Source: Histomonas meleagridis (Eukaryota; Parabasalia; Tritrichomonadida; Dientamoebidae). From it: a DNA stretch of 64,000 nt. Below, piece by piece: positions 1-64,000 of this stretch. Under the pieces are notes generated by a model. The model was not told where the DNA came from, made no database searches, and saw nothing but the letters and a program-made list of their open reading frames with translations. The stretch covers positions 62,001 to 126,000 of the forward strand of contig WSYJ01000009.1 of NCBI GenBank assembly GCA_020186115.1. The letters run 5' to 3'. Numbering within the stretch: position 1 is the stretch's first letter; every line of letters begins with the position of its first letter. A program made the position numbers and the translations under genes.

Positions 1-260
1 ATATCAAGATTATGATTTGATAATGAAAAATAAATTATTTGATTTTTGGATTTTAATATTGCACACACAACATTTAGTAGTGGCAGCGCCTTAAGGTAAT
101 GATTTGCAAATCCATTTAAATTTTGAAAGACATCTGAGATATATACGTCGTTTCTGCCGCACAAAAGCCCGCGAAAACCGTAGAATGGTATTGAATTAAC
201 TTTTCGAGATACATACAAAATTCAATACCTCATATAATTTTTTCACTTGGCTGGAAGAAG

Positions 261-1214
261 ATGAACCCAAACGAAAACTTTGTCGCACCAAATTTACAAA
301 CATCTCCAACTACTGGAAATGTTTCACAAACAAGTGGAACGAAGCAACAAGAAAAAAATGTTTTAAATGACCAGGATTTTGATACATTGATAAAATCCGT
401 TCAGCTTCTCAGAATATCACAAATTCGCTATATCGTCCAAAAATATTCTCTTCCTGCAAACGGAAATAAAACTAAGCTATTACAAATTGTTGTTAAGCTT
501 CTTGAGTCAATTCGTCATCAACCATTAATCAAACAAATTTACCAAGAAGTAATGCTTCTTCTTGCAAAGCAAGATCAACCATTTTTTAATCCACTTCAAA
601 CTGTTAAAAGATTACAAATTTGCCAGCAAGTTGTCGTTTCTCCACCTCCGCATCCATTCATTAAACTTCTTCCGTTACCACCTATACTCGGACCGATTGT
701 TGCACAATCTGGTACGTCTAATGGATTTTTTGAATTTATGATATCCAGTATATCTTCACGGGTTTGCATAAATTTCACATGGCAAAACAATACACCAACC
801 AACTTTTCCATGTTTGCTGATGTTAATGGGTTTCTTTTTGCTGTTAATCCAGATGATTTCGAACCACTTCCTCTTGACATCACCGAAAAAATTTTTCTTA
901 ATCGACCTAATTTATTCACAATTCGATCAATCACCACAGAAACCCCAATTGCGGTCACTATTTCTCGTTATGAGCCACAAACAATTCAATCAATAATCAA
1001 AAAATTTTCAGCTGAAGGTTGCAATGATTACCAAACACTTGTTTGTGGAAGGAGTTGTAACCATGAACCGTTCTCTCTTGTAGATTTCTTATCAAAAGGA
1101 ACTGCAACAAATATTTGGAAATGTCCTATTTGTGGTTCATCATTATCAATTGATGACCTTGTTGGCATTCATACAGATGGCCAAGTGCAGGAGAGCGATA
1201 CTTCGAATCAATAA
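261..1214 (+). CDS. PIAS/Siz-type SUMO E3 ligase-like protein (SAP + SP-RING)
   Basis: 317 residues from an ATG that lies 13 nt after an Inr-like TCACTT (243-248). Residues about 38-82 look like a SAP DNA-binding helix pair (LRISQIRYIVQKYSLPANGN). The C-terminal third (about 255-300) reads as an SP-RING/MIZ zinc finger: CGRSCNHEPF, then a spacer, then WKCPICGSSLS, with the order C-x3-C-x-H ... CPIC that PIAS and Siz1 proteins use to bind E2-SUMO. The section between resembles the PINIT-like region only in position. Expected role: nuclear SUMO ligation on chromatin. At 317 residues it is shorter than animal PIAS proteins and lacks a visible C-terminal SUMO-interacting tail. The domain call is firm; the exact orthologue is not. 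Confidence 0.8.
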   Translation: MNPNENFVAPNLQTSPTTGNVSQTSGTKQQEKNVLNDQDFDTLIKSVQLLRISQIRYIVQKYSLPANGNKTKLLQIVVKLLESIRHQPLIKQIYQEVMLLLAKQDQPFFNPLQTVKRLQICQQVVVSPPPHPFIKLLPLPPILGPIVAQSGTSNGFFEFMISSISSRVCINFTWQNNTPTNFSMFADVNGFLFAVNPDDFEPLPLDITEKIFLNRPNLFTIRSITTETPIAVTISRYEPQTIQSIIKKFSAEGCNDYQTLVCGRSCNHEPFSLVDFLSKGTATNIWKCPICGSSLSIDDLVGIHTDGQVQESDTSNQ

Positions 1215-2482
1215 GGAAACTTTTATCCTGTTATGTAAATTTCTAAATAAATATAGATCACATTTAATGTATCCATTTTGAACTTAAAGGTTAAAAAAAC
1301 CTTTTTATTCGAAGTTTGTTATTAAGCTTTATTTATGTCTTTCATGATATAGCAAAACAAACACAACAAAAAGTTAACTAACAAAGTTCCATTGGATTTA
1401 ATTAATTAGAAAATTAAAAGCGAAACAGTTTACAATTTTATTAATAATTAAAAGAAAATGTTGATTTTAAAGTTATATACTTCGGAACTAATCTATTATA
1501 TATTATCTTTAAAAGATGAACAGAACAATTGTTCATTATCCGATGATAATAAATTTAAAGTATTAAATGAAATTGCGGAATATAAATCAAATCATTATGT
1601 TATAATCGATAGATTATTTAACACTAAATTCAATTTGTCTTCAAACATAAGAACTATGAACCATTCGATATAAAAGTAAATATAAAAGTACCGAAATGGT
1701 TAAACTTAACAGTGTTTGATAAGATATATAAATTTCGAAAACTTGGAAACGAAAAATGAACATAAAATTTGATTCCGAAATTTCCTTTAAATGTCTAATA
1801 AAATCAAAAGAGAAACGGAAAATGTCTTCTAGTTACACTGAAAAAAATGAAGATGTTATCTTGGGACAGTTTATAGACATAGTTAATATCACAAACAGAA
1901 ACAACAGCGAGGAAAATGCACTTAACATTTCTGTTGGAAACGCCGAAAACGAATGAAAAAACATTACTTAAGATAAAAACTTAAGTTATAGCTTTGTATT
2001 TCAGTATTCCAATACGTTTTCTTCTATAATATTGAGTAGCTTTCTGAACACATTAATCTTTTACATACTAAAGGTTATGAACATGTGACAATTAATATGC
2101 CAGCAAATGTAACCACAATTAAACATCGCTTTTATCAAACTCTTCGAATATATTTGCTTTTTCACCGTCTGTGGTAATTGCTGGTCGCATAGCCGGTGCA
2201 ACCAGAAATTACATAAATTATAAAAATAATAATTCTTGCCAAAACAATCAGGATACACTTATTAGTTCTTTTTGTACAAACGTAGTACTGGCATGAAAAT
2301 TGCGGATTCCGGTTAGATAATTAAATAAAAAACGATTTAATAAAACGATAACATTACATTTTTATTGAATTATTTACGCATTGACCGTTATTGACGGGTC
2401 TGTTCACGGTTAACCGTATTATTTGAATAGTTTATCGAACTTCACTCAAAATGACACTTTTTATGCCTCTTTCAAATATTCA
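1215..2482. other. Intergenic region with short weak ORFs
   Basis: About 1.2 kb without a gene I can support. Two short plus-strand ATG frames (1458-1673, 71 codons; 1756-1956, 66 codons) have plausible but unrecognised composition and no family resemblance; they may be the remains of one decayed gene. The right end holds the promoter of the next gene, including a perfect 12-bp palindrome at 2406-2417. Confidence 0.4.
2406..2417. promoter_or_regulatory. Perfect 12-bp palindrome ACGGTTAACCGT upstream of a gene
   Basis: ACGGTTAACCGT equals its own reverse complement. Each half contains AACCGT/ACGGTT, the AAC(N)G core of MYB recognition elements, and the same half-site recurs upstream of many genes in this window. 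It lies 65 nt before the first in-frame ATG (2483) of the next gene. Function is inferred. Confidence 0.45.
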
Positions 2483-3757
2483 ATGTATAAATGGTCAAGC
2501 AGTTCTAACATGAATCTTGTCGAGTGGGGAAACGAATTCCCAACGTCAGGAAACATTCGACAACTTCTTCATTCAATCACCCACTTCCCAAAAAAGCTTA
2601 TTAATGCGATTAGGACGCTGAATGGAATTTGTTTTTGCTTCGAAAATTCTTATTTAATTTTACCTATTCAATCACTTGAAAAACAAGATACAATTCGATC
2701 TATTAAAAACTTCATTGATAATGGAGGTGAAGCACCTGATTCAATATTATATAACCAAGATCAACCCAAAATAATTGATTTAATATCATTCCCATCACCT
2801 GGGCTTTATAACTTATTCTTAATTTTTAGAGAAAATTTCACATTTGATTCTGTTAGAGTTACTAACGAAGGACAAATATTTCATCAAAGTAATACACTTA
2901 CGATTAATGAAGGCATTTTAAGAAGAGTCTTTATTCAAAATGGAATAATATCTCTCCTAACACAAAATGGCAAAAAATATAATATTTATTCAGCCAAATT
3001 TTCATCTTTAGCCCCAATTACAAAATGGGGAATTCAATGTGAAGTTGATTCACTTTGTGATATTTATACTTTACCACCTATTTTGTACATTATAAAGCAA
3101 GATGGTGTTTATGGCTGTGCACTTGATGATGCTGGAAATCGACGTTTTCCAAGACCACTAAATGAAATTTTCATTCAAGAAAATCTTAAATTTGTTCATA
3201 GCCTTAAAGATTTCTACGTATTTAAAACAAGTGAATCAGAGCTTTATCGAATCCAGGGGAAAACAATCAAGAAAGTCTGTAAACTGAACACTTCCAATTT
3301 ACAAAATTTGGTTTGCATCCAAGGGCAAATTTTTACCCTTTCGAAAGATTCAATTAATTTGTATGATTTACTTTCGGGTGAATCTGTAAGTCATTGGGAC
3401 ACCCCGGAAACCGCCAAATGGATTGTAAGTATTGATGAAAGTTATGGGATTGTATTTATCGGAGAAAAATCATATACAATATCTAAGTATAACATTCCAC
3501 CTTTGATTAATTTGTATGCAGATAAAAAAGAGTTGGTCAATACAATGAATAAAGTAATGAATCGAACTGGTACAGTCGCTGCGCCAATTTTACAGCTCGC
3601 CAATAGGTCGCCAGTTTTAGCTGTTTCATTGTTGGAAAAAGAAATTAGAGAAGAAGTAAAAACGCATCCAGCAGAAAATACATTGCAAAGTGCTGTAAGA
3701 CCTTCATTGATAAAATTGGTGGAATTAATCAATGAAAAGCCAATCGAAAATGCATAA
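2483..3757 (+). CDS. Unidentified protein, probably beta-rich (propeller-like)
   Basis: 424 residues. The open frame extends upstream to 2423, but the first ATG in frame is 2483, so that start is used; an Inr-like TTCACT lies about 40 nt upstream. I do not recognise the family. The body alternates short hydrophobic strands with polar turns (for example GIISLLTQNGKKYNIYSAKF and GIVFIGEKSYTISKY), as in WD40-like propellers, but has no clear WD or GH dipeptide pairs. The last 90 residues look helical (YADKKELVNTMNKVMNR...). There is no signal peptide or membrane segment. The architecture (propeller-like body, helical tail) is seen in nucleoporins and trafficking proteins, but that is only an analogy. 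The stop codon is TAAATG, overlapping a TAAA. Confidence 0.6.
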   Translation: MYKWSSSSNMNLVEWGNEFPTSGNIRQLLHSITHFPKKLINAIRTLNGICFCFENSYLILPIQSLEKQDTIRSIKNFIDNGGEAPDSILYNQDQPKIIDLISFPSPGLYNLFLIFRENFTFDSVRVTNEGQIFHQSNTLTINEGILRRVFIQNGIISLLTQNGKKYNIYSAKFSSLAPITKWGIQCEVDSLCDIYTLPPILYIIKQDGVYGCALDDAGNRRFPRPLNEIFIQENLKFVHSLKDFYVFKTSESELYRIQGKTIKKVCKLNTSNLQNLVCIQGQIFTLSKDSINLYDLLSGESVSHWDTPETAKWIVSIDESYGIVFIGEKSYTISKYNIPPLINLYADKKELVNTMNKVMNRTGTVAAPILQLANRSPVLAVSLLEKEIREEVKTHPAENTLQSAVRPSLIKLVELINEKPIENA

Positions 3758-4115
3758 ATGTAGTTAGTAATGAATAAATTATTTTATAAATATTATTCTG
3801 TGTTAAAAGAAAAATTTTCATAAAATAATCATAAAGTTTTTATGATTAAATTTAATCTTTTCCCACTTACTGATGAAATATATGTGTTTTCATTGGCATA
3901 TTTATTGTGATGAAATTCAATTTGATAAATTTTCAAATAAATGATGAAATTAAAAATATAACTCTACAACTAACCAAAAAGTGATATCAAACAATATTTA
4001 TTGCCAGAATAAGTGTAATAAATCATTCATGCAAACGCTGATATTATAACCGCCATAAAAAACCTTTCTGACATTTTTCAATTAATTTGGAGGTTGTTTT
4101 TTATGGTTCCTTCAA
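3758..4115. other. Intergenic, AT-rich
   Basis: Downstream region of the preceding gene and promoter of the next. A weak AACCG match is present near 4048 (ataaccgcc). No reading frame or RNA gene is supported. Confidence 0.5.
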
Positions 4116-5687
4116 ATGAACCCCAAAAACAACCTTAATCAAACAAATCAACTAAACAATATCAGGGAAACCAAAAAATGCGAAAAAATATATTCTGACA
4201 TATTAAACATAATTTTCTTTCTACCAATTATATTTGGAATTTTCTACCAATTTTTGTCAGCTTCATTATATTGCAATATAGAGCTTATCCAAATATTTGT
4301 TTGTTCTTCAGACTTTAAAAATTTATCTATTATATACGATATTCCAAATATTTCTTCGTACATAAGTCATGAATCTTCGTCTTTTATGTCAAACACCTCC
4401 AGCTATGTTTATATTCGCAACACGCAACAACCTAATATTTCATTTTTTGAACGTGTTATTTTATCTGATTATCCTGATCGTGGCTATATTCCTCTTATAG
4501 CTGCCACCTATTCCTACATTCGACCGTTTTATATTCTTTATATTAATGGCACTACAATAACCCAATTTCCATCTGATACGTGGATCGAAAATGCACTTTA
4601 TCAAATGAAAGCACATGATGCGCAAGTTGTTTTTGGTTGTCAAACCACTTTTCACAATGAAAAAGTTGGGTGTAGTCTCGCTATTATCGAGACAACTGTT
4701 GTTTCTGAACTTCTTTTTTATACTAACTCAAGTTCTCATTCCATTCCACCTCTTTTAGCCCTCTCATTATTTTCTAATGCAAATCCTGCTCAACTTAAAT
4801 CAATGTATTTTCCATTTGATGGCGTTATTAATGATGTTAATTATGATTATATTGATTCATCATATCAATCAATTCATTCTCAACAATGTCCATTTCATAA
4901 TGAAACTAACAATGGATCATTTGCAATATTACTACCACAATTTAAACGAGATTACATCTATAACTTTAGCAAAAAGTTTAATGAGCAAAGTATTCTTCCA
5001 GAGTTTTATTGTATAGTTCAATGCGAGAATCGAATCCAATATAATTTTTCGATTATCCGAAACATTCTTGGAACTGTATATCATATTTGGTGTTATAATT
5101 GGAGTCCATTATTTTATTTTAGTAATCATATTTCATCCATTTTCCCTGTTGATTTTGTCATTCGATATGATGATGATATGTATTCTAATAATACTAATTC
5201 ACATTCAAAAGTATTACAACTTGCGAAAGGAAATGATTTAATTATCGGAAATGCATTTTTTAATTTAAATATAAATCAATGTAATTATAATGGAAATATT
5301 TATTGTAAAGATATTGATCATGTTTCTTCACCTTACATATTTAGACCTTTTCATGCGAAATTAAGTGGAAGAATTATTCATTTGACTTTCGTTTATGGTG
5401 AAGATATTGGGATTTGCGTTTCATCAAATATGTTATGTGGTACAAAGCCTTCATTATTTGGCTTTAAAGTCGTTGCGTTTCATGGCGATTCCAAAAGTCA
5501 TACAACTGATGAAATTATCCAAAATGTATATAAGACTGAAAATATTACGGGGATTTTGTTGTTTAACATTTATTGTCATTATATGAAAGGTGGTTATATA
5601 CCAAAATGTTTCGAGAATTACACTGCACCTTCTTCTAATGAAACTAAAAATTTATTGTATGAACACCATAAAATGGATTTTAATTAA
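4116..5687 (+). CDS. Type II membrane protein, glycosyltransferase-like
   Basis: 523 residues. A polar cytoplasmic N-terminus (Asn-rich, about 25 residues) is followed by one hydrophobic segment at about 28-48 (IIFFLPIIFGIFYQFLSASL) and then a long luminal domain with many N-x-S/T sequons (SNTSS, NGTT, NETN, NFSK, NITG). That is the layout of Golgi glycosyltransferases. An acidic metal-binding-like motif VIRYDDDMYS lies near residue 350, similar to the DxD that binds nucleotide-sugar and Mn2+. Several cysteines suggest a disulfide-stabilised luminal fold. I cannot assign a GT family or acceptor. The alternative is a trichomonad-specific surface or luminal protein. Stop codon TAA; no close neighbours on the same strand. 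Confidence 0.5.
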   Translation: MNPKNNLNQTNQLNNIRETKKCEKIYSDILNIIFFLPIIFGIFYQFLSASLYCNIELIQIFVCSSDFKNLSIIYDIPNISSYISHESSSFMSNTSSYVYIRNTQQPNISFFERVILSDYPDRGYIPLIAATYSYIRPFYILYINGTTITQFPSDTWIENALYQMKAHDAQVVFGCQTTFHNEKVGCSLAIIETTVVSELLFYTNSSSHSIPPLLALSLFSNANPAQLKSMYFPFDGVINDVNYDYIDSSYQSIHSQQCPFHNETNNGSFAILLPQFKRDYIYNFSKKFNEQSILPEFYCIVQCENRIQYNFSIIRNILGTVYHIWCYNWSPLFYFSNHISSIFPVDFVIRYDDDMYSNNTNSHSKVLQLAKGNDLIIGNAFFNLNINQCNYNGNIYCKDIDHVSSPYIFRPFHAKLSGRIIHLTFVYGEDIGICVSSNMLCGTKPSLFGFKVVAFHGDSKSHTTDEIIQNVYKTENITGILLFNIYCHYMKGGYIPKCFENYTAPSSNETKNLLYEHHKMDFN

Positions 5688-6033
5688 GGTGAAATTCATG
5701 TAAAATATAAATAAATAGAGCGATGTAAATTCTTTTTTCACTAAAAATAATATATATATATGGTAATTCATGAAATATACTAAAAATTTGATATCAAATT
5801 TAAATATTCAAATAGGCTTTTCCAAAAAGATTATAACACACGTGAATTTACTTCCTATTCAAGAAAAACTAATTCTTTTTAAACAGAATTTCGATCAAAA
5901 GAAAAAAATAATTATGTTTCACTTAATAAGATCTTATATTAAAATGATTTAATGTTTGAAAAAAAAAGAAAAGAAAATTGAAAAACAAATTTTTACAACA
6001 TTATTCATCTTTTAAGAGCAGGATGAAATGTAA
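5688..6033. other. Intergenic, no supported gene
   Basis: AT-rich; contains a 60-codon frame (5770-5952) of low-complexity Lys/Ile/Phe composition that I do not accept as a gene. It separates two convergent genes, so it probably holds two 3' ends. Confidence 0.45.
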
Positions 6034-6624
6034 TCATAGTTCGTTATGTATATCCTCATGGTGTGGCTTTGATGGTACATATTCATCTAAGTAAAGACCT
6101 TCACTGGTTTTCCAAATTGAAGATGCAGATAATGGGGAGCAATAAACAGAAAATTTATTTGTTTCATCGGGAATTTGACTATCAAATGAAGTGCTAAGGT
6201 AACATTTATACTTTAAATTTTTAAGGAATATTGGTTGTGATTGTTCCCAATAATTTGTGTTATTGCGGCATGTTAAAATCCATTGACTTTTTGCGCTTTG
6301 CCCATTACGATCTGCAGTAGCCACAATTTTATTTCCATCACGTCTAGTAGAAAGATATTGACCGCTTATTTCGTTGAATAAAGTTAATGTAGATCCACAA
6401 CTTACCGGCATTCTTGCTGCTTCTGTACCTTCTTCCGGGTTTTCAATTGTCCAAAGCCATCCATCATCATAAGGTGGCCTTGAACTATAAATTATTGGGT
6501 TTTTTCTTATTTTTTCATCTGTTGAGATAGCAAGACGATTTTCAGAATATACTCCTTTCAGCTGGATCACTGATGAATAAACAATTACTTTTGAATAAGA
6601 GGAAAAGAAAAGAATAAAGAACAT
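6034..6624 (-). CDS. SDF2-like MIR-domain protein of the ER
   Basis: 196 residues. The N-terminus is a hydrophobic signal peptide (MFFILFFSSYSKVIVYSS). The mature part follows SDF2/SDF2L1: three MIR beta-trefoil repeats, with landmarks YDDGWLWTI, ISGQYLSTRRDG and SSIWKTSEGLYLDEY, the last matching the SDF2 C-terminal xxxWKAxEGI(F/Y) motif. It ends in HNEL, a KDEL/HDEL-type ER retrieval signal, as SDF2 proteins end in HAEL or HDEL. Known role of the family: with an ERdj3-type J protein, assists folding and O-mannosylation quality control in the ER lumen. Only 47 nt separate its ATG from the stop of the LST8 gene upstream on the same strand, so its promoter is very compact or lies inside LST8. 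Confidence 0.85.
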   Translation of the reverse strand: MFFILFFSSYSKVIVYSSVIQLKGVYSENRLAISTDEKIRKNPIIYSSRPPYDDGWLWTIENPEEGTEAARMPVSCGSTLTLFNEISGQYLSTRRDGNKIVATADRNGQSAKSQWILTCRNNTNYWEQSQPIFLKNLKYKCYLSTSFDSQIPDETNKFSVYCSPLSASSIWKTSEGLYLDEYVPSKPHHEDIHNEL

Positions 6625-6671
6625 ATTACCGATGAATATTAGGGCATCCCATAATACGTTTATTCAGTTCA

Positions 6672-7574
6672 CTAATATTGAAATGCAATAACAGCAATCG
6701 CAGAAACACTCTTAGATACACCATTAACAGGAATTTCCATTTCCATTTTGCCATTTTCCACATCCCAAATCCTGCAGATTCCGTCACTACTTCCTGTGCA
6801 AAGCTTAGTTGAATCAGGAGTAAATGCAACATCCCATACCCATGTACGAGTTTCGTTTGGAACCAAACTGTGCCTCATTTCACAGTTTCCAAAGCCGTAG
6901 ATTTTAGCACAGTTATTTGCAGCAGATGTTGCAAAGTATTCTGAATTTGGTGAAATCGCACATCGGAGTTGTATATCATTAAATGATTGAATATCACATA
7001 CTTCTGTAATTACCTCATTTTCGATTTTGTATTTTATTGTTTTGCCATCCATGTATGATGAAAGAAATTCAGATCCTTCAGGAGATATTGAAAGTGACCT
7101 TACCGGTGAATTTGACTGTTTCTTTTCGCAAGGAGCTCTAGGGTTTTTAAGGTCCCATAAAGAGATAGTTCCATCTTCACCTCCAGCAATCACTTCATAT
7201 CCATTATTTAGAAGAACCATAGAATTTAGTGAATCATCTGTTGACACACAAATGGATGGGTGGTGGCTTCTTGAATCCCAAACTTTTATTGTTTTGTCTT
7301 CTCCGCAAGTGATTATATTAAATTCAGAAATACAAATATCTGTTACATTGCTTTCATGTGCGACAACACTCTGGATTGCACGATTAGATTTGGACTCGAT
7401 ATCATAGCAAAAGAAGTTTGAATATCCTGCAATATAAAATTGATTTTTTGATACAACAATGCGATTAGCCTGTGAATTTGGGATATCATACTCGTTGGTT
7501 TCATTTCCATTTGATAACTGAAACATATGTACTTTTAAATCATAAGAAGCAGCAAGAAGAATCCCTTTATCCAT
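6672..7574 (-). CDS. LST8: LST8 (GbetaL), WD40 subunit of TOR complexes
   Basis: 300 residues, the usual LST8 length, built almost wholly of seven WD40 blades. Landmarks in order: LLAASYDLKVHMFQL, FYIAGYSNFFCYDIES, IITCGEDKTIKVWDSRS, IAGGEDGTISLWDLKNPR, then ATSAANNCAKIYGF and the last blade TWVWDVAFTPDSTKLCTGSS with GICRIWDVENG. The pair 'GW.W.CAFS.DS...TASSD' at this position is diagnostic of mLST8/Wat1. Known role: stabilises the TOR kinase domain in TORC1 and TORC2. The final WD repeat is followed by a short tail. Upstream, accgataaaaccgg (minus strand, 7588-7601) contains two AACCG/ACCG boxes. The call is firm from blade order and length. Confidence 0.85.
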   Translation of the reverse strand: MDKGILLAASYDLKVHMFQLSNGNETNEYDIPNSQANRIVVSKNQFYIAGYSNFFCYDIESKSNRAIQSVVAHESNVTDICISEFNIITCGEDKTIKVWDSRSHHPSICVSTDDSLNSMVLLNNGYEVIAGGEDGTISLWDLKNPRAPCEKKQSNSPVRSLSISPEGSEFLSSYMDGKTIKYKIENEVITEVCDIQSFNDIQLRCAISPNSEYFATSAANNCAKIYGFGNCEMRHSLVPNETRTWVWDVAFTPDSTKLCTGSSDGICRIWDVENGKMEMEIPVNGVSKSVSAIAVIAFQY

Positions 7575-8031
7575 TGATATTCACTAGCTTAGGCCGGTTT
7601 TATCGGTATATGTAAACTTCTTTAAACTTTTTAATTAAAACGATAGGAAGTGGTGTATTGTATACTTTATTTATCGTTTCTCATCTAAGTAATTCTAATT
7701 ATAAAATGTTTTATTCAATAAAAATAGAGTTTTACGCAAACTTCATGCAGTCTCATGGTTTTACTTTGGGAAATATGATTGTGAGAAAATTGTTCATTTT
7801 ACTGTTGATTTTTTACTTTTCTATTCACACATCAAATTTGATTAATATTTATGAAAATATTTTATTTTTTTTTTTTAATTACATATCATATTACATGTTT
7901 AAAGGCCATAATTAAGATCAATGAATAAGATAATTTTACAGCACGTTGGGGACTTTTTAAAGTTCCATTTCGAAACACTAACAAGAAATTCATTTCAAAA
8001 ATCAATTTTCCAGAAACTTTTTAGTAATTAT
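7575..8031. other. Intergenic region between LST8 promoter and the 3' end of the giant gene
   Basis: About 450 bases. The left part is the LST8 promoter (ACCG boxes). The rest is AT-rich; a frame at 7658-7915 on the plus strand is a composition artefact of T-rich DNA. Confidence 0.5.
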
Positions 8032-11000
8032 TTACTTAATTTTGTTAAAGTATACCGCCTTTGACAACACCTTCAGTGCCTCTGATATCATTTCCTTTAG
8101 TGTCATTTCGTCCATTCTCTTAAACTCGTTAACTTCCACTTGTTCGACTTCTTTTTGTATTTTTTGGTTATCTATCAAAGCAGCTCCCAAAGTGGATAAT
8201 CTTTCGATAGTATTTTTAGTTTTTTCGTTATTAATCAAATTCAAACATTTCTTATACAAATAGACTCTAAACTTTGCGAATTTGTTTAAGAAGTTATTTG
8301 CGCCATAAATTAACAAGTCCAAAATATCGTCGAATCTTTCTTTGCAATTACTTCCACCGAAGAATTGCGCGAGGTAATTAATTATCCAATCGATTTCTAT
8401 TTCATTTCTTTTATCGAAATCTTTAAATATTAATTCAGCAGCGATTTCTTTATCAGTTTTACCTGAAACATTTTCATCATATAAATTATTATGTATCCAA
8501 GATAATATATCATTATTCCCAAATACTATTAAAGGTATTATAAAGAATACATTTGATTTCGATTTCTTTAATTTCATTGATATAAATTTAAATAAATCGA
8601 TTGCATATTTACGTGTATCGATTTCAATGAATGTACAAGTTAAAGAAGTTGATAAAGATAATGAAAAATTATCAATGAAATTAATGGAATAAAAACTTTG
8701 ATATTTTATTATCAATGAATTATTAATAACTTTGTTTAATTCTTTTATGATTTTCATGTCATTAAAATCATTATTCGGAAATGTATAATTTAAAATTGGT
8801 TGTAATAAGTTAATCGATGCAATTCGTAACATTTTAGTTGAATGATTACTACAAAATATTATTGGGAATAATAAACTTGTAGGAATCAATGATTTATTAT
8901 CGAACTTAATTATAGTTTTATTTAATGATTCTAAACATAATGAAAGTTTTTGTGGCCCATAATCATCGAAATCAAATAAATTCGACATTTTAATAATAAA
9001 TTGTAATGCATCTTCAATAGTACCTTCTTTATATAATAAAGAACCTGATTTCTTTATAAACCAAATCTCAGGATTATCATCAAGTTTCGTATCAATGAAA
9101 AATGATTGATATCTTTCTTGATAATTAGTATCAATAGTTTTAAGTATTGAATCAGTTAAAGTTATTAACTCAATTGGACGTAAAGTTTTCGGATGTAATA
9201 TTAATGAATTAATTTTTTGTTGTGCAGTGTTTAATTGTATTTGTAAGTTTGGATTAATTTGGATAATACTTTCAAACATTCCTTCAAAACATGGACTAAG
9301 CATTTGTATTAATTCATCAGATGAATAAGCTAAGCCCATTACTAAGCCAAAGAAATATAATGGTAAATCAATTGTTACGAATTCTTTTGAGTTAAATGGT
9401 AATGTTGGAATTACTGAGAAGAATTTAATTGGTGAAATTAAATGTCCAAAAGTTCTACGACGAATAATACCATCGAATAATTTCTTTATTATAATTTCTC
9501 CTATCAGTTTATCATGATTCCACATAAATGATTGTAAACAACATTTCGATATATTAATATCAATATTACTTTGTAATATTATATATATTGATACTTCAAT
9601 TGCAGTTTTATTATTAATTTCATTAAAGAAATAACGTTGTAATGCATAAAACATTTGTGGATCAATAACAGTTTGATATATACCACTAATAACTTTTGAT
9701 AAAGAAGGAATATTATTTGATATGTTTGTAAATTGAACAAATAATGGTAATAATACAGATAAAGCTATTAAACTTTTCTTTTCATTCACATCGATATAAT
9801 TAATTAATGATATTACTACATCTTCTAAATAACCACTTTTAATTACTTCTTCAAATAATATTCCCATATTAATATTACTTGAAGATATTGTAATGATTGG
9901 ACAATTCTTAATTGATTCATTTGTAGATTTAATCGCTGCTTCAAATAATTGTAATACTTGATTAATTAAATAAGATGGATGTAATGCTATTAAATATAAT
10001 GAAAATGATATCATTTGGATTTGGAATAATGGTTTCATTGTAGATAATAATGTTGAAATGTTTAATTGTGGTACTGTATTAACTCTTTCTTTTAATAACA
10101 TTAATGCATTTAAGATACATTTACCTTTGTTAGTCTTTAAAGATATTGTTTGTAATCCTGTTTTAGTTTTATATTTAAAGATTATATCATTTGATTTGTT
10201 TTCAACAGATTGTATATTATATATTGGGATTTGACAATAAACATTAATCTTTTCATTTAATATCATTATAGATGATGATAATACTATTGATGTATTACAT
10301 ATTATAAATGATGCTGATATACTATTATATGTAACTGATATATAACCTCTTCGTTCTAATGTAATACCAAATGCATTTTCTGGTAAATATACTTTATCAT
10401 TCGATGTTAAATATAATGAAATATTATCAGTAATTTTCATCTTCTCTGTTAATTTAGGATATTGTTTTAATAATGGAGTAAATTTATCATTTATTAATTT
10501 GGCTGATTCATATGATGGATTTATTAAATAAATTTTTTTGATTTTTTGTCGGAATTCTTTTGTAGAATTCTTTAATATATATACAAAATGTTGAATTGTA
10601 ACTTCTGTTAAATTTTTAATATTTATAATTAAAACATAACCATTATTATTATTATTATTATTATTAAAATGTGAAAAGAATTGTATTGATATTGATTCTG
10701 ATGATAATTCTGGTATTTTAGTAGGTAATATATAAATAGCATTTAAATCATTCGAAAATTTACCACAATCCATTAACCAATTATAACTATTAATGATTAA
10801 TGCATCTTCTGGTTTTAATGATTTATTAGAATATGTACTTAATAATCGATCGATAGATGTAGGTCGATTACCTATAAATGATAATACTATTTCTCGATCA
10901 ATAGTAAATGTATCGATTTTAATTACTGGATAAATTGGTTCTGCATTTATTATTGATTCTAATAATTCTTGATATTTAATTGATTTTGTTAATTTATTAA

Positions 11001-14000
11001 TGAATTTAGTCTTATTTAAATCATTTAAATATGTACTAACATTATAATTAATTGGATTATTAATTAATGGTATTAAAAAACATTTCAAAAACATTTCTTT
11101 AGCGATTTCATTTGATTGAAGTTTAGCAAATTTAGATAAATAATATGAAAATTGTGGTGGCGGATTAAATGTATCGATGAATAATGAAATCTTTTCCATT
11201 TTTGCATTCTTTAATAATTTATTTAAGTCATAATTAGTAATCATTTGTTTAAACCAAGATATAAAGAATATTGAAATCGGATTTTCTTTATCGAATATTC
11301 CTTTTTCATAATATTTCGACATTTCTTCAATTAATTCATCATGTTTATTATATACTATTAAACAAGAAATTGCTGATTGTATAAATTTAATATTTAATTC
11401 TGGTGGATTCTTAAATAACTCGAAATTATTCTTTGTTAAATAATCATAAAGTTGATCTTTATATTTTAATTTAAATGATTCTGGTGGTTCTCGTGAACTA
11501 CGTGCAGAAAATAATAATCGATTAATGATTTCATAATTTTCTTCTTGGGATGATTCAATTGTTGATTTTTTACGACTTGAAATACTATTACTTTGTTTAA
11601 CTTCAAATAATTCATTTGAAGAAGAAATCGTCATACCTGATAATAATGTTAATGACTCTAATAAAAGTGATTGGAATAAAGGTTTTGCATTTTTAGCTAC
11701 TTGTATATAAATAGGCCAAGCTAAAGTACTATTATTCTTTAATAAATTATTTAATGATGTTTGAATATGTATTATCATTTCTTTAGTTTGATTTGATTCT
11801 AATAATTCTGATAATGAATTAACTACAAATGAGATAATTTTTATCGATCGATTATCTGATGTAACTTCAGTAATATTTGGATTTGATTCTGATAAATCAA
11901 AACTTAAATTCTTTAATAATACTGGAAATGTTCGAGATATTAATAATGAAGTACGATAATTAAATGTATCTTTAGTTTTAATAGCATATCTTAAAGATAA
12001 TTCAATTACTGTAACAAATGTAGAGATTCGATTATATTGATTAGTTACCAAATTAGTAGAATAAAAATTAGTTATAAACTTCATCATACTTTCAATGAAT
12101 TTTTGTGTTTGATTTTCAAATACATTAAATTGTATAATATTAAAGAAAATTGGTATTGTAGTTTCAATCAATGAAATTGCTTCTTCATTTAATTGTTGTT
12201 TACAAAACGCTGTTAACATATCAATAGATATTATCCAATAATAAGGTCGATCATATTGGAAATTAGTAGCACGTGAAAACCATTGAGTTTTAGATATTTC
12301 AAAGAATGTCGGAAACACATTAATATCCAAATATTGAAAAGCATTTGATAATGAAGGCACATCTTCATTTAAATAATATATAAATAAAAAGAATGTCGAA
12401 AAGAAATATGAAGATAATGAAGTAATTTCAGTATTAGGAATTCCTACATTTTCAAGTCGATAACAAAAATGACATAAGAATTCAGTCATTGTTGAAATTC
12501 GTTTTATATCTGGAATAAATAATAATTGTAATCGACTAATTTGTATGAAATTAGTTACTGATACTTCTTCTGATTGTAATCTCTTTGTTAAATAATTTAA
12601 CCATGCAGCCATTACATATTTAATTATTGTCATTAATCGTTCATCATTTTGTGGGATATCATACATAGGGAAATGATAACGATTTTGGAAATTATATAAT
12701 GCGCAAATTTGATCAATTAATTCATCAATTGAATCCAATTTATTTAATCCAATAATCGAACGTAATAATAATGAAATAGTCATTAAATGATCGACATTTT
12801 CATTAGTAATTTCAGCCTTATTATTATCGATTGTAACTGATAAACAAACATAAGTCCAATGTAAAAACATATTAAATAATGTATAAAATGTATCTGCATT
12901 CGGTGCATTTAAATTAATTGCTAATTCTAATTCAGTCTTAAATGCACTTATAACTTCTGATACACTTTTCATTATTTCAGTATTTGGGATTTTCGATATA
13001 TATTCTTCATTATATGTCCATGTACATTGTAATAATAATAAAAATGGTTCAATATCAAATGTATCAACACGTGATATATATGACAAAATATTTTTTATGA
13101 TTCCTGTTTGTACTGATATTGCTGGATTTGAAACAAGAAACTTTTGGAATGGTATTGGATGTTGGATAATTGAAGTAGGCATTGATTGATGTGATAATAT
13201 ACTATATAAAGTAAATTCTTTTGTTGTTCGGCCGATTAAATTAACAATATCAACAATTAATTTAGCTTCTTGTTCTTTAGATGATTGTTCAATAGAACCT
13301 ATACGTAAGAAGTTAAGAACATCATTTAAATGAATAGTCATTTGTTCAAAATGTCGTGTGGTAATATACTTTTGATTACCTTGAATTGGATAATCATTAA
13401 ATACTAATGATAAAAAACTTACATAAACACTCCAACTTTGTGTTGATATTAAATTACCAATTAACACTGTCGATGATTGACATTGTGAGCCTGCTTTAGC
13501 ATAATCTAATGCTGCATATCGTGGGAAAAACTCTGTTAACATTGGGCCTGATGATAAGATGTCATTTTTCTTATTAAATAAGAAATCAGTAAATTTGGGT
13601 GATTCTTTCGTAAGAAATTCGATGATTAATTGAAATGATTGTGCTGACTTTTGTCCAACAAATACAGCTTCTATTAATTCTAACATGGCAAATGAATAAT
13701 ATAAACGGTTGACAGGTTTCTTAGATTTATAATCTTCGACCGTTTTGAGAACGGTTTTAAACGGGTGCGATTTCTTTGAACTGCTGGCGACCGTTAACTG
13801 GGTATGACACATTGGTATTAATGCACAGATAATTGCTATTAATTGAGGTTCTAAGTCTTTCTTACTTTTCCATAAGGTATCTAGAACAAATTGAGCTGAT
13901 TCTAAACCACTGTTAATAAGTTCAGAATGCTCTTTAGGATATTGCGTGAAAAATTTATATAAAAAAACATAAAACCCTTCAAAAAAGGGTATGCGTTTTT

Positions 14001-14583
14001 CAGGTGTAATTATTGGAATAATGGTTTGGATGGCTTGAAGTGCTGAATCAAATGAAGCTGTTGTAGCTGTACAAAGACTAACTTGACGAAGAATAAACAT
14101 TGGATCAGTTTTGGATGATATGGATTTGGATAATGATTTAAGAGGATTTTGTCCTAATCTAACAAAAAACTTAAAAAGTCTTTCAAGACTCTGTTCAAGT
14201 TTTTGATAATTTGGTTGAAATGCTTCTGCAGGGATTTGTGCCATCGTTAAAATCTTCGAATTAAATTCTTCGTATGGTTTTTTGATTGGCAAAAGTTGTA
14301 TAAGATCTGAAAGAGCTAATAATGACTTTACAACATTTGGTAATACAGGTTCTGGTGATTGAAACACTGTCATTTTTTGTGCAAGAGCATTCATTAAAGA
14401 TGGGACGGTAGCTCCTTCATCAAAAATACATAACCCTGCTGCATCAGTTACATATGTACATCCTGGTTTACGGAAAAATGCCAAGGTATGAAAACTTAGG
14501 AATGATTCAACTGAAGTTCCTGATGAAATAAGTTCATTTTCTAGATCTTCTATTAATAGTTGTAGCGAAGTAATTTTTTTCAT
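8032..14583 (-). CDS. Neurofibromin-like giant HEAT/Sec14-PH protein (Ras-GAP region weak)
   Basis: 2183 residues in one frame from ATG at 14583. Most of the length is alpha-helical HEAT-like repeats. Residues about 1240-1400 look like a CRAL-TRIO/Sec14 fold (YVLIINIKNLTEVTIQ, KIKKIYLINPSYESAKLIN) and about 1400-1500 like the linked PH module of neurofibromin, ending ISLKTNKGKCILNALMLLK, which mirrors the human segment that ends ECEAIVQSIIHIRTRW. A candidate remnant of the Ras-GAP helix that carries FLRFINPAIVSP is FLKCFLIPLINNPINYN, about 150-200 residues earlier, but the arginine finger is not evident. So the Sec14-PH plus HEAT architecture supports a neurofibromin/IRA relative in which GAP activity may be lost. 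An 8-Asn run lies near residue 1306, encoded by an AAT microsatellite (about 10645-10668). Family call is moderate. Confidence 0.5.
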   Translation of the reverse strand: MKKITSLQLLIEDLENELISSGTSVESFLSFHTLAFFRKPGCTYVTDAAGLCIFDEGATVPSLMNALAQKMTVFQSPEPVLPNVVKSLLALSDLIQLLPIKKPYEEFNSKILTMAQIPAEAFQPNYQKLEQSLERLFKFFVRLGQNPLKSLSKSISSKTDPMFILRQVSLCTATTASFDSALQAIQTIIPIITPEKRIPFFEGFYVFLYKFFTQYPKEHSELINSGLESAQFVLDTLWKSKKDLEPQLIAIICALIPMCHTQLTVASSSKKSHPFKTVLKTVEDYKSKKPVNRLYYSFAMLELIEAVFVGQKSAQSFQLIIEFLTKESPKFTDFLFNKKNDILSSGPMLTEFFPRYAALDYAKAGSQCQSSTVLIGNLISTQSWSVYVSFLSLVFNDYPIQGNQKYITTRHFEQMTIHLNDVLNFLRIGSIEQSSKEQEAKLIVDIVNLIGRTTKEFTLYSILSHQSMPTSIIQHPIPFQKFLVSNPAISVQTGIIKNILSYISRVDTFDIEPFLLLLQCTWTYNEEYISKIPNTEIMKSVSEVISAFKTELELAINLNAPNADTFYTLFNMFLHWTYVCLSVTIDNNKAEITNENVDHLMTISLLLRSIIGLNKLDSIDELIDQICALYNFQNRYHFPMYDIPQNDERLMTIIKYVMAAWLNYLTKRLQSEEVSVTNFIQISRLQLLFIPDIKRISTMTEFLCHFCYRLENVGIPNTEITSLSSYFFSTFFLFIYYLNEDVPSLSNAFQYLDINVFPTFFEISKTQWFSRATNFQYDRPYYWIISIDMLTAFCKQQLNEEAISLIETTIPIFFNIIQFNVFENQTQKFIESMMKFITNFYSTNLVTNQYNRISTFVTVIELSLRYAIKTKDTFNYRTSLLISRTFPVLLKNLSFDLSESNPNITEVTSDNRSIKIISFVVNSLSELLESNQTKEMIIHIQTSLNNLLKNNSTLAWPIYIQVAKNAKPLFQSLLLESLTLLSGMTISSSNELFEVKQSNSISSRKKSTIESSQEENYEIINRLLFSARSSREPPESFKLKYKDQLYDYLTKNNFELFKNPPELNIKFIQSAISCLIVYNKHDELIEEMSKYYEKGIFDKENPISIFFISWFKQMITNYDLNKLLKNAKMEKISLFIDTFNPPPQFSYYLSKFAKLQSNEIAKEMFLKCFLIPLINNPINYNVSTYLNDLNKTKFINKLTKSIKYQELLESIINAEPIYPVIKIDTFTIDREIVLSFIGNRPTSIDRLLSTYSNKSLKPEDALIINSYNWLMDCGKFSNDLNAIYILPTKIPELSSESISIQFFSHFNNNNNNNNGYVLIINIKNLTEVTIQHFVYILKNSTKEFRQKIKKIYLINPSYESAKLINDKFTPLLKQYPKLTEKMKITDNISLYLTSNDKVYLPENAFGITLERRGYISVTYNSISASFIICNTSIVLSSSIMILNEKINVYCQIPIYNIQSVENKSNDIIFKYKTKTGLQTISLKTNKGKCILNALMLLKERVNTVPQLNISTLLSTMKPLFQIQMISFSLYLIALHPSYLINQVLQLFEAAIKSTNESIKNCPIITISSSNINMGILFEEVIKSGYLEDVVISLINYIDVNEKKSLIALSVLLPLFVQFTNISNNIPSLSKVISGIYQTVIDPQMFYALQRYFFNEINNKTAIEVSIYIILQSNIDINISKCCLQSFMWNHDKLIGEIIIKKLFDGIIRRRTFGHLISPIKFFSVIPTLPFNSKEFVTIDLPLYFFGLVMGLAYSSDELIQMLSPCFEGMFESIIQINPNLQIQLNTAQQKINSLILHPKTLRPIELITLTDSILKTIDTNYQERYQSFFIDTKLDDNPEIWFIKKSGSLLYKEGTIEDALQFIIKMSNLFDFDDYGPQKLSLCLESLNKTIIKFDNKSLIPTSLLFPIIFCSNHSTKMLRIASINLLQPILNYTFPNNDFNDMKIIKELNKVINNSLIIKYQSFYSINFIDNFSLSLSTSLTCTFIEIDTRKYAIDLFKFISMKLKKSKSNVFFIIPLIVFGNNDILSWIHNNLYDENVSGKTDKEIAAELIFKDFDKRNEIEIDWIINYLAQFFGGSNCKERFDDILDLLIYGANNFLNKFAKFRVYLYKKCLNLINNEKTKNTIERLSTLGAALIDNQKIQKEVEQVEVNEFKRMDEMTLKEMISEALKVLSKAVYFNKIK

Positions 14584-14830
14584 CCTCTTTAATTACAACT
14601 TTAACTTTTTCAGTGACGATAGGCTTTTTACCAAAACAGCATTGCCTCTGACACTCAAAACTGTCGGTTTGTTAAATTTGTGAGGTTTAAAATTTTATTT
14701 CAAACAACCGCAGACCGTTTTTTTGCACTTTTCTGAAATCGGAACTCCCTGTTTTTGAATTGCAAATGATCGTTTTATCAGGGATTGAATTGTAAAAGTT
14801 AACAGTCATTTATTTCAAAAGACAAAATAT

Positions 14831-16681
14831 TTACTCATTTTTAATATAATATTGAAGGATTTTGTTTTTCCTTATTTTCTCTGCTAATCTATTTAACGTC
14901 AATCCCTTAATTTTTTGGACAGCTTCCAAATGGAAGAAATTTTTTATCAAAGAATCAGCAAGTAAAACTTGCGCTACAGGTGCTGTTGTTATCCAAACGA
15001 AGAAACACATTATGAAATCCTCTCTTTTATCCATCGATATTCTATAAGTTTCCAATAAATCATTGATTGTTATATTTTCTTCTCTAATAAAAGAAAAGAA
15101 AAACAATGGACAATGAAATGTATGCAACAAAAATTCTTTTAAGTTTATCATTTCTGGTAATGGCATTATGTTATCAAATTTGTTAAACATGTCGTCCTTA
15201 AAAGGAATTTTAATTTTTTTATTATTTAATTTTAATGGTGCAAAATTAACAATTTTTCTCCATAATTCTGTTAGCTTAATATAACATTGTAATACATATA
15301 CATAATCATTAATTTGAGTTGAATTTCCATTTCTTTTGAAGTATTCGATTGATGACTCATTAAAATTATCAAAGTTAAATTTAGATTTAAATATTTTAAT
15401 GGTATCAATGATTAAATCATCATTTGTTTCTTCATAATTAATCATTGTTTTGATTGTTACTACGGCTGTTTTTACATCATTAACTTCTTTAATAATTCCT
15501 TCAATATCTTCTTTATTTATATGTTTCCCCATTAAATAAAACCGAATTTTTTGGATTTTGTCTTCATCAACTTTGATTTTGTTTGTTTTTTCTATTTCTT
15601 TTTTGATTTCTTCATTTTTTATTTGCGTTTTATTATCTTTAACATCAATTATACCTATGTTTCCATTAGAATCAATAAATGAAATTCCGAATTTTTCATT
15701 TGATTCATAGAATTGTATTAATTTCCCTTTTTCATCAACATTTGAAAAAGCTGAAATAATATTTCCATTTAACATCGAATAAAGTAGAATCAATTTACGC
15801 GCTGAAACAAAAACCATTAAATATGAAGTATTCTTAGAGCGAATCCATCCAACTTGAGCATCACGAAGACCTTTAAAAACATAGAGAACATTGCCAAATA
15901 TCGAATCAACAATGATGATTCGGATTTGTTGGCGATTGATGATCTTATCAACGATGGATAAATATCGACCTGTTGGATCACATGTTATGTCTAAACCTAA
16001 GTTTTCCTCCATTTGAAGTGCCCACTCAAAATTTAGACTCAGATACTTATTCTGAAATAATGAGAAAAATGAATATTGAGTCTTTTTTGATAATGATGAT
16101 ACTGTCAAAAAAGGATCTGAACTAACTGCAAATAGTGATGGGAAATTGTTGATTCCTGAAAAAATCTCTGGGGATAATTTGGAATTAATAATAACGCAAC
16201 TGTTGAAATCTTCTTCAAATTCATAATCTTGGTGAACAATTTCTTTCCCTGTTTGAATGCTATTTAATATGTCTTTGCATGTAAATACTGCTAAAATCTT
16301 GCTTGTTTTCGCAAGAATAACTGTATATGAATCTGTGAAATGACTACTATTATAAATATTTAATTTAAGAAACTTTATTTCGTCACCTAGGCGGACAGAG
16401 GTAACATATTTTGTTTGGTCAAAAAAGAAAATATTTCCAAGATTTGTTCCAGCACATAAATTCCAAGGTTCAATTAATGCAGTTGAAATACATGTGAAAA
16501 ATTCGTTTGCTTTAATGGGCACATCCAAAATGCGAATGCCGTTTTGGGAAATAAAACTAATTTTATTTGATTCAATCATACATATTTCTGAAAAATCTGG
16601 AGATATTGTTATATTTTGTTGACTTAAAGTATCTGTTTTGACTTCTTTTGGTAATTTCCATTGAGAATCTCTGATTTCCAT
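14831..16681 (-). CDS. RAB3GAP2: RAB3GAP2-like regulatory subunit (N-terminal propeller)
   Basis: 616 residues. The N-terminal 370 residues form a beta-propeller matching the RAB3GAP2_N family. The most diagnostic stretch is DPTGRYLSIVD, then VDSIFGNVLYVFKGLRDAQVGWI, then YLMVFVSARKLILLYSMLNG and ISAFSNVDEKGKLI; human RAB3GAP2 has the same order (DPLGRVILLD, RMWKGYRDAQIGWI, FLVIYAPRRGILEVWS, VGAFNVGKHCRLL). The C-terminal half is Lys-rich and helical and ends ILQYYIKNE. It is shorter than the animal protein (about 1390 residues), so the C-terminal region is reduced. Known role: with the catalytic subunit, acts on RAB3 and as an exchange factor complex for RAB18 at the ER. No catalytic subunit is in the window. 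Confidence 0.8.
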   Translation of the reverse strand: MEIRDSQWKLPKEVKTDTLSQQNITISPDFSEICMIESNKISFISQNGIRILDVPIKANEFFTCISTALIEPWNLCAGTNLGNIFFFDQTKYVTSVRLGDEIKFLKLNIYNSSHFTDSYTVILAKTSKILAVFTCKDILNSIQTGKEIVHQDYEFEEDFNSCVIINSKLSPEIFSGINNFPSLFAVSSDPFLTVSSLSKKTQYSFFSLFQNKYLSLNFEWALQMEENLGLDITCDPTGRYLSIVDKIINRQQIRIIIVDSIFGNVLYVFKGLRDAQVGWIRSKNTSYLMVFVSARKLILLYSMLNGNIISAFSNVDEKGKLIQFYESNEKFGISFIDSNGNIGIIDVKDNKTQIKNEEIKKEIEKTNKIKVDEDKIQKIRFYLMGKHINKEDIEGIIKEVNDVKTAVVTIKTMINYEETNDDLIIDTIKIFKSKFNFDNFNESSIEYFKRNGNSTQINDYVYVLQCYIKLTELWRKIVNFAPLKLNNKKIKIPFKDDMFNKFDNIMPLPEMINLKEFLLHTFHCPLFFFSFIREENITINDLLETYRISMDKREDFIMCFFVWITTAPVAQVLLADSLIKNFFHLEAVQKIKGLTLNRLAEKIRKNKILQYYIKNE

Positions 16682-17106
16682 TAAAACTTAATTTTTTTGA
16701 TGGTGATTTTAGTTCAAAAATGGCAAAAAATTCAATGCATATATTTTGCCAGATAAATCAATTTGATCAAACACAGTGAATAAAAACAGACAATAAAAAT
16801 TTACTTGTTTCTTAAATGTAAGATATTCTTTCATTCAACGTTCTTAAAAAGAAACTTTTTCCAACCCATATGCAAACAAAATCTGTATTTTAAAAAGATT
16901 TTTGTAAACTTTAGGTTAAAATATCTTCTAATTGAATATATACTTTAAAGAATTATAAACATAAAAATTTTGTATTATCTGTTGAATTATTCTATTTCTA
17001 AGTCTTACCATCATAATTTAAATTTTTGAGATATTTTATCTGATAATGTAGTTCAAAGATTTTATTTTTAAAAATGAAAAGTGAAAATAAGTTTTTATTT
17101 TCTATT
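16682..17106. other. Intergenic, AT-rich
   Basis: Lies between the RAB3GAP2-like start and the 3' end of ankyrin gene 1. No frame or RNA gene supported. Confidence 0.5.
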
Positions 17107-17950
17107 TTATGTTTGATTTATCCTTCCTTTTTCTTCGAGCAGCTTTACAATTTCATTATGTCCTCTTAGACGAGAAATCATTAAAGCATTCCAAAACGTT
17201 ATACATAAACGCCAAAAAATACTTTCAAATTCCAAAATTTCAAAATATACATTCTAAGAATAAAACAAATATTTTCGGCTTCAAAATCAATTCCTTCAGT
17301 TTCAATGAGGCGTTTTACTATATCAATGTGACCATTTTCACATGCTCTCATAAGTGCTGTTCCATATTATTTAAATAATTTCCAAATTTGTTAAGAATAC
17401 ATAAAATATTCTAAAAAATCATTGAATGCATTGAATTCACATCTTTTGCATTAATTTCAATTTCATCACTTCTAAGAAGTAGCTCAACTATTTCTGTATT
17501 ACCATTTTGTGATGCTAAGATCAATGCTGAAAAAAGAAATTAAAATGAATTCCAATAATAACAATAAAACTTCAAATATTAAATATATACATCAAAATCA
17601 ACAAAAAAATATTTTTTGAATTCGGATTTATTTCTTTTTGTTCAAGAAGAGCTTTAGCAATACTCGAATGACCATTTTCAGCTACAATTGTAAGTGCTGT
17701 ATCAAAAACATTAAATAAAATCCAAAAATTAAAATGAAGTATAAAATAAATTAAACATTCATCAAATAAAAACTATAAATATTTTTAGCATTGGTATCAA
17801 TTCCTTTTTGTTCAAGTAATAATTTAACAATATCAATTTTACCATCTGAACAAGCATTTAAAAGAGTTGTCCAATTTCATATTAACAAACGCCAAATAAT
17901 ATTAATAAATATTAAATAAATGGGAAAAATTTCAAATGAAACAAAAAAAT
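17107..17950 (-). repeat. Ankyrin gene 1: five split ankyrin modules with exact 80-nt spacers
   Basis: On the minus strand the modules begin (first base of the Thr-like codon) at 17870, 17700, 17530, 17360 and 17190: the spacing is exactly 170 nt four times. Each of the first four is an open 30-codon block (for example TTLLNACSDGKIDIVKLLLE... and TALMRACENGHIDIVKRLIE...). Spacers are 80 nt, contain stops and shift the frame by +2. The fifth module (NALMISRLRGHNEIVKLLEE...) is a capping-type repeat ending in a TAA at 17107-17109. A proper terminal repeat and stop at the end of the array argue that the whole stretch 19114-17107 is one gene. No GTATGT donor or ACTAACACACAG acceptor is present. 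Confidence 0.75.
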
Positions 17951-19114
17951 ATCTTTTGCATTTATGTCAACTCCTTCTTGTTCAAGTACATATTTAATAA
18001 GTTCAGTATTTCCAGACAATGTTGCATAAACCAAAATATCATTAGGAATTTGTTTTCCTTTGAGGAAGTATTTTACCAGAAAAATATTTCCATAAGTTGC
18101 TGCTTCATTAATTAAAGAATCATTTATATCTAAAATATTTTCTTTAATTAAAAACGAAAGAATTTCATAATTATAATATTTAATACATGTTTTTCCTAAT
18201 TCATTATAATCTTCAATTTTAACAGTTTTATTATCATAAAGATATCTGAAAATTTTGTTTCTATGGAATTCAATTGCTGCTTCATATGCCTCTTCAAATG
18301 AAGAATGATTTTGTTCACATAAATGAATGATTTCAAGATTTCCACCTGCAACAGCATATTTTCCTGTGTTTAATGCATTAGCGCCATTCATAAGTAAGAA
18401 TTTGAAACAATTTATTGCTCCAAAGAATGCTGCGTAACTAATAATTGTTACATTTTCTTGATTAATATAAGAACATTTTTCATATAATGAGGGATCAATT
18501 TTTTGATTATAATCAAAGTTACTTTGAGATGATAAATCTTGAAGATTTTTAACATCATCATTTCGAATGACTTCAATAATATTTAAAGGATTTAAACCAT
18601 CATAAACATATTTTTTATGAAGTGTCCAATCATCCTTTTGAAGCTCTTTCATATTTAAATAAAATTGATAACGAAATGGAGCATTAGATATTAAACTTGC
18701 AATTTCATCTTCTAACATATAATGAGCAAAATATAATGAATATCTTTCTTTTATAGAACTTGTTTCAATTAATTTTTGATTGATCATTTTTTCGAGAAGG
18801 AAATTTGATTCTTGCGTTTCTAAAAGTAATAGAAATTGCATAAAAACTTCGGTTATCGTTGGTTTAATTTCTTCTTCTTTTGCTTCAATTCCTTTTATGA
18901 AATCAAAATAAATTTTATAATCGCTTTTTTGAGATGCAAAAGATGAATAAATTAATTGACAAATAATAAGGTTAAAAGAATATGGAAATTTATCATTAAA
19001 TAAATTCATTGTTAATTGAATAGCTGTCTCAATATTTTTTAAAGAAAATATGACTTCCTCAAGTGCCTGTAAAGTTATTAGGTCTTGATTTTCATTAGAC
19101 GAAGATTGTGCCAT
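17912..19114 (-). CDS. Ankyrin gene 1: N-terminal DUF3447/ankyrin reading frame
   Basis: 400 residues in the unspliced frame. The open frame extends to a GTG at 19171, but the first ATG is 19114 (MAQSSSNEN), preceded by CACTTTTTCAGTG with an Inr-like TCAGT; this start matches three paralogues in the window. Residues 1-180 are a helical N-domain; 180-330 resemble DUF3447 (DWTLHKKYVYDG, EVIRNDDVKNLQDLS, ISYAAFFGAINCFKFLLMNGA, YAVAGGNLEIIHLCEQNHSS); 330-385 are ankyrin-like repeats ending GVDINAKD. After that Asp codon (17951-17953) the frame runs into an 80-nt spacer and stops. The protein almost certainly continues in the five modules downstream (17107-17870). Function unknown; ankyrins of this family are taken to mediate protein-protein contacts. 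Confidence 0.75.
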   Translation of the reverse strand: MAQSSSNENQDLITLQALEEVIFSLKNIETAIQLTMNLFNDKFPYSFNLIICQLIYSSFASQKSDYKIYFDFIKGIEAKEEEIKPTITEVFMQFLLLLETQESNFLLEKMINQKLIETSSIKERYSLYFAHYMLEDEIASLISNAPFRYQFYLNMKELQKDDWTLHKKYVYDGLNPLNIIEVIRNDDVKNLQDLSSQSNFDYNQKIDPSLYEKCSYINQENVTIISYAAFFGAINCFKFLLMNGANALNTGKYAVAGGNLEIIHLCEQNHSSFEEAYEAAIEFHRNKIFRYLYDNKTVKIEDYNELGKTCIKYYNYEILSFLIKENILDINDSLINEAATYGNIFLVKYFLKGKQIPNDILVYATLSGNTELIKYVLEQEGVDINAKDIFLFHLKFFPFI

Positions 19115-19776
19115 ATGACTTCCAAGCAAAAGAATTCTATTCACTGAAAAAGTGGGATTGCACGACTTCACTTTTTTCTTTTCAAGGATTAAAATGATTG
19201 GTAATACATTATTATTCGAACTAAAGTTTGGTAAATATTATTACTTAAAAGTTTTTAAAGAATGAATTAGAAACTGAATAATTACTCAAACATTGGAAAT
19301 CACTCAGATATGAAATATTAAATATAACGTTATATTTTTATGAAAATTACACATGAATTAACTTTTCTGTAACAATCATTTATAAAATTAAATTTTAATA
19401 TGTAAAAGATTTTTTCATTTTGTTTTATGATAAAATTAAGCTTCTACTATATTTCATCAAAAATCATAACATTTCAAAAAAAAAAAAAAAAAAATGAGCA
19501 GCAGAATTCCATAAAGACCGTTAACGAAAAGCCGCCCCAACCCAATCCACCCGAAACATTTTTTAGGCTTTCACTTGTCGTACTCTGTTTCATAAGAACA
19601 AATCATCAAATTAAACCTAGGGAAGCCATCGATTTCTTAAATGAACATTTTTTTTGCATATCAAAATTTAACATATATTCCACATGTGGAATTATATATG
19701 AATCAAATGCAGTACATTTTAACACACTTAGAATTTCAGGGCATCATATCTTATTTCATAGACAAAAGTAATTTTT
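19115..19776. other. Intergenic; promoter of ankyrin gene 1 and 3' side of UBR-box gene
   Basis: Contains a long A-run (about 19478-19495). A 114-codon plus-strand frame (19427-19771) crosses the A-run, has no ATG after it in frame and no recognisable family; I do not call it a gene. Confidence 0.45.
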
Positions 19777-20142
19777 TTACTTATCATGATTGATGAGAGT
19801 GCATTTCCTTTCTTTGTCGCAAGCACATTCAAAAGATTCTTCTCGTACATATGAAACAACATTGTGACCCTTGTGGCAATTTTTAGAGCAATTTTCGCAG
19901 ATCTTCTTATTGCAAGTCTTGCATTCATATAAGTTTTGAGTCCATTGTCCGGGATGAACCTCGTGAGTGCAGAGTGGGATACCATTAGCAGATACTCCAA
20001 GTCCCATTCCACCCATATCAACAGCAAGTGTGGGAGCAGAACGAGTTCCTCCAATCTTTGCATCAGCGCCCATAGAAATTCCACCAACGTTCATCCCAGA
20101 AGACATTCCATTTGGTCCACCGCTCATTCCAAATCCAAACAT
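19777..20142 (-). CDS. Small UBR-box zinc-finger protein
   Basis: 121 residues. The first 55 are Gly/Met/Ser-rich and look disordered (MFGFGMSGGPNGMSSGM). The rest is a UBR box: CTHEV, then YECKTCNKKICENCSKNCHKGH, then FECACDKERKCTL, giving the conserved order C...C-x2-C...C-x2-C...CH-x2-H...C-x-C...C that binds three zinc ions and recognises N-degrons in UBR ubiquitin ligases. The usual companions (N-domain, RING, UBR4-like repeats) are missing, so it may be a free-standing recognin, an adaptor, or a regulator. The ATG directly follows TCACTTTCAATC (minus strand, 20147-20154), an Inr-like site that fixes the start. Confidence 0.75.
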   Translation of the reverse strand: MFGFGMSGGPNGMSSGMNVGGISMGADAKIGGTRSAPTLAVDMGGMGLGVSANGIPLCTHEVHPGQWTQNLYECKTCNKKICENCSKNCHKGHNVVSYVREESFECACDKERKCTLINHDK

Positions 20143-20878
20143 GATTGAAAGTGAAGTGATATCATATCATATGGGTAAATTAATTGAAATTTTGTTGGAA
20201 AAACCGGTGAAATAATGGCTTTTGTTGTTTGTAAACTATTAAAATATCAGCTATTTCTCTCAAATTTGAAAGATTTAAAAGCTTGATTGATCAACGTCAC
20301 TTTTTTGACTGTAAAATTTTTCTTCCCTTTGGCCAAATAGAATATGCTTAATTAATCATTGAACGACTCTCATTTATAATGTGAAACCTATTTATTTTAT
20401 GAATGCCAATAAGAATATTCAAAAAAATGCAGATGTATTATAGTATACATATAAACTGTTTAAGCGCTTGCGGATGCCATCCAATTTTAATAAATTATTC
20501 CTACCCAGAGCGAACCGAATGTTTTTGAGTTTCAGGATTTTTTTTTAATCAAAAAATAGGATCTATTTTTATTGAAATAAGATGACAGAAATAATTTGAT
20601 TGAAACAAAACGGTTTTAATATTTTTTTTTTTTTGAGTTCAAATATCTTTATTAATTATCATTAAATCAATGATTTTTTATAAAACATGATGTAAATTTT
20701 AGATATTGAATATTTTAAAATCATTCATTATTTCCAAGATAACCTATTTTTCAAGATACAATCAATTGAGTGAATTTTAATCGTTTTTCTCATTTCGAAT
20801 AGTTTTTTATTGTGAGCTTACTGGTTATGAACGATCGGCATAACTAACCGTCGTTTTCCGCTGTTCCATAACACTGTA
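20143..20878. other. Intergenic between divergent UBR-box gene and ankyrin gene 3
   Basis: AT-rich, with T-runs near 20530 and 20623. The right end carries taaccgtcgttttccgctg (about 20844-20862), an AACCG box 30 nt before the ATG of ankyrin gene 3. Confidence 0.5.
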
Positions 20879-22177
20879 ATGACAAATCACATATCTAATG
20901 ATGATATTACTACCATAAACACAGGAGAGCAAAATCTGAATCATTTGTCGACAGGATTGAAATCTCTAATTGAGCTTGAGAAAACTATATTCAGTTTAAC
21001 TGAAGAAAGCCTTCAGCCTTCCATTAAAAAAGTATTTGGATTTTTTGATCTAAATTATCCCGATACATTTAATATCATTATAAGTAACATTGTTTATAAT
21101 TCATTTTCATCACGAAAGCATATATTTGATATTTACTTAAATTTTTTAAAAGCATTTGAAATGAAAGAAGAAGAAATTAATCAAAGTGTCGTTAAACTAA
21201 TACCAATATTTATCAAACGTATATCTACAAAGAACACACAAGAATCATATTATTTAATAGAGAAAATGATTGAACAAAATTTTATTGATGAAAATATCAC
21301 TAAAAATATTAATTCAAAATATTTTTCTCATTATAAAACAAAAGAAGAAAACCAAAAACAAAAGGCATCTGGGTTTAATAGAAATGATCCAATAGAAAGA
21401 TACTTTTTTGATAATTATGAAGAACTTTCAAAGAATGATTGGGAGTTTCATAAGAAATATATTAAAGAAGGAAATAATCCAAATGAAATTGCAAAAATAA
21501 TTCGAAATGATGAAATAGAAAAACTTCAAGAAATATCATCACAACCAAATTTTGATTTTAATCAAACAATAGAACCATCACTTTATGAAAGATATTCATT
21601 TGTTAATAAAAAGAATGTTACATTAATTGATTATGCAGCATTTTTTTCATCAGTTAAATGTTTTAAATTTTTACTAATGAATGGTTCAAATGTATTAAAC
21701 ACAGGTAAATATGCAGTTGCAGGTGGAAATGAAGAAATCATTCATTTATGTGAACAAAATCATTCATCATTTAAAGGTGCATATAAAGCAGCAATTATGT
21801 TTCATCGAGATGATATCTTTAAATATATTTTTGAGAATAAAATAGAAAAAATACAATCAATAGCGAAAACGTCTGAAGATAAAACGAATGATTTGGTAAG
21901 TTTTTGTATTAAAAAAGATAATTATGAAATTTTAGCATTTTTGGAAGAAAAAGGAATTAATATTGATGATGGTAATATAAATGAATCAGCAAGAAATGGA
22001 AATTTATATCTCGTTAAATATTTCCTTCAAATTAGTCGAATTCCAAAAAATATTTTGCCATTTGCTTCAGAATCAGGAAATGTTGAACTTGTGAAATATG
22101 TTTTAGAGCAAAAAGGAATTGATGTTAATGCAAAAAAATTTCATTTGAATAATTTTATATATGTTTTAATAATTTGA
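20879..22177 (+). CDS. Ankyrin gene 3: N-terminal DUF3447/ankyrin reading frame
   Basis: 432 residues to the first stop, paralogous to ankyrin genes 1, 2 and 4. Helical N-domain (about 1-190), then DWEFHKKYIKEGNNPNEIA, IIRNDEIEKLQEISSQPNFDFNQ, IDYAAFFSSVKCFKFLLMNG, YAVAGGNEEIIHLCEQNHSS and ankyrin-like repeats ending KGIDVNAK. ATG at 20879 follows an AACCGTCG box and tccataacactgta. The last 13 codons or so are spacer (a 100-nt block of 20-nt units from 22139), so the true coding end of this segment is about 22138. It continues in modules at 22239, 22389, 22559 and 22686. Confidence 0.75.
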   Translation: MTNHISNDDITTINTGEQNLNHLSTGLKSLIELEKTIFSLTEESLQPSIKKVFGFFDLNYPDTFNIIISNIVYNSFSSRKHIFDIYLNFLKAFEMKEEEINQSVVKLIPIFIKRISTKNTQESYYLIEKMIEQNFIDENITKNINSKYFSHYKTKEENQKQKASGFNRNDPIERYFFDNYEELSKNDWEFHKKYIKEGNNPNEIAKIIRNDEIEKLQEISSQPNFDFNQTIEPSLYERYSFVNKKNVTLIDYAAFFSSVKCFKFLLMNGSNVLNTGKYAVAGGNEEIIHLCEQNHSSFKGAYKAAIMFHRDDIFKYIFENKIEKIQSIAKTSEDKTNDLVSFCIKKDNYEILAFLEEKGINIDDGNINESARNGNLYLVKYFLQISRIPKNILPFASESGNVELVKYVLEQKGIDVNAKKFHLNNFIYVLII

Positions 22178-22766
22178 AATATGTTTTAATAATTTTATAT
22201 ATGTTTTAATAATTTGGAATATGTTTTAATAATTTGAAACAGCACTTCATATAGCAGTTAGAAATAATAATATAGAAATAGTAAAATTACTTTTAGATAA
22301 GGAAGGAATTGATGTTAATGCAAAATATATTCATTTGAATAATTTTGGATATGTTTTAATACTTTTATATATGTTTCAATAATTCGAAACACCATTTCAT
22401 ATAGCAGTTAGAAATAATAATATAGAAATTGTAAAATTAATTTTAGATAAAGAAGGAATTGATGTTAATGCAAAAAATAATCATTTGAATAATTTTGGAT
22501 ATGTTTTAATACTTTTATATATGTTTTAATAATTTGGAATATGTTTTAGTAATTTGAAACAGCACTTCATATAGCAGTTAGAAATAATAATATAGAAATA
22601 ATAAAATTACTTTTAGATAAAGGAATTGATGTTAATGCAAAATATATTCATTTGAATAATTTAAAATATGTTTTGAAAATATTTTACTGCAATTCAAATT
22701 GCAGAACAAAAAGGATACACGGAAATAGTAAATTTACTTCGTGAAAAAAGTACGAACGAAAATTGA
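22139..22766 (+). repeat. Ankyrin gene 3: four split modules with 100-, 60-, 80- and 40-nt spacers
   Basis: Modules restart at 22239 (TALHIAVRNNNIEIVKLLLD), 22389 (TPFHIAVRNNNIEIVKLILD), 22559 (TALHIAVRNNNIEIIKLLLD) and 22686 (TAIQIAEQKGYTEIVNLLRE), the last ending in TGA at 22764-22766. Spacers are 100, 60, 80 and 40 nt, each a whole number of 20-nt units such as ATATGTTTTAATAATTTGAA. The spacer lengths leave different frames (100 and 40 are +1, 60 is 0, 80 is +2 mod 3), yet every module is open in its own frame. Confidence 0.75.
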
Positions 22767-23640
22767 TCATATCCAGACATCAAAACTCAGCAATCGAACT
22801 TACAAAAAATGTATATATAAACTCAATACCAGAAGCTGTTTATATGTTATGAATTTCAACAAAAAACAATCGAGGAATTTAAAGTTGAATCCCCCTTTTT
22901 TATAAATATAAAAATTAAAATTTTCAATGCTATGATTAAAATTTAGCTTGGTCAAAAAATCTCTTAATTAGAAGTAGTACTTTTACAATATATATATGTT
23001 AGCCTATATTAAATATACTTATTTTATTTTTATATTGAAACTTTATGTTTTTTCTTTTACTATTGAGTTGATCAAATTAATCTGCTAGCCGATGCCCAAC
23101 CACGAAAATATCTAATAACCACCCAGTGCGAACTGAATATTATTAAGAAAAAAAAAAATTTTTATATTTATTTTTTGATGTTTATTTGATTTTTACTTAG
23201 TTTTCAATTAGTATTTGGACATCGTAAACATATTGTAAGGAAATGTAAAATATAAAGTAGTCATGAATTCAAATAAACTATAGAAATAAAACTGTAATTT
23301 TTTCACTAAAAGTGAAAATCGACTTTTTCATTCAAACTTTTTGATAATAAATGCGTAATTGTAAAACAATTTTTCTTTACTTATCCTTATATTAAAATAA
23401 GATACAGATAACAACATAATAAATTATAAGGATATTAAATATATATGGGCAAATATAGTCAAATATGGAAATAATTGCTTGTACTGAATCAAAAACAGTT
23501 TTTTTATTTGAGTCAAATATAATCAAATATGGAAATAATCGCTTGTACTGAATCAAAAACATTTTTTTTATTTGAGTCAAATATAATCTGTTAAATCGAT
23601 TCAATAAGATTTGAATTGTTGTTTTATGTTTAAAGAAGCA
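22767..23640. other. Intergenic; includes a 64-bp tandem duplication
   Basis: No gene supported. At about 23455-23585 a 64-bp unit occurs twice (GTACTGAATCAAAAACA at 23481 and 23545, each followed by a T-run and TTTGAGTCAAATATA). It abuts the 69-bp satellite. Confidence 0.55.
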
Positions 23641-25360
23641 AAACACAATCAAACAAAACATTTTATTTCTTTTTTATTTATTACATAAAGATAATTAATA
23701 TTAAAAAAGCAAAACACAATCAAAAAACATTTTATTTCTTTTTTATTTATTACATAAAGATAATTAATATTGAAGAAGCAAAACACAATCAAAAAACATT
23801 TTATTTCTTTTTTATTTATTACATAAAGATAATTAATATTGAAGAAGCAAAACACAATCAAAAAACATTTTATTTCTTTTTTATTTATTACATAAAGATA
23901 ATTAATATTAAAAAAGCAAAACACAATCAAAAAACATTTTATTTCTTTTTTATTTATTACATAAAGGTAATTAATATTAAAAAAGCAAAACACAATCAAA
24001 AAACATTTTATTTCTTTTTTATTTATTACATAAAGATAATTAATATTAAAAAAGCAAAACACAATCAAAAAACATTTTATTTCTTTTTTATTTATTACAT
24101 AAAGATAATTAATATTGAAGAAGCAAAACACAATCAAAAAACATTTTATTTCTTTTTTATTTATTACATAAAGATAATTAATATTAAAAAAGCAAAACAC
24201 AATCAAAAAACATTTTATTTCTTTTTTATTTATTACATAAAGGTAATTAATATTGAAGAAGCAAAACACAATCAAAAAACATTTTATTTCTTTTTTATTT
24301 ATTACATAAAGATAATTAATATTAAAAAAGCAAAACACAATCAAAAAACATTTTATTTCTTTTTTATTTATTACATAAAGATAATTAATATTGAAGAAGC
24401 AAAACACAATCAAAAAACATTTTATTTCTTTTTTATTTATTACATAAAGATAATTAATATTGAAGAAGCAAAACACAATCAAAAAACATTTTATTTCTTT
24501 TTTATTTATTACATAAAGATAATTAATATTAAAAAAAAGCAAAACACAATCAAAAAACATTTTATTTCTTTTTTATTTATTACATAAAGATAATTAATAT
24601 TAAAAAAGCAAAACACAATCAAAAAACATTTTATTTCTTTTTTATTTATTACATAAAGATAATTAATATTGAAGAAGCAAAAAACAATCAAAAAACATTT
24701 TATTTCTATTTTATTTATTACATAAAGATAATTAATATTAAAAAAGCAAAACACAATCAAAAAACATTTTATTTCTTTTTTATTTATTACATAAAGATAA
24801 TTAATATTAAAAAAGCAAAAAAAAAAAAAAAAACATTTTATTTCTTTTTTATTTATTACATAAAGATAATTAATATTAAAAAAAGCAAAACACAATCAAA
24901 AAAACATTTTATTTCTTTTTTATTTATTACATAAAGATAATTAATATTGAAGAAGCAAAAACACAATCAAAAAAACATTTTATTTCTTTTTTATTTATTA
25001 CATAAAGATAATTAATATTGAAGAAGCAAAACACAATCAAAAAACATTTTATTTCTTTTTATTTATTACATAAAGATAATTAATATAAAAAAAGAAAAAC
25101 ACAATCAAAAAACATTTTATTTCTTTTTTATTTATTACATAAAGATAATTAATATTAAAAAAGCAAAACACAATCAAAAAACATTTTATTTCTTTTTTAT
25201 TTATTACATAAAGATAATTAATATTGAAGAAGCAAAACACAATCAAAAAACATTTTATTTCTTTTTTATTTATTACATAAAGATAATTAATATTAAAAAA
25301 GCAAAACACAATCAAAAAACATTTTATTTCTTTTTTATTTATTACATAAAGATAATTGTA
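23634..25360. repeat. 69-bp tandem satellite, about 25 copies
   Basis: The unit contains GCAAAACACAATCAAAAAAC, then a T-rich stretch, ATTACATAAAGATAATTAAT, and a junction that is either ATTGAAGAAGC or ATTAAAAAAGC. The start of GCAAAACAC recurs every 69 bases (for example 23773, 23842, 23911, 23980). Most copies are near-identical; some carry 1-3-nt changes in A-runs, and one (about 24811) has its centre replaced by a long A-run. Because 69 is divisible by three the array gives long artefactual minus-strand frames (LYVINKKEIKCF repeats). Copies mix the two junction types without a simple order, which suggests unequal exchange among neighbours. Confidence 0.9.
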
Positions 25361-25461
25361 AACATTTACAACCACTTCGACGCACTTCTTCGACAATTTC
25401 AAATTTGAAATCATTTTACACATTTATCAAAGTACATAAATTGAATTAATTTTCTTTTTAC

Positions 25462-28275
25462 TTATTTGAAGCAAATGTCCAAAATTCTTTGGATTGAGTT
25501 TGTAATTTGCGGCGATGTTCCCTTCACTTCTATCATTACTCTTTGTGTCTGCGGGTCAGCGTAGAACCTTGCCAATATTCCCTGTGCGTTACCTTCTATC
25601 AGCACGATTCCAGTTCCTACGATATTATACTGAGGCAATTGCAAAGGCAACGTTGGTATTCTTAGCATTTGCTGCATGACTTGTCTCATTTGGTTTGTTG
25701 GGTCTTGTCCTGCAGGCACTGGGAATGAAGCAGTTGCTGTTTGGTTTGGCGCAGAGAATTGGTTCCATCTTCCGAAGAAAGTGTTTTGATCCATTGGGAA
25801 TGGCTGCATGAACTTTGTTATTGGCAAAGGTAACTTCAATGTTTCATTCACGTCATTATAGCTGAAGTGATAAGGTGCAGGATCAGTATATGGCGCAGTG
25901 ACTGTTACCATAAACTTATACATACCTGAGCTTTGTGGCGATAATGAAGAAGGACCCATTTGATTATTAGTACGGAAGAATGGAACTGGAGGGAAACGTA
26001 ATTTAATTCCATTAATTTGTTGTTGTGATTTGTTAATTAAGTTGAAACTTAACATAGCATTAGGACCTTGCGCTTGAATGTTTAAGCTGAGTTGGACAAA
26101 TTGATCTTCATATGCTATACCTGTATCATTGATAGCAAAATGTTTAAGTGTCATTTCTTGTGATGACATATTATTACCAGTGTTCATTTGGACATTAGAT
26201 AACGCGGATAATAAATCATTGTTTTGGTTCATGTTCATTTGTTGTTGTGGACGTTGTTGCATTGGTTGTTGTTGTTGTGGCATTCCTAAGTCACCTAAAA
26301 GATCATCAACTGGTGCTTGTTGTTGTTGTTGTTGCATTGGCTGTTGTTGTTGTTGAGGTTGTGGTGCTGAATGTTGTTGTGTTGGTTTATGTACTGGTAA
26401 TGATGTAGCAAGTTGTTCTTCATCAATTTGTTCTTCTTCTTCATTATCTTCATCTTGTGTTATTGTTGTACCTTTATCTTCTTCAAGTACCTTACGGACA
26501 AGTGATGATTCACGTGGTTTAAATGGTGGTATTTGTTTAAATACTATTGGTATTGCGTTTTGTTTCAATGTTAATATTGTTGTGTATTCAATAGCACGTT
26601 GTTGAATATCAGTGTTTTCATTACCACAATAACCTTTGATGAACTCAATGATACCTGCACGTGCTGGTTGATAACGAGCACCAATTTTAGCTAACGCTGA
26701 TAATATGATAGCTTGTGTTTGTTCTTGACAATGTTTCATCTTCTTCTTAAGTTCATTTACTACTTCTTCTGGTGGTGTTGGTATTAATTGTGCATAATCA
26801 CCAACTAATTGAGCTGCTAATTGGATTAAACGATCATGTGCATTCGATGAAGTCATTGCATTATATGATGTTAATGTGGCATAACGTTGATATTGTGGAT
26901 TCATAGATACAACTTGAACTACACGATGCCAAACTCCATCATGACATTCATCACCTGCTAATGTCATTAATGTTAAGATTACATCAATATACCATGCTAA
27001 ATCAGTCATGAAACTTTCAGCTAAGACTGCAATCTTTAAACATAATGGTTCTCGCATTGATATATCTGCAAACTTTAAATAGTTTAATAATTCTTGTACA
27101 ATTTCTTCAGCTGATTCTTGTGTACATAAAACATATAATAATGATAATGCTCTTCGACGAATAGAATTATCTGGATCACGTAACGCAATAAATAATGTTT
27201 GATGATGTTGGCCTAATGATGGAATAACATCTGGTGCTGCACCAACTAAACGTGTAAGTGTTTCTAATGATAAATATCGAACATTGGGTTGCTTGGCTGA
27301 TAAGAAACCTCCTAAGATGGTGGCCGATTTAACTAATAACGCTTGTGATAAATGGGTGGCAATGATTAAGTTAATGGCTTCGAATAATAACATCATGTTA
27401 GTGTTGACTTCTTTGATATTTAATAAGAGATTAGTCTTTTGTAAACAGATCTCAATGGTCTTAGTAATGGATGATAACTCTTGTTCGGTCCATTCTTGTT
27501 TGAACTGTAAAATGCGTAAATACTTCATAACAAGCCATGGAACTGGGTTACGACCATATGTATATTCTAATGGAATGTTAAATTCAAAGAAAAGTTTGTT
27601 CAGCATTTGGATGGCTATCGGAAATACATTTTGTAAGTCATTGGTATGCTTTTGTAATAAGACTAAGACTAATGATGCACCAGATAATTGAACACCAAAG
27701 TTGGAATCTTGTAAAAGCCGTAAAACAGTGGTGCCAAATTCTGGTGTATAAACAAAAGTAGATGGATTTTCTCGATATAATCGGACTAATGCTAATGCTG
27801 CCTTCTTCTTGACAAAATCAGTGCTCCTGGTGGACATTAATACTTGAAGAATAGATGGTGCTAATGTTTCGGCAATTTCTGTTCCACCAATATTGGCTGC
27901 ACAACATAAGGCTAAACATTGAGCAGGTTCATTTTCTACGTTGTTCATCTCTTTACGGATATGCTCGATAATTAATGTAACAAAGTCATACTTTCCATTA
28001 AGATAAACACCTAATGTGATATAACCAATTTGCTTTTCACTAAAAACATTTGAGGTCAAAAGTTCCATCATTTGTGGAAAACCAAAGTCAAATTGATAAC
28101 CAAGAAGATGAATATAAAGAAGTTTTGCAACATATTTCTTTCGATTGTAACCATTCATTCTTGATGCTCCAAAGTTCTTCCTAATGTTGGCAAGCTCTTT
28201 TGTAACACGGCCCTTTTCTTCTTCTTTGCTGCGGCAGTTAAGACATTCAGTTATGAAGTTCCTAAGTCCTCTCAT
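25462..28275 (-). CDS. AP2A: AP-2 complex alpha adaptin
   Basis: 937 residues. The start MRGLRNFITECLNCRSKEEE...KELANIRKNF parallels alpha-adaptin [20 protein letters not shown]...KELANIRSKF, followed by YNRKKYVAKLLYIHLLGY and EKQIGYITLGVYLN; this is the alpha trunk (residues 1-610) with a Lys/Arg patch for PtdIns lipids. A Gln-rich hinge (about 640-700, (Q)n runs and DDLLGDLG) precedes the appendage (about 715-937), which ends in the platform subdomain (NSIQRILDICFK). DLLGDL and DLLSAL in the hinge resemble clathrin-box motifs. Known role: cargo, clathrin and accessory protein binding in endocytosis at the plasma membrane. Upstream, ccaaccgttg (28347-28356) is an AACCGTT box. Confidence 0.9.
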   Translation of the reverse strand: MRGLRNFITECLNCRSKEEEKGRVTKELANIRKNFGASRMNGYNRKKYVAKLLYIHLLGYQFDFGFPQMMELLTSNVFSEKQIGYITLGVYLNGKYDFVTLIIEHIRKEMNNVENEPAQCLALCCAANIGGTEIAETLAPSILQVLMSTRSTDFVKKKAALALVRLYRENPSTFVYTPEFGTTVLRLLQDSNFGVQLSGASLVLVLLQKHTNDLQNVFPIAIQMLNKLFFEFNIPLEYTYGRNPVPWLVMKYLRILQFKQEWTEQELSSITKTIEICLQKTNLLLNIKEVNTNMMLLFEAINLIIATHLSQALLVKSATILGGFLSAKQPNVRYLSLETLTRLVGAAPDVIPSLGQHHQTLFIALRDPDNSIRRRALSLLYVLCTQESAEEIVQELLNYLKFADISMREPLCLKIAVLAESFMTDLAWYIDVILTLMTLAGDECHDGVWHRVVQVVSMNPQYQRYATLTSYNAMTSSNAHDRLIQLAAQLVGDYAQLIPTPPEEVVNELKKKMKHCQEQTQAIILSALAKIGARYQPARAGIIEFIKGYCGNENTDIQQRAIEYTTILTLKQNAIPIVFKQIPPFKPRESSLVRKVLEEDKGTTITQDEDNEEEEQIDEEQLATSLPVHKPTQQHSAPQPQQQQQPMQQQQQQAPVDDLLGDLGMPQQQQPMQQRPQQQMNMNQNNDLLSALSNVQMNTGNNMSSQEMTLKHFAINDTGIAYEDQFVQLSLNIQAQGPNAMLSFNLINKSQQQINGIKLRFPPVPFFRTNNQMGPSSLSPQSSGMYKFMVTVTAPYTDPAPYHFSYNDVNETLKLPLPITKFMQPFPMDQNTFFGRWNQFSAPNQTATASFPVPAGQDPTNQMRQVMQQMLRIPTLPLQLPQYNIVGTGIVLIEGNAQGILARFYADPQTQRVMIEVKGTSPQITNSIQRILDICFK

Positions 28276-28862
28276 TTCGAGTGTTTCCTCTTTTTATCAA
28301 AATTGACTATGCACCGGTTATTCATCAGAAATATCTACGATAGATGTCCAACCGTTGAATAGATGATAGAAATTTGATTGTGTAATGTGATATGAAATGG
28401 AAGGTATTGATCGGTTTATGAAATAGATTGTTCATAAGGCTAGAAAAGCTTGCTATACAACTGATTTTTAATTTTTTATTTCATTGTTAACCTAAATTTT
28501 AAAAACATGTACCAATATCGAAAAGTTAACAATTTATCATTTTATAAGAAAAAAGTAAAAATGATAACAACACTTCAAGGATACCCAAAGATATTACAAG
28601 TTTTCAAAATTATTAAAAAAAAATATTCAAACATAGTTATAGTTGAAAACATTAATACAATTATTGTGAACAATTAGTACTACATTTTATTTGATTCTAT
28701 TATTATATGGTTTTTATTTATTTATTCTCTATTGTTGGGAAAACTTTATGTAATAACTTTATGTTGCTCAAAGGTTATCTATTATTTGATATCTGTAGAA
28801 AAATTGTCATATAAAAACATATCTTTTCCCCTTATTTTTCTTTCTTTCAACTCAAAGGTACT
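28276..28862. other. Intergenic; AP-2 alpha promoter and 3' flank of ankyrin gene 2
   Basis: Holds an ACCGGTTATT near 28313 and an AACCGTT near 28349, both upstream of AP-2 alpha. The rest is AT-rich without a gene. Confidence 0.5.
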
Positions 28863-29513
28863 TCATGAACTATCATTAGAATCACTACTAAGATCACTAT
28901 CATCATCATTTTGTTGGTATCCAGAATGAGTATATTTTCCCCAAACATTTGTTGAGGTATTCCAAGGATTACTTGGTGAACCAAAGTCATTATTTTGATT
29001 TGAACCATTATTTGTATTTGATCCAAACTGAGTATATTTTCCCCAAACATTTGTTGATGTATTCCAAGGATTACTTGGTGAACTAAAGACACTATTTTGA
29101 TTTGAACCATTATTTGTATTTGATCTAAAATGATTTGTAAGTTTTCCCCAACCATTTGTTGAGGTATTCCAAGGATTACTTGGTGAACCAAAGTTATTAG
29201 TTTTACGTGTTCCAAAAGAAACTTGTTTTTCTAACCAATGATTATTTCCACTATTTAAAACCCAAGGATTTGATTGGTAATCGCTAAATTCTATTTTTTG
29301 TTTGTTTAAAGTTTGATTTAATACATCTTCATCATATTCAATTCCTTTTTGCTGTTTTAGTAAATCAACAATTTTTACATTTTTTATATCTGCCGCAATT
29401 AAAATCGCTGTTAAACCAGAATTATTTTTTGCATTTATATCAATCCCTTCTTGTTCAAGTAGTAACTTAACAATTTCAAAATTACTTGATGCAGCTGCAT
29501 TCATTAAAGCTGT
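28863..29513 (-). CDS. Ankyrin gene 2: last two contiguous repeats and a Trp-Gly tail
   Basis: Open segment that carries module 24 (TALMNAAASSNFEIVKLLLE, from 29513), then a repeat joined without spacer (NAKNNSGLTAILIAAD), then a non-ankyrin tail of about 150 residues. This direct junction shows what a normal 34-residue repeat looks like in this gene. The tail contains three copies, spaced 35 and 34 residues apart, of SPSNPWNTSTN(G/V)WGK followed by a SNTNNGSNQN linker, and ends in an acidic Asp/Ser run (DDDSDLSSDSNDSS) before the stop. Tryptophan-glycine dipeptides in a Ser/Asn/Gly-rich, disordered setting resemble Argonaute-binding hooks, but that is only a resemblance. Confidence 0.7.
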   Translation of the reverse strand, partial: TALMNAAASSNFEIVKLLLEQEGIDINAKNNSGLTAILIAADIKNVKIVDLLKQQKGIEYDEDVLNQTLNKQKIEFSDYQSNPWVLNSGNNHWLEKQVSFGTRKTNNFGSPSNPWNTSTNGWGKLTNHFRSNTNNGSNQNSVFSSPSNPWNTSTNVWGKYTQFGSNTNNGSNQNNDFGSPSNPWNTSTNVWGKYTHSGYQQNDDDSDLSSDSNDSS

Positions 29514-32500
29514 ATTAAATCATATGAATTAATTCCAAATAAAACATTGAAACGTCCAATTATAATAATATACATTAATTCAAATTAATAAACATCTTTA
29601 GCATTTATGTCAATTTCTTTAAATCCGAGAAGCAATTTAATAATTTCCACATTTCTATTATCACATGCAAAAATAAGTGGTGTTAAAAATAAAATTATTA
29701 AATTCCTAATTAGATATTGAAATATTAAATTTATAGAAAAAACTCTTAATAAGTTTAATAAACACCTCTATAATTTACATCTCCTTTTCCTTGATCAAGA
29801 ATTAATTTAGCGATTTCTGTGTTATATGTTTTTAATGATAACATAAATCCTGTATTATAAAATTAAAAAAAATTCCATATATTTTGATGAAATAAAAAAT
29901 TAATATTTTAAACAATAATTGATATTTAAAAATATCATTATCATTTACATCAATTCCTGCATTAATTAGTAATTTTGCAACTTCTTTCTGATTTTGTGGT
30001 AATGTTAAAATAAGTGCGTTTTGAAATGATTCAAATAATTTCCAAATATTATTTTGAAACAACGAATTAGTGATATGAACATTAAATAAAAAGAAAATAC
30101 AGTTTTGATGTTGATATTCGTATCTTTACGCGAAATAAGTAATTTAACTATTTTTTCATAACCATTTTCAGAAGCAATTAATAGTGGTGCTTTAAATTGT
30201 TTATATAAATATGAAATATTGTTTTCAAATATCAAATCATGAAAAAAAATTTTCTATAAAATTAATAAGCGCCTGGAGCATTCACATCAATTCCTTCTTG
30301 TTGAAGAAGTAATTCAAAAACATCAAAATGTCTATTAACTAATGATGATAAAAGAGCTGTATTATACAAAACAAATAAATACCAAATTTTATTTTAAGAC
30401 ATCTAATTACTGAAAAAAATATTAAATTATAAAAATATATTGATTTAGCATTTATATCTATTCCCCCATGATTAAGTAATGCTTGGACAACATCAATGTA
30501 TCCTTTTAGAGACGCAATAATAAGTGGCGTTCTAAATTCTTCATATAATTCCCATGTTTAATTTTGTAATTATATAATTTTATTACAAATACGAAATGAA
30601 TTGATTAAACATCTATACAATTAACATCAATTCCTTCATATTCTAGAAGTAATTTTACTGTCTCAATATGATCGAATGTTGTTGCCAAAACAAGTGGCGT
30701 ATTAAATATTTTGAATAGTTTCCAAATTTGATGTTGAAATCCAAAATTATCGAAATAAATAAAAAACTATATAAATAAAAGTCTTTAGCTTCCAAATCTG
30801 CCCTTTTATTATCAATTAGCATTTTAATAATTTTATGATAACCTTTTTCAGCTGCCCAAAATAATGCTGTTGAAAATCATTTATTAAAATTTCTTATATA
30901 TTAAGAGAACAAGAAATTTTAAAATATCACATTAAACAATCCAAATTAATATCTTTAAGAATTATATCAATTCCTTCATATTCAACAAGTAATTCAATAA
31001 TTTGAGAGAAATTCTTTTCGAATGCATATGAAAGAGCATTTTTATATAATTTTAATAAATATCAAATATAAACATGATACATAAAGTTATTGAAATAATG
31101 TTTAAAAATTATAAATCAATATCTTTAGCATTAACATCAATTCCTTTATGTTCGAGAAGTAATTTAACAATTCCAACATTATTTCTTTCGGTTACACTTA
31201 TAAGTAAAGTTTTAAAATTTTTTAACAAAATCCATATACTTTATAAAAACATTATAATATTATAATAAACAAATTATAAACAAAATTAATATCTTGTGTA
31301 TTGACATCAATACCTTCTTGCTGAAGAAGTACACCAACAGTTTCTGTGTTTCCATTTTCAGACGCTGATAAAAGTGCTGTAGAAAATAATTTGAATAATT
31401 TCCAAATATTATTTAAAAATTTCAAATTATTTAAGTAAACATAATAAAGAACAAACAAAAGTTTTTAGCATTTATATTAATTTCTTTATGCTTAAGGATT
31501 TCTTTAACAATTTCAGTTTGACCTCTACGTGCAGCCAAAATAAGTGGCGTATTATTTAAATCGAAAAAACACCAAAAATTACAATGAAATATTAAATCAT
31601 TAGAAGTAACAGTAATTAATAGTAAAAAACATCACGAGAATTCAGATCTGTTGAATCCAAAAGTTTTAGTATTATTTTGTTTAATCCTTTATCCATTGCA
31701 ATTATGAGTGCTGTTTGAAATAATTTGAATTAATTCCATATATTATGATGAAATATTTTAATTATCAAACAAATATTATAAAATACAAAGTAATATCTTT
31801 GGCACTTAAATCAATTCCCTCTTTTTCAAGTAATAAATCAATAATTTCGTTCTTGCTATCTCTTAAAGAAATGATTAAAAGTGATCTGAATAATTTAAAT
31901 ATATTCCAAATCTTTGTATAAAACATAAAGTTAACGAAATAATTCTTAAAAATATGAAATAATCATCTTTTGCATTGATATCAAATTCTTTTCGGTCTAG
32001 AAATAGTTTAAAGATTTCTGTTTGATCATTTTTCAATGCAATGACATATGCAGTTTCAAATAATTTGAGAAAATTCCAAATAAAAATATGAAACATCAAA
32101 TCATATAGTTAAATATAAAACAAATTATTTAAATATTTTTAGCATTTATATCAATTTCTTTTTGTTCAAGAAGTAATTTGACTATTTCAATGCTACGTTG
32201 ACCAACTGCTAATATGAGAGCCGTACATAATAATTTGAACAAGAACCAAATTTTTATTATAAACATCAATTTTATAAGATAAATTGCATATTATGGATAT
32301 AAATATCGATAGCATTTATATCAATTCCTTTATGATTAAGAAGTAATTTTGCTATTTCTATGTTATTGTTTTGAGCTGCACACATGAGTGCTGTTCTAAA
32401 TAATGATAATAATTTCCAAATATTTTGTTGAAACATTAAATATTTGAGCAAAACTTTAATAAATTTAAATATACACCTTTAAAATTAATATCAACGCTTT

Positions 32501-33451
32501 CTTTTTCAAGAAATAGCTCAACAATATCAATTTTTCCTTTTAAAGATGCCCAAATAAGTGGAGTTTGAAATCATTTGTATAAAATCCAAATATAATTTAG
32601 AAATTTCAAATATTTTAATTATACATTATATTAAACAAATAAAAATTAGTTATATTAAGATCAATTCCTTTATTTTCAATAAGTAATTTAACAAAATCTA
32701 TTTTATTATCATATAATGCAATCATAAGAGGTGAATCAAATGTTTTTATTGAACTCCAAACATTACTTATAAATATTTAAATCAAAAAATGAAACCTATT
32801 TAAATAAAATGAATTATTTTAGCATTAAGATTAATATCTTTGTGCTCAAGAAGTAATTTAACAAAATCGATATTATTATTCTTTATTGCAATCGTAAGTG
32901 GTGAATCAAATATGATTTTAAAATATTAAATTATTATAATAAACGCAAATCAAAAAAATTATACATTTATTCCATTTACATTAATATATTTTTGTTGAAG
33001 AAGTAATTTAACTATTTCTGTTAGATTATTTTTCACTGCAATTGTAAGTGCATTTTCAAAAAAATTGATTAAATTCCAAAAATTTTGTGCATAAACCAAA
33101 TTAAATAAACAAACATTAAATCAATCAACTAAAAATTATCATTATTTAGATCAATTTCATTAAATTGAACAAGTAATTTAAAAATTTCTATTTGATTATT
33201 TCTTACTGCAATTGTAAGCGGAGTATCAAATTATATAAATAATTTCCATATATTAGAAAACATTCAACTAAAAAAATAAACATTAAATAAATAAAATAAA
33301 GTGATTTAGTATTTATATTAATTCCTTCTTGTTGAAGAAGAAGTTTAGCAATTATAGTATTTTTATTTCTCATAGCAATCATAAGAGCGCCCTCAAAAAA
33401 TTTAATTAAACTTCAAAATTTACATATAAACATGAAATTAAAGTAATGAAC
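29514..33451 (-). repeat. Ankyrin gene 2: array of 23 further split ankyrin modules with quantised spacers
   Basis: Modules (minus strand, first base of the Thr-like codon) start at 33391, 33224, 33054, 32904, 32734, 32564, 32394, 32224, 32054, 31887, 31714, 31550, 31380, 31210, 31040, 30870, 30700, 30530, 30360, 30190, 30020, 29853 and 29683; the next is 29513. The step is 170 nt in 17 of 23 cases; 167, 164 and 173 differ by whole codons, and one step is 150 (a 60-nt spacer). Every module is open for about 30 codons although they differ greatly from each other (for example TPLIWASLKGKIDIVELFLE versus SALL-type and NALSYAFEKNFSQIIELLVE). Spacers contain stops and shift the frame. In the eleven 80-nt spacers I wrote out (between 31210 and 29514, and neighbours), positions 41-46 read close to RTTTCA and positions 57-60 close to TGGA. 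Confidence 0.8.
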
Positions 33452-34807
33452 ATTTGAATTTAGTTTGATACGACCTGTTTCAAGTAAACATTGAACTAGT
33501 TCATGATTTTCTGATTCAACAGAATATGTTAAAATATTTACTGGAACTTGGTTATTTTCTATATAATATTTAACAAGATAAAAGTTACCAAATTTTGCTG
33601 CTTCATTAATATGCGAAATATCAGGTTTAAATCCTTCGTCCAGCATATAAGATAAAATTTCAAAATTATAATATTTTTGACAATATGAACATAAAAACTC
33701 AAATTCTTTAGGTGAAGAATCATTATTATTATCATTAGAATTTGGAGTAAAGTTAAAATTCATAATATTCGTAAAAGGATTAAATAATTTATTGTTAGGT
33801 CGACCATTATTGTAATAGTTAAATTGGTTTCTGTTTTTATTTTTTGCATTATCGATTTTATTTTCGAAAGAATAATGAAATATATCATTCCGATGAAACC
33901 TAATTGCAGTTTCATATGCCCCATCAAATGATGAATGTTGCTGTTCACATATGTTAATTATTTCCAAATTTCCTCCTGCAACTGCATATCTTCCTGTATT
34001 ACTTAAATTCGATCCATTTAACATTAAGAATTTAAAACATTTAATTGATCCGAAAAATGCCGCATAATCAATAAGTGAAACATCATTATTAATATATGAA
34101 TATCTTTCATAAAGTGATGGCTTAATAGTTCGATTAAAATTAAAATTCGCTTGTGTTGACATTTCTTGAAGTTTTTCTATTTCATCATTTCGAATTATGA
34201 TTGCAACTTCATCCGGATTAACTCCATCATTAACATATTTCTTATGAAGTTCCCAATCATTTTCTCGAAGTTTTGAAATATTTCTTGTAACCCCAAAATT
34301 ATTCATATTATTAGAAGGACCACAACGATAATATCCAACTTTTTCTGGTGTTATATAACGTAACATATTTTCAGGAACCCCATCATGATGAGTTTGATAA
34401 TGCGCAAAATATCTTGAATGAAGACATTTAACAATACTTGAATCAATTAAATTTTGTTGAATCATTTTATTAAGAAGATAATATGATTCTTGATTGTTTG
34501 ATTTTATTAAGTAATTACTAAACATTTCTATAATATTAGAATTTATATTTCGTTTTTTCTCCACTGCTTGTAATGTTGTTAAAAATTTTATATATAAATT
34601 ATCATCTCCTCTAAGTGAAGAAAAGGCATTCTTAACTAACATACATATAATATTATTAAAAGAATAAGGAAACTGTGTATCAAACATATTCATTATTTGT
34701 TCAATTGATTTGTTAACACTATTTTGTTGTATATCGAAAATTATATTTTCAAGATCTAAAAGAATTTGTAGATTTGTTGTTTTGTCAACATTTCCAGAAT
34801 TCTCCAT
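33413..34807 (-). CDS. Ankyrin gene 2: N-terminal DUF3447/ankyrin reading frame
   Basis: 464 residues to the first stop; the last dozen are spacer. The frame extends to a TTG at 34837, but the first ATG is 34807 (MENSGNVDK). Helical N-domain, then ENDWELHKKYVNDGVNPDEVA, IIRNDEIEKLQEMSTQANF, LIDYAAFFGSIKCFKFLMLNG, YAVAGGNLEIINICEQQHSS, an Asn-rich insert (about 345-385, NKNRNQFNYYNNGRPNN) absent from the paralogues, and ankyrin-like repeats. The whole gene runs 34807-28863 and would encode about 25 ankyrin repeats plus the WG tail. It is divergent from the eL41 gene, with 225 bp between the two ATGs. Confidence 0.75.
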   Translation of the reverse strand: MENSGNVDKTTNLQILLDLENIIFDIQQNSVNKSIEQIMNMFDTQFPYSFNNIICMLVKNAFSSLRGDDNLYIKFLTTLQAVEKKRNINSNIIEMFSNYLIKSNNQESYYLLNKMIQQNLIDSSIVKCLHSRYFAHYQTHHDGVPENMLRYITPEKVGYYRCGPSNNMNNFGVTRNISKLRENDWELHKKYVNDGVNPDEVAIIIRNDEIEKLQEMSTQANFNFNRTIKPSLYERYSYINNDVSLIDYAAFFGSIKCFKFLMLNGSNLSNTGRYAVAGGNLEIINICEQQHSSFDGAYETAIRFHRNDIFHYSFENKIDNAKNKNRNQFNYYNNGRPNNKLFNPFTNIMNFNFTPNSNDNNNDSSPKEFEFLCSYCQKYYNFEILSYMLDEGFKPDISHINEAAKFGNFYLVKYYIENNQVPVNILTYSVESENHELVQCLLETGRIKLNSNVHYFNFMFICKF

Positions 34808-35032
34808 TTGTTTTAAATCAAGACCGTTAAAAAACAACCGTATTAACCAAGTCTAACTTACTGCCAATAACCGTTTCGACGAGTGGTTGTTGTGAAATTT
34901 TGATATAATCTTATAACAGATACATACAGAAATATGGCTGATAAATGGTAGAATTCTACCAAAAAGTTGTTAACCGGTCACAAAGATTCAGAGAAATTAA
35001 CGGCTTAGCGGTTTGGTCTGCCTTTAGGAAGA
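34808..35032. promoter_or_regulatory. Divergent promoter with a cluster of AACCG/AACGG boxes
   Basis: Between the ATGs of ankyrin gene 2 and eL41 there are at least five MYB-core-like boxes: accgtt (34823-34828), aaccg (34836-34840), aaccgttt (34869-34876), taaccgg (34971-34977) and taacggcttagcggttt (34998-35014). It is the densest cluster in the window. A ribosomal protein gene and an ankyrin gene share it. Function inferred from position and recurrence. Confidence 0.5.
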
Positions 35033-35110
35033 ATGCGTGGAAAGTGGTTGAAGAAACGTATGCGGAGACTCAAAAGAAAGAGGAGGCAAATGAGGGCTAA
35101 GGCTCGTTAA
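35033..35110 (+). CDS. RPL41: Ribosomal protein eL41 (RPL41), 25 residues
   Basis: ATG at 35033 and TAA at 35108-35110 enclose 25 codons: MRGKWLKKRMRRL then KRKRRQMRAKAR. Human eL41 is 25 residues beginning MRAKWRKKRMRRLKRKRR, so length, start and the Arg/Lys helix match. It is the smallest ribosomal protein and sits at the intersubunit bridge eB14. Base composition here is less AT-rich than the flanks, as expected for a highly expressed Arg/Lys gene. The upstream box taacggcttagcggttt ends 18 nt before the ATG. The 5' flank is shared with ankyrin gene 2. Confidence 0.95.
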   Translation: MRGKWLKKRMRRLKRKRRQMRAKAR

Positions 35111-35536
35111 GCCTCTCAATATGCCATATGCATTCGGCTATTGAATAAAACATATCTTCAAAATATCAATAATTTTTATTTATCAAAACATTCTCAGAAA
35201 AGCTTTCTTAAGGGAAGCTTTTTTCTTTTGAGATTTTCTGTACATTTCTGTAAATTTACTATCAAAGATCATCCCTTAAGCAACTTTTTCTCCTACAAAA
35301 ATTTTAAGATACACATCATGACAGGGAAGTCATTTTCACTTTTTTTTTACGTTAAATGAAATTTTATTGCCATAAGATTGATCACATGATAAGATGAATA
35401 TTCTTTCTCTATGCAAATTACATTAAAGTTATTACATTATTTTGTAGAACAAATTTTGAGTTTAGGGAAAGCTTTGTTATATTTGAGTAAAAGTGTTTTA
35501 ATATTAAAGTTAGCATCCATTAAAATTAAAAATTTT
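35111..35536. other. Intergenic, no supported gene
   Basis: 3' flank of eL41 and of the convergent nucleoplasmin-like gene. A T-rich 72-codon frame (35141-35359) has no ATG start and is rejected. Confidence 0.5.
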
Positions 35537-35935
35537 TTATTCTGAAATTTCTTCCTCCTCTTCTGTAAACTCAATATCTGGAACTAATGAACCGACCAGC
35601 TTAACACTTCCTTTTCCTTCAGTTGAAAACATTACTTCTGATTCATTTACACAATGAAACTCAATGCTTTTTTCTTTAAAATCCTTTTCATCAATTTCAA
35701 CTAACGTATATGTTGTTACAGGAACATCTGTACTCTCATTTGCACTAGTGTTGGACTCACAGTTTTTATAACTTACTTTAACAGCAATTTTTCCAGAGGA
35801 TTCTGGTGTTTCAATTCTTTGTATACTGTAAAGGGAGCAGATGAAGTTTGTTTGGTCTCCAAAATCAATCTTTTTTTGTTCACCAGACTTAACGATGATT
35901 TCAATTGGATATTTTGGACTTAGCTCTTTAGACAT
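35537..35935 (-). CDS. Nucleoplasmin-like (NPL) acidic histone-chaperone-type protein
   Basis: 132 residues from the first ATG at 35935 (an upstream TTG-led extension is not used). A single beta-rich domain: YPIEIIVKSGEQKKIDFG, ICSLYSIQRI, then KIAVKVSYKNCE, TTYTLVEIDEKDFKEKSIEF and VMFSTEGKGSVKLVGSLVPD. The last strand pair matches the NPL fold of FKBP39-type immunophilins and nucleoplasmins (VxFxxKGxGxVHLTGxxxP). It ends in an acidic tail FTEEEEEISE, typical for histone binding. No FKBP catalytic domain follows, so it is a free-standing NPL protein. Likely nuclear. Pentamer formation is expected from the family, not shown by sequence. Confidence 0.7.
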   Translation of the reverse strand: MSKELSPKYPIEIIVKSGEQKKIDFGDQTNFICSLYSIQRIETPESSGKIAVKVSYKNCESNTSANESTDVPVTTYTLVEIDEKDFKEKSIEFHCVNESEVMFSTEGKGSVKLVGSLVPDIEFTEEEEEISE

Positions 35936-36225
35936 ATCAATTCGAATGATTACTTTTTTGCAGAAATTACTTTGGAGACAAAAAGTTCTCAAAAGTTTCA
36001 ATCGCTTGATATTTTTCTGGTATTAATATGAAGAAAAAAGGATTATAAAAATGTATAAAATTACTTAATACAAAAAACTTAAAAACCTATTTTTTTCATA
36101 AATCTTTTCACTTTTTTCAATGTATTGTGAAAATATTTCGAGCTTGCGTTTTATGAAAACAAAAAGTAAGAATTTTTGTTCTGATAAATGGTTTTCTATT
36201 TCATCAATCAGATATTGATTGAAAT

Positions 36226-36567
36226 ATGTCATCATCACTTATATATCTAATAATCCTCGAGATTTTATTAGTATTTTGTTCCTTTGGAATTGTAATAAAC
36301 AATAAAGAAAAGAATAAAAAGATGAAAATAAAATCAAATATAAATTTAGTAAAAGAAGATCAAAAAAAAATTGAGCAACCAACTAAAAAACCACTATCAT
36401 TTTACAGCACCAAAATCATTTCCATTTTTCAAGATCCTTTTAAAAAAGTTGAGCTTGAGATGAAAAAACTGAAAGAAGAAAGAGAAATATTGGAATATGA
36501 AAGATCTGAATTTGAATATCAGAAGATTCTCATACTTGAAAAAGCGTTTTTTCCATGTGATAATTAA
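36226..36567 (+). CDS. Small single-pass membrane protein with coiled-coil tail
   Basis: 113 residues, ATG at 36226. Residues 3-24 are hydrophobic (SSLIYLIILEILLVFCSFGI), followed by a Lys-rich stretch (NNKEKNKKMKIK) and a charged helix with heptad-like spacing (KKVELEMKKLKEEREILEYE). The hydrophobic N-terminus could be a signal anchor. Family not recognised. Moderately likely to be real: good ATG context, ordinary composition, no overlap with other genes. Confidence 0.45.
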   Translation: MSSSLIYLIILEILLVFCSFGIVINNKEKNKKMKIKSNINLVKEDQKKIEQPTKKPLSFYSTKIISIFQDPFKKVELEMKKLKEEREILEYERSEFEYQKILILEKAFFPCDN

Positions 36568-37011
36568 ATATTAAAAAAATCAAATTAGTGTTATTTTGAC
36601 TTATAACTTTAGATTGCATTTTATACTGAAAACACAAATTTTCGGATTATTAAAAAATGTTTGATTTAGTTTTTATTTATGGATCACTTAACGACATTTG
36701 CTTTAAAATGATTAACAATGTCATTTATAAACAGTCGATGCTCATTTTAGCTTTGACTTTTTTTGTCAAATATAAATTTAATTTCTTTAAATTGGAAAAA
36801 AAAAATATTTCTTGAAAAACATATTGTGTTCGTAATAATTTATCAATCGAAAAATGATTGTATCCCAAAGATGAAACTCTTTTAAAGATTTTATGTTTTA
36901 TGAAAGATTTGGGAGGTCGAAAACAGTTTTCTATTTTTCAAGAAAACATTGTCTCCAAGTTACGGTTTATATCAATTTACAATTAAACCGTCACCACTGG
37001 GACATTTCCAG
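36568..37011. other. Intergenic, ARPC2 promoter region
   Basis: AT-rich. The final part (36920-37011) is open in the ARPC2 frame but lacks an ATG; aaaccgtcacc (36984-36994) is an AACCG box followed by an Inr-like TCACC about 20 nt before the ATG. Confidence 0.5.
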
Positions 37012-37914
37012 ATGATTATTCTCGAATTCGAGTCTGCAATTCTCAGAAACCTTCTCGAAAGAAGCCTTATGCCACATGAGAAGTTATCAGGAGAGTACTT
37101 GTTTTGTGATTTTGATGGAGTAAAATTCCGTCTTCATGTTGATAAAAAGACAAATGACATCGAAGTCGACATGTACATTGCCTGTGCTCAAGAGCTTGAT
37201 GAGTACGGAGCTCAAGAAGCCTATGAAAAGTACTATGGCAAGTATAAGATCGAACCAAAAGCAAGAGGATCCATCAAATATACCCATGCAATTCAATTTA
37301 ACCTCACTCAAATGAACGAAAAGGAGCAAAAAGAAATGATCACACTTGCTTCTAGGATGAAGGCTTATGTATTAGGCGCTCCAATCATTTTCGTTGCCGA
37401 ACAAGTCACAGCAAAGGCAAACTTCGCACCATTCGAAATTCCTTTCCGTAGGTCAACAATGGAAAGCTACTTTATAACCCCAACATCCCAAGGAGCTGCA
37501 GCAACATTTTCAATTCGTTTCAGCGATCCAGGAGATAAAATTATTGCAGGAGTTTTCTTCCAAGAACTTGCAGCAGCTCGAACACGTGTTAAGAATGCCC
37601 CCATTGTTACATATTCCAATGATCCACCAGCTGATTTAGGTGCATTTGATCTTCCAACTAAGGACAAGAACATGTACGCCTATGTAACAATCAGCCTTCA
37701 AGCAGCCCAACTTTCAGAACGTAAGAGAGAAGACATTTCATTCTATCTTCCAATGTTCCGTGATTATCTTCACTATCACATCAAGTGCGCTAAGGCTTTC
37801 ATGCACCAAAAAATGCGTGCAAGGACTGCTAGCATGCTTAAGATACTTGATGCTGCAAAGCCAGAGCCAAAGCAGAAGGTTCGTCGTACAATCACTGGCA
37901 GGATTATGAAGTAA
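37012..37914 (+). CDS. ARPC2: Arp2/3 complex subunit 2 (p34-Arc)
   Basis: 300 residues from ATG 37012 (MIILEFESAILRNLLE), exactly the human ARPC2 length; human also starts MILLE. The open frame upstream begins with TTG and is not used. Strong landmarks: CDFDGVKFRLH, AGVFFQELAAARTRVKNAP, SNDPPADL, and near the C-terminus FRDYLHYHIKCAKAFMHQ, KMRARTASMLKILDAAKP and RTITGRIMK, matching human FRDYLHYHIKCSKAYIHT..MRAKTSDFLKVLNRARP..KTITGK. Known role: with ARPC4 forms the structural core of the Arp2/3 complex and contacts the mother filament. Stop is TAAAGG. It is less AT-rich than its surroundings, suggesting high expression. Confidence 0.97.
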   Translation: MIILEFESAILRNLLERSLMPHEKLSGEYLFCDFDGVKFRLHVDKKTNDIEVDMYIACAQELDEYGAQEAYEKYYGKYKIEPKARGSIKYTHAIQFNLTQMNEKEQKEMITLASRMKAYVLGAPIIFVAEQVTAKANFAPFEIPFRRSTMESYFITPTSQGAAATFSIRFSDPGDKIIAGVFFQELAAARTRVKNAPIVTYSNDPPADLGAFDLPTKDKNMYAYVTISLQAAQLSERKREDISFYLPMFRDYLHYHIKCAKAFMHQKMRARTASMLKILDAAKPEPKQKVRRTITGRIMK

Positions 37915-38780
37915 AGGTCTCTTCATTTGAAATTTTATTTTTTAGGGTTTAAAAGACGTGAATTTATAGGAAAAAAGTGTTCGACTGAACTAGATGACAG
38001 AAAGATTTTTTTCAAATGATTTCTTACATTGAATACATAATTTTACAACATCTGTCAAAAATCATTTCTTTGAAATTTTTTCGAACGATCATTTTCACCA
38101 CAAAATCCCTATCGTCTTCTATAGAAAGTAATTTTTCATGAAAAATGTTTTGAAGAAAATCATAAAGATGTTCAACGAAAGCACAACACAGGAAAAAACT
38201 TTTTTCATGAAACAAGAAATTTTGAACACGCGTCAAAGTAAATTAAAAAATTGATTATCGATTTCATTGTTATGTAATATTTCGAAATGCTGTCAATTCC
38301 CATTCCAAACATTATTACCAACAATGCTTGATATCAAAAAGAAATATATCGGAATTAATTAAAATTTGCAAAACATTTTGAATGTCTTCATTCTCCCTTG
38401 AAATTAGATGAAGTCGTTAATGCTTTCGCGAATGTCCTTTATGAAATTAATCGATTTTTTGGCAGTAAATGTAAATTTTGTACCAATGGAATTCCATGGT
38501 CAGAGAGGCATTGCTTCCTTATATGAAAGGAAATAATGAAGTTGCACAAGAAATAGCAAAACATCAAAATGTTTTATCTTTATTTTATTAATGTTTCTGT
38601 AAAATATTAATAAATTATTTATGTTCATTACACTTTTTTCGCTTTCATATTATCTATTAATAATATTAATAATATTTTGTAATATTAATAATATTTTTTA
38701 ATATTATTATTTATTTATTTTGTGAATTTTTCATTTTCATCATCATGATGATAAAATTAATGTTGAAATTCTTACTTTCA
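37915..38780. other. Intergenic, AT-rich, possible protein relic
   Basis: No intact gene. A plus-strand frame without ATG (about 38353-38535) reads FECLHSPLKLDEVV ... CKFCTNGIPWSERHCF and looks protein-like, so it may be a decayed fragment. An ATAATATTAATA-rich patch lies at 38655-38715. Confidence 0.35.
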
Positions 38781-40037
38781 TTACATCGATTGATGTGTAT
38801 TTGTATCTTTTAATGTAGATTTCCTGCAGAAATAAATAATGAAAGCCACAATTACTATAAGAATTATCGCAAGCACAGGAACAACAATTATATGTGTTTT
38901 TTTTGAACCAGATTTTTCTTCTTTTTCAGGGTCTTCTGGATTATCTTCATAGTAATTCTCAGAGTATTCATCAGAGTTCAGCTCTTCAAATGTAAATCCC
39001 GTCGTATAAACTGGTGTACTCTCTTTTGGTGTTGTTTTGGTAGGAGATTGTGTATGAGGTTCTTCATAAATAATCGGACCATAGTCTTCATCAACTTCTT
39101 CTAATTCAACAAATGTTACTTTAAATGGTTTATACTCCGGTTCAATATAATCACGGCATATTGTTTTGTATATATCGAACCCGTCAAGAATTACGCACAT
39201 CAAATCATATGGATCTTTGGTTACTACAAAGCGAGTTGCTGGAGGGAACATCATTGTGTTTGAATCTCTCTTATTTAGATCCTTGATTAATTTCAAATTC
39301 CTTTTTGTAGTAATGTTAAATATTAAAGGTACATCACGATTACAAACTGATTCAAGAAAATAGTGAACTAATGTAAATGATCTTGTTGAAACATGAGTAT
39401 TCTTCTTATATTGTGTTGAGGTAAGATCTTTAGAAGGTTTATAAACTGTTGTAATTCCTGCTTTTGCTAATCTATCATATCCTCTTTTAAATTCATAAAA
39501 TGTGCACTTGAAATTATCAGTGATATTCCCATTGAAAAGTTCATTATCGAAGCGTGAAGTAAGTATTGGATAAAATAAGTAATCATGAATTATTTTAGCT
39601 TCATCATAATTTATAGGATCTGAAGGATTTTTTGACAATGATTTTAGTTTTTCCCAATATTTAAATACTTGTATAAACCAATTGTTTTCATTAATATCTA
39701 ATGTAACAAATCTTGATATTTCATCAAGTACACATTGTTTTAGAACACGAGGATCTTGTGAATTTGGTAAAATGGCATGTAAACTATATGCTTTATTCTG
39801 ATTTTCTGGAAAGAAACCTTGTAATTCTAGAGTACAAATTTCTAAAATATTAAAGAATAAATACATTAAAAATAAGTGATTTATAAATATAACATAAAAT
39901 TGATTGTATAAGAGTTCAAATACATCAAACCAAATAGTATAAAAACAAATTGAATAATCATCATTTTGTGTGGGTTTTTTAATATATGTTTCAAATATTT
40001 GAAAACTTAAAATAATAATTTCAAGATATTGAAACAT
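38781..40037 (-). CDS. Type I membrane protein with acidic Ser/Thr stalk, unidentified
   Basis: 418 residues from the first ATG (40037); a later ATG at 39866 (MYLFFNILEICTLEL) would also give a hydrophobic, signal-like N-terminus, and I cannot decide. The ectodomain is cysteine-poor with landmarks GFFPENQNKAYSLHAILPN and GITTVYKPSKDLTSTQYKK. A low-complexity stalk rich in Glu, Pro and Thr (EEPHTQSPTKTTPKEST) precedes a single transmembrane helix (THIIVVPVLAIILIVIVAFI) and a short basic tail (CRKSTLKDTNTHQSM). The arrangement resembles trichomonad surface proteins with C-terminal anchors. No enzyme motif seen. The N-terminal 60 residues are unusually hydrophobic and may belong to a 5' untranslated part if the second ATG is used. 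Confidence 0.5.
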   Translation of the reverse strand: MFQYLEIIILSFQIFETYIKKPTQNDDYSICFYTIWFDVFELLYNQFYVIFINHLFLMYLFFNILEICTLELQGFFPENQNKAYSLHAILPNSQDPRVLKQCVLDEISRFVTLDINENNWFIQVFKYWEKLKSLSKNPSDPINYDEAKIIHDYLFYPILTSRFDNELFNGNITDNFKCTFYEFKRGYDRLAKAGITTVYKPSKDLTSTQYKKNTHVSTRSFTLVHYFLESVCNRDVPLIFNITTKRNLKLIKDLNKRDSNTMMFPPATRFVVTKDPYDLMCVILDGFDIYKTICRDYIEPEYKPFKVTFVELEEVDEDYGPIIYEEPHTQSPTKTTPKESTPVYTTGFTFEELNSDEYSENYYEDNPEDPEKEEKSGSKKTHIIVVPVLAIILIVIVAFIIYFCRKSTLKDTNTHQSM

Positions 40038-40561
40038 TGAATGGACTTCGTGTAGCAAATTAAATCAGAAAAAAGAGACAATGAAAAATCTCACCCTTTT
40101 TTGTTGTTTCAGAAAAAAAAGAAGAATGTGTATAATTTATTTTTTTAATAATTACTGATGCGAATTGTTTCACCATCTTGTGATTTTTTGTGAATAAATA
40201 CCAAAAGTTGAATAAACAATTTAACATCCGATTAAAGGTTCAGCAGCTTCTGCGGATGCACATACAATTTAAGGCATTGACTGCAAAATCAAATATTAAA
40301 TTAAAATTAATACATACATATACAATATTGATCTTCGAAAAAAGTGATCACTTTTTTTCGATAATTATCTTGATGCAAAATGTTCTTGTTGCATATTTCT
40401 TCATCAAATATGATTCCGCTTGACTTTTTACAACCGCTACCCCTACCTTCAAATTTTTTATCGTCAATTATACGAACAGCGGGTCCCAGGCTCACCATCA
40501 GTTTAATAAATTTCGAATTAATAATAATTCAAATTATATTCTTAAAAAATGTTATCGAAGA
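40038..40561. other. Intergenic before tRNA-Thr
   Basis: Nothing supported except short chance frames. The segment 40420-40500 is less AT-rich (accgctacccctacc) than the surroundings, without an identified feature. Confidence 0.4.
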
Positions 40562-40634
40562 GCTTCTGTAGCCCAGTGGTTAGAGCGTTCGCCTAGTAAG
40601 CGGAAGATCGCGAGTTCGACTCTCGCCAGAAGCA
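40562..40634 (+). tRNA. tRNA-Thr(AGU): tRNA-Thr (anticodon AGU)
   Basis: 73 nt. Acceptor stem GCTTCTG (40562-40568) pairs with CAGAAGC (40627-40633), discriminator A at 40634. D-arm GCCC...GAGC with one mismatch and AGTGGTTA loop. Anticodon arm TTCGC/GCGGA (one T-G pair) closes loop CTAGTAA with anticodon AGT (40595-40597). Variable region AGATC. T-arm GCGAG / TTCGACT / CTCGC. Box A-like TAGCCCAGTGG and box B-like GAGTTCGACTC are inside the gene, and a T-run of eight (40637-40644 approx.) follows as a Pol III stop. No intron. CCA is not encoded. Confidence 0.97.
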
Positions 40635-41015
40635 ATTTTTTTTAATTTAATCTGAATGCTTCCTTTCCTAAAATAATATTAATAAATTCTATAATACAGG
40701 CTCTTTTATGTATCAAGTGAGATTACTCCAAGAAATAATTTTCTTTATCTACTTAAAAAAAAATTAATTATCAAATTCATATCATATTAGATTCAAAATA
40801 ATTGGAATTTGAAAAAAAATTCAAACCAATTAAGAAATCGCAGATGTTATGTTTTTTATTATTTATTTTATCATAAGTGAGTAAAAAATTTTGGCTTAAT
40901 CAGATTGGTCTTGTTCTTTGTTCATGAAAAATTGACACCATACTTTAAGAACTTTACTAACTTTACACATCACAAACGGTCGCAATATAAGTGGGCGGCC
41001 ATTTAGTTCACTTTA
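40635..41015. other. Intergenic; Pol III stop and AHA1 promoter
   Basis: Begins with the tRNA T-run. Ends with the AHA1 promoter: aaacggtcgc (40974-40983) and the Inr-like TTCACTTTA directly before the ATG. Confidence 0.6.
41008..41015 (+). promoter_or_regulatory. Inr-like site TCACTTTA abutting the AHA1 start codon
   Basis: TCACT matches the trichomonad initiator TCA(+1)Y(T/A), and lies immediately before the ATG, as is typical for very short 5' UTRs in trichomonads. Combined with the AACGG box 30 nt upstream it gives a compact two-part promoter. Confidence 0.5.
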
Positions 41016-41447
41016 ATGAGTGTTTGGAACCCAGGAAAGTATCATTGGGAAGAACACAACTGCAATGAGTGGGCTGATAAAAGACTAAAAGAACTTGTAG
41101 CAGAAATTAAAATTCCTGATTGGGAAATCAAAGATACAAACTTTAAATCCATTACAACTGCTCGTTCAATTAGGAAAGGTCGAGAAATTCGTTCCTTTGA
41201 GGTGGTATTTGATCTTAACTTCAAACATAATGAAATGGAAGGAAAGATTTCTTTCCCAGATATATCAAATGATGCAGCAGATTCACCAGAAGAATGGGAG
41301 TATATTCTTGAGTTCACAGGTAGCAGCAAAGATAAATCTCCCAATGAAAAAAAGGCTGTTCGAAATGCTGCAGATAAAGAAGTTGTACCAGTTTTTCGAC
41401 AAATGTTTGCTCAATGGGTCGAAGAATTCAAATCGTTGGCTGCATAA
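41016..41447 (+). CDS. AHA1: AHA1 N-terminal-domain protein (Hsp90 ATPase activator)
   Basis: 143 residues. The start WNPGKYHWEEHNCNEWADKRLKELV matches Aha1 N-domain NVNNWHWTERDATNWSTDKLKTLF, then ...ARSIRKGREIRSFEVVFDLNF (Aha1: INNRKGKLIFFYEWSVKLNW), GKISFPDISNDA and a C-terminal helix FRQMFAQWVEEFK. This domain binds the Hsp90 middle segment and stimulates its ATPase. The second, C-terminal AHSA1 domain of yeast and human Aha1 is absent, so the gene is like yeast Hch1, which consists of this domain only. ATG and Inr placement fix the start. Stop is TAAAT. Confidence 0.88.
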   Translation: MSVWNPGKYHWEEHNCNEWADKRLKELVAEIKIPDWEIKDTNFKSITTARSIRKGREIRSFEVVFDLNFKHNEMEGKISFPDISNDAADSPEEWEYILEFTGSSKDKSPNEKKAVRNAADKEVVPVFRQMFAQWVEEFKSLAA

Positions 41448-41569
41448 ATTCAATAAATTAATTTTTTTGAATTTGCTCCAATTTCGATTTCCAAATTTGT
41501 TCATATGAATTTGTTCTCAACGTTTTCATTAAATAAGTAAATCAAAAATGTATTTTTAGGATGTAATAT

Positions 41570-43225
41570 TTATTCTGGTTTCTTTATGATCATAACATTA
41601 ATTGTTTTCTTTCCAGTAACTCTCTTTTCTTTGAAAGTAAGGCCGAATTCTTCCGGTGTGACGATTCCACCCAAAGGAATTTGGAATTGGATGTATGCTT
41701 CTTCATCAATGTATTGACCATCTTTCAGCTTTCTTTCAAGCACATGGAAAGTTTCTTCAACGCTTAATGTGATTGTTGGGATTCTGACATTTGAACCAGG
41801 TACCCTAACATTGAAAGCAACTTCGTTACTTGAAACAGATTTCCGAGGCGAACTTTGGGGTGCCCCTTGGGGTGCCTCATTTCGCAATGAACGCGCTGCG
41901 GCTTGTCTTGCGTTTTCCTCGATCCTTTGCTCCTTGATTTTTTGGGTGACAAGCTTTTTCTCAAGTATCTTCTGAGTTTCTTGTGATAGTTTATGTTGCC
42001 CATATGATGATGAAAGAGATTGTCTTAGTGAATTTGAGCTTGGCGAAGATGGTGGTGGACTAACAGGCTTTTGGATTGGTGGTTGTGATTGTGGTGATAC
42101 TGGTGGTGGTGATGGTTGAGGCTTAATTGTTGCTCCTGATTTTTGAAGTTGTTCATAATAATTAAGAACATCAGTCTCATCTGCTGTCCCTGATTCAAGA
42201 AGGGCCCTGCGCATCAAATCGGGATCCAGGAAATCTGAAAATTGTTCAAAGATTTTCTCTTGTTCTGGTGTTAACTCTTGTTGTTTCGGAGGTGACGGTT
42301 GCGGAGGTTCTGACGACGGTTGTGCTGTTGGCACTTTTCCTTCTCTGAGGTCACTGATGAACTGCTCTGACTGTTCGAAAGATACACAGCCGTGCTCAAT
42401 GGCTTTGTCAATTTCTTCATCAGTATAACCCAGCATTGATAACTCTTGGATCAATGTTTCCTTTTCTTCATCTGAGATCTGAGGACGAGGAATTTGAACT
42501 GGCACTGGTATTGAGGCTTGAGTGTCTTCAGTGTTTTTGTTGCCATCCTCATTCTCTTCTTGGAGTTTTTGGATGTAATCTGTGATTTCGTCTTCATCTG
42601 TTAATCCAATTTCAAATGCTTTGATAATATCTTCTTCATCTAAGAAATCAGAAAGATTGTTCAAGATTTCTTTCTGAGCTTCAGTGAGGTTATATTGTGT
42701 TAAAGCTTTTTCTTGCTTTATGACTTCCTTTGGAATGTATTGTGTGGGTTTAACTCGCTTTGTATTGAAATATTCCATAGCATCAATAGAACTGCACGGA
42801 CCGATAGTATGAGATGAACCAGCAAAAAGGTCTTTTGGTTTATTTTGAAGTAAATAATCTTTTGCTTCGCCAAAAGCAGATCCATCAAAACGTTTAACTT
42901 CTTTGCCTTTATAATAATAAACAAATTCAACATTGTGTTGAACTTCATATTTTGCAATCATATCTTTGTTTTGGTCAATATAACAAACGCAAGCAGCTGT
43001 AGTTCTTTCGTTTTCCTTAATTAGTGGAACGAAAATTTGATGGAAGATATTTAACAAGGGATGTTTAGATTCAGTGAAAATAACCAAAACTAATTTGGAT
43101 TTGTTTTGATCAAGAAAAGTGGTTAGTTTCAGTCCAGATAGCTCAGGTAGCTTTTGGTCATCTGGAATGTCTTTATTGCGGCTCTTTAAAAAATTCATGA
43201 GATCTTCTTTGTCGAAGCCTTCCAT
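41570..43225 (-). CDS. UBX/UBA-like Cdc48 adaptor with thioredoxin-like N-domain
   Basis: 551 residues from the first ATG 43225 (MEGFDKED); the upstream TTG-led part is not used. Residues about 25-130 have a thioredoxin-like fold (LVLVIFTESKHPLLNIF, VEFVYYYKGKEVKRFDG) without a CxxC, as in UBXN/FAF proteins. Three segments of the type 'LDEEDIIKAFEIGLTDEDEI', 'LGYTDEEIDKAIEHG' and 'LDPDLMRRALLESGTADE' look like UBA-type helices. A Pro/Ser/Gln-rich linker follows, then a Lys/Glu/Arg-rich helix (KKLVTQKIKEQRIEENARQ) and a C-terminal UBX-like beta-grasp domain (FNVRVPGSNVRIPTI ... FGLTFKEKRVTGKKTINVMI). This is the order of UBX adaptors that bring ubiquitinated clients to Cdc48/p97. Exact member not assignable. 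Confidence 0.65.
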   Translation of the reverse strand: MEGFDKEDLMNFLKSRNKDIPDDQKLPELSGLKLTTFLDQNKSKLVLVIFTESKHPLLNIFHQIFVPLIKENERTTAACVCYIDQNKDMIAKYEVQHNVEFVYYYKGKEVKRFDGSAFGEAKDYLLQNKPKDLFAGSSHTIGPCSSIDAMEYFNTKRVKPTQYIPKEVIKQEKALTQYNLTEAQKEILNNLSDFLDEEDIIKAFEIGLTDEDEITDYIQKLQEENEDGNKNTEDTQASIPVPVQIPRPQISDEEKETLIQELSMLGYTDEEIDKAIEHGCVSFEQSEQFISDLREGKVPTAQPSSEPPQPSPPKQQELTPEQEKIFEQFSDFLDPDLMRRALLESGTADETDVLNYYEQLQKSGATIKPQPSPPPVSPQSQPPIQKPVSPPPSSPSSNSLRQSLSSSYGQHKLSQETQKILEKKLVTQKIKEQRIEENARQAAARSLRNEAPQGAPQSSPRKSVSSNEVAFNVRVPGSNVRIPTITLSVEETFHVLERKLKDGQYIDEEAYIQFQIPLGGIVTPEEFGLTFKEKRVTGKKTINVMIIKKPE

Positions 43226-43375
43226 TTCGTTTGTGATTGGCAAAATTTCTTTTTTTGGCAACAGTTACTACTTGAACATTCGCATTTGAATGTAATATGA
43301 TCGTTCTATAATGCTTGTTCTATATAGAAAATATACAAGATGGAATTTTATAAAAAATTAAATAACAAAATGTAT

Positions 43376-46162
43376 TTACTGTTCATCAGTTCCCTTAAAC
43401 GCATCGAATGAAAAACCTCGAACAAGACCTAAATTTGATACACTCGTTTTCTTAAGTTGTCGTAAGAATTCCATTCTTTCATGATCCTTTTCAAAGAGCA
43501 TTGAACTTTTGTGCGTTGCAACGTAATTAAAAATAGTTGAACATATTGTGAATGAAATGTTTGCAGCATTTACCAAACACTTTCTCAAGACAGGAGACCA
43601 AAACACAGGGTCCTTACATCTGCAAGAAATCTGATAAAAGTTCATATCTAATGGTGTTATTATGAACAACAAATCTGATTTCGGAATTGATTTATGCTTC
43701 ATATTTAATGTCAATGAAGACTCATCGAAGAAGATTCCTATAAACTCGTTATTCTCGAAGCCATGAGAGAATTGTAAGTTCAGGAGCCCAAGTTCAACCT
43801 CTGGTATTCCATCGTCATTTGGTGCACCCAACAACGATGAAAACCTTTTCAAAAGTGGAGTTTCTTCAACTTTATTTTCAGAGTGAAATATTGGAATTTT
43901 TATAACGGCCGAATCGGTTATCTTGTCAAATTTCTGTAAAACCGTTTCCGCGTCATCTTCTATTTTATATAAATTCACATTAATTCCAACGTTAGCGAAG
44001 AAATCAATTGCCTTATTTCTAGATTTTTTAGGCTCTTCAATAATATTTCTGAGGTATTCTTTATTTTTATGATTTGAAGGCGATGTATAATTTGTTGCCA
44101 CGTCATTCGAATTTGAAATTTTTTGTTTCACTTCATTAAAATTATCGAAATTTGATTCGAATGAATTTTCGATATATTTGTAATTAATTTTAGGAATTTC
44201 ATCCAAAGAAGACGGCTCATTATAATAATTCATTTTATTCTTTATCACTTCTTCATTTAATTGCCATATATAAAATCCTAAAGGATTTCGTATATGGACA
44301 ACAAATGAGTTCACATTTTCTTCATCATTATAAATTGTACATAATGAATCTTCGCCAATCATAAAAGTAATCAAAGAATTCTTTGTTTCAACTTTTTGGA
44401 ATGTTCTATTTAAAGGGTATTGTATTAAATGTGCAACATAATCTTCGATATTATTCATATTATTTTCTTTTAATTCAACTAAATAATCAAATAAATCAGA
44501 AACAAATTTATGTTTAAATGTAATATAATTCCATTTACAAAGTGAAATAATTAAAATCAAAAACGAATTCGTAAATTTAATGTTATTACAATTCCGTACA
44601 CATTTTAATAAATTTTCGATATAATTATCAATGTTATTTAACTCTATAAAATAAGGAGAAGAAGAAAGTAATAAACATAATGAAGTTAATAAATCAATAT
44701 TTAATGATTGATCAATTGAGTGTTGATTTATTTGATTAATTATTTCATTTGTTAAATTCGTAAAATATGAAAAATCTTGTTTTAACGTTATGAACATTAA
44801 ATCAAGTTTCGAAAATAAGTCATTAAACTTATCAAAAAACATTGATATTATACTAACATCTATTTTTTGGTTTTCGGATATGTTATTTAATAAAAGAGTA
44901 CATGAATTATTAAATGTTTGTAATGTCTTTAAACTTAAATTAAAATCTTTAATAAACTTCAAAAATGCTTCCGTTAATTCATTAGATATATAACGATTCA
45001 TTAAATGATGCGCATTTTCAATAATACTTTGTTTAACTTCAATAATTAAATTGTCTTCAGTCGTTAATCGCATAATTAATGATATAATAATATTAATCCA
45101 TTCATTATTAATGTTCCAATAATCACTAATTAACATTAACGTTTTAACGATTTTGGAATGTCCATGTAAAAGAGGACGTCGAAATTCAAAACACCATTGG
45201 CCAAAGAGTTCAAAGAATATCGAAGCTGGAAATTTAGGCTTATAAAGATCATTACTTTGTGATGCAAAATCATGACTAATTTGATATAACTTCTCAATTA
45301 ATGTTGAGATATGTGAAAACAAGGTTTCATCATTCTGAATAACACTGGAATTAATACAATGAATAAATTGATTAAGTTGAAAACCAATCAAATTGAGATC
45401 GGTTTTGGGGGTTTTGTCATCAAAAAGTGACACAAGGAGAGTTGAATAAATTTCCGAAAGTTTGGACTTCCATGATTCGAGAAAATCACTATAGATGCTC
45501 CATTTCTTGGTGAAGTTAATAAAGGTGGACCAAATTGGTTCTGAAATTAAACGACTGTTATTGATTACAGTAAAGAGAAGGGAAAAACATTTGCAACACA
45601 GTGATTTACGATGAGGTACATCTGGCTTGAGTTTGGTCTCGAGGAAATCGGCTGCTCCAATTAATATTCGAATTAATACATTCCATGTATCATCTTCAAA
45701 TTTCTCTTGTAAGTTTTTTTGGATCATATCATAATCATCTAGCAGGTTGTTGATAAGTGATGTCCTTTCTTGAATAAATGCGACATCATGTGAAAAATCA
45801 AAAATTAAAGATAAGTAAATGAATATTCGTCTAGCGTACTTGTTCCATGAAATTTTGTCTTCAAGGAAATTGGGATCTATTAACCATTGTCGAAAAATTA
45901 ACATTGAATTAATTAAAGAACTATTATACATTGTTGGCAATGATAAAGAATATGCTATAACTTGAACCACCCAATCTTTTGAAAACTGCGTGACTAATTT
46001 TGGAAAATCGTCTTTTGTTGAAAAAGATGAGACAATAGAAATAGCAACTGTTGAAGCAACATCTTTTGAAAACATTGGAAGAACTTCATCATCATTTGTT
46101 GGCTTTAAAAGATTATTATCAAGTAAATGTTGTAAAATTAAAATTGGTTTTTGTGCTTCCAT
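43376..46162 (-). CDS. RalGAP-alpha-like protein (HEAT body plus Rap/Ran-GAP domain)
   Basis: 928 residues from ATG 46162. A long helical body is followed by a C-terminal Rap/Ran-GAP (tuberin-type) domain from about residue 720: KAIDFFANVGIN, then LLNLQFSHGFENNEFIGIFFDES, LLFIITPLDMNFYQISCRC, FWSPVLRKCLVNAANISFTIC and ERMEFLRQLKKTS. The last part parallels the RalGAP-alpha C-terminus (VIYPMKNHMFSI, FGPLFDGAIVN, YEERARYLQTIVQHH). The stretch ENNEF aligns with GNDEV, so the 'asparagine thumb' that catalyses GTP hydrolysis seems to be kept. It would act on Ral/Rheb-type GTPases with a beta-type partner. Tuberin itself is an alternative. ATG was chosen because the frame above begins with TTG. Confidence 0.7.
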   Translation of the reverse strand: MEAQKPILILQHLLDNNLLKPTNDDEVLPMFSKDVASTVAISIVSSFSTKDDFPKLVTQFSKDWVVQVIAYSLSLPTMYNSSLINSMLIFRQWLIDPNFLEDKISWNKYARRIFIYLSLIFDFSHDVAFIQERTSLINNLLDDYDMIQKNLQEKFEDDTWNVLIRILIGAADFLETKLKPDVPHRKSLCCKCFSLLFTVINNSRLISEPIWSTFINFTKKWSIYSDFLESWKSKLSEIYSTLLVSLFDDKTPKTDLNLIGFQLNQFIHCINSSVIQNDETLFSHISTLIEKLYQISHDFASQSNDLYKPKFPASIFFELFGQWCFEFRRPLLHGHSKIVKTLMLISDYWNINNEWINIIISLIMRLTTEDNLIIEVKQSIIENAHHLMNRYISNELTEAFLKFIKDFNLSLKTLQTFNNSCTLLLNNISENQKIDVSIISMFFDKFNDLFSKLDLMFITLKQDFSYFTNLTNEIINQINQHSIDQSLNIDLLTSLCLLLSSSPYFIELNNIDNYIENLLKCVRNCNNIKFTNSFLILIISLCKWNYITFKHKFVSDLFDYLVELKENNMNNIEDYVAHLIQYPLNRTFQKVETKNSLITFMIGEDSLCTIYNDEENVNSFVVHIRNPLGFYIWQLNEEVIKNKMNYYNEPSSLDEIPKINYKYIENSFESNFDNFNEVKQKISNSNDVATNYTSPSNHKNKEYLRNIIEEPKKSRNKAIDFFANVGINVNLYKIEDDAETVLQKFDKITDSAVIKIPIFHSENKVEETPLLKRFSSLLGAPNDDGIPEVELGLLNLQFSHGFENNEFIGIFFDESSLTLNMKHKSIPKSDLLFIITPLDMNFYQISCRCKDPVFWSPVLRKCLVNAANISFTICSTIFNYVATHKSSMLFEKDHERMEFLRQLKKTSVSNLGLVRGFSFDAFKGTDEQ

Positions 46163-46429
46163 TTGCAATTTATTTACCCTTTCTTAGGGCAAACTTATGG
46201 GGCACCCCTCAATAATAAAAAAATGTAAGCAAACTCATTCTTTAGCTCGAAGTGTTTTGGACAAAAGTTTTAAAACTTTGTTCTTTACAGACACAAATTA
46301 ATGTTTGAATTTCAAAGTCAGAAAACGATTTTGTTACGAAGTTATATCTTTTTAAAAAAAAAAACCATTTTTCACATTTTTAAAAGAAGGCGGATAATTG
46401 CTACAAAATAGTACTATGATGATGGATAT

Positions 46430-47074
46430 TTAGTAAAATTGCGAGTAAGCTGGTGCTGGTTGTTGAGGTGGTAATTGGAATGATGGCTTTTCTGCATAGT
46501 ATTGATCCTTTTCATTTGCAATTGGTTGAGATGAAACATCAGCTTGGTTAGAAAATCCATAATCTTTCATAATTATTTGTATTAACACTAGTAAATGTGT
46601 CAGGATATAAAATGGAAGAATGCTTGTATTCAGTACATTGGCTCCAAAGCATCCATCAGCTACATCTGGCTTCTTATACTCAAATGTGTGATTATAAATG
46701 TGATAACATTTTTGAGGGGAGGTTTGAGGGATAGCAGCAGCATGAGTAATTATTGGAGCCAAACTGAAGACAGCTGCCAACCATACAAATACTTTGAAAG
46801 CTATTTTGTTAGGGCAGCACTTATAAATGATTAATGCCAAAATTGCGAAGAAAAGTTCTATTGGAGCGAAAGATATTAACATGATTGGAAAAACAGCAAA
46901 GCCTACATAATCCGACATAAATTCTTCTCCAAAATAAAGAGAATAAGAAGGATTACTACATATCCAATATATTCCAATGACAATTGACCATATAACGCTC
47001 CCAAAGTAAAGGAGTATCAGAAATATATTTACTAAAATAGGACGAGATAATTTGAAGGATATGGAATCTGTCAT
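46430..47074 (-). CDS. Four-transmembrane (tetraspan) protein
   Basis: 214 residues from ATG 47074 (MTDSISFKLSRPI). Four hydrophobic segments: about 11-35 (ILVNIFLILLYFGSVIWSIVIG), 56-83, 90-112 (CCPNKIAFKVFVWLAAVFSLAP) and 148-168 (LPFYILTHLLVLIQIIM). The loop between the third and fourth contains a cysteine pair (KCYHIYNHTFEY ... DGCFG) and an NHT sequon. The C-terminal tail is Pro/Gln-rich and ends SQFY, with a Tyr-based sorting-like YSQF. The arrangement recalls tetraspanins, but the CCG motif is missing. Upstream aaaccgtcc (minus, 47097-47105) is an AACCG box. Another tetraspan gene lies at 51566. Confidence 0.6.
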   Translation of the reverse strand: MTDSISFKLSRPILVNIFLILLYFGSVIWSIVIGIYWICSNPSYSLYFGEEFMSDYVGFAVFPIMLISFAPIELFFAILALIIYKCCPNKIAFKVFVWLAAVFSLAPIITHAAAIPQTSPQKCYHIYNHTFEYKKPDVADGCFGANVLNTSILPFYILTHLLVLIQIIMKDYGFSNQADVSSQPIANEKDQYYAEKPSFQLPPQQPAPAYSQFY

Positions 47075-47489
47075 CAAATTTATGTGTTGGTGATTGGACG
47101 GTTTATTTCAGAAAAAAACAACCATTTCGACCCAAATATTACTCTACATTACATGACTTTTTCAACGAGGCCTTGGAACACATGCCGATCACATTCAACA
47201 GAAGTTTTACTAAAAAGTTTTCCAAGAAATTCTCCTTGCATTGAGTTCTATTGGAAAATATTGATCATTAATTAAATTCATATCTCAATTATTTCTTAAA
47301 TATTCCCTTTTTGAGTGAAACCAGCTTTCTGGTGGGTGGTGAGGGTAAGTATTATTGCATATTAACTCGACTGTTGTGAGAAATTAAAGAACTGTGATTG
47401 CAAATAGGAACAAACATAGTGAATATCGGCTGATTGTATTGCGTACATACAAAAATTTAATCATGAATAAAAATAAGGTTCATCATATT
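47075..47489. other. Intergenic, no supported gene
   Basis: Promoter of the tetraspan gene at the left (AACCGTCC box) and the 3' flank of the coiled-coil gene at the right. Plus-strand frames here have no ATG in proper context. Confidence 0.45.
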
Positions 47490-48068
47490 TTATTGAGTGT
47501 CTTTAAGTTCTTGAAGGAATTGAGTAAGTTTTATAATGTGGTCGTGCGACTCTTTCATTCGTTTTTCATTGGTTTCATTCGTTTCAGGATAAAGCCCTCT
47601 CTGACTTAGATTGTCAATAATTTTGCTGATTTGCTCCTCAACCTCCATTAGTGTTAAAAGAGAAACTGAGATTTCATCATTATCAACAGCATCTTTTGAA
47701 ATGCTTGAAAATGTTTTGATAACATTTAATAGAACGCTTTTCAAAATTTTTTCTGGGAGGTCTTTGGTTTGAGGCTTCTCATTTGAAAGTAACTCAAGGA
47801 GAATTTCTTGATTAAATTGAAGTTTTTTGTTAATGTCAGATATTTCATTATCTAACTGTGAAATAGACTTTTGAGTTTCATCAAAGTCTGAAACAGAAAT
47901 TGATAAATCGTCAATGATTACGTTTTGCGCCTGAACTATTTGATCTAATCTCTTATTCTCTTCTGCAGCACTTTGGTATTGATCACGTGCCGCTCTTGGA
48001 AGAAGCATTAATTTTTCGGCAACATCTCTTTGTTCTTGATTTAGTTTAGTTGTTTCTTGTTGTGTCAT
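47490..48068 (-). CDS. Coiled-coil protein, unidentified
   Basis: 192 residues, ATG at 48068 (MTQQETTKLNQEQRD). Nearly all helical, with heptad pattern in residues 25-95 (QYQSAAEENKRLDQIVQAQN, SISQLDNEISDINKKLQF) and again 135-190 (TLMEVEEQISKIIDNL, MKESHDHIIKLTQFLQEL). No membrane segment or catalytic motif. The upstream box aaacggctt (minus strand, 48097-48104) supports a promoter. Could be a cytoskeletal or complex subunit (small coiled-coil subunits of tethering or kinetochore complexes have this look), but I cannot name it. Confidence 0.55.
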   Translation of the reverse strand: MTQQETTKLNQEQRDVAEKLMLLPRAARDQYQSAAEENKRLDQIVQAQNVIIDDLSISVSDFDETQKSISQLDNEISDINKKLQFNQEILLELLSNEKPQTKDLPEKILKSVLLNVIKTFSSISKDAVDNDEISVSLLTLMEVEEQISKIIDNLSQRGLYPETNETNEKRMKESHDHIIKLTQFLQELKDTQ

Positions 48069-48882
48069 TTGGCTGACTTGTCACTTTTGTCATAAGCCGT
48101 TTATTTTTTGAAGCTTCATCAGTTAAACAAACACAAGCAATTTTCTATCCTCTTAAGACTATGTTGTTAAGAATTCATCAAATGGCTTCATTAAAACGAT
48201 TTATTTAGAAAGGGATAGATTGAATTATTTTCAAATTATAATTTGTTCAAAAAAAAAATTAAATCAAGAAATGAAATCAAAATATGAATTATACAGCATT
48301 ACATGCTATGATGTATTAATATTATATATTCTTATTTTGAAATTATGAAATTGCACTAAAAAATCGATTTGATTTTTTAGAATTTTTTAAGTATGTTGTT
48401 AATATTTCATGACTTTACATTGTCAATAAATTCTATATGATAATTTAGAAATTTTTTTGCAGTATTTGCACGACAAGTCATGCATTCACACATTTTAATT
48501 TTCTTGGAATTTTTATCTACTTTTCTATCGTCATACAAAAAAACAATCTGACTAATAACAATTCAGTGTAAGAACCACAAACCGTTTTCCTAATTCAAAA
48601 TTGAAACTATCTTTTCAATTTAGATAGTAAAATGAACTTTTCCACCTTTCTTCATTATTTTACATTAAAATTCTCCTAACACAACTACCTCCTATCTCTC
48701 TCCAAAGTAATATTGTGAAAAATTTGACTTGATTTAAGTTATTTTAAGGGAAAGATGAGAAATTAATTAATTGGTTAACCAACATAAAAGTGCCCAAGAT
48801 CAAAAACGATTATTTTTCTGTCAATTTTTGAATATTTTGGCCGCTACTTTTCTGGCTGTTGCCGTTTGAACTTTATTAAGGG
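48069..48882. other. Intergenic, 0.8 kb, divergent promoters
   Basis: Between two divergent genes. Contains gccgttta (48097) on the left and gctgttgccgtttgaac (48855-48871) 12-30 nt before the DENN ATG. The centre is AT-rich; no frame or RNA is supported. Confidence 0.5.
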
Positions 48883-50472
48883 ATGAGTGGTATCTTGACA
48901 AGAATGAGAAGAAAATTTGCAAAGCCAAAACAGAAGGCAAACGTCAACCTTGATAACATTGCGAAGTCTCTTTCACTACGTAAAGCTGTTGGTCACGTTT
49001 ACGATCCAACTTTTGTTGATCAACATGCACATCTTGTACAATATTTCTTCATACTTGGTCCTCGTGAGCCAGAATCCGAAGAATCCTCTCTTTTGTTTGC
49101 TTATCCTTCCCATAAGTTCTCTTATACTCCCTCAGATTTTTCTGGTATTTCTCATCTATGTTTCCCAACTGGAATACCAAAAGTCCCTAGCAAAGGTAAC
49201 ATTGTCCATCAGTTTGTATTTGGTCTAAATGATGGTGGTACTTTAGTATTTGGTATATGTTCCCATGTTAAACTTCCACCTGATGTTGCTAAACATCTTA
49301 ATGGTGTTGAAGAGACAGCTGTTTTTTGTTTCTGCTCTGTTACGACTATGCCAATGCTTGCAACTCATTTTAATTTCCATGAATTTTTCATTGGACTTTT
49401 TCTCGGAACTCTTACTGAGAACTGCAAGTCCAGTATCCTTATTCCAGAGAATGTCCTTATTGATGAATTTCGTCAATGCGAAGAACTAACACGAAGTAGA
49501 TATTCCCAATTTGATCCTCAACTTAAACTCAATGACGAAAATCCTCTTTTCGCCTCTGTTATGCCTGTTGATCTTCATAGTGATTTCTCGAAAGCTCTTA
49601 GTTTTTATTTCCGAATTCATGTTGATGCCAAAAACCCAGGTCTCTACACTATCTATGGTGATCACCAGCTTTATGTTTCTAAGCAAAATGAGACTATTAT
49701 TGAAATAGCCCGACATTGTTTTGATGTATTATTTTCATGTCTCAGTGAAGAGAACGTTATACGATTTTATCGAGCCATTTTACTTGAACAGAAGATCCTC
49801 ATTATCTCCGAAGATCTTAATAAGCTTACATTTTGTGCCTTAGCAGCATTACCATTAATTTTACCTATGACATACAAATGTCCATTTCAACCCTTAATGC
49901 CCGACGATGACTCATTTCTTGACTATCTAGATTCCCCAGTACCGTTCATCTTCGGCGCATTACGCACAAAGAAACTTATAAACGCATTCAAGCAGCTATC
50001 GGCTGACATAACCGTTGTCAAACTTGATGAGAACAAAATCGAATATCCATTAGATATCCCACGTCTACCTAATCCACGTGAATTAAAAGAAGGACTTAAA
50101 AACAAAATCCATGACATGAAAGCAACACCACCAAAAGAAAGTGATCCCAAAGCAAATGAATTTTGGCAAGAAAGAATTAACAATTTAATGGCAGTCGAAC
50201 TTAAGAGGCAAATTAAATTGAAGTATTCGTTTACACCTATGGACTGTGAATGTATCCTCGAGAAGTTCCAAGACTATACAAGTCAATTCGTAAATAAGAG
50301 ACGACTTGAGAAGTGCAGAGTCAGAGATACCACAAATGAAGATAGCCCAGTAATTGGGTTCTTTAAAGAACTTTATATGATCGATGTCGATGAGAGTGAT
50401 GAAGAATTCTATAGCACACTCGCTGATACGCAAACATTTAGTTATTATTGTCAAGAATTATTTAAAACTTAA
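48883..50472 (+). CDS. DENN-domain protein (putative Rab GEF)
   Basis: 529 residues, ATG at 48883. Three-part DENN module: uDENN (residues about 50-170, LVQYFFILGPREPE, FSYTPSDFSGISHLCFPTG, HQFVFGLNDGGTLVFGIC), cDENN (about 255-385, IRFYRAILLEQKILIISEDLNKL, LPLILPMTYKCPFQPLMP and the very diagnostic LDSPVPFIFGALRT) and a shorter dDENN with KLPLDIPRLPNP-like DENKIEYPLDIPRLPNPREL. Known role: nucleotide exchange on Rab GTPases. N-terminal basic stretch (RMRRKFAKPKQK) may target membranes. The C-terminal 120 residues are helical. Base composition is less AT-rich than the flanks. Subfamily not resolved; stop TAAATAAA. Confidence 0.85.
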   Translation: MSGILTRMRRKFAKPKQKANVNLDNIAKSLSLRKAVGHVYDPTFVDQHAHLVQYFFILGPREPESEESSLLFAYPSHKFSYTPSDFSGISHLCFPTGIPKVPSKGNIVHQFVFGLNDGGTLVFGICSHVKLPPDVAKHLNGVEETAVFCFCSVTTMPMLATHFNFHEFFIGLFLGTLTENCKSSILIPENVLIDEFRQCEELTRSRYSQFDPQLKLNDENPLFASVMPVDLHSDFSKALSFYFRIHVDAKNPGLYTIYGDHQLYVSKQNETIIEIARHCFDVLFSCLSEENVIRFYRAILLEQKILIISEDLNKLTFCALAALPLILPMTYKCPFQPLMPDDDSFLDYLDSPVPFIFGALRTKKLINAFKQLSADITVVKLDENKIEYPLDIPRLPNPRELKEGLKNKIHDMKATPPKESDPKANEFWQERINNLMAVELKRQIKLKYSFTPMDCECILEKFQDYTSQFVNKRRLEKCRVRDTTNEDSPVIGFFKELYMIDVDESDEEFYSTLADTQTFSYYCQELFKT

Positions 50473-51565
50473 ATAAACCTCTTTTTATCTAAATACAAAA
50501 AGTTCCTTCTGTTTAACCTCTTTAATGAGTTCTTTGTTGTTGATTTGGTGTAATTTCTTTTTCGTGAATCTTAAGATTGGATTTATTAAATTATGGAAAT
50601 GTGAGTTAATTTTTGATATCTTCTACCTCCTATTAAAAAGAGTAATTGGCTTAAACCTTATTTTTTTCAGATTATTGCTTCGAAAGATATGTTGATTACA
50701 AAATTTTAAAAAAGATATCTGTTCAAAATAAAATTTGGATTGAGACTATTTGATATCATTTGGCGTTGGGAAAAACTTCAAGTTTGAGGGGCAAATATTT
50801 GATTACAAAAAAGATTGTTGTACAATAGATTCACCTAATTCATAATCCACAAGCTAAAACGAATGATGATATAAGAATGAAGTTTATTAACAAAAAGGTT
50901 TATTAAATTGGTAAAATTGGAAAGAAATATTTTAACTCTGTGTGTTAGTTTTAATGCAAACAGCTCAGACAGCCGACTCTCTACATTATTTCAGTCCGCC
51001 CGTCGGCAAATCATCACTGGAAGAACATACTTCTACCTCGACATAAATGATTATGGCCATACAGTATTCAAAAAGTTGTTTGATAGGAAACTACTTTTTG
51101 TGCATTTATTTGGTCAGGACGATATTAACGCTAATTTCACTCATTTAATTTTTAGACTTATATGTGCACTTAAGTTTTCATGAAATCATGAGTCATACAT
51201 TTTAAACATGTGGATTTCTTCATTGTGTTATCATTGAAAAATCTTATACTCGATTTAAAGCCAATGATTTTCATATAAGTTTTGTTCCACTGGAAACTAC
51301 ATTGATTATTAGATCTATTGTTACATCATTATTTGATAATGATATTTTGAATATTCCACAAAGTTATTTCTATAGTTGTGCAATTTTAAAATTGGTAAAT
51401 ATTCAACAAATTTCAATAAATTACACAAAAAATTAAAACATAAAGTACTTTTTGATGCGCTTGGGAAATGCAAAATGTATTATGGCATCTTTTTTTGCAC
51501 AAAGAAGTTGCTTCCCACCAAACGACCGTTTATTACACTGACACTTCACCGCAACAAAATGTCAT
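50473..51565. pseudogene. Intergenic, 1.1 kb, with possible relic frames
   Basis: No intact gene. Two open stretches on the plus strand look protein-like: 50908-51183 without ATG (STLFQSARRQIITGRTYFYL, INDYGHTVFKKLFDRKLLF) and 51244-51435 (RFKANDFHISFVPLETTLII, NIPQSYFYSCAILKL). They are in nearby positions and could be parts of one decayed gene; I do not recognise the family. The right end is the promoter of the next gene (aacgaccgttta, 51521-51532). Confidence 0.3.
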
Positions 51566-52303
51566 ATGCCACTTTTATCGAAACATAACCGTAATTTTTC
51601 AAGCGCACAAAAGGGAATGAAAGCAAAACTAGATCACCTTCGCAAAACAAAAGGGTTTGTAGTTATACTTACGGTCGGAATTATATTAGGTCTTGTTGGT
51701 CCAATTGGGTGTATTGTATATTCAGGAATTTGGCATTCTCGAATTAGTCCATGGTTTGGCTATGTAGAGGGAAACACAAGTAAAATACAATCAATCCTCC
51801 CACAAAACTTGATTTATCCAATAATTGCTATAATTTTTATTGTTATTTTGGAATTCAGGAAAAAGAAAAATCCACATTATTACGAGATTTATGGCTGTAG
51901 TCTTTTAGCAATGACTTTCTTGGTTTTTGGTCTTTTATCAACATTAATAACAATTCTCAGGTCGACAGATGAAAAGTGTAGTAATGCGTTTGCTGAATTT
52001 TGGGCAGCTATTCCTGGTTTGCCAGAGAAGGAAGCAAACGAATTCAATAACTACTGGAACAAACTTACAGATGGCAAGGCTGAATATGAAGTTGAAGATT
52101 ACAAAAATGATTGGTTCAAAGATCGTTGCCAAAGGCCGCACAGTACTATAGAGGGATACTTTATTGCATATATTATATGTCTTGTCATTATAATTTTTGT
52201 TTATGTGATTCAATATATTTCAAACTCAAATTACCAATCGCTCGATATTCAATACGTTTCCTCTGACGAACGTCATCTTCTTGGTGATATAGAAGATGAG
52301 TAA
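51566..52303 (+). CDS. Tetraspan protein with a long third loop (tetraspanin-like)
   Basis: 245 residues from ATG 51566; an alternative ATG is residue 18 (MKAKLDHLRKTKGF). Four hydrophobic segments: about 30-53, 84-100, 113-135 and 195-217 (FIAYIICLVIIIFVYVIQYI). The loop between the third and fourth is about 60 residues, with cysteines at both ends (EKCSNAFAEFW ... KDRCQRPH), similar to a tetraspanin large loop but lacking CCG. A 9-codon upstream frame starts at 51559 (ATG TCA TAT ...) and overlaps the ATG, so translation may be leaky. Box aacgaccgttta lies 35-45 nt upstream. The stop is TAAAAAG. Confidence 0.6.
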   Translation: MPLLSKHNRNFSSAQKGMKAKLDHLRKTKGFVVILTVGIILGLVGPIGCIVYSGIWHSRISPWFGYVEGNTSKIQSILPQNLIYPIIAIIFIVILEFRKKKNPHYYEIYGCSLLAMTFLVFGLLSTLITILRSTDEKCSNAFAEFWAAIPGLPEKEANEFNNYWNKLTDGKAEYEVEDYKNDWFKDRCQRPHSTIEGYFIAYIICLVIIIFVYVIQYISNSNYQSLDIQYVSSDERHLLGDIEDE

Positions 52304-52412
52304 AAAGTGTTTTTGTAGTGAAAATCTCTTAAACGGTTTATTTGACTTCATTTTTGATGGTTATCTGAGTAAACTATTGAAATGAGAACGATGAAAATTG
52401 TCAATCGTTTAG

Positions 52413-53276
52413 ATGACTACCCTTGACCACGTTGGAAGTTGCACGGGTGGAAATACCATCCCACTTGATGATGAAGGTCGTACCTACCACTTTGGTTGCA
52501 AGGAAGGTGAAGTTGCTAACCATATTCTTATTGTTAGTAGCTATCAACTTGCAGAAGAAATCTCTAAACTCTTTGATAAAACAGAGCCTGTATTTAGAAG
52601 AGAATCTAACCGTGGATACCTTACTTACACTGGTCTTTTCAAAGGAAAAAGAATCTCAGTAGTTGCTTTCGGAATTGGTTTCGCAATGATTGATTTCTTG
52701 CTTCGTGAACTTAGAAGAATCACCAAAGGACCACTTGAATTCATTGAACTTGGCGAAGCTACAAATATTGATGCTGAACTTGGTGAAGTCATTGTTATCA
52801 AAGATGCTGTTGCTGCTGAAATTGATTATGAAAACTTCAGCGAGAGCGACTTACCATTCCACATATTCAAGAATCCAGTTCCAGCCAATGCTGAACTTAT
52901 TTCCGATATTAATGCTAAATTAAAGGAAGCTAACATCAAGAGCAAAGAAGGAAGAGCCTTATCATGCCCATCTTTCTGTCATGGAGTTTCAGCTCCAACA
53001 CTTGAAAGTGGTGGTGTTGGATGTTTCGATTTCAAGAACAAGAATCTCCTTTCTCGTGTCCAAGAAGATGCAGGCCCCATTAATTCACTAGAAATGGATG
53101 TTTATCCTTTGCTTTGGACCAGTTTACGCTCAACCGAAGGAAACATCAGAAGTGCGGCCGTTAGCGTAACAGCAGCTACAATGGACGGAAAGTTCTTGGA
53201 AGATGAAGCTATCATCAAGCGCATGCTCGAACTTGCTCCTATTTTGATGGGAATACTCAGTGAGAAAGCAAATTAA
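52413..53276 (+). CDS. Uridine phosphorylase family (nucleoside phosphorylase)
   Basis: 287 residues, ATG at 52413. NP-I fold: RTYHFGCKEGEVANHILIV, GLFKGKRISVVAFGIGFAMIDFLLREL (phosphate and ribose region), LEFIELGEATNIDAELGEVIVI, ALSCPSFCHGVSAPTLE and GPINSLEMDVYPLLWTSL, where EMD is the ribose-binding acid triad seen as (V)EME in the family. It resembles uridine phosphorylases of eukaryotes more than the bacterial-type hexameric PNP known from trichomonads. Role: reversible phosphorolysis of uridine in pyrimidine salvage, vital for parasites that cannot make pyrimidines. It is preceded by aaacggttta (52331-52340) and by an out-of-frame ATG at 52391 whose 12-codon frame overlaps the start. 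Confidence 0.78.
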   Translation: MTTLDHVGSCTGGNTIPLDDEGRTYHFGCKEGEVANHILIVSSYQLAEEISKLFDKTEPVFRRESNRGYLTYTGLFKGKRISVVAFGIGFAMIDFLLRELRRITKGPLEFIELGEATNIDAELGEVIVIKDAVAAEIDYENFSESDLPFHIFKNPVPANAELISDINAKLKEANIKSKEGRALSCPSFCHGVSAPTLESGGVGCFDFKNKNLLSRVQEDAGPINSLEMDVYPLLWTSLRSTEGNIRSAAVSVTAATMDGKFLEDEAIIKRMLELAPILMGILSEKAN

Positions 53277-54016
53277 AATTGGTTTTGATCCATTTTTCTT
53301 TTTTACTTTTCTTGGTTATAATTTTATCAAAAATTATTTGTTACGAAAAATTCAACAGTATCGAACGTATATACATATGAACCACTTTATTTTTATGAAG
53401 AAGCATTTTATAATGAAAATATTCAAGAATATGAATGAAATCTCTTTCACAAACGATGGATCCATCCATACTTTTAAAAGTAAATCTCATTAGTGAGATA
53501 TTTTTGTTATTCGAATTGCCTATTAGAATTTGAAGAAATATATGTTTCGCTATTTAAAAAAATATTATCATAATATGAACATATCATTTATGATACGTTA
53601 TCTAATATAGATAATATTGGGATATTTGTTTGTGAAAATCACTAAGTATATTAATTGTTTGTTTTTAATAAAGATAATGTAATAATGTATACCCAAAATC
53701 AATTAAAATTAAATTTAAATCATTATGTAATGATTGAGACAAATCAGAAAGCAAACACGACATTGATAATAAGTCGAAGAAGTTAAGAAAATTAAAATGC
53801 ATTAAATATATGAATTAAAGTAACATAGACAAATGGTTTCTAAAACAGTCGGCAATCAACAGAAGAAGTCACAGAGCCAACACTATCATTCTTTGATCAT
53901 CTTATAAGGCTTAATAAACTATTATATACGATTTTTAATAAAAATAACACATATTTGTTTTTATTTAATTCGAGTTCTCCTGTTCCTTTAAACACAAAAA
54001 TTGATAAATATAAAAT
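53277..54016. other. Intergenic, no supported gene
   Basis: 3' flank of the phosphorylase and of the convergent next gene. Nothing beyond AT-rich sequence. Confidence 0.5.
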
Positions 54017-55222
54017 TTATTCCTTAGAAATATTATCAAACCAACAATAATAGTACGGTATAGTATACCATTCTGGAAATGATTCGTATAATGTTGCTTC
54101 ACCATTTTCATGAATTATTAAAAATGAATCAAATATGCATACGCAATATTTAATTTTTGCCTTCTGAAAACCAGGCAAAGGATATGTTTCTAATCCTTGT
54201 GATGATGCTTGCTGTATCCTTATTAAGTAAATAGCTCCATTTTGGCATATACCTAAATAAATTTGAGGAATTTGACCATATGGAAAGTCGATCAATGGAA
54301 CTAAAGATTCTATTTTTATATCATTTTGAATAACAGCCGTCGTTTTTTGGAAAGTTTCATCAGTGATTGTATAATGATTTAAAACAGAATCAAAGGAAAC
54401 AATAAAAGCACTTTTCGATAGAACGTTTAAATTAACCGTTTTTTCACATGGAATGTCTTCTAAGTTTTGGATGGAAGAAATGGTGAAATCTTGATGAAAA
54501 GAAATTAGATTTATATGAGATCCTTGGATAACACAAATTTGTTTTTCATTAATACAAATCCCCTTGGAAATATCTGAAATATTTGAAATTTCATATTTTT
54601 TTGAATCTTCAGTAAGAGTTATAAAAATCAACATTGGTTGAATAAGAACAAGAGTCGGAACTAATGAGTTTGGAAGTATAAAACATTGATCTGGAGAATC
54701 AACTTTGTATGGAATTGAAAATATGTTTTGTGAACCATCTTGTTTAACAAATGTTATGCTACTAGATATGTTTGAAAATACAAGATAGCTAGATGATAAG
54801 ACTTTTGATTTTTCTTGAGTGAAAACAAGAAAGAAATTTGGATCGTCATAAATAACTTTTTCAGAAACAAAGCTACTGGAAAGTTTAGTAACTGTTGTGT
54901 ATGACTTTTTGTCTTCTGTAATGATAGCAATTTTGGAAGGAGTTATTTTTGTGATTGATTTGATTGGATCAATGTTTAAATCAAGTGAAAATTCGATCTG
55001 TGTTGTAATATAGTTAAGTGAGTATACAGTGCCTCCTGCTGTAACAGCTACGAATGAAGTTGATTGTTGATCATCATCATTATTTGAAGATAAAATGTTG
55101 AAAAAAATGGGATCTGAAAAAGGGAGAGAAACTGCTTTCATTGTAGTAATGAGGTTGGCCATATTTCTTGACCAATTTATTTTTTTATGAATCTCAGAAA
55201 ATTTGGGTGCAACTGTTTTCAT
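54017..55222 (-). CDS. Unidentified protein, probably beta-propeller-like
   Basis: 401 residues, ATG at 55222. Beta-strand-rich, with Gly-x-Val-Tyr/Ile and similar strand pairs (VAVTAGGTVYSLNYITTQIEF, IAIITEDKKSYTTV, LGICQNGAIYLIRI) that recur about every 45-60 residues, like a degenerate propeller. No WD repeats or trans-membrane helices. The C-terminus is aromatic (EWYTIPYYYCWF). Looks like a scaffold subunit. It is similar in type, not in sequence, to the gene at 2483. Family unknown. Confidence 0.5.
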   Translation of the reverse strand: MKTVAPKFSEIHKKINWSRNMANLITTMKAVSLPFSDPIFFNILSSNNDDDQQSTSFVAVTAGGTVYSLNYITTQIEFSLDLNIDPIKSITKITPSKIAIITEDKKSYTTVTKLSSSFVSEKVIYDDPNFFLVFTQEKSKVLSSSYLVFSNISSSITFVKQDGSQNIFSIPYKVDSPDQCFILPNSLVPTLVLIQPMLIFITLTEDSKKYEISNISDISKGICINEKQICVIQGSHINLISFHQDFTISSIQNLEDIPCEKTVNLNVLSKSAFIVSFDSVLNHYTITDETFQKTTAVIQNDIKIESLVPLIDFPYGQIPQIYLGICQNGAIYLIRIQQASSQGLETYPLPGFQKAKIKYCVCIFDSFLIIHENGEATLYESFPEWYTIPYYYCWFDNISKE

Positions 55223-55567
55223 TTTGTTATTTCAAGTAAACCATTGAATTTTATGTTAACTTTTTTCTGGCTGCCAGGAAAACAGCCAAGAATCATAAGG
55301 CTTGTAGACTGAACTTTGAGGTGAAGAAATTTTTCAGTATAAATCATAAAGTTCAATTAATGTTTGTTTTGGGATGATGTGATATCAAATTTCTACTTCC
55401 GATTTTATCTTAAAAAAAAGAGTCCACTCTTGGCTTTGGATAAAACAATAAAATGTTTGGTAATTTCTATTTTATTATTTAATTATTAAAAAAAAAAAAA
55501 AACGTTTGTTCACCTTTAAAATAAGCAAATAAAATACTTCAAAAACTTACATACAAGAATCAAAAAT
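55223..55567. other. Intergenic with an A-run near 55489
   Basis: About 345 bases; promoter of the 54-kb gene on the left. No gene supported. Confidence 0.45.
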
Positions 55568-55846
55568 TCAATTTTTGCAAAGTGTGATTGCACAATGCTT
55601 GAAGAATTCTTTTCTGAAAAAAAGTGCAAGCATGAAAAAACATAGCATTAGGAATAACATATAGTACATTGTTGTCGCTTTTAATTCTTTCTTGAGCTTT
55701 TGTTTGTATTCCTTATCTTTTGAGAAATTAATTCTATTTGCATTTAACTCACCAAATTCTTTAATACTAGATTCTAATGTTCGTGCATTTTCAAGAACAT
55801 TACCCTTTCTCTTCATGATTGTTCTGAATGGCTGGGGTTTCCCCAT
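55568..55846 (-). CDS. Small tail-anchored membrane protein
   Basis: 92 residues from ATG 55846 (MGKPQPFRTIMKRKG). The longer frame starts at a TTG and includes TCACTTTTC (minus strand, 55876-55884), an Inr-like site, so transcription probably starts downstream of it and the ATG 55846 is the real start. Residues 15-58 form a charged helix (LENARTLESSIKEFGELNAN); residues 60-77 are a hydrophobic anchor (MYYMLFLMLCFFMLALFF), followed by a basic end. This layout is that of tail-anchored proteins such as small SNARE-like or Sec61-beta-like proteins, but I cannot assign one. Confidence 0.55.
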   Translation of the reverse strand: MGKPQPFRTIMKRKGNVLENARTLESSIKEFGELNANRINFSKDKEYKQKLKKELKATTMYYMLFLMLCFFMLALFFRKEFFKHCAITLCKN

Positions 55847-56175
55847 TTTTCGTAATTTTTTAACCGACGCCCCATGAAAAGTGACCAACAAAATTAAAAC
55901 GGAAAAAATGAAAAAATTGAAAAAATATTTTATTCATCAAGCCAAAAGAAAAAGAAAATGATAAAGACATAGGATCATCTTTAATGAATTTAAATGATTG
56001 TTCAAATGAAAAATCGAAACATCATCAAGTTCTAAGTCAACATCAACATCTAAAAAAGACAAAACGTCTTCTGAAAGCAGCGAATGAAATTTGGATTCGT
56101 TACAATGTATAACATATGTTAAGTAAACATTTCAGCTTGTCTTCACGCAAATGTTAAATCGAAAAAGTTTGAACA
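55847..56175. other. Intergenic, AT-rich
   Basis: Contains the Inr-like site used by the tail-anchored gene (55876-55884) and otherwise only AT-rich DNA with short chance frames. Confidence 0.45.
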
Positions 56176-56685
56176 TTATTTACTTAAAACGTCTGAAGTC
56201 GCCGTAATTTTGCAGATGCGGCTGATGGAATCGCGTACGCACACTTGCTGCCTCTTGTGGCCGAGGTAACTGTTGGCGCTTTCGCTGTTCAACGCGGTGA
56301 TGATCTTTGATCCGATTTTCACAACTTTTACGACAACTTTGATAACTTTGCCAAACTTCTTGAATATCTTCTTAAAACTGAACTTGTTGGCTCCATATTC
56401 TGGTGCTTCTTCAACAACATAATAAACTTCAACTTCTGGATCATCGAGTTCAACTTCTTCTTCGTCTCCATTAACAACTTGATCAATTGCGTCAAGAACT
56501 TTCTTGGCTTTTTTGATGACCTTTTTAATATTTAACTTGTTTTCACTGAGAAGTTCTGACTCTTCTTCTTCGTTTCGTAGTAAAACTGGCTTAATTGGAA
56601 TGTCAATTGGTTTTGTTGGTGTTGTAATAACAATAGGTTTCGTTGGTATTTTAATCGAACTTAAAGCGATGAGAGGAAAAATCAT
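56176..56685 (-). CDS. Secreted pro-protein with cationic amphipathic helices (antimicrobial-peptide-like)
   Basis: 169 residues, ATG 56685 with an in-frame TAA 36-38 nt upstream, so the start is secure. A short hydrophobic N-terminus (residues 1-11) looks like a signal peptide. Two cationic amphipathic segments follow, about 49-66 (LNIKKVIKKAKKVLDAI) and about 99-131 (FKKIFKKFGKVIKVVVKVVK as its core), separated by a strongly acidic stretch (73-96, about eleven Asp/Glu). A neutralising acidic pro-part beside a cecropin-like helix is the classic layout of antimicrobial peptide precursors. The C-terminus holds two Cys (QQVCV, SRICK). I do not know a homologue. The alternative is a DNA- or lipid-binding secreted protein. 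The 3' part is markedly more GC-rich than its neighbours. Confidence 0.5.
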   Translation of the reverse strand: MIFPLIALSSIKIPTKPIVITTPTKPIDIPIKPVLLRNEEEESELLSENKLNIKKVIKKAKKVLDAIDQVVNGDEEEVELDDPEVEVYYVVEEAPEYGANKFSFKKIFKKFGKVIKVVVKVVKIGSKIITALNSESANSYLGHKRQQVCVRDSISRICKITATSDVLSK

Positions 56686-56818
56686 TTGGCAAATGACAAA
56701 AATTGTGTTGATAAAATACGATTAAATATATCACAATATCATATTTTTTGATAATAAAATAATCGTCATAAAAATCAAAAAAATATCATTAACGTCCTCA
56801 TAAAAGTGCATATGACCT

Positions 56819-56831
56819 TCAGTCACTTTTT
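56819..56831 (+). promoter_or_regulatory. Inr-like tandem TCAGTCACTTTTT before RPAC2
   Basis: TCAGT and TCACT overlap 12-24 nt before the ATG 56843. Both fit the trichomonad initiator TCA(+1)Y(T/A) or the relaxed form found in this window. It supports a very short 5' UTR. Confidence 0.5.
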
Positions 56832-56842
56832 AGATTCTTTTT

Positions 56843-57154
56843 ATGGAAGAACCTGTTTCATGTTCAATTTCACTTGATGATAATTCAGCGAATAGTGGCA
56901 CATTTGTTTTCGAAGGTGAACGACATACGATGGGGAATGCAATTCGTCAAACAATTCTTCCAGACCCACGAGTTGAATTTTGTGCTTATTCTGTTCCACA
57001 TCCAGCACAAAATCGTATGCGTATTCGTATTCAATCACATGAAGGAGAGAATATAGTTGAAATATTAAGTGATGCTTTAGATAACTTTTCACGTTGGTGT
57101 CAGAATGTTGAAGATCAATTTTCGACAGTTGCATCAGAATTTATTGAAGAATAG
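56843..57154 (+). CDS. POLR1D: RNA polymerase I/III subunit RPAC2 (AC19)
   Basis: 103 residues, ATG 56843. Typical small RpoA-like (RPB11-type) subunit: GTFVFEGERHTMGNAIRQTIL matches the motif F.(I)..E(D/G)HT(L/M)GN.(L/I)R..(I)L, then PDPRVEFCAYSVPHPAQNRMRIRIQS (family: FCGYSIPHPSE.KINLRIQT). Yeast AC19 and human POLR1D have this motif; length is within the family range (about 105-140). It dimerises with AC40 in Pol I and Pol III. The N-terminal extension of yeast AC19 is absent. Firm call. Confidence 0.93.
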   Translation: MEEPVSCSISLDDNSANSGTFVFEGERHTMGNAIRQTILPDPRVEFCAYSVPHPAQNRMRIRIQSHEGENIVEILSDALDNFSRWCQNVEDQFSTVASEFIEE

Positions 57155-57298
57155 AAACATATATATATATGTATAAATGTAGATAAAAATGATTATGATT
57201 TAATAAATAATTTTAACTTTTCTCAAATAAAATTTTGAAGTGAAAATGCCGTTTATTTATTTTTTTTTTATTTTTCAAATTTAAAAAAAAAAAAAAAT

Positions 57299-59761
57299 AT
57301 GAGCACAGATCTAAGATATTTATGTCAAACACTTAAAGAAAATGAACGAAATTTAATGAAATTTAATAATATTATTGAACAATATCTTTCAACAGTAAAA
57401 GTTGATTCAAAATATATAAATATAATAACGAATGATTCTTCATTTCCTATATTAATTCAACATTTATTTTATTCATTAAGTCAAATTCATATTCCATCTA
57501 TTTCGAAAGAAAAACTTCCAAAACATATTTTTTTAATTGTTCAATATTTTACAGAAATATCAACAAACAATCCACAATTATCACGTATTATTTCAAGGAA
57601 TATTTCATTTGATATACTTTTTGAAATTTTTTTTCAAAGTTCATCTTTAGATTCGAAAAACATCAAAGAAGAACCACGACGATATCTTCCATATTTAAAA
57701 TTAATCTCAATGTTATCACTTGAATCAGATTTTTTATTTAAATCTACGATATCAATGAAATATTATTATGAAATCATCAAAGAAATATTTACTTTTCCTG
57801 AAGTTTCTAAATGGACATTTTTATCATTTATTGGATTAATTAAAAACACGCCAACATTTTTAAACTTTTTACGAACAAATCCAACATTTTTACAACTTAA
57901 AACGAAAATCAGTCAATTTCTTACATCGAATGATATTATATTAATCAATTCAACACTTTTAATTCTTTTAATTTTATTTCCATCAAGTATCAAAGTGAAC
58001 ATTGTTATTAAAACAGTTTTCGAATCATTCGAATATATTCAAATATTTCCACCACTTTTATATATATTAATCTTTCTTCTTGAAGAAATTAAATATTTAT
58101 ATCAAATGAAAGAAGATGAATATTTAAAACTTATTAAAATTTCATTTTCAAATGAAAATAATTTTTTTATTATTTATAAATATTTTTAATCAACAACAAC
58201 AAGATTACGAAATTCTTCGAAATCTTTTATTAAAAGATAATTTACTTTTTACTATTTTTAAAATATTCACTTAAATCGAATAATAATTTTGTATTAATTT
58301 GTATTTGTGAATTTTTATATAATATTTTTATGTATAATCCAATTAAACTTAACTTTCATGTAAATAATATTCTAGAAGATATTAATAAAATAACAAGTAA
58401 AATAATTCAAAAAACTTTTAACAAAACAAAATTCTCAACAAAATCTTATTTCTAAGGAATCATTCATTCTTTTACTTCGTTTTCTTATCAGATCAAAAGA
58501 TTTTCTTCATTTAACGATTCAACAATTTATCGAAAATGAAGAAAATCTTTTTATTGAATTTCAACGTCAAATTGAACATCAAAATTCATTTTTTAACGAA
58601 TTCTATTTTTTTTATTTTTTATATCAACTTTCGAAATATTTAAAACATTTTAAAGAAAAGCTTATTCAAATTATCATTGAAAGTGAATTTTTATATTTAA
58701 TCATTTATAATTTAAAGAATTCATTTAATCGTCAAACGATTGAAGATAATATTTTTACGTTAATTATTATATTAAATAATTTTCAAGATATTTCTCACGA
58801 AACGCCATTTTATGATATAATTATTTCATCATATTTAAGATTTAATAATGATTATAATGAAAAAGAAAAATTTATATATCAACAAAATCATGAAATTCAA
58901 ACCAAATTAAAAGAACAACTTCAAGAAAAAGAAATATTTAAACGAAAGAAAGAAGAAGAACTTGAAGAACGAAATCAAATTATTCTGAAACTTAAAGAAA
59001 TTAATGAAAATAATAAACAACGAAATGAAAATCTAGAAGAAGAAAATCGACAACTTAAACAAATAAATGATAAATTGAAACGAAAATATAATGAAATCAA
59101 ACAAAAAGAAGAAAAACTTGAAGAAATGAATCAAATTTTGAATCAGAAGAACAACGAATTCAAACAAAGAATAATTCAATCGACGATTCGTGCAACAGAA
59201 GCGAATAATAAAATCAATCGATATGAAAATATTCGAAATCATATTCAAGAACGAGAAGAAAGAATAGATAAACTTCAAACACATTTAAGTCGACAACAAA
59301 AGAATCAAGAAAGAGACAAAAAACGAATTAAAACACTTCAAACACGACTTCAACAAATCAAGACAACGAAAGATAAAATCACGAAAGAGAATGACGAAAT
59401 GAAAGAAACCATTCAAAACATTGATGAAGAACATATCGAAATTCAAGAACAAATGAAATTATTCGAAGACGAAATCAAAGAACTTCAACACCGCAAAAAT
59501 GAAATCGAAAGTAACAATCGAATATTAAATATTGAATTGAATCAATTACGAAAACGACAAGAAATTCAAGAAAGAGAAAAAGAAACATATTTCAATATTA
59601 ATGAAGAAAAATTAAAGAATTATGAAATATTGAAGAACAAAGTTGCAAAACTTGAAGAAAGTAATCACAAATATCGAATGTTAATTAAATTAATTCATCG
59701 AACGACAAATTCATCGACGACATTACCAACATCAGTTGAAAAGTTTCTTAATTCCACATAA
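57299..59761 (+). pseudogene. ARM/HEAT head plus coiled-coil protein, interrupted by three frameshifts
   Basis: The ATG frame from 57299 stops at 58189 (296 codons; helical repeats such as PKHIFLIVQYFTEIST). The sequence continues in the +1 frame to a stop at 58272 (QDYEILRNLLLKDNLLF), then in the +2 frame to 58453 (NNNFVLICICEFLYNIFMYN), then returns to the first frame and runs open to 59761. Together it would be about 820 residues: a helical N-terminal half and a long Glu/Lys/Asn/Gln-rich coiled coil (KLKEQLQEKEIFKRKKEEEL and on). Head plus coiled coil resembles tethers such as p115/Uso1 or CIP2A. The net shift is zero, so three one-base changes suffice; they lie near T- or A-runs at about 58170, 58265 and 58440. 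Either assembly errors or an early decay. Confidence 0.55.
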
Positions 59762-60431
59762 TAAATTTTTTTTTTTTTTTTTTTTTTTTTGGTCATGTAT
59801 TTATATATATGCTTTGATACAAATTTTAAGCTTATGTTTGAAATTAAAATCTAAATAATCATTTTCGTTTTGTTAAATCAATAATGTTTAATGAAATGTT
59901 ATCATAAACATGTAGAATATTTTAAAAAAATAACATTAATTATTACGAAATAATATAAATTTTTTTCTTAATTGATTCATTAATTAATCATCAAGTTGAT
60001 TAAGATGGAAACATTTGACTAAAGTCTCCTGATTTTTGTAAGGTATATGATTCGACATTGTCACTTTTTAAAATCGAGAAGTTGAACATTTTTTTATTAA
60101 ATCTTTGAGCTTTCACTTACGTATTATCGAATAAAACTGGTTGAGGTGAGCTTCGTATCGTTACTAAAAACGAGACATAATAACTTGAATTTCCTGTAAA
60201 GATTGAACAAATGCAATAGTTGAATTTTTATATTTTTGACCAACAGATCGTATACAGCTCTTTTACAATGGACTAATAATACTGCATGTGATACATCGGA
60301 AAGTCAAACAAAAAACTTTTATTATTTCACTTTACGAAGCAAGAGTATTCTCATTTTTGCTTGAAAAATTCAACTTTTTCACTTGTTTATACTCTCAAAT
60401 TTTAATTATATCCGTTATTAATATTTTCCAC
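59762..60431. other. Intergenic with long T-run; promoter of ankyrin gene 4
   Basis: A run of about 24 T lies at 59767-59790. A frame open from 60288 (GTG) joins the ankyrin gene, but its first ATG is 60432, so the upstream part is taken as untranslated. Contains atatccgttatt (about 60408-60419) near the start. Confidence 0.45.
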
Positions 60432-61703
60432 ATGAGGCCAAAGGAACATTGCAACTGGGAAACAATTCTATCAATAAATCAAGCAATTTTTAGTTTGAAT
60501 GAAGAAAATTTCTCTATGTCTTTTGGTTTAATAATCAACAAATTTGATGAAATCCATCCTTTATCTTATGATTTAATTATTATTCAAATGATATATTATT
60601 CATTTGTAATCAAAAATAATAAAGTAAATTTATTTTTGAATATTATAAAAGAAATAAGAAAATTTGAAGAGTGTAATAAAATCAAATCGAATATATTTGA
60701 TATATTTGGGCGATTTCTTTATAATATGGATACATATGAATCAAATTGTCTTCTTGAAGCCATGATTGAACATAATTTTCTTGAACCAAATATCGTAAAA
60801 AACAATCAGAGTGTTTATTTTGCATATTATATGTCTAAAGAAGATTTAGCAATCCTTTTAAGGGAAAATGATTTTGTAAATTATGAAGAACTTTCAAAGA
60901 ATAATTGGGAGCTTCATAAGAAATTAATTAGAGAAGGGCATAATCCAAATGAAATAGCAAAAATAATTCGAAATGATGAAATCGAAAGACTTCAAGAAAT
61001 ATCATCACAAACGAATTTTGATTTTAATAAAACAATTGAACGATCACTTTATGAAAGATGTTCATTTATCAATAAATATAATGTTACATTAATTGATTAT
61101 GCAGCATTTTTTTCTTCTGTTAAATGTTTTAAATATTTACTTATGAATGGTGCAAAAGTAAAATATACTGGAACATATGCAATTGCAGGTGGAAATGAAG
61201 AAATTATTCATTTATGTGAACAAAATCATTCATCGTTTGAAGATGCATATGAAGCAGCAATTGCATTTCATCAAAATGAAATTTTTCATTATATTTATGA
61301 GAATAAATTAAAAGAAATTAATAATTTAGAAGAAATAGGAAAGTTTTGTGTTTTGTATCATAATTATGAAATATTTTCATTTTTAGTTAAAGAAGGAATG
61401 AAAATAAATGATGATATTATTAATGAATCAGCAATTATTGGAAATATTCTTTTAGTTGAAGATTTTCTTAAAGAGCATTCAATTCCTCATGATATATTAA
61501 TATTTTCATCTAGATCAGGAAATATTGAACTTGTTGAATACGTTTTAAAACAAGAAGGAATTGATATTAATGCTAAAGATATTTATTTGTTTTATTTAAA
61601 ATTTATTTTGATAATTTTATATTTCAAAATAATGTTTGGAAATTATTTAAATTATTTGAAACAGCACTTATCAAAGCATCTTATTATGGTCGAACAGATA
61701 TAG
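60432..61703 (+). CDS. Ankyrin gene 4: N-terminal DUF3447/ankyrin reading frame
   Basis: 423 residues to the first stop; true coding to the Asp codon 61578-61580, then spacer. Start MRPKEHCNWETILSINQAIF aligns with the paralogues' N-domains. Landmarks: NNWELHKKLIREGHNPNEIA, IIRNDEIERLQEISSQTNFDF, IDYAAFFSSVKCFKYLLMNG, YAIAGGNEEIIHLCEQNHSS, then EIFSFLVKEGMKINDDI and ankyrin-like repeats ending GIDINAKD. Closest to ankyrin gene 3 in these motifs. The gene is completed by the modules 61661-63154. Confidence 0.75.
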   Translation: MRPKEHCNWETILSINQAIFSLNEENFSMSFGLIINKFDEIHPLSYDLIIIQMIYYSFVIKNNKVNLFLNIIKEIRKFEECNKIKSNIFDIFGRFLYNMDTYESNCLLEAMIEHNFLEPNIVKNNQSVYFAYYMSKEDLAILLRENDFVNYEELSKNNWELHKKLIREGHNPNEIAKIIRNDEIERLQEISSQTNFDFNKTIERSLYERCSFINKYNVTLIDYAAFFSSVKCFKYLLMNGAKVKYTGTYAIAGGNEEIIHLCEQNHSSFEDAYEAAIAFHQNEIFHYIYENKLKEINNLEEIGKFCVLYHNYEIFSFLVKEGMKINDDIINESAIIGNILLVEDFLKEHSIPHDILIFSSRSGNIELVEYVLKQEGIDINAKDIYLFYLKFILIILYFKIMFGNYLNYLKQHLSKHLIMVEQI

Positions 61704-63154
61704 TTAAATTACTTCTTGAACAAGAAGGAATTGATATTAATATCAAAAATATTTATTTGTTTTATTTGATATTTGTTTTTATAATTTCGTATTTCAAAAT
61801 AATATTTGGAAATTATTTAAATTATTTAGAACAGCACTTTTTGAAGCATCATCAAAAGGTCATACAGAAATAGTTAAATTACTTCTTGAACAAAAAGGAA
61901 TTGATATTAATGCTAAAGATAATTTTTGCTTTCATAATTTGGTATTTCAAAATAATAATTGGAAATTATTTAAATTATTTGATACAGCACTTATGATAGC
62001 ATCTTATGAAGGTCATACAGAAATAGTTAAATTACTTCTTGAACAAAAAGGAATTGATATTAATGCTAAAGATAAAATAAATTTAAATAATTTGAAATTT
62101 CAAAATAATATTTGGAAATAATTTAAATTATTCAGAACAGCACTTATGTTTGCATCTAGAAATGGTTATACAGAAATAGTTAAATTACTTCTTGAACAAG
62201 AAGGAATTGATATTAATGCTAAAGATATTTATTTGTTTTATTTGAAATTTATTTTAATAATTTGATATTTCAAAATAATATTTGGAAATTATTTAATACA
62301 GCACTTATGAATGCATCTAGAGATGGACATATAGAAATAGTTAAATTACTTCTTGAACAAGAAGGAATTGATATTAATGCTAAAGATAATTTTTGCTTTC
62401 ATAATTTGGTATTTCAAAATAATATTTGAAAATTATTTAAATTATTTGATACAGCACTTATGATAGCATCTTATGAAGGTCATACAGAAATAGTTAAATT
62501 ACTTCTTGAACAAAAAGGAATTGATCTTAATGCTAAAGATAATTTTTGCTTTCATAATTTCTTATTTCAAAATAATATTTGGAAATTATTTAAATTATTT
62601 AGAACAGCACTTTTTGAAGCATCTTATTATGGTTACACAGAAATAGTTAAATTACTTCTTGAACAAGAAGGAATTGATATTAATGCTAAAGATAATTTTT
62701 GCTTTCATAATTTGGTATTTCAAAATAATATTTGAAAATTATTTAAATTATTTGATACAGCACTTATGATAGCATCTTATGAAGGTCATACAGAAATAGT
62801 TAAATTACTTCTTGAACAAAAAGGAATTGATCTTAATGCTAAAGATAATTTTTGCTTTCATAATTTCTTATTTCAAAATAATATTTGGAAATTATTTAAA
62901 TTATTTAGAACAGCACTTTTTGAAGCATCTTATTATGGTTACACAGAAATAGTTAAATTACTTCTTGAACAAGAAGGAATTGATATTAATAATAAAGATA
63001 TTTATTTGTTTTATTTGAAATTTATTTTAATAATTTAATATTTCAAAATAATATTTGGAAATTATTTAAATTATTTAATACACCACTTATGAATGCATCT
63101 GAAAATGGTAACACAGAAATAGTTAAATTACTTCTTGAAAAAAGATGGAATTGA
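61581..63154 (+). repeat. Ankyrin gene 4: ten split modules, 80-nt and shortened 63- or 71-nt spacers
   Basis: Modules begin at 61661, 61831, 61984, 62137, 62298, 62451, 62604, 62757, 62910 and 63080; the steps are 170, 153, 153, 161, 153, 153, 153, 153 and 170. The spacers are 80 nt (first two and last), 63 nt (most) or 71 nt. The 80-nt spacer reads as four 20-nt units: ATTTATTTGTTTTATTTGAA-like, ATTTATTTTAATAATTTGAT, ATTTCAAAATAATATTTGGA and AATTATTTAAATTATTTGAA. The 63-nt form has lost 17 nt from the first two units and is in frame, but three of six copies carry TGA or TAA. Modules are nearly identical (TALMIASYEGHTEIVKLLLE). The last module has a one-base insertion after LLLEK and ends in TGA (63152-63154). 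Confidence 0.8.
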
Positions 63155-63538
63155 TATTAATGCTATAAATATTTATTTTTCGTGTTAATTATTAAATGAA
63201 AAGATCCTTTCAAATATTGCATTAAAAAAAATTTAGTTAAATAAAAACATTCTCCACCACATTATAAATAAATTACATTAACTGATCTGCTCGGATTAAC
63301 CTGTTTTTGGACGAGCTGGGTTGTAATGAGTGAATTGAATGGTTGTAAAATAACATTTTGGTTTGAATTGTCAGATTTATACAACCATGTTACAACAGTG
63401 AACTGACAGACAACAATAGCTCTCAATTTGTTATTGACTTATTTTATGGTCATTATTTCATATGAAATGTCATGGATAGCGGTTAGTTTACATATCGTGT
63501 TATTCAAAAAGTTTTATCGTAAAATTTATAAAAATTAA
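63155..63538. other. Intergenic, no supported gene
   Basis: 3' flank of ankyrin gene 4, then AT-rich sequence with a short 26-codon frame at 63327 that I do not support. Confidence 0.45.
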
Positions 63539-64000
63539 AATATATTAATTTGTACATTATTTAATAATGCATTTAGTAGTTATGAACTATCTTATGCATA
63601 TGATGATACTGGTAAATTAATATTATCGTGTGCATATATAAAAACATTAAGTAGTCCTGATGAAATTACAGGTGATGTTATTTATAGTGAAAGCTGGACT
63701 AAAGACAATGCAAATATTACATATAGTATTTCAAGAGATGAAACAAAAGATGTTAATTTTGTTATGACTTCTACTTCTTATAATAATGATGCAACTACAT
63801 ATAGTATTTATGCTTATTATAACGCCTTTTATAGTATAAATGATATTAAACCAAGTGTTAATACTAATCTTATTGAATTCTTAAAGTTTTTAAATCAAAG
63901 TACTATAACTAATGATATAAAAATATTAACTGAACATACTAAAAATAAAACATTCTATAATGTTTGGAATAGAGAATATTTAGAATTCCATGCTTCATTC
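63539..64000 (+). CDS. Open 3'-running fragment of an unidentified protein (cut by window end)
   Basis: An open plus-strand frame begins after a TAA at 63536-63538 and continues to the last base. It has no ATG near its 5' end (the first is about 63760). It reads FSSYELSYAYDDTGKLILSC, SSPDEITGDVIYSESWTKDN, ATTYSIYAYYNAFYSIND and NTNLIEFLKFLNQSTITND, i.e. Ser/Thr/Tyr/Asn-rich beta-type sequence such as surface proteins have. Codon use is like ordinary coding DNA here. It may be a 5'-truncated gene, an internal exon, or a relic. No family recognised. Confidence 0.4.

Follow-up and report, generated by a model that had tools for sequence, protein, structure and literature searches.

Ankyrin-repeat genes in a 64,000-nt stretch of the Histomonas meleagridis genome (contig WSYJ01000009.1, positions 62,001 to 126,000; hereafter the window) are almost certainly interrupted, to judge by the anatomy of the DNA, by 17-nt elements placed between the codons of the ankyrin loop. 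These inserts are non-coding, lie between codons and resemble no known intron; protein can be made only if the cell has some means of passing over them. On balance, the sequence favours the whole explanation that ankyrin genes carry 17-nt elements which would be removed from RNA by a length-measuring activity. No other ankyrin gene is known to us whose loop codons are separated by inserts, and a literature search of titles and abstracts, with most subscription journals outside its scope, revealed no description of such elements.

Spacers are built of 17-nt elements and single codons

Gene 2, on the minus strand, consists of 24 ankyrin modules with anchors from 33391 to 29513 (Table 1). Its modules are 28–30 codons long and the reading frame is open in 24/24, in agreement with the first-pass annotation, which had put them at about 30 codons. 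That annotation had also reported 170-nt steps between module starts in 17 of 23 cases; the regular spacing holds, and the count is corrected to 19 of 23, the other steps being 167 nt (two), 164 nt (one) and 150 nt (one). As previously described, the spacers measure exactly 80 nt in 22 of 23 cases and 60 nt in the remaining one, and they contain stops, only 6, 1 and 6 of 22 being stop-free in the three frames. The 20-nt units proposed earlier are present and can be resolved further, each consisting of a 17-nt element (RTTT-N9-ATTT) followed by a single codon; gene 2 holds approximately 90 elements. The array is preceded by an exon 1 that matches PF11929 (E 5.3e-7), Ank_4 and Ank_2 in Pfam, and at least 150 genomic places carry a related exon (query, exon 1 of the fourth gene described below); the last exon scores 39.6 bits with Pfam Ank.

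Table 1 Features of gene 2 and of three further ankyrin genes (positions in the window; letters after loop blocks are the amino acids of the single codons)
Feature	Position	Strand	Basis
Exon 1 of gene 2 (N-terminal DUF3447 / ankyrin domain); frame open between ATG and first element	33452..34807	-	ORF; Pfam
Loop block 0, exon 1/module 1 junction: three 17-nt elements; H, E, E	33392..33451	-	parsed by eye
23 modules of 28-30 codons interleaved with 23 loop blocks (17-nt elements + single codons)	29514..33391	-
Loop block 1: four elements; codon parse ambiguous, two adjacent elements in one parse	33225..33304	-
Loop block 2: N, G, G, E, each after a 17-nt element	33055..33134	-
Loop block 3 (60 nt): three elements; C, N, D	32905..32964	-
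Loop block 4: R, N, G, D	32735..32814	-
Loop block 5: N, E, G, Q	32565..32644	-
Loop block 6: K, N, G, R	32395..32474	-
Loop block 7: A, D, G, C	32225..32304	-
Loop block 8: Y, D, G, E	32055..32134	-
Loop block 9: K, Y, G, R	31885..31964	-
Loop block 10: N, N, G, Q	31715..31794	-
Loop block 11: T, N, G, N	31551..31630	-
Loop block 12: Y, E, G, S	31381..31460	-
Loop block 13: F, N, G, K	31211..31290	-
Loop block 14: K, Y, D, K	31041..31120	-
Loop block 15: N, L, E, S	30871..30950	-
Loop block 16: F, W, G, N	30701..30780	-
Loop block 17: R, I, G, R	30531..30610	-
Loop block 18: N, D, G, N	30361..30440	-
Loop block 19: K, D, H, K	30191..30270	-
Loop block 20: N, V, G, Q	30021..30100	-
Loop block 21: I, F, G, N	29854..29933	-
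Loop block 22: R, N, G, L	29684..29763	-
Loop block 23: N, D, G, N	29514..29593	-
Module 24 start	29513	-
Gene 2 last exon: module 24, contiguous element-free ankyrin repeat, repetitive C-terminal tail	28863..29513	-	ORF; Pfam
Second gene, same design: open frame 20879-22177 with exon 1, then modules	20879..22648	+
Third gene, same design: exon 1 (open frame 17912-19171), six modules, 170-nt spacing	17101..19171	-
Fourth gene, same design: exon 1, 11 modules, spacings 170, 153, one 161	60288..63178	+

Among 1,278 parsed elements, 1,247 are 17 nt long, 19 are 18 nt and 12 are 16 nt. Element length is thus not perfectly invariant, 31 of the 1,278 being 16 or 18 nt. The 641 unique elements begin with A (74%) or G (19%) followed by T (75%), and end with T (89%). 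Comparison of 84 gene 2 elements from 21 of the 23 blocks gave a pairwise identity of 0.681 at the ends; the middles reached 0.424 versus 0.425 expected by composition. Fixed length, conserved ends, random middles and coding single codons are in this way properties of the DNA itself. Repeat spacings under 400 nt fit 102+17k nt (k=0–4) in 310 of 386 cases, distributed as 170 (245), 153 (57), 136 (2), 119 (1) and 102 nt (5). Repeats of the 153-nt class miss the first element and keep its codon, with a similar codon make-up; a reading of this spacing as 150+3 with 20-nt units only was dropped. Most repeats of the family have inserts, up to four or five per repeat.

No sequence signal was found in the elements beyond their T-rich ends, which makes their recognition hard to imagine, and RNAalifold on the 22 gene 2 spacers, folded whole, returned 0 pairs and no conserved RNA fold. 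Frame-restoring 17-nt removals outside ankyrin loops showed no excess in 231 kb (12 sites versus 12–13 for other lengths), a small sample in which all fragments except the window had been picked for ankyrin matches.

Loop codons and modules are under protein-level constraint

Skipping each 17-nt element while keeping the codon after it restores the D-x-x-G-x-T loop of ankyrin repeats and the 34-residue spacing, which is also the spacing of the contiguous repeats sampled (102 nt, five gaps). The decoded repeats resemble those of DUF3447 ankyrin repeat proteins, with 34-residue repeats and the same loop, and the decoded region of gene 2 scores 463.9 bits with Pfam Ank (cut-off 21.1) and 512.5 bits with Ank_2 (cut-off 27.3).

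None of the 892 unit-end triplets (four in each of 223 unique 80-nt spacers) is a stop, and this is the sole register with a stop expectation above 1 and zero observed; 58.4 stops are expected from T-initial counts and 50.6 from independent base frequencies, but the stop expectation is not a clean null, as the T-tract registers 3, 5, 14 and 15 are likewise depleted (39/106, 19/67, 12/55 and 16/128). The third loop triplet encodes Gly in 191/223 spacers with synonymous variation (GGA 173, GGT 10, GGG 6, GGC 2). In gene 2, stops are found in 0/91 loop codons and Gly in 19/23 third codons.

Analysis of 38 non-overlapping fragments revealed that 372 of 393 unique modules are open in frame; the two remaining frames give 25 and 0 and shuffles predict 26.8, although the profile score cut-off may favour intact modules in this count. 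Conserved codons correspond to structural ankyrin positions and variable codons to surface positions; pN/pS between modules is 0.78–0.99, which the hypervariable codons explain only in part. The initial proposal of coding pieces under constraint with removable spacers is upheld: the modules are coding and constrained at the protein level, and the spacers between them have to be removed or skipped.

Removal of one 71-nt segment per repeat, the model first put forward, does give stop-free repeats, yet the single removal fails, as it ignores the internal codons and leaves a loop that loses its Gly and is one residue short. In gene 2, 17-nt skipping outscored it with Ank (463.9 vs 388.4 bits), Ank_4 (359.9 vs 225.0), Ank_5 (301.1 vs 199.0) and Ank_2 (512.5 vs 487.8); the minor family ANK_LRRK2 favours the 71-nt model (41.9 vs 54.7 bits). 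We also rejected a 68-nt intron, which leaves stops at codons +2 (15/223) and -3 (13/223), read-through of the spacer in the downstream frame, which is open in 128/223 spacers but in only 6/22 of gene 2, and the conserved GG as part of a Trp codon, since it belongs to a Gly codon in a different register.

A large family with partly decayed copies

Three further genes in the window share the design (Table 1). Modules of the second lie at 22049, 22239, 22389 and 22559, separated by 5, 3 and 4 elements, and the frame of the fourth is interrupted in its last module. A 34-base junction pattern, searched with up to 3 mismatches, matched 4,007 times (2025+1982) in the 43.28-Mb genome, and the reversed pattern 0 times. 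The family may comprise perhaps 14,000 modules genome-wide, a rough figure scaled from one window in which the pattern gives 12 matches and the profile finds 43 modules.

Many copies are partly decayed: 21 of 393 modules contain a stop, several exon-1 matches are split across frames, and most consensus-like arrays are without a recognised last exon. A last exon in frame 3' of the array was found in seven other sampled loci, which, having been fetched with that exon as query, demonstrate its existence and not its frequency. Of the two public gene models found, one (the Histomonas model P0090, ending ...INAQNI) stops at the first element and the other is without the ankyrin array. No processed relative was apparent from the table entries of the 120 listed of 6179 protein matches.

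How the elements may be skipped

We propose that these genes encode ordinary ankyrin-repeat proteins, with inserts sitting exactly between codons, such that each loop codon of D-x-x-G-x-T (usually four) has a non-coding 5'-RTTT-N9-ATTT-3' on its 5' side. The mechanism that we infer is cutting of the elements from RNA, each as a very short intron, the exons between them being single codons; the cutting activity would read the RUUU and AUUU ends and measure 17 nt, and could be an endonuclease plus a ligase, or something not yet described. Given the anatomy, it is probable that the elements are removed from the RNA by a route that is not ordinary splicing. RtcB ligases are common, and the two RtcB genes of this genome only permit a cut-and-ligate idea and prove nothing. 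A conserved stem at the cut sites, of the tRNA or HAC1 type, was absent from the 22 gene 2 spacers (RNAalifold, 0 pairs).

Alternatively, the mRNA could keep the elements and ribosomes could skip each of them, decoding resuming at the next codon. Fixed length and missing splice signals would suit a ribosomal jump, and in the mitochondrial genome of one yeast 81 jumps are reported, several of which lack a perfect codon match (PMC5009743). However, the codons that would serve for take-off are commonly GGA, GAT, AAT, AAA and TAT and the landing triplet is TTT in 825/1016 cases, the two matching in 19/1016 and sharing their first two bases in 25/1016. Classical ribosome hopping is disfavoured because of these unmatched landing codons; moreover, the 22 gene 2 spacers, folded whole, showed no conserved fold, a gene 60-type stop as first triplet of the element was found in 0/892 (registers 0, 20, 40 and 60), and four jumps per five codons through approximately 24 repeats would need near-perfect efficiency. 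We consider bypassing unlikely.

A retained spliceosome might instead remove the elements as unusual introns with non-GT-AG ends. Its parts are present, including Prp8 (open frame of 2333 aa), U2 with TGTAGTATC and a U6 that carries ACAGAGA and scores 43.7 bits, just under the gathering score of 44, and introns of 15 nt are known in Stentor (PMC12316389). TAAC or TAAT occurs in 495/1016 elements, such strings being common in this AT-rich sequence, whereas the branch-point-like CTAAC or CTAAT occurs in 3/1016. Only 1/1016 elements has GT..AG ends (GT start 73, AG end 7), and no common shift of -3 to +3 yields both; the core motifs of U6 and U2 look canonical. The absence of trichomonad intron signals noted at the outset was confirmed, as ACTAACACACAG is absent from gene 2, its spacers lack GTATGT and its sole GTATGT sits in exon 1, at 34644; genome-wide, ACTAACACACAG is at chance, with 3 matches against 2 for the reversed control. 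Exons of 3 nt are also too short to accommodate spliceosomes acting in sequence. Ordinary splicing is doubtful in view of these single-codon exons and of the signals that are missing.

It is still less probable that the arrays go undecoded, as relics or as a silent store of ankyrin modules, and that translation is limited to exon 1. Broken copies, the public model that stops at the first element and a pN/pS near 0.9 among similar units would fit this reading. Against it stand the absence of stops from all 892 loop codons despite the chance-level identity of element middles in gene 2, and the in-frame last exons of the seven loci fetched by that exon; the orderly relic considered in the first-pass annotation is disfavoured for gene 2 by the lack of stops in its 91 loop codons beside element middles at chance identity. 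Ciliate IESs are short AT-rich inserts that need exact removal. DNA-level elimination yielding an expressed genome version without elements, which exact excision between codons and the single precise absences of the 153-nt class would resemble, is scarcely credible because insert-free copies are nearly absent (1 insert-free versus 1,210 insert-bearing first-slot junctions by consensus-codon patterns, controls 0 and 2, in an assembly that could hide rare insert-free copies), the elements end in RTTT/ATTT, not TA..TA, and trichomonads have one kind of nucleus.

Discussion

The ultrashort introns of Stentor and Bigelowiella are spliceosomal and have GT-AG ends. In length they are similar to our elements (15 nt in Stentor, 18 nt in the Bigelowiella nucleomorph; PMC12316389, PMC6679479), which, in contrast, were confined in our sample to ankyrin loops, where they come four in a row with 3-nt exons between them. 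The introns of Trichomonas vaginalis (types A and B), as described in PMC12316389, have GT..AG ends with extended 5' and branch/3' motifs and number 63 per genome. They are likewise short and T-rich, type B is tightly held at approximately 25 nt and the organism is related; however, they occur singly in a transcript, whereas here approximately 90 elements of 17 nt with RTTT..ATTT ends share gene 2, with single codons between them. Short non-coding inserts within open frames are also found in T4 gene 60 (one gap) and in Magnusiomyces mitochondria, the latter in great number (PMC5009743), but the genes described here are nuclear and their inserts have one fixed length, unmatched codons and, in the whole spacers of gene 2, no consensus fold. 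Unlike ciliate IESs, they have no TA ends.

We consider it likely that a eukaryote removes from RNA, or jumps with the ribosome, perhaps tens of thousands of 17-nt inserts through ruler-like recognition of two AUUU-type ends and not of splice sites. If true, reading frames would be interrupted and then restored in a new way, in a large ankyrin family with hypervariable surface codons; with approximately 90 events in one gene, the system would be a strong model for its study. Elements that leave the RNA would make up an intron class that lacks GT-AG, is smaller than almost every intron known and occurs in runs whose 3-nt exons should be beyond the spliceosome; skipping by the ribosome would instead make bypassing a regular part of nuclear gene expression. 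In both cases, this veterinary pathogen has an ankyrin family whose annotation is poor.

Constrained ankyrin modules and diverged spacers in gene 2

Histomonas meleagridis is an intron-poor trichomonad, and we searched its whole genome (43.28 Mb, 121 contigs), of which the window is part. Gene 2 begins with an open exon 1 that matches DUF3447 and ankyrin in Pfam, followed by the 24 ankyrin modules counted in the first-pass annotation, with spacers that are, as described there, 80 nt long in 22 cases and 60 nt in one. The dominance of the 170-nt step also held, but it accounts for 19 of the 23 steps rather than 17, the others being 167 nt (two), 164 nt (one) and 150 nt (one). No spacer follows the last module, which runs directly on through a contiguous repeat to the C-terminal tail. 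Among 21 full-length modules, pairwise likeness was 0.715 at second codon positions, 0.536 at first and 0.534 at third, and spacer likeness was 0.571 (chance 0.378). Because second positions are far more alike and the spacers roughly equal third positions, the modules have kept protein-level constraint while the spacers diverged, as had been proposed from the sequence.

Coordinates of genes, repeats and arrays (window positions unless a contig is named)
Feature	Position	Strand	Description
Gene 2	about 34807 to 28863	minus	
Tandem repeat in C-terminal tail of gene 2	28919-29193		Coding tandem repeat, 102 nt
Second gene	20879..22648	plus	Gene 2 design
Near-identical elements of second gene	22144-22239		
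Third gene	17101..19171	minus	Gene 2 design
Fourth gene	60288..63178	plus	Gene 2 design
69-nt tandem repeat	23630-25357		24.9 copies, 96% matches; overlaps minus-strand open frames
Sampled locus L044, first array	C9:77526	plus	Near-identical spacing series to second array; opposed pair probably an inverted duplication
Sampled locus L044, second array	C9:84064	minus	

Module spacing across the genome

With up to three mismatches allowed, a 34-base junction pattern matched 2025 + 1982 times genome-wide and the reversed pattern 0 times. We sampled 38 non-overlapping fragments (230,789 bases), all except the window picked by a match to this pattern or to the gene 2 last exon; for sites outside ankyrin loci the sample is small. 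A module profile search found 434 modules in these fragments, and 372 of 393 unique modules were open in frame, compared with 25 and 0 in the other two frames and 26.8 in shuffles. Spacings below 400 nt equalled 102 + 17k nt (k = 0–4) in 310 of 386 cases: 170 nt (245), 153 nt (57), 136 nt (2), 119 nt (1) and 102 nt (5). The remainder included 173 and 171 nt (13 each), 150 nt (7), and 190 and 167 nt (5 each), most of these off by one codon or one whole 20-nt unit, together with scattered others lacking such an explanation. Extrapolation from one window gives about 14,000 modules and some 50,000 elements in the genome.

Each 20-nt unit combines one codon and a 17-nt element

We counted stops in all triplet registers of 223 unique 80-nt spacers, and it is from this count that stop figures are taken because the loop parse described below penalizes stops. 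The last triplet of each unit is variable, yet 0 of 892 were stops, with 149 beginning in T; the expectation of 50.6 to 58.4 is a guide and not a clean null, since some T-tract registers are also partly depleted, although never to zero (offset 15, 16 stops versus 128 expected). Stops numbered 0 and 1 in two further registers, those of the unit start and offset 13, where fewer than one was expected. The third unit-end triplet is a glycine codon with synonymous third bases (GGA 173, GGT 10, GGG 6, GGC 2). Joined, the four unit-end codons spell the ankyrin loop D-x-x-G-x-T; slots 1–4 are usually filled by N/K/D/E, D/Y/N, G and K/E/N/D/W/Q/R, respectively. It follows that 17 of the 20 nt in a unit form an element and the other three a codon. 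Loops of the 153-nt class lack the first element and retain its codon (AAT 15, AAA 10, GAA 6 of 43), the single 119-nt case has one element, the two 136-nt cases have two, and 102 nt is a contiguous repeat.

Read with its elements skipped, gene 2 has 0 stops in 91 loop codons, against up to 37 in other registers; two T-rich registers, also at 0, are uninformative, and block 1 permits two parses. Its decoded loops include RDTNGNTPL, KNYEGSTAL and KDFWGNTPL. The fourth gene decodes likewise (for example, KYGE and DRGR), and the inspected blocks of the second and third genes can be read in the same way. The earlier proposal of one 71-nt removal per repeat was outscored for gene 2 by 17-nt skipping in Pfam Ank (388.4 versus 463.9 bits) and Ank_4 (225.0 versus 359.9 bits), and only the minor family ANK_LRRK2 went the opposite way (54.7, down to 41.9 with elements skipped).

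The 342 unique loops that we parsed contain 1,278 elements, of 17 nt (1,247), 18 nt (19) and 16 nt (12), a count biased toward 17 because the parse penalizes other lengths. Elements begin with RTTT (R in 93%) and end with ATTT around a loose middle. In 84 elements from 21 of the 23 gene 2 blocks, pairwise identity was 0.681 at the ends (positions 1–4 and 14–17) and 0.424 in the middle (positions 5–13), where composition alone gives 0.425; length is fixed and the middle randomized. A search for a conserved RNA fold in 22 spacers of gene 2 found none. In contrast to gene 2, the second gene holds several near-identical elements (ATATGTTTTAATAATTT), which suggests that element and codon were duplicated together recently.

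Candidate routes of element removal

Only 1 of 1016 elements in regular loops has GT..AG ends. The trichomonad intron motif ACTAACACACAG matched the genome 3 times versus 2 for the control, which is chance level, and GTATGT-N10-40-ACTAACACACAG gave 0 genome matches. Prp8, U2 and a U6 match just below gathering score were found, with canonical U6 and U2 core motifs. Because ACTAACACACAG is at chance level though spliceosome parts are present, ordinary introns of H. meleagridis probably use another 3′ motif.

Classical ribosome hopping over the elements would require a landing codon matching the take-off codon, a rule given in PMC5009743 along with mitochondrial exceptions, but the two match in just 19 of 1016 elements. 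DNA elimination should leave insert-free copies, but insert-free junctions gave 1 genome match versus 1,210 insert-bearing ones. The most plausible remaining candidate, judged from sequence, is removal from RNA, in which an activity would read the element ends and measure length. The genome has two RtcB ligase genes, which are compatible with RNA removal but permissive rather than evidential.

Annotation, copy integrity and diversification of the family

A search with part of exon 1 from the fourth gene gave 1966 first-look candidates; the best 150 were scored, and all 150 matched, 144 without an internal stop, so that at least 150 genomic places carry a match. At least some family copies are broken, and, among the results listed, no last exon was recognized in most consensus-like arrays of the sampled loci. 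Among the matches listed, which were of limited lengths, the only named Histomonas proteins of the family were P0016, which lacks an ankyrin array, and P0090, a model ending in ...GIDINAQNI. Because two named proteins stand against at least 150 exon-1 matches, the family seems largely absent from public gene models. Sixteen related N-terminal proteins (P0001-P0015 and P0017), encoded on short contigs in public data of source 'ena', share 42–56% identity with the query and may come from another species or be further copies from H. meleagridis. Seven stop one residue past the last ankyrin-module codon, with I or V, as would a frame running into RTTT; seven continue, mostly rich in I/F/Y/L, and two are ambiguous.

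Conserved structural codons across modules have low pN (codon 16, pN 0.089 and pS 0.287; codon 24, 0.061 and 0.201). Variability is high at codons 5, 8, 9, 11 and 12, with pN of 0.37 to 0.66; we take these codons to lie on the surface of ankyrin repeats. In the sampled loci, codons 4, 5, 8, 9, 11 and 12 are hypervariable. Selection on the modules is not uniformly purifying, because overall pN/pS between modules, binned by spacer distance, is 0.78–0.99. These hypervariable surface codons suggest that the binding repertoire is diversified, and modules may also have been shuffled between arrays.
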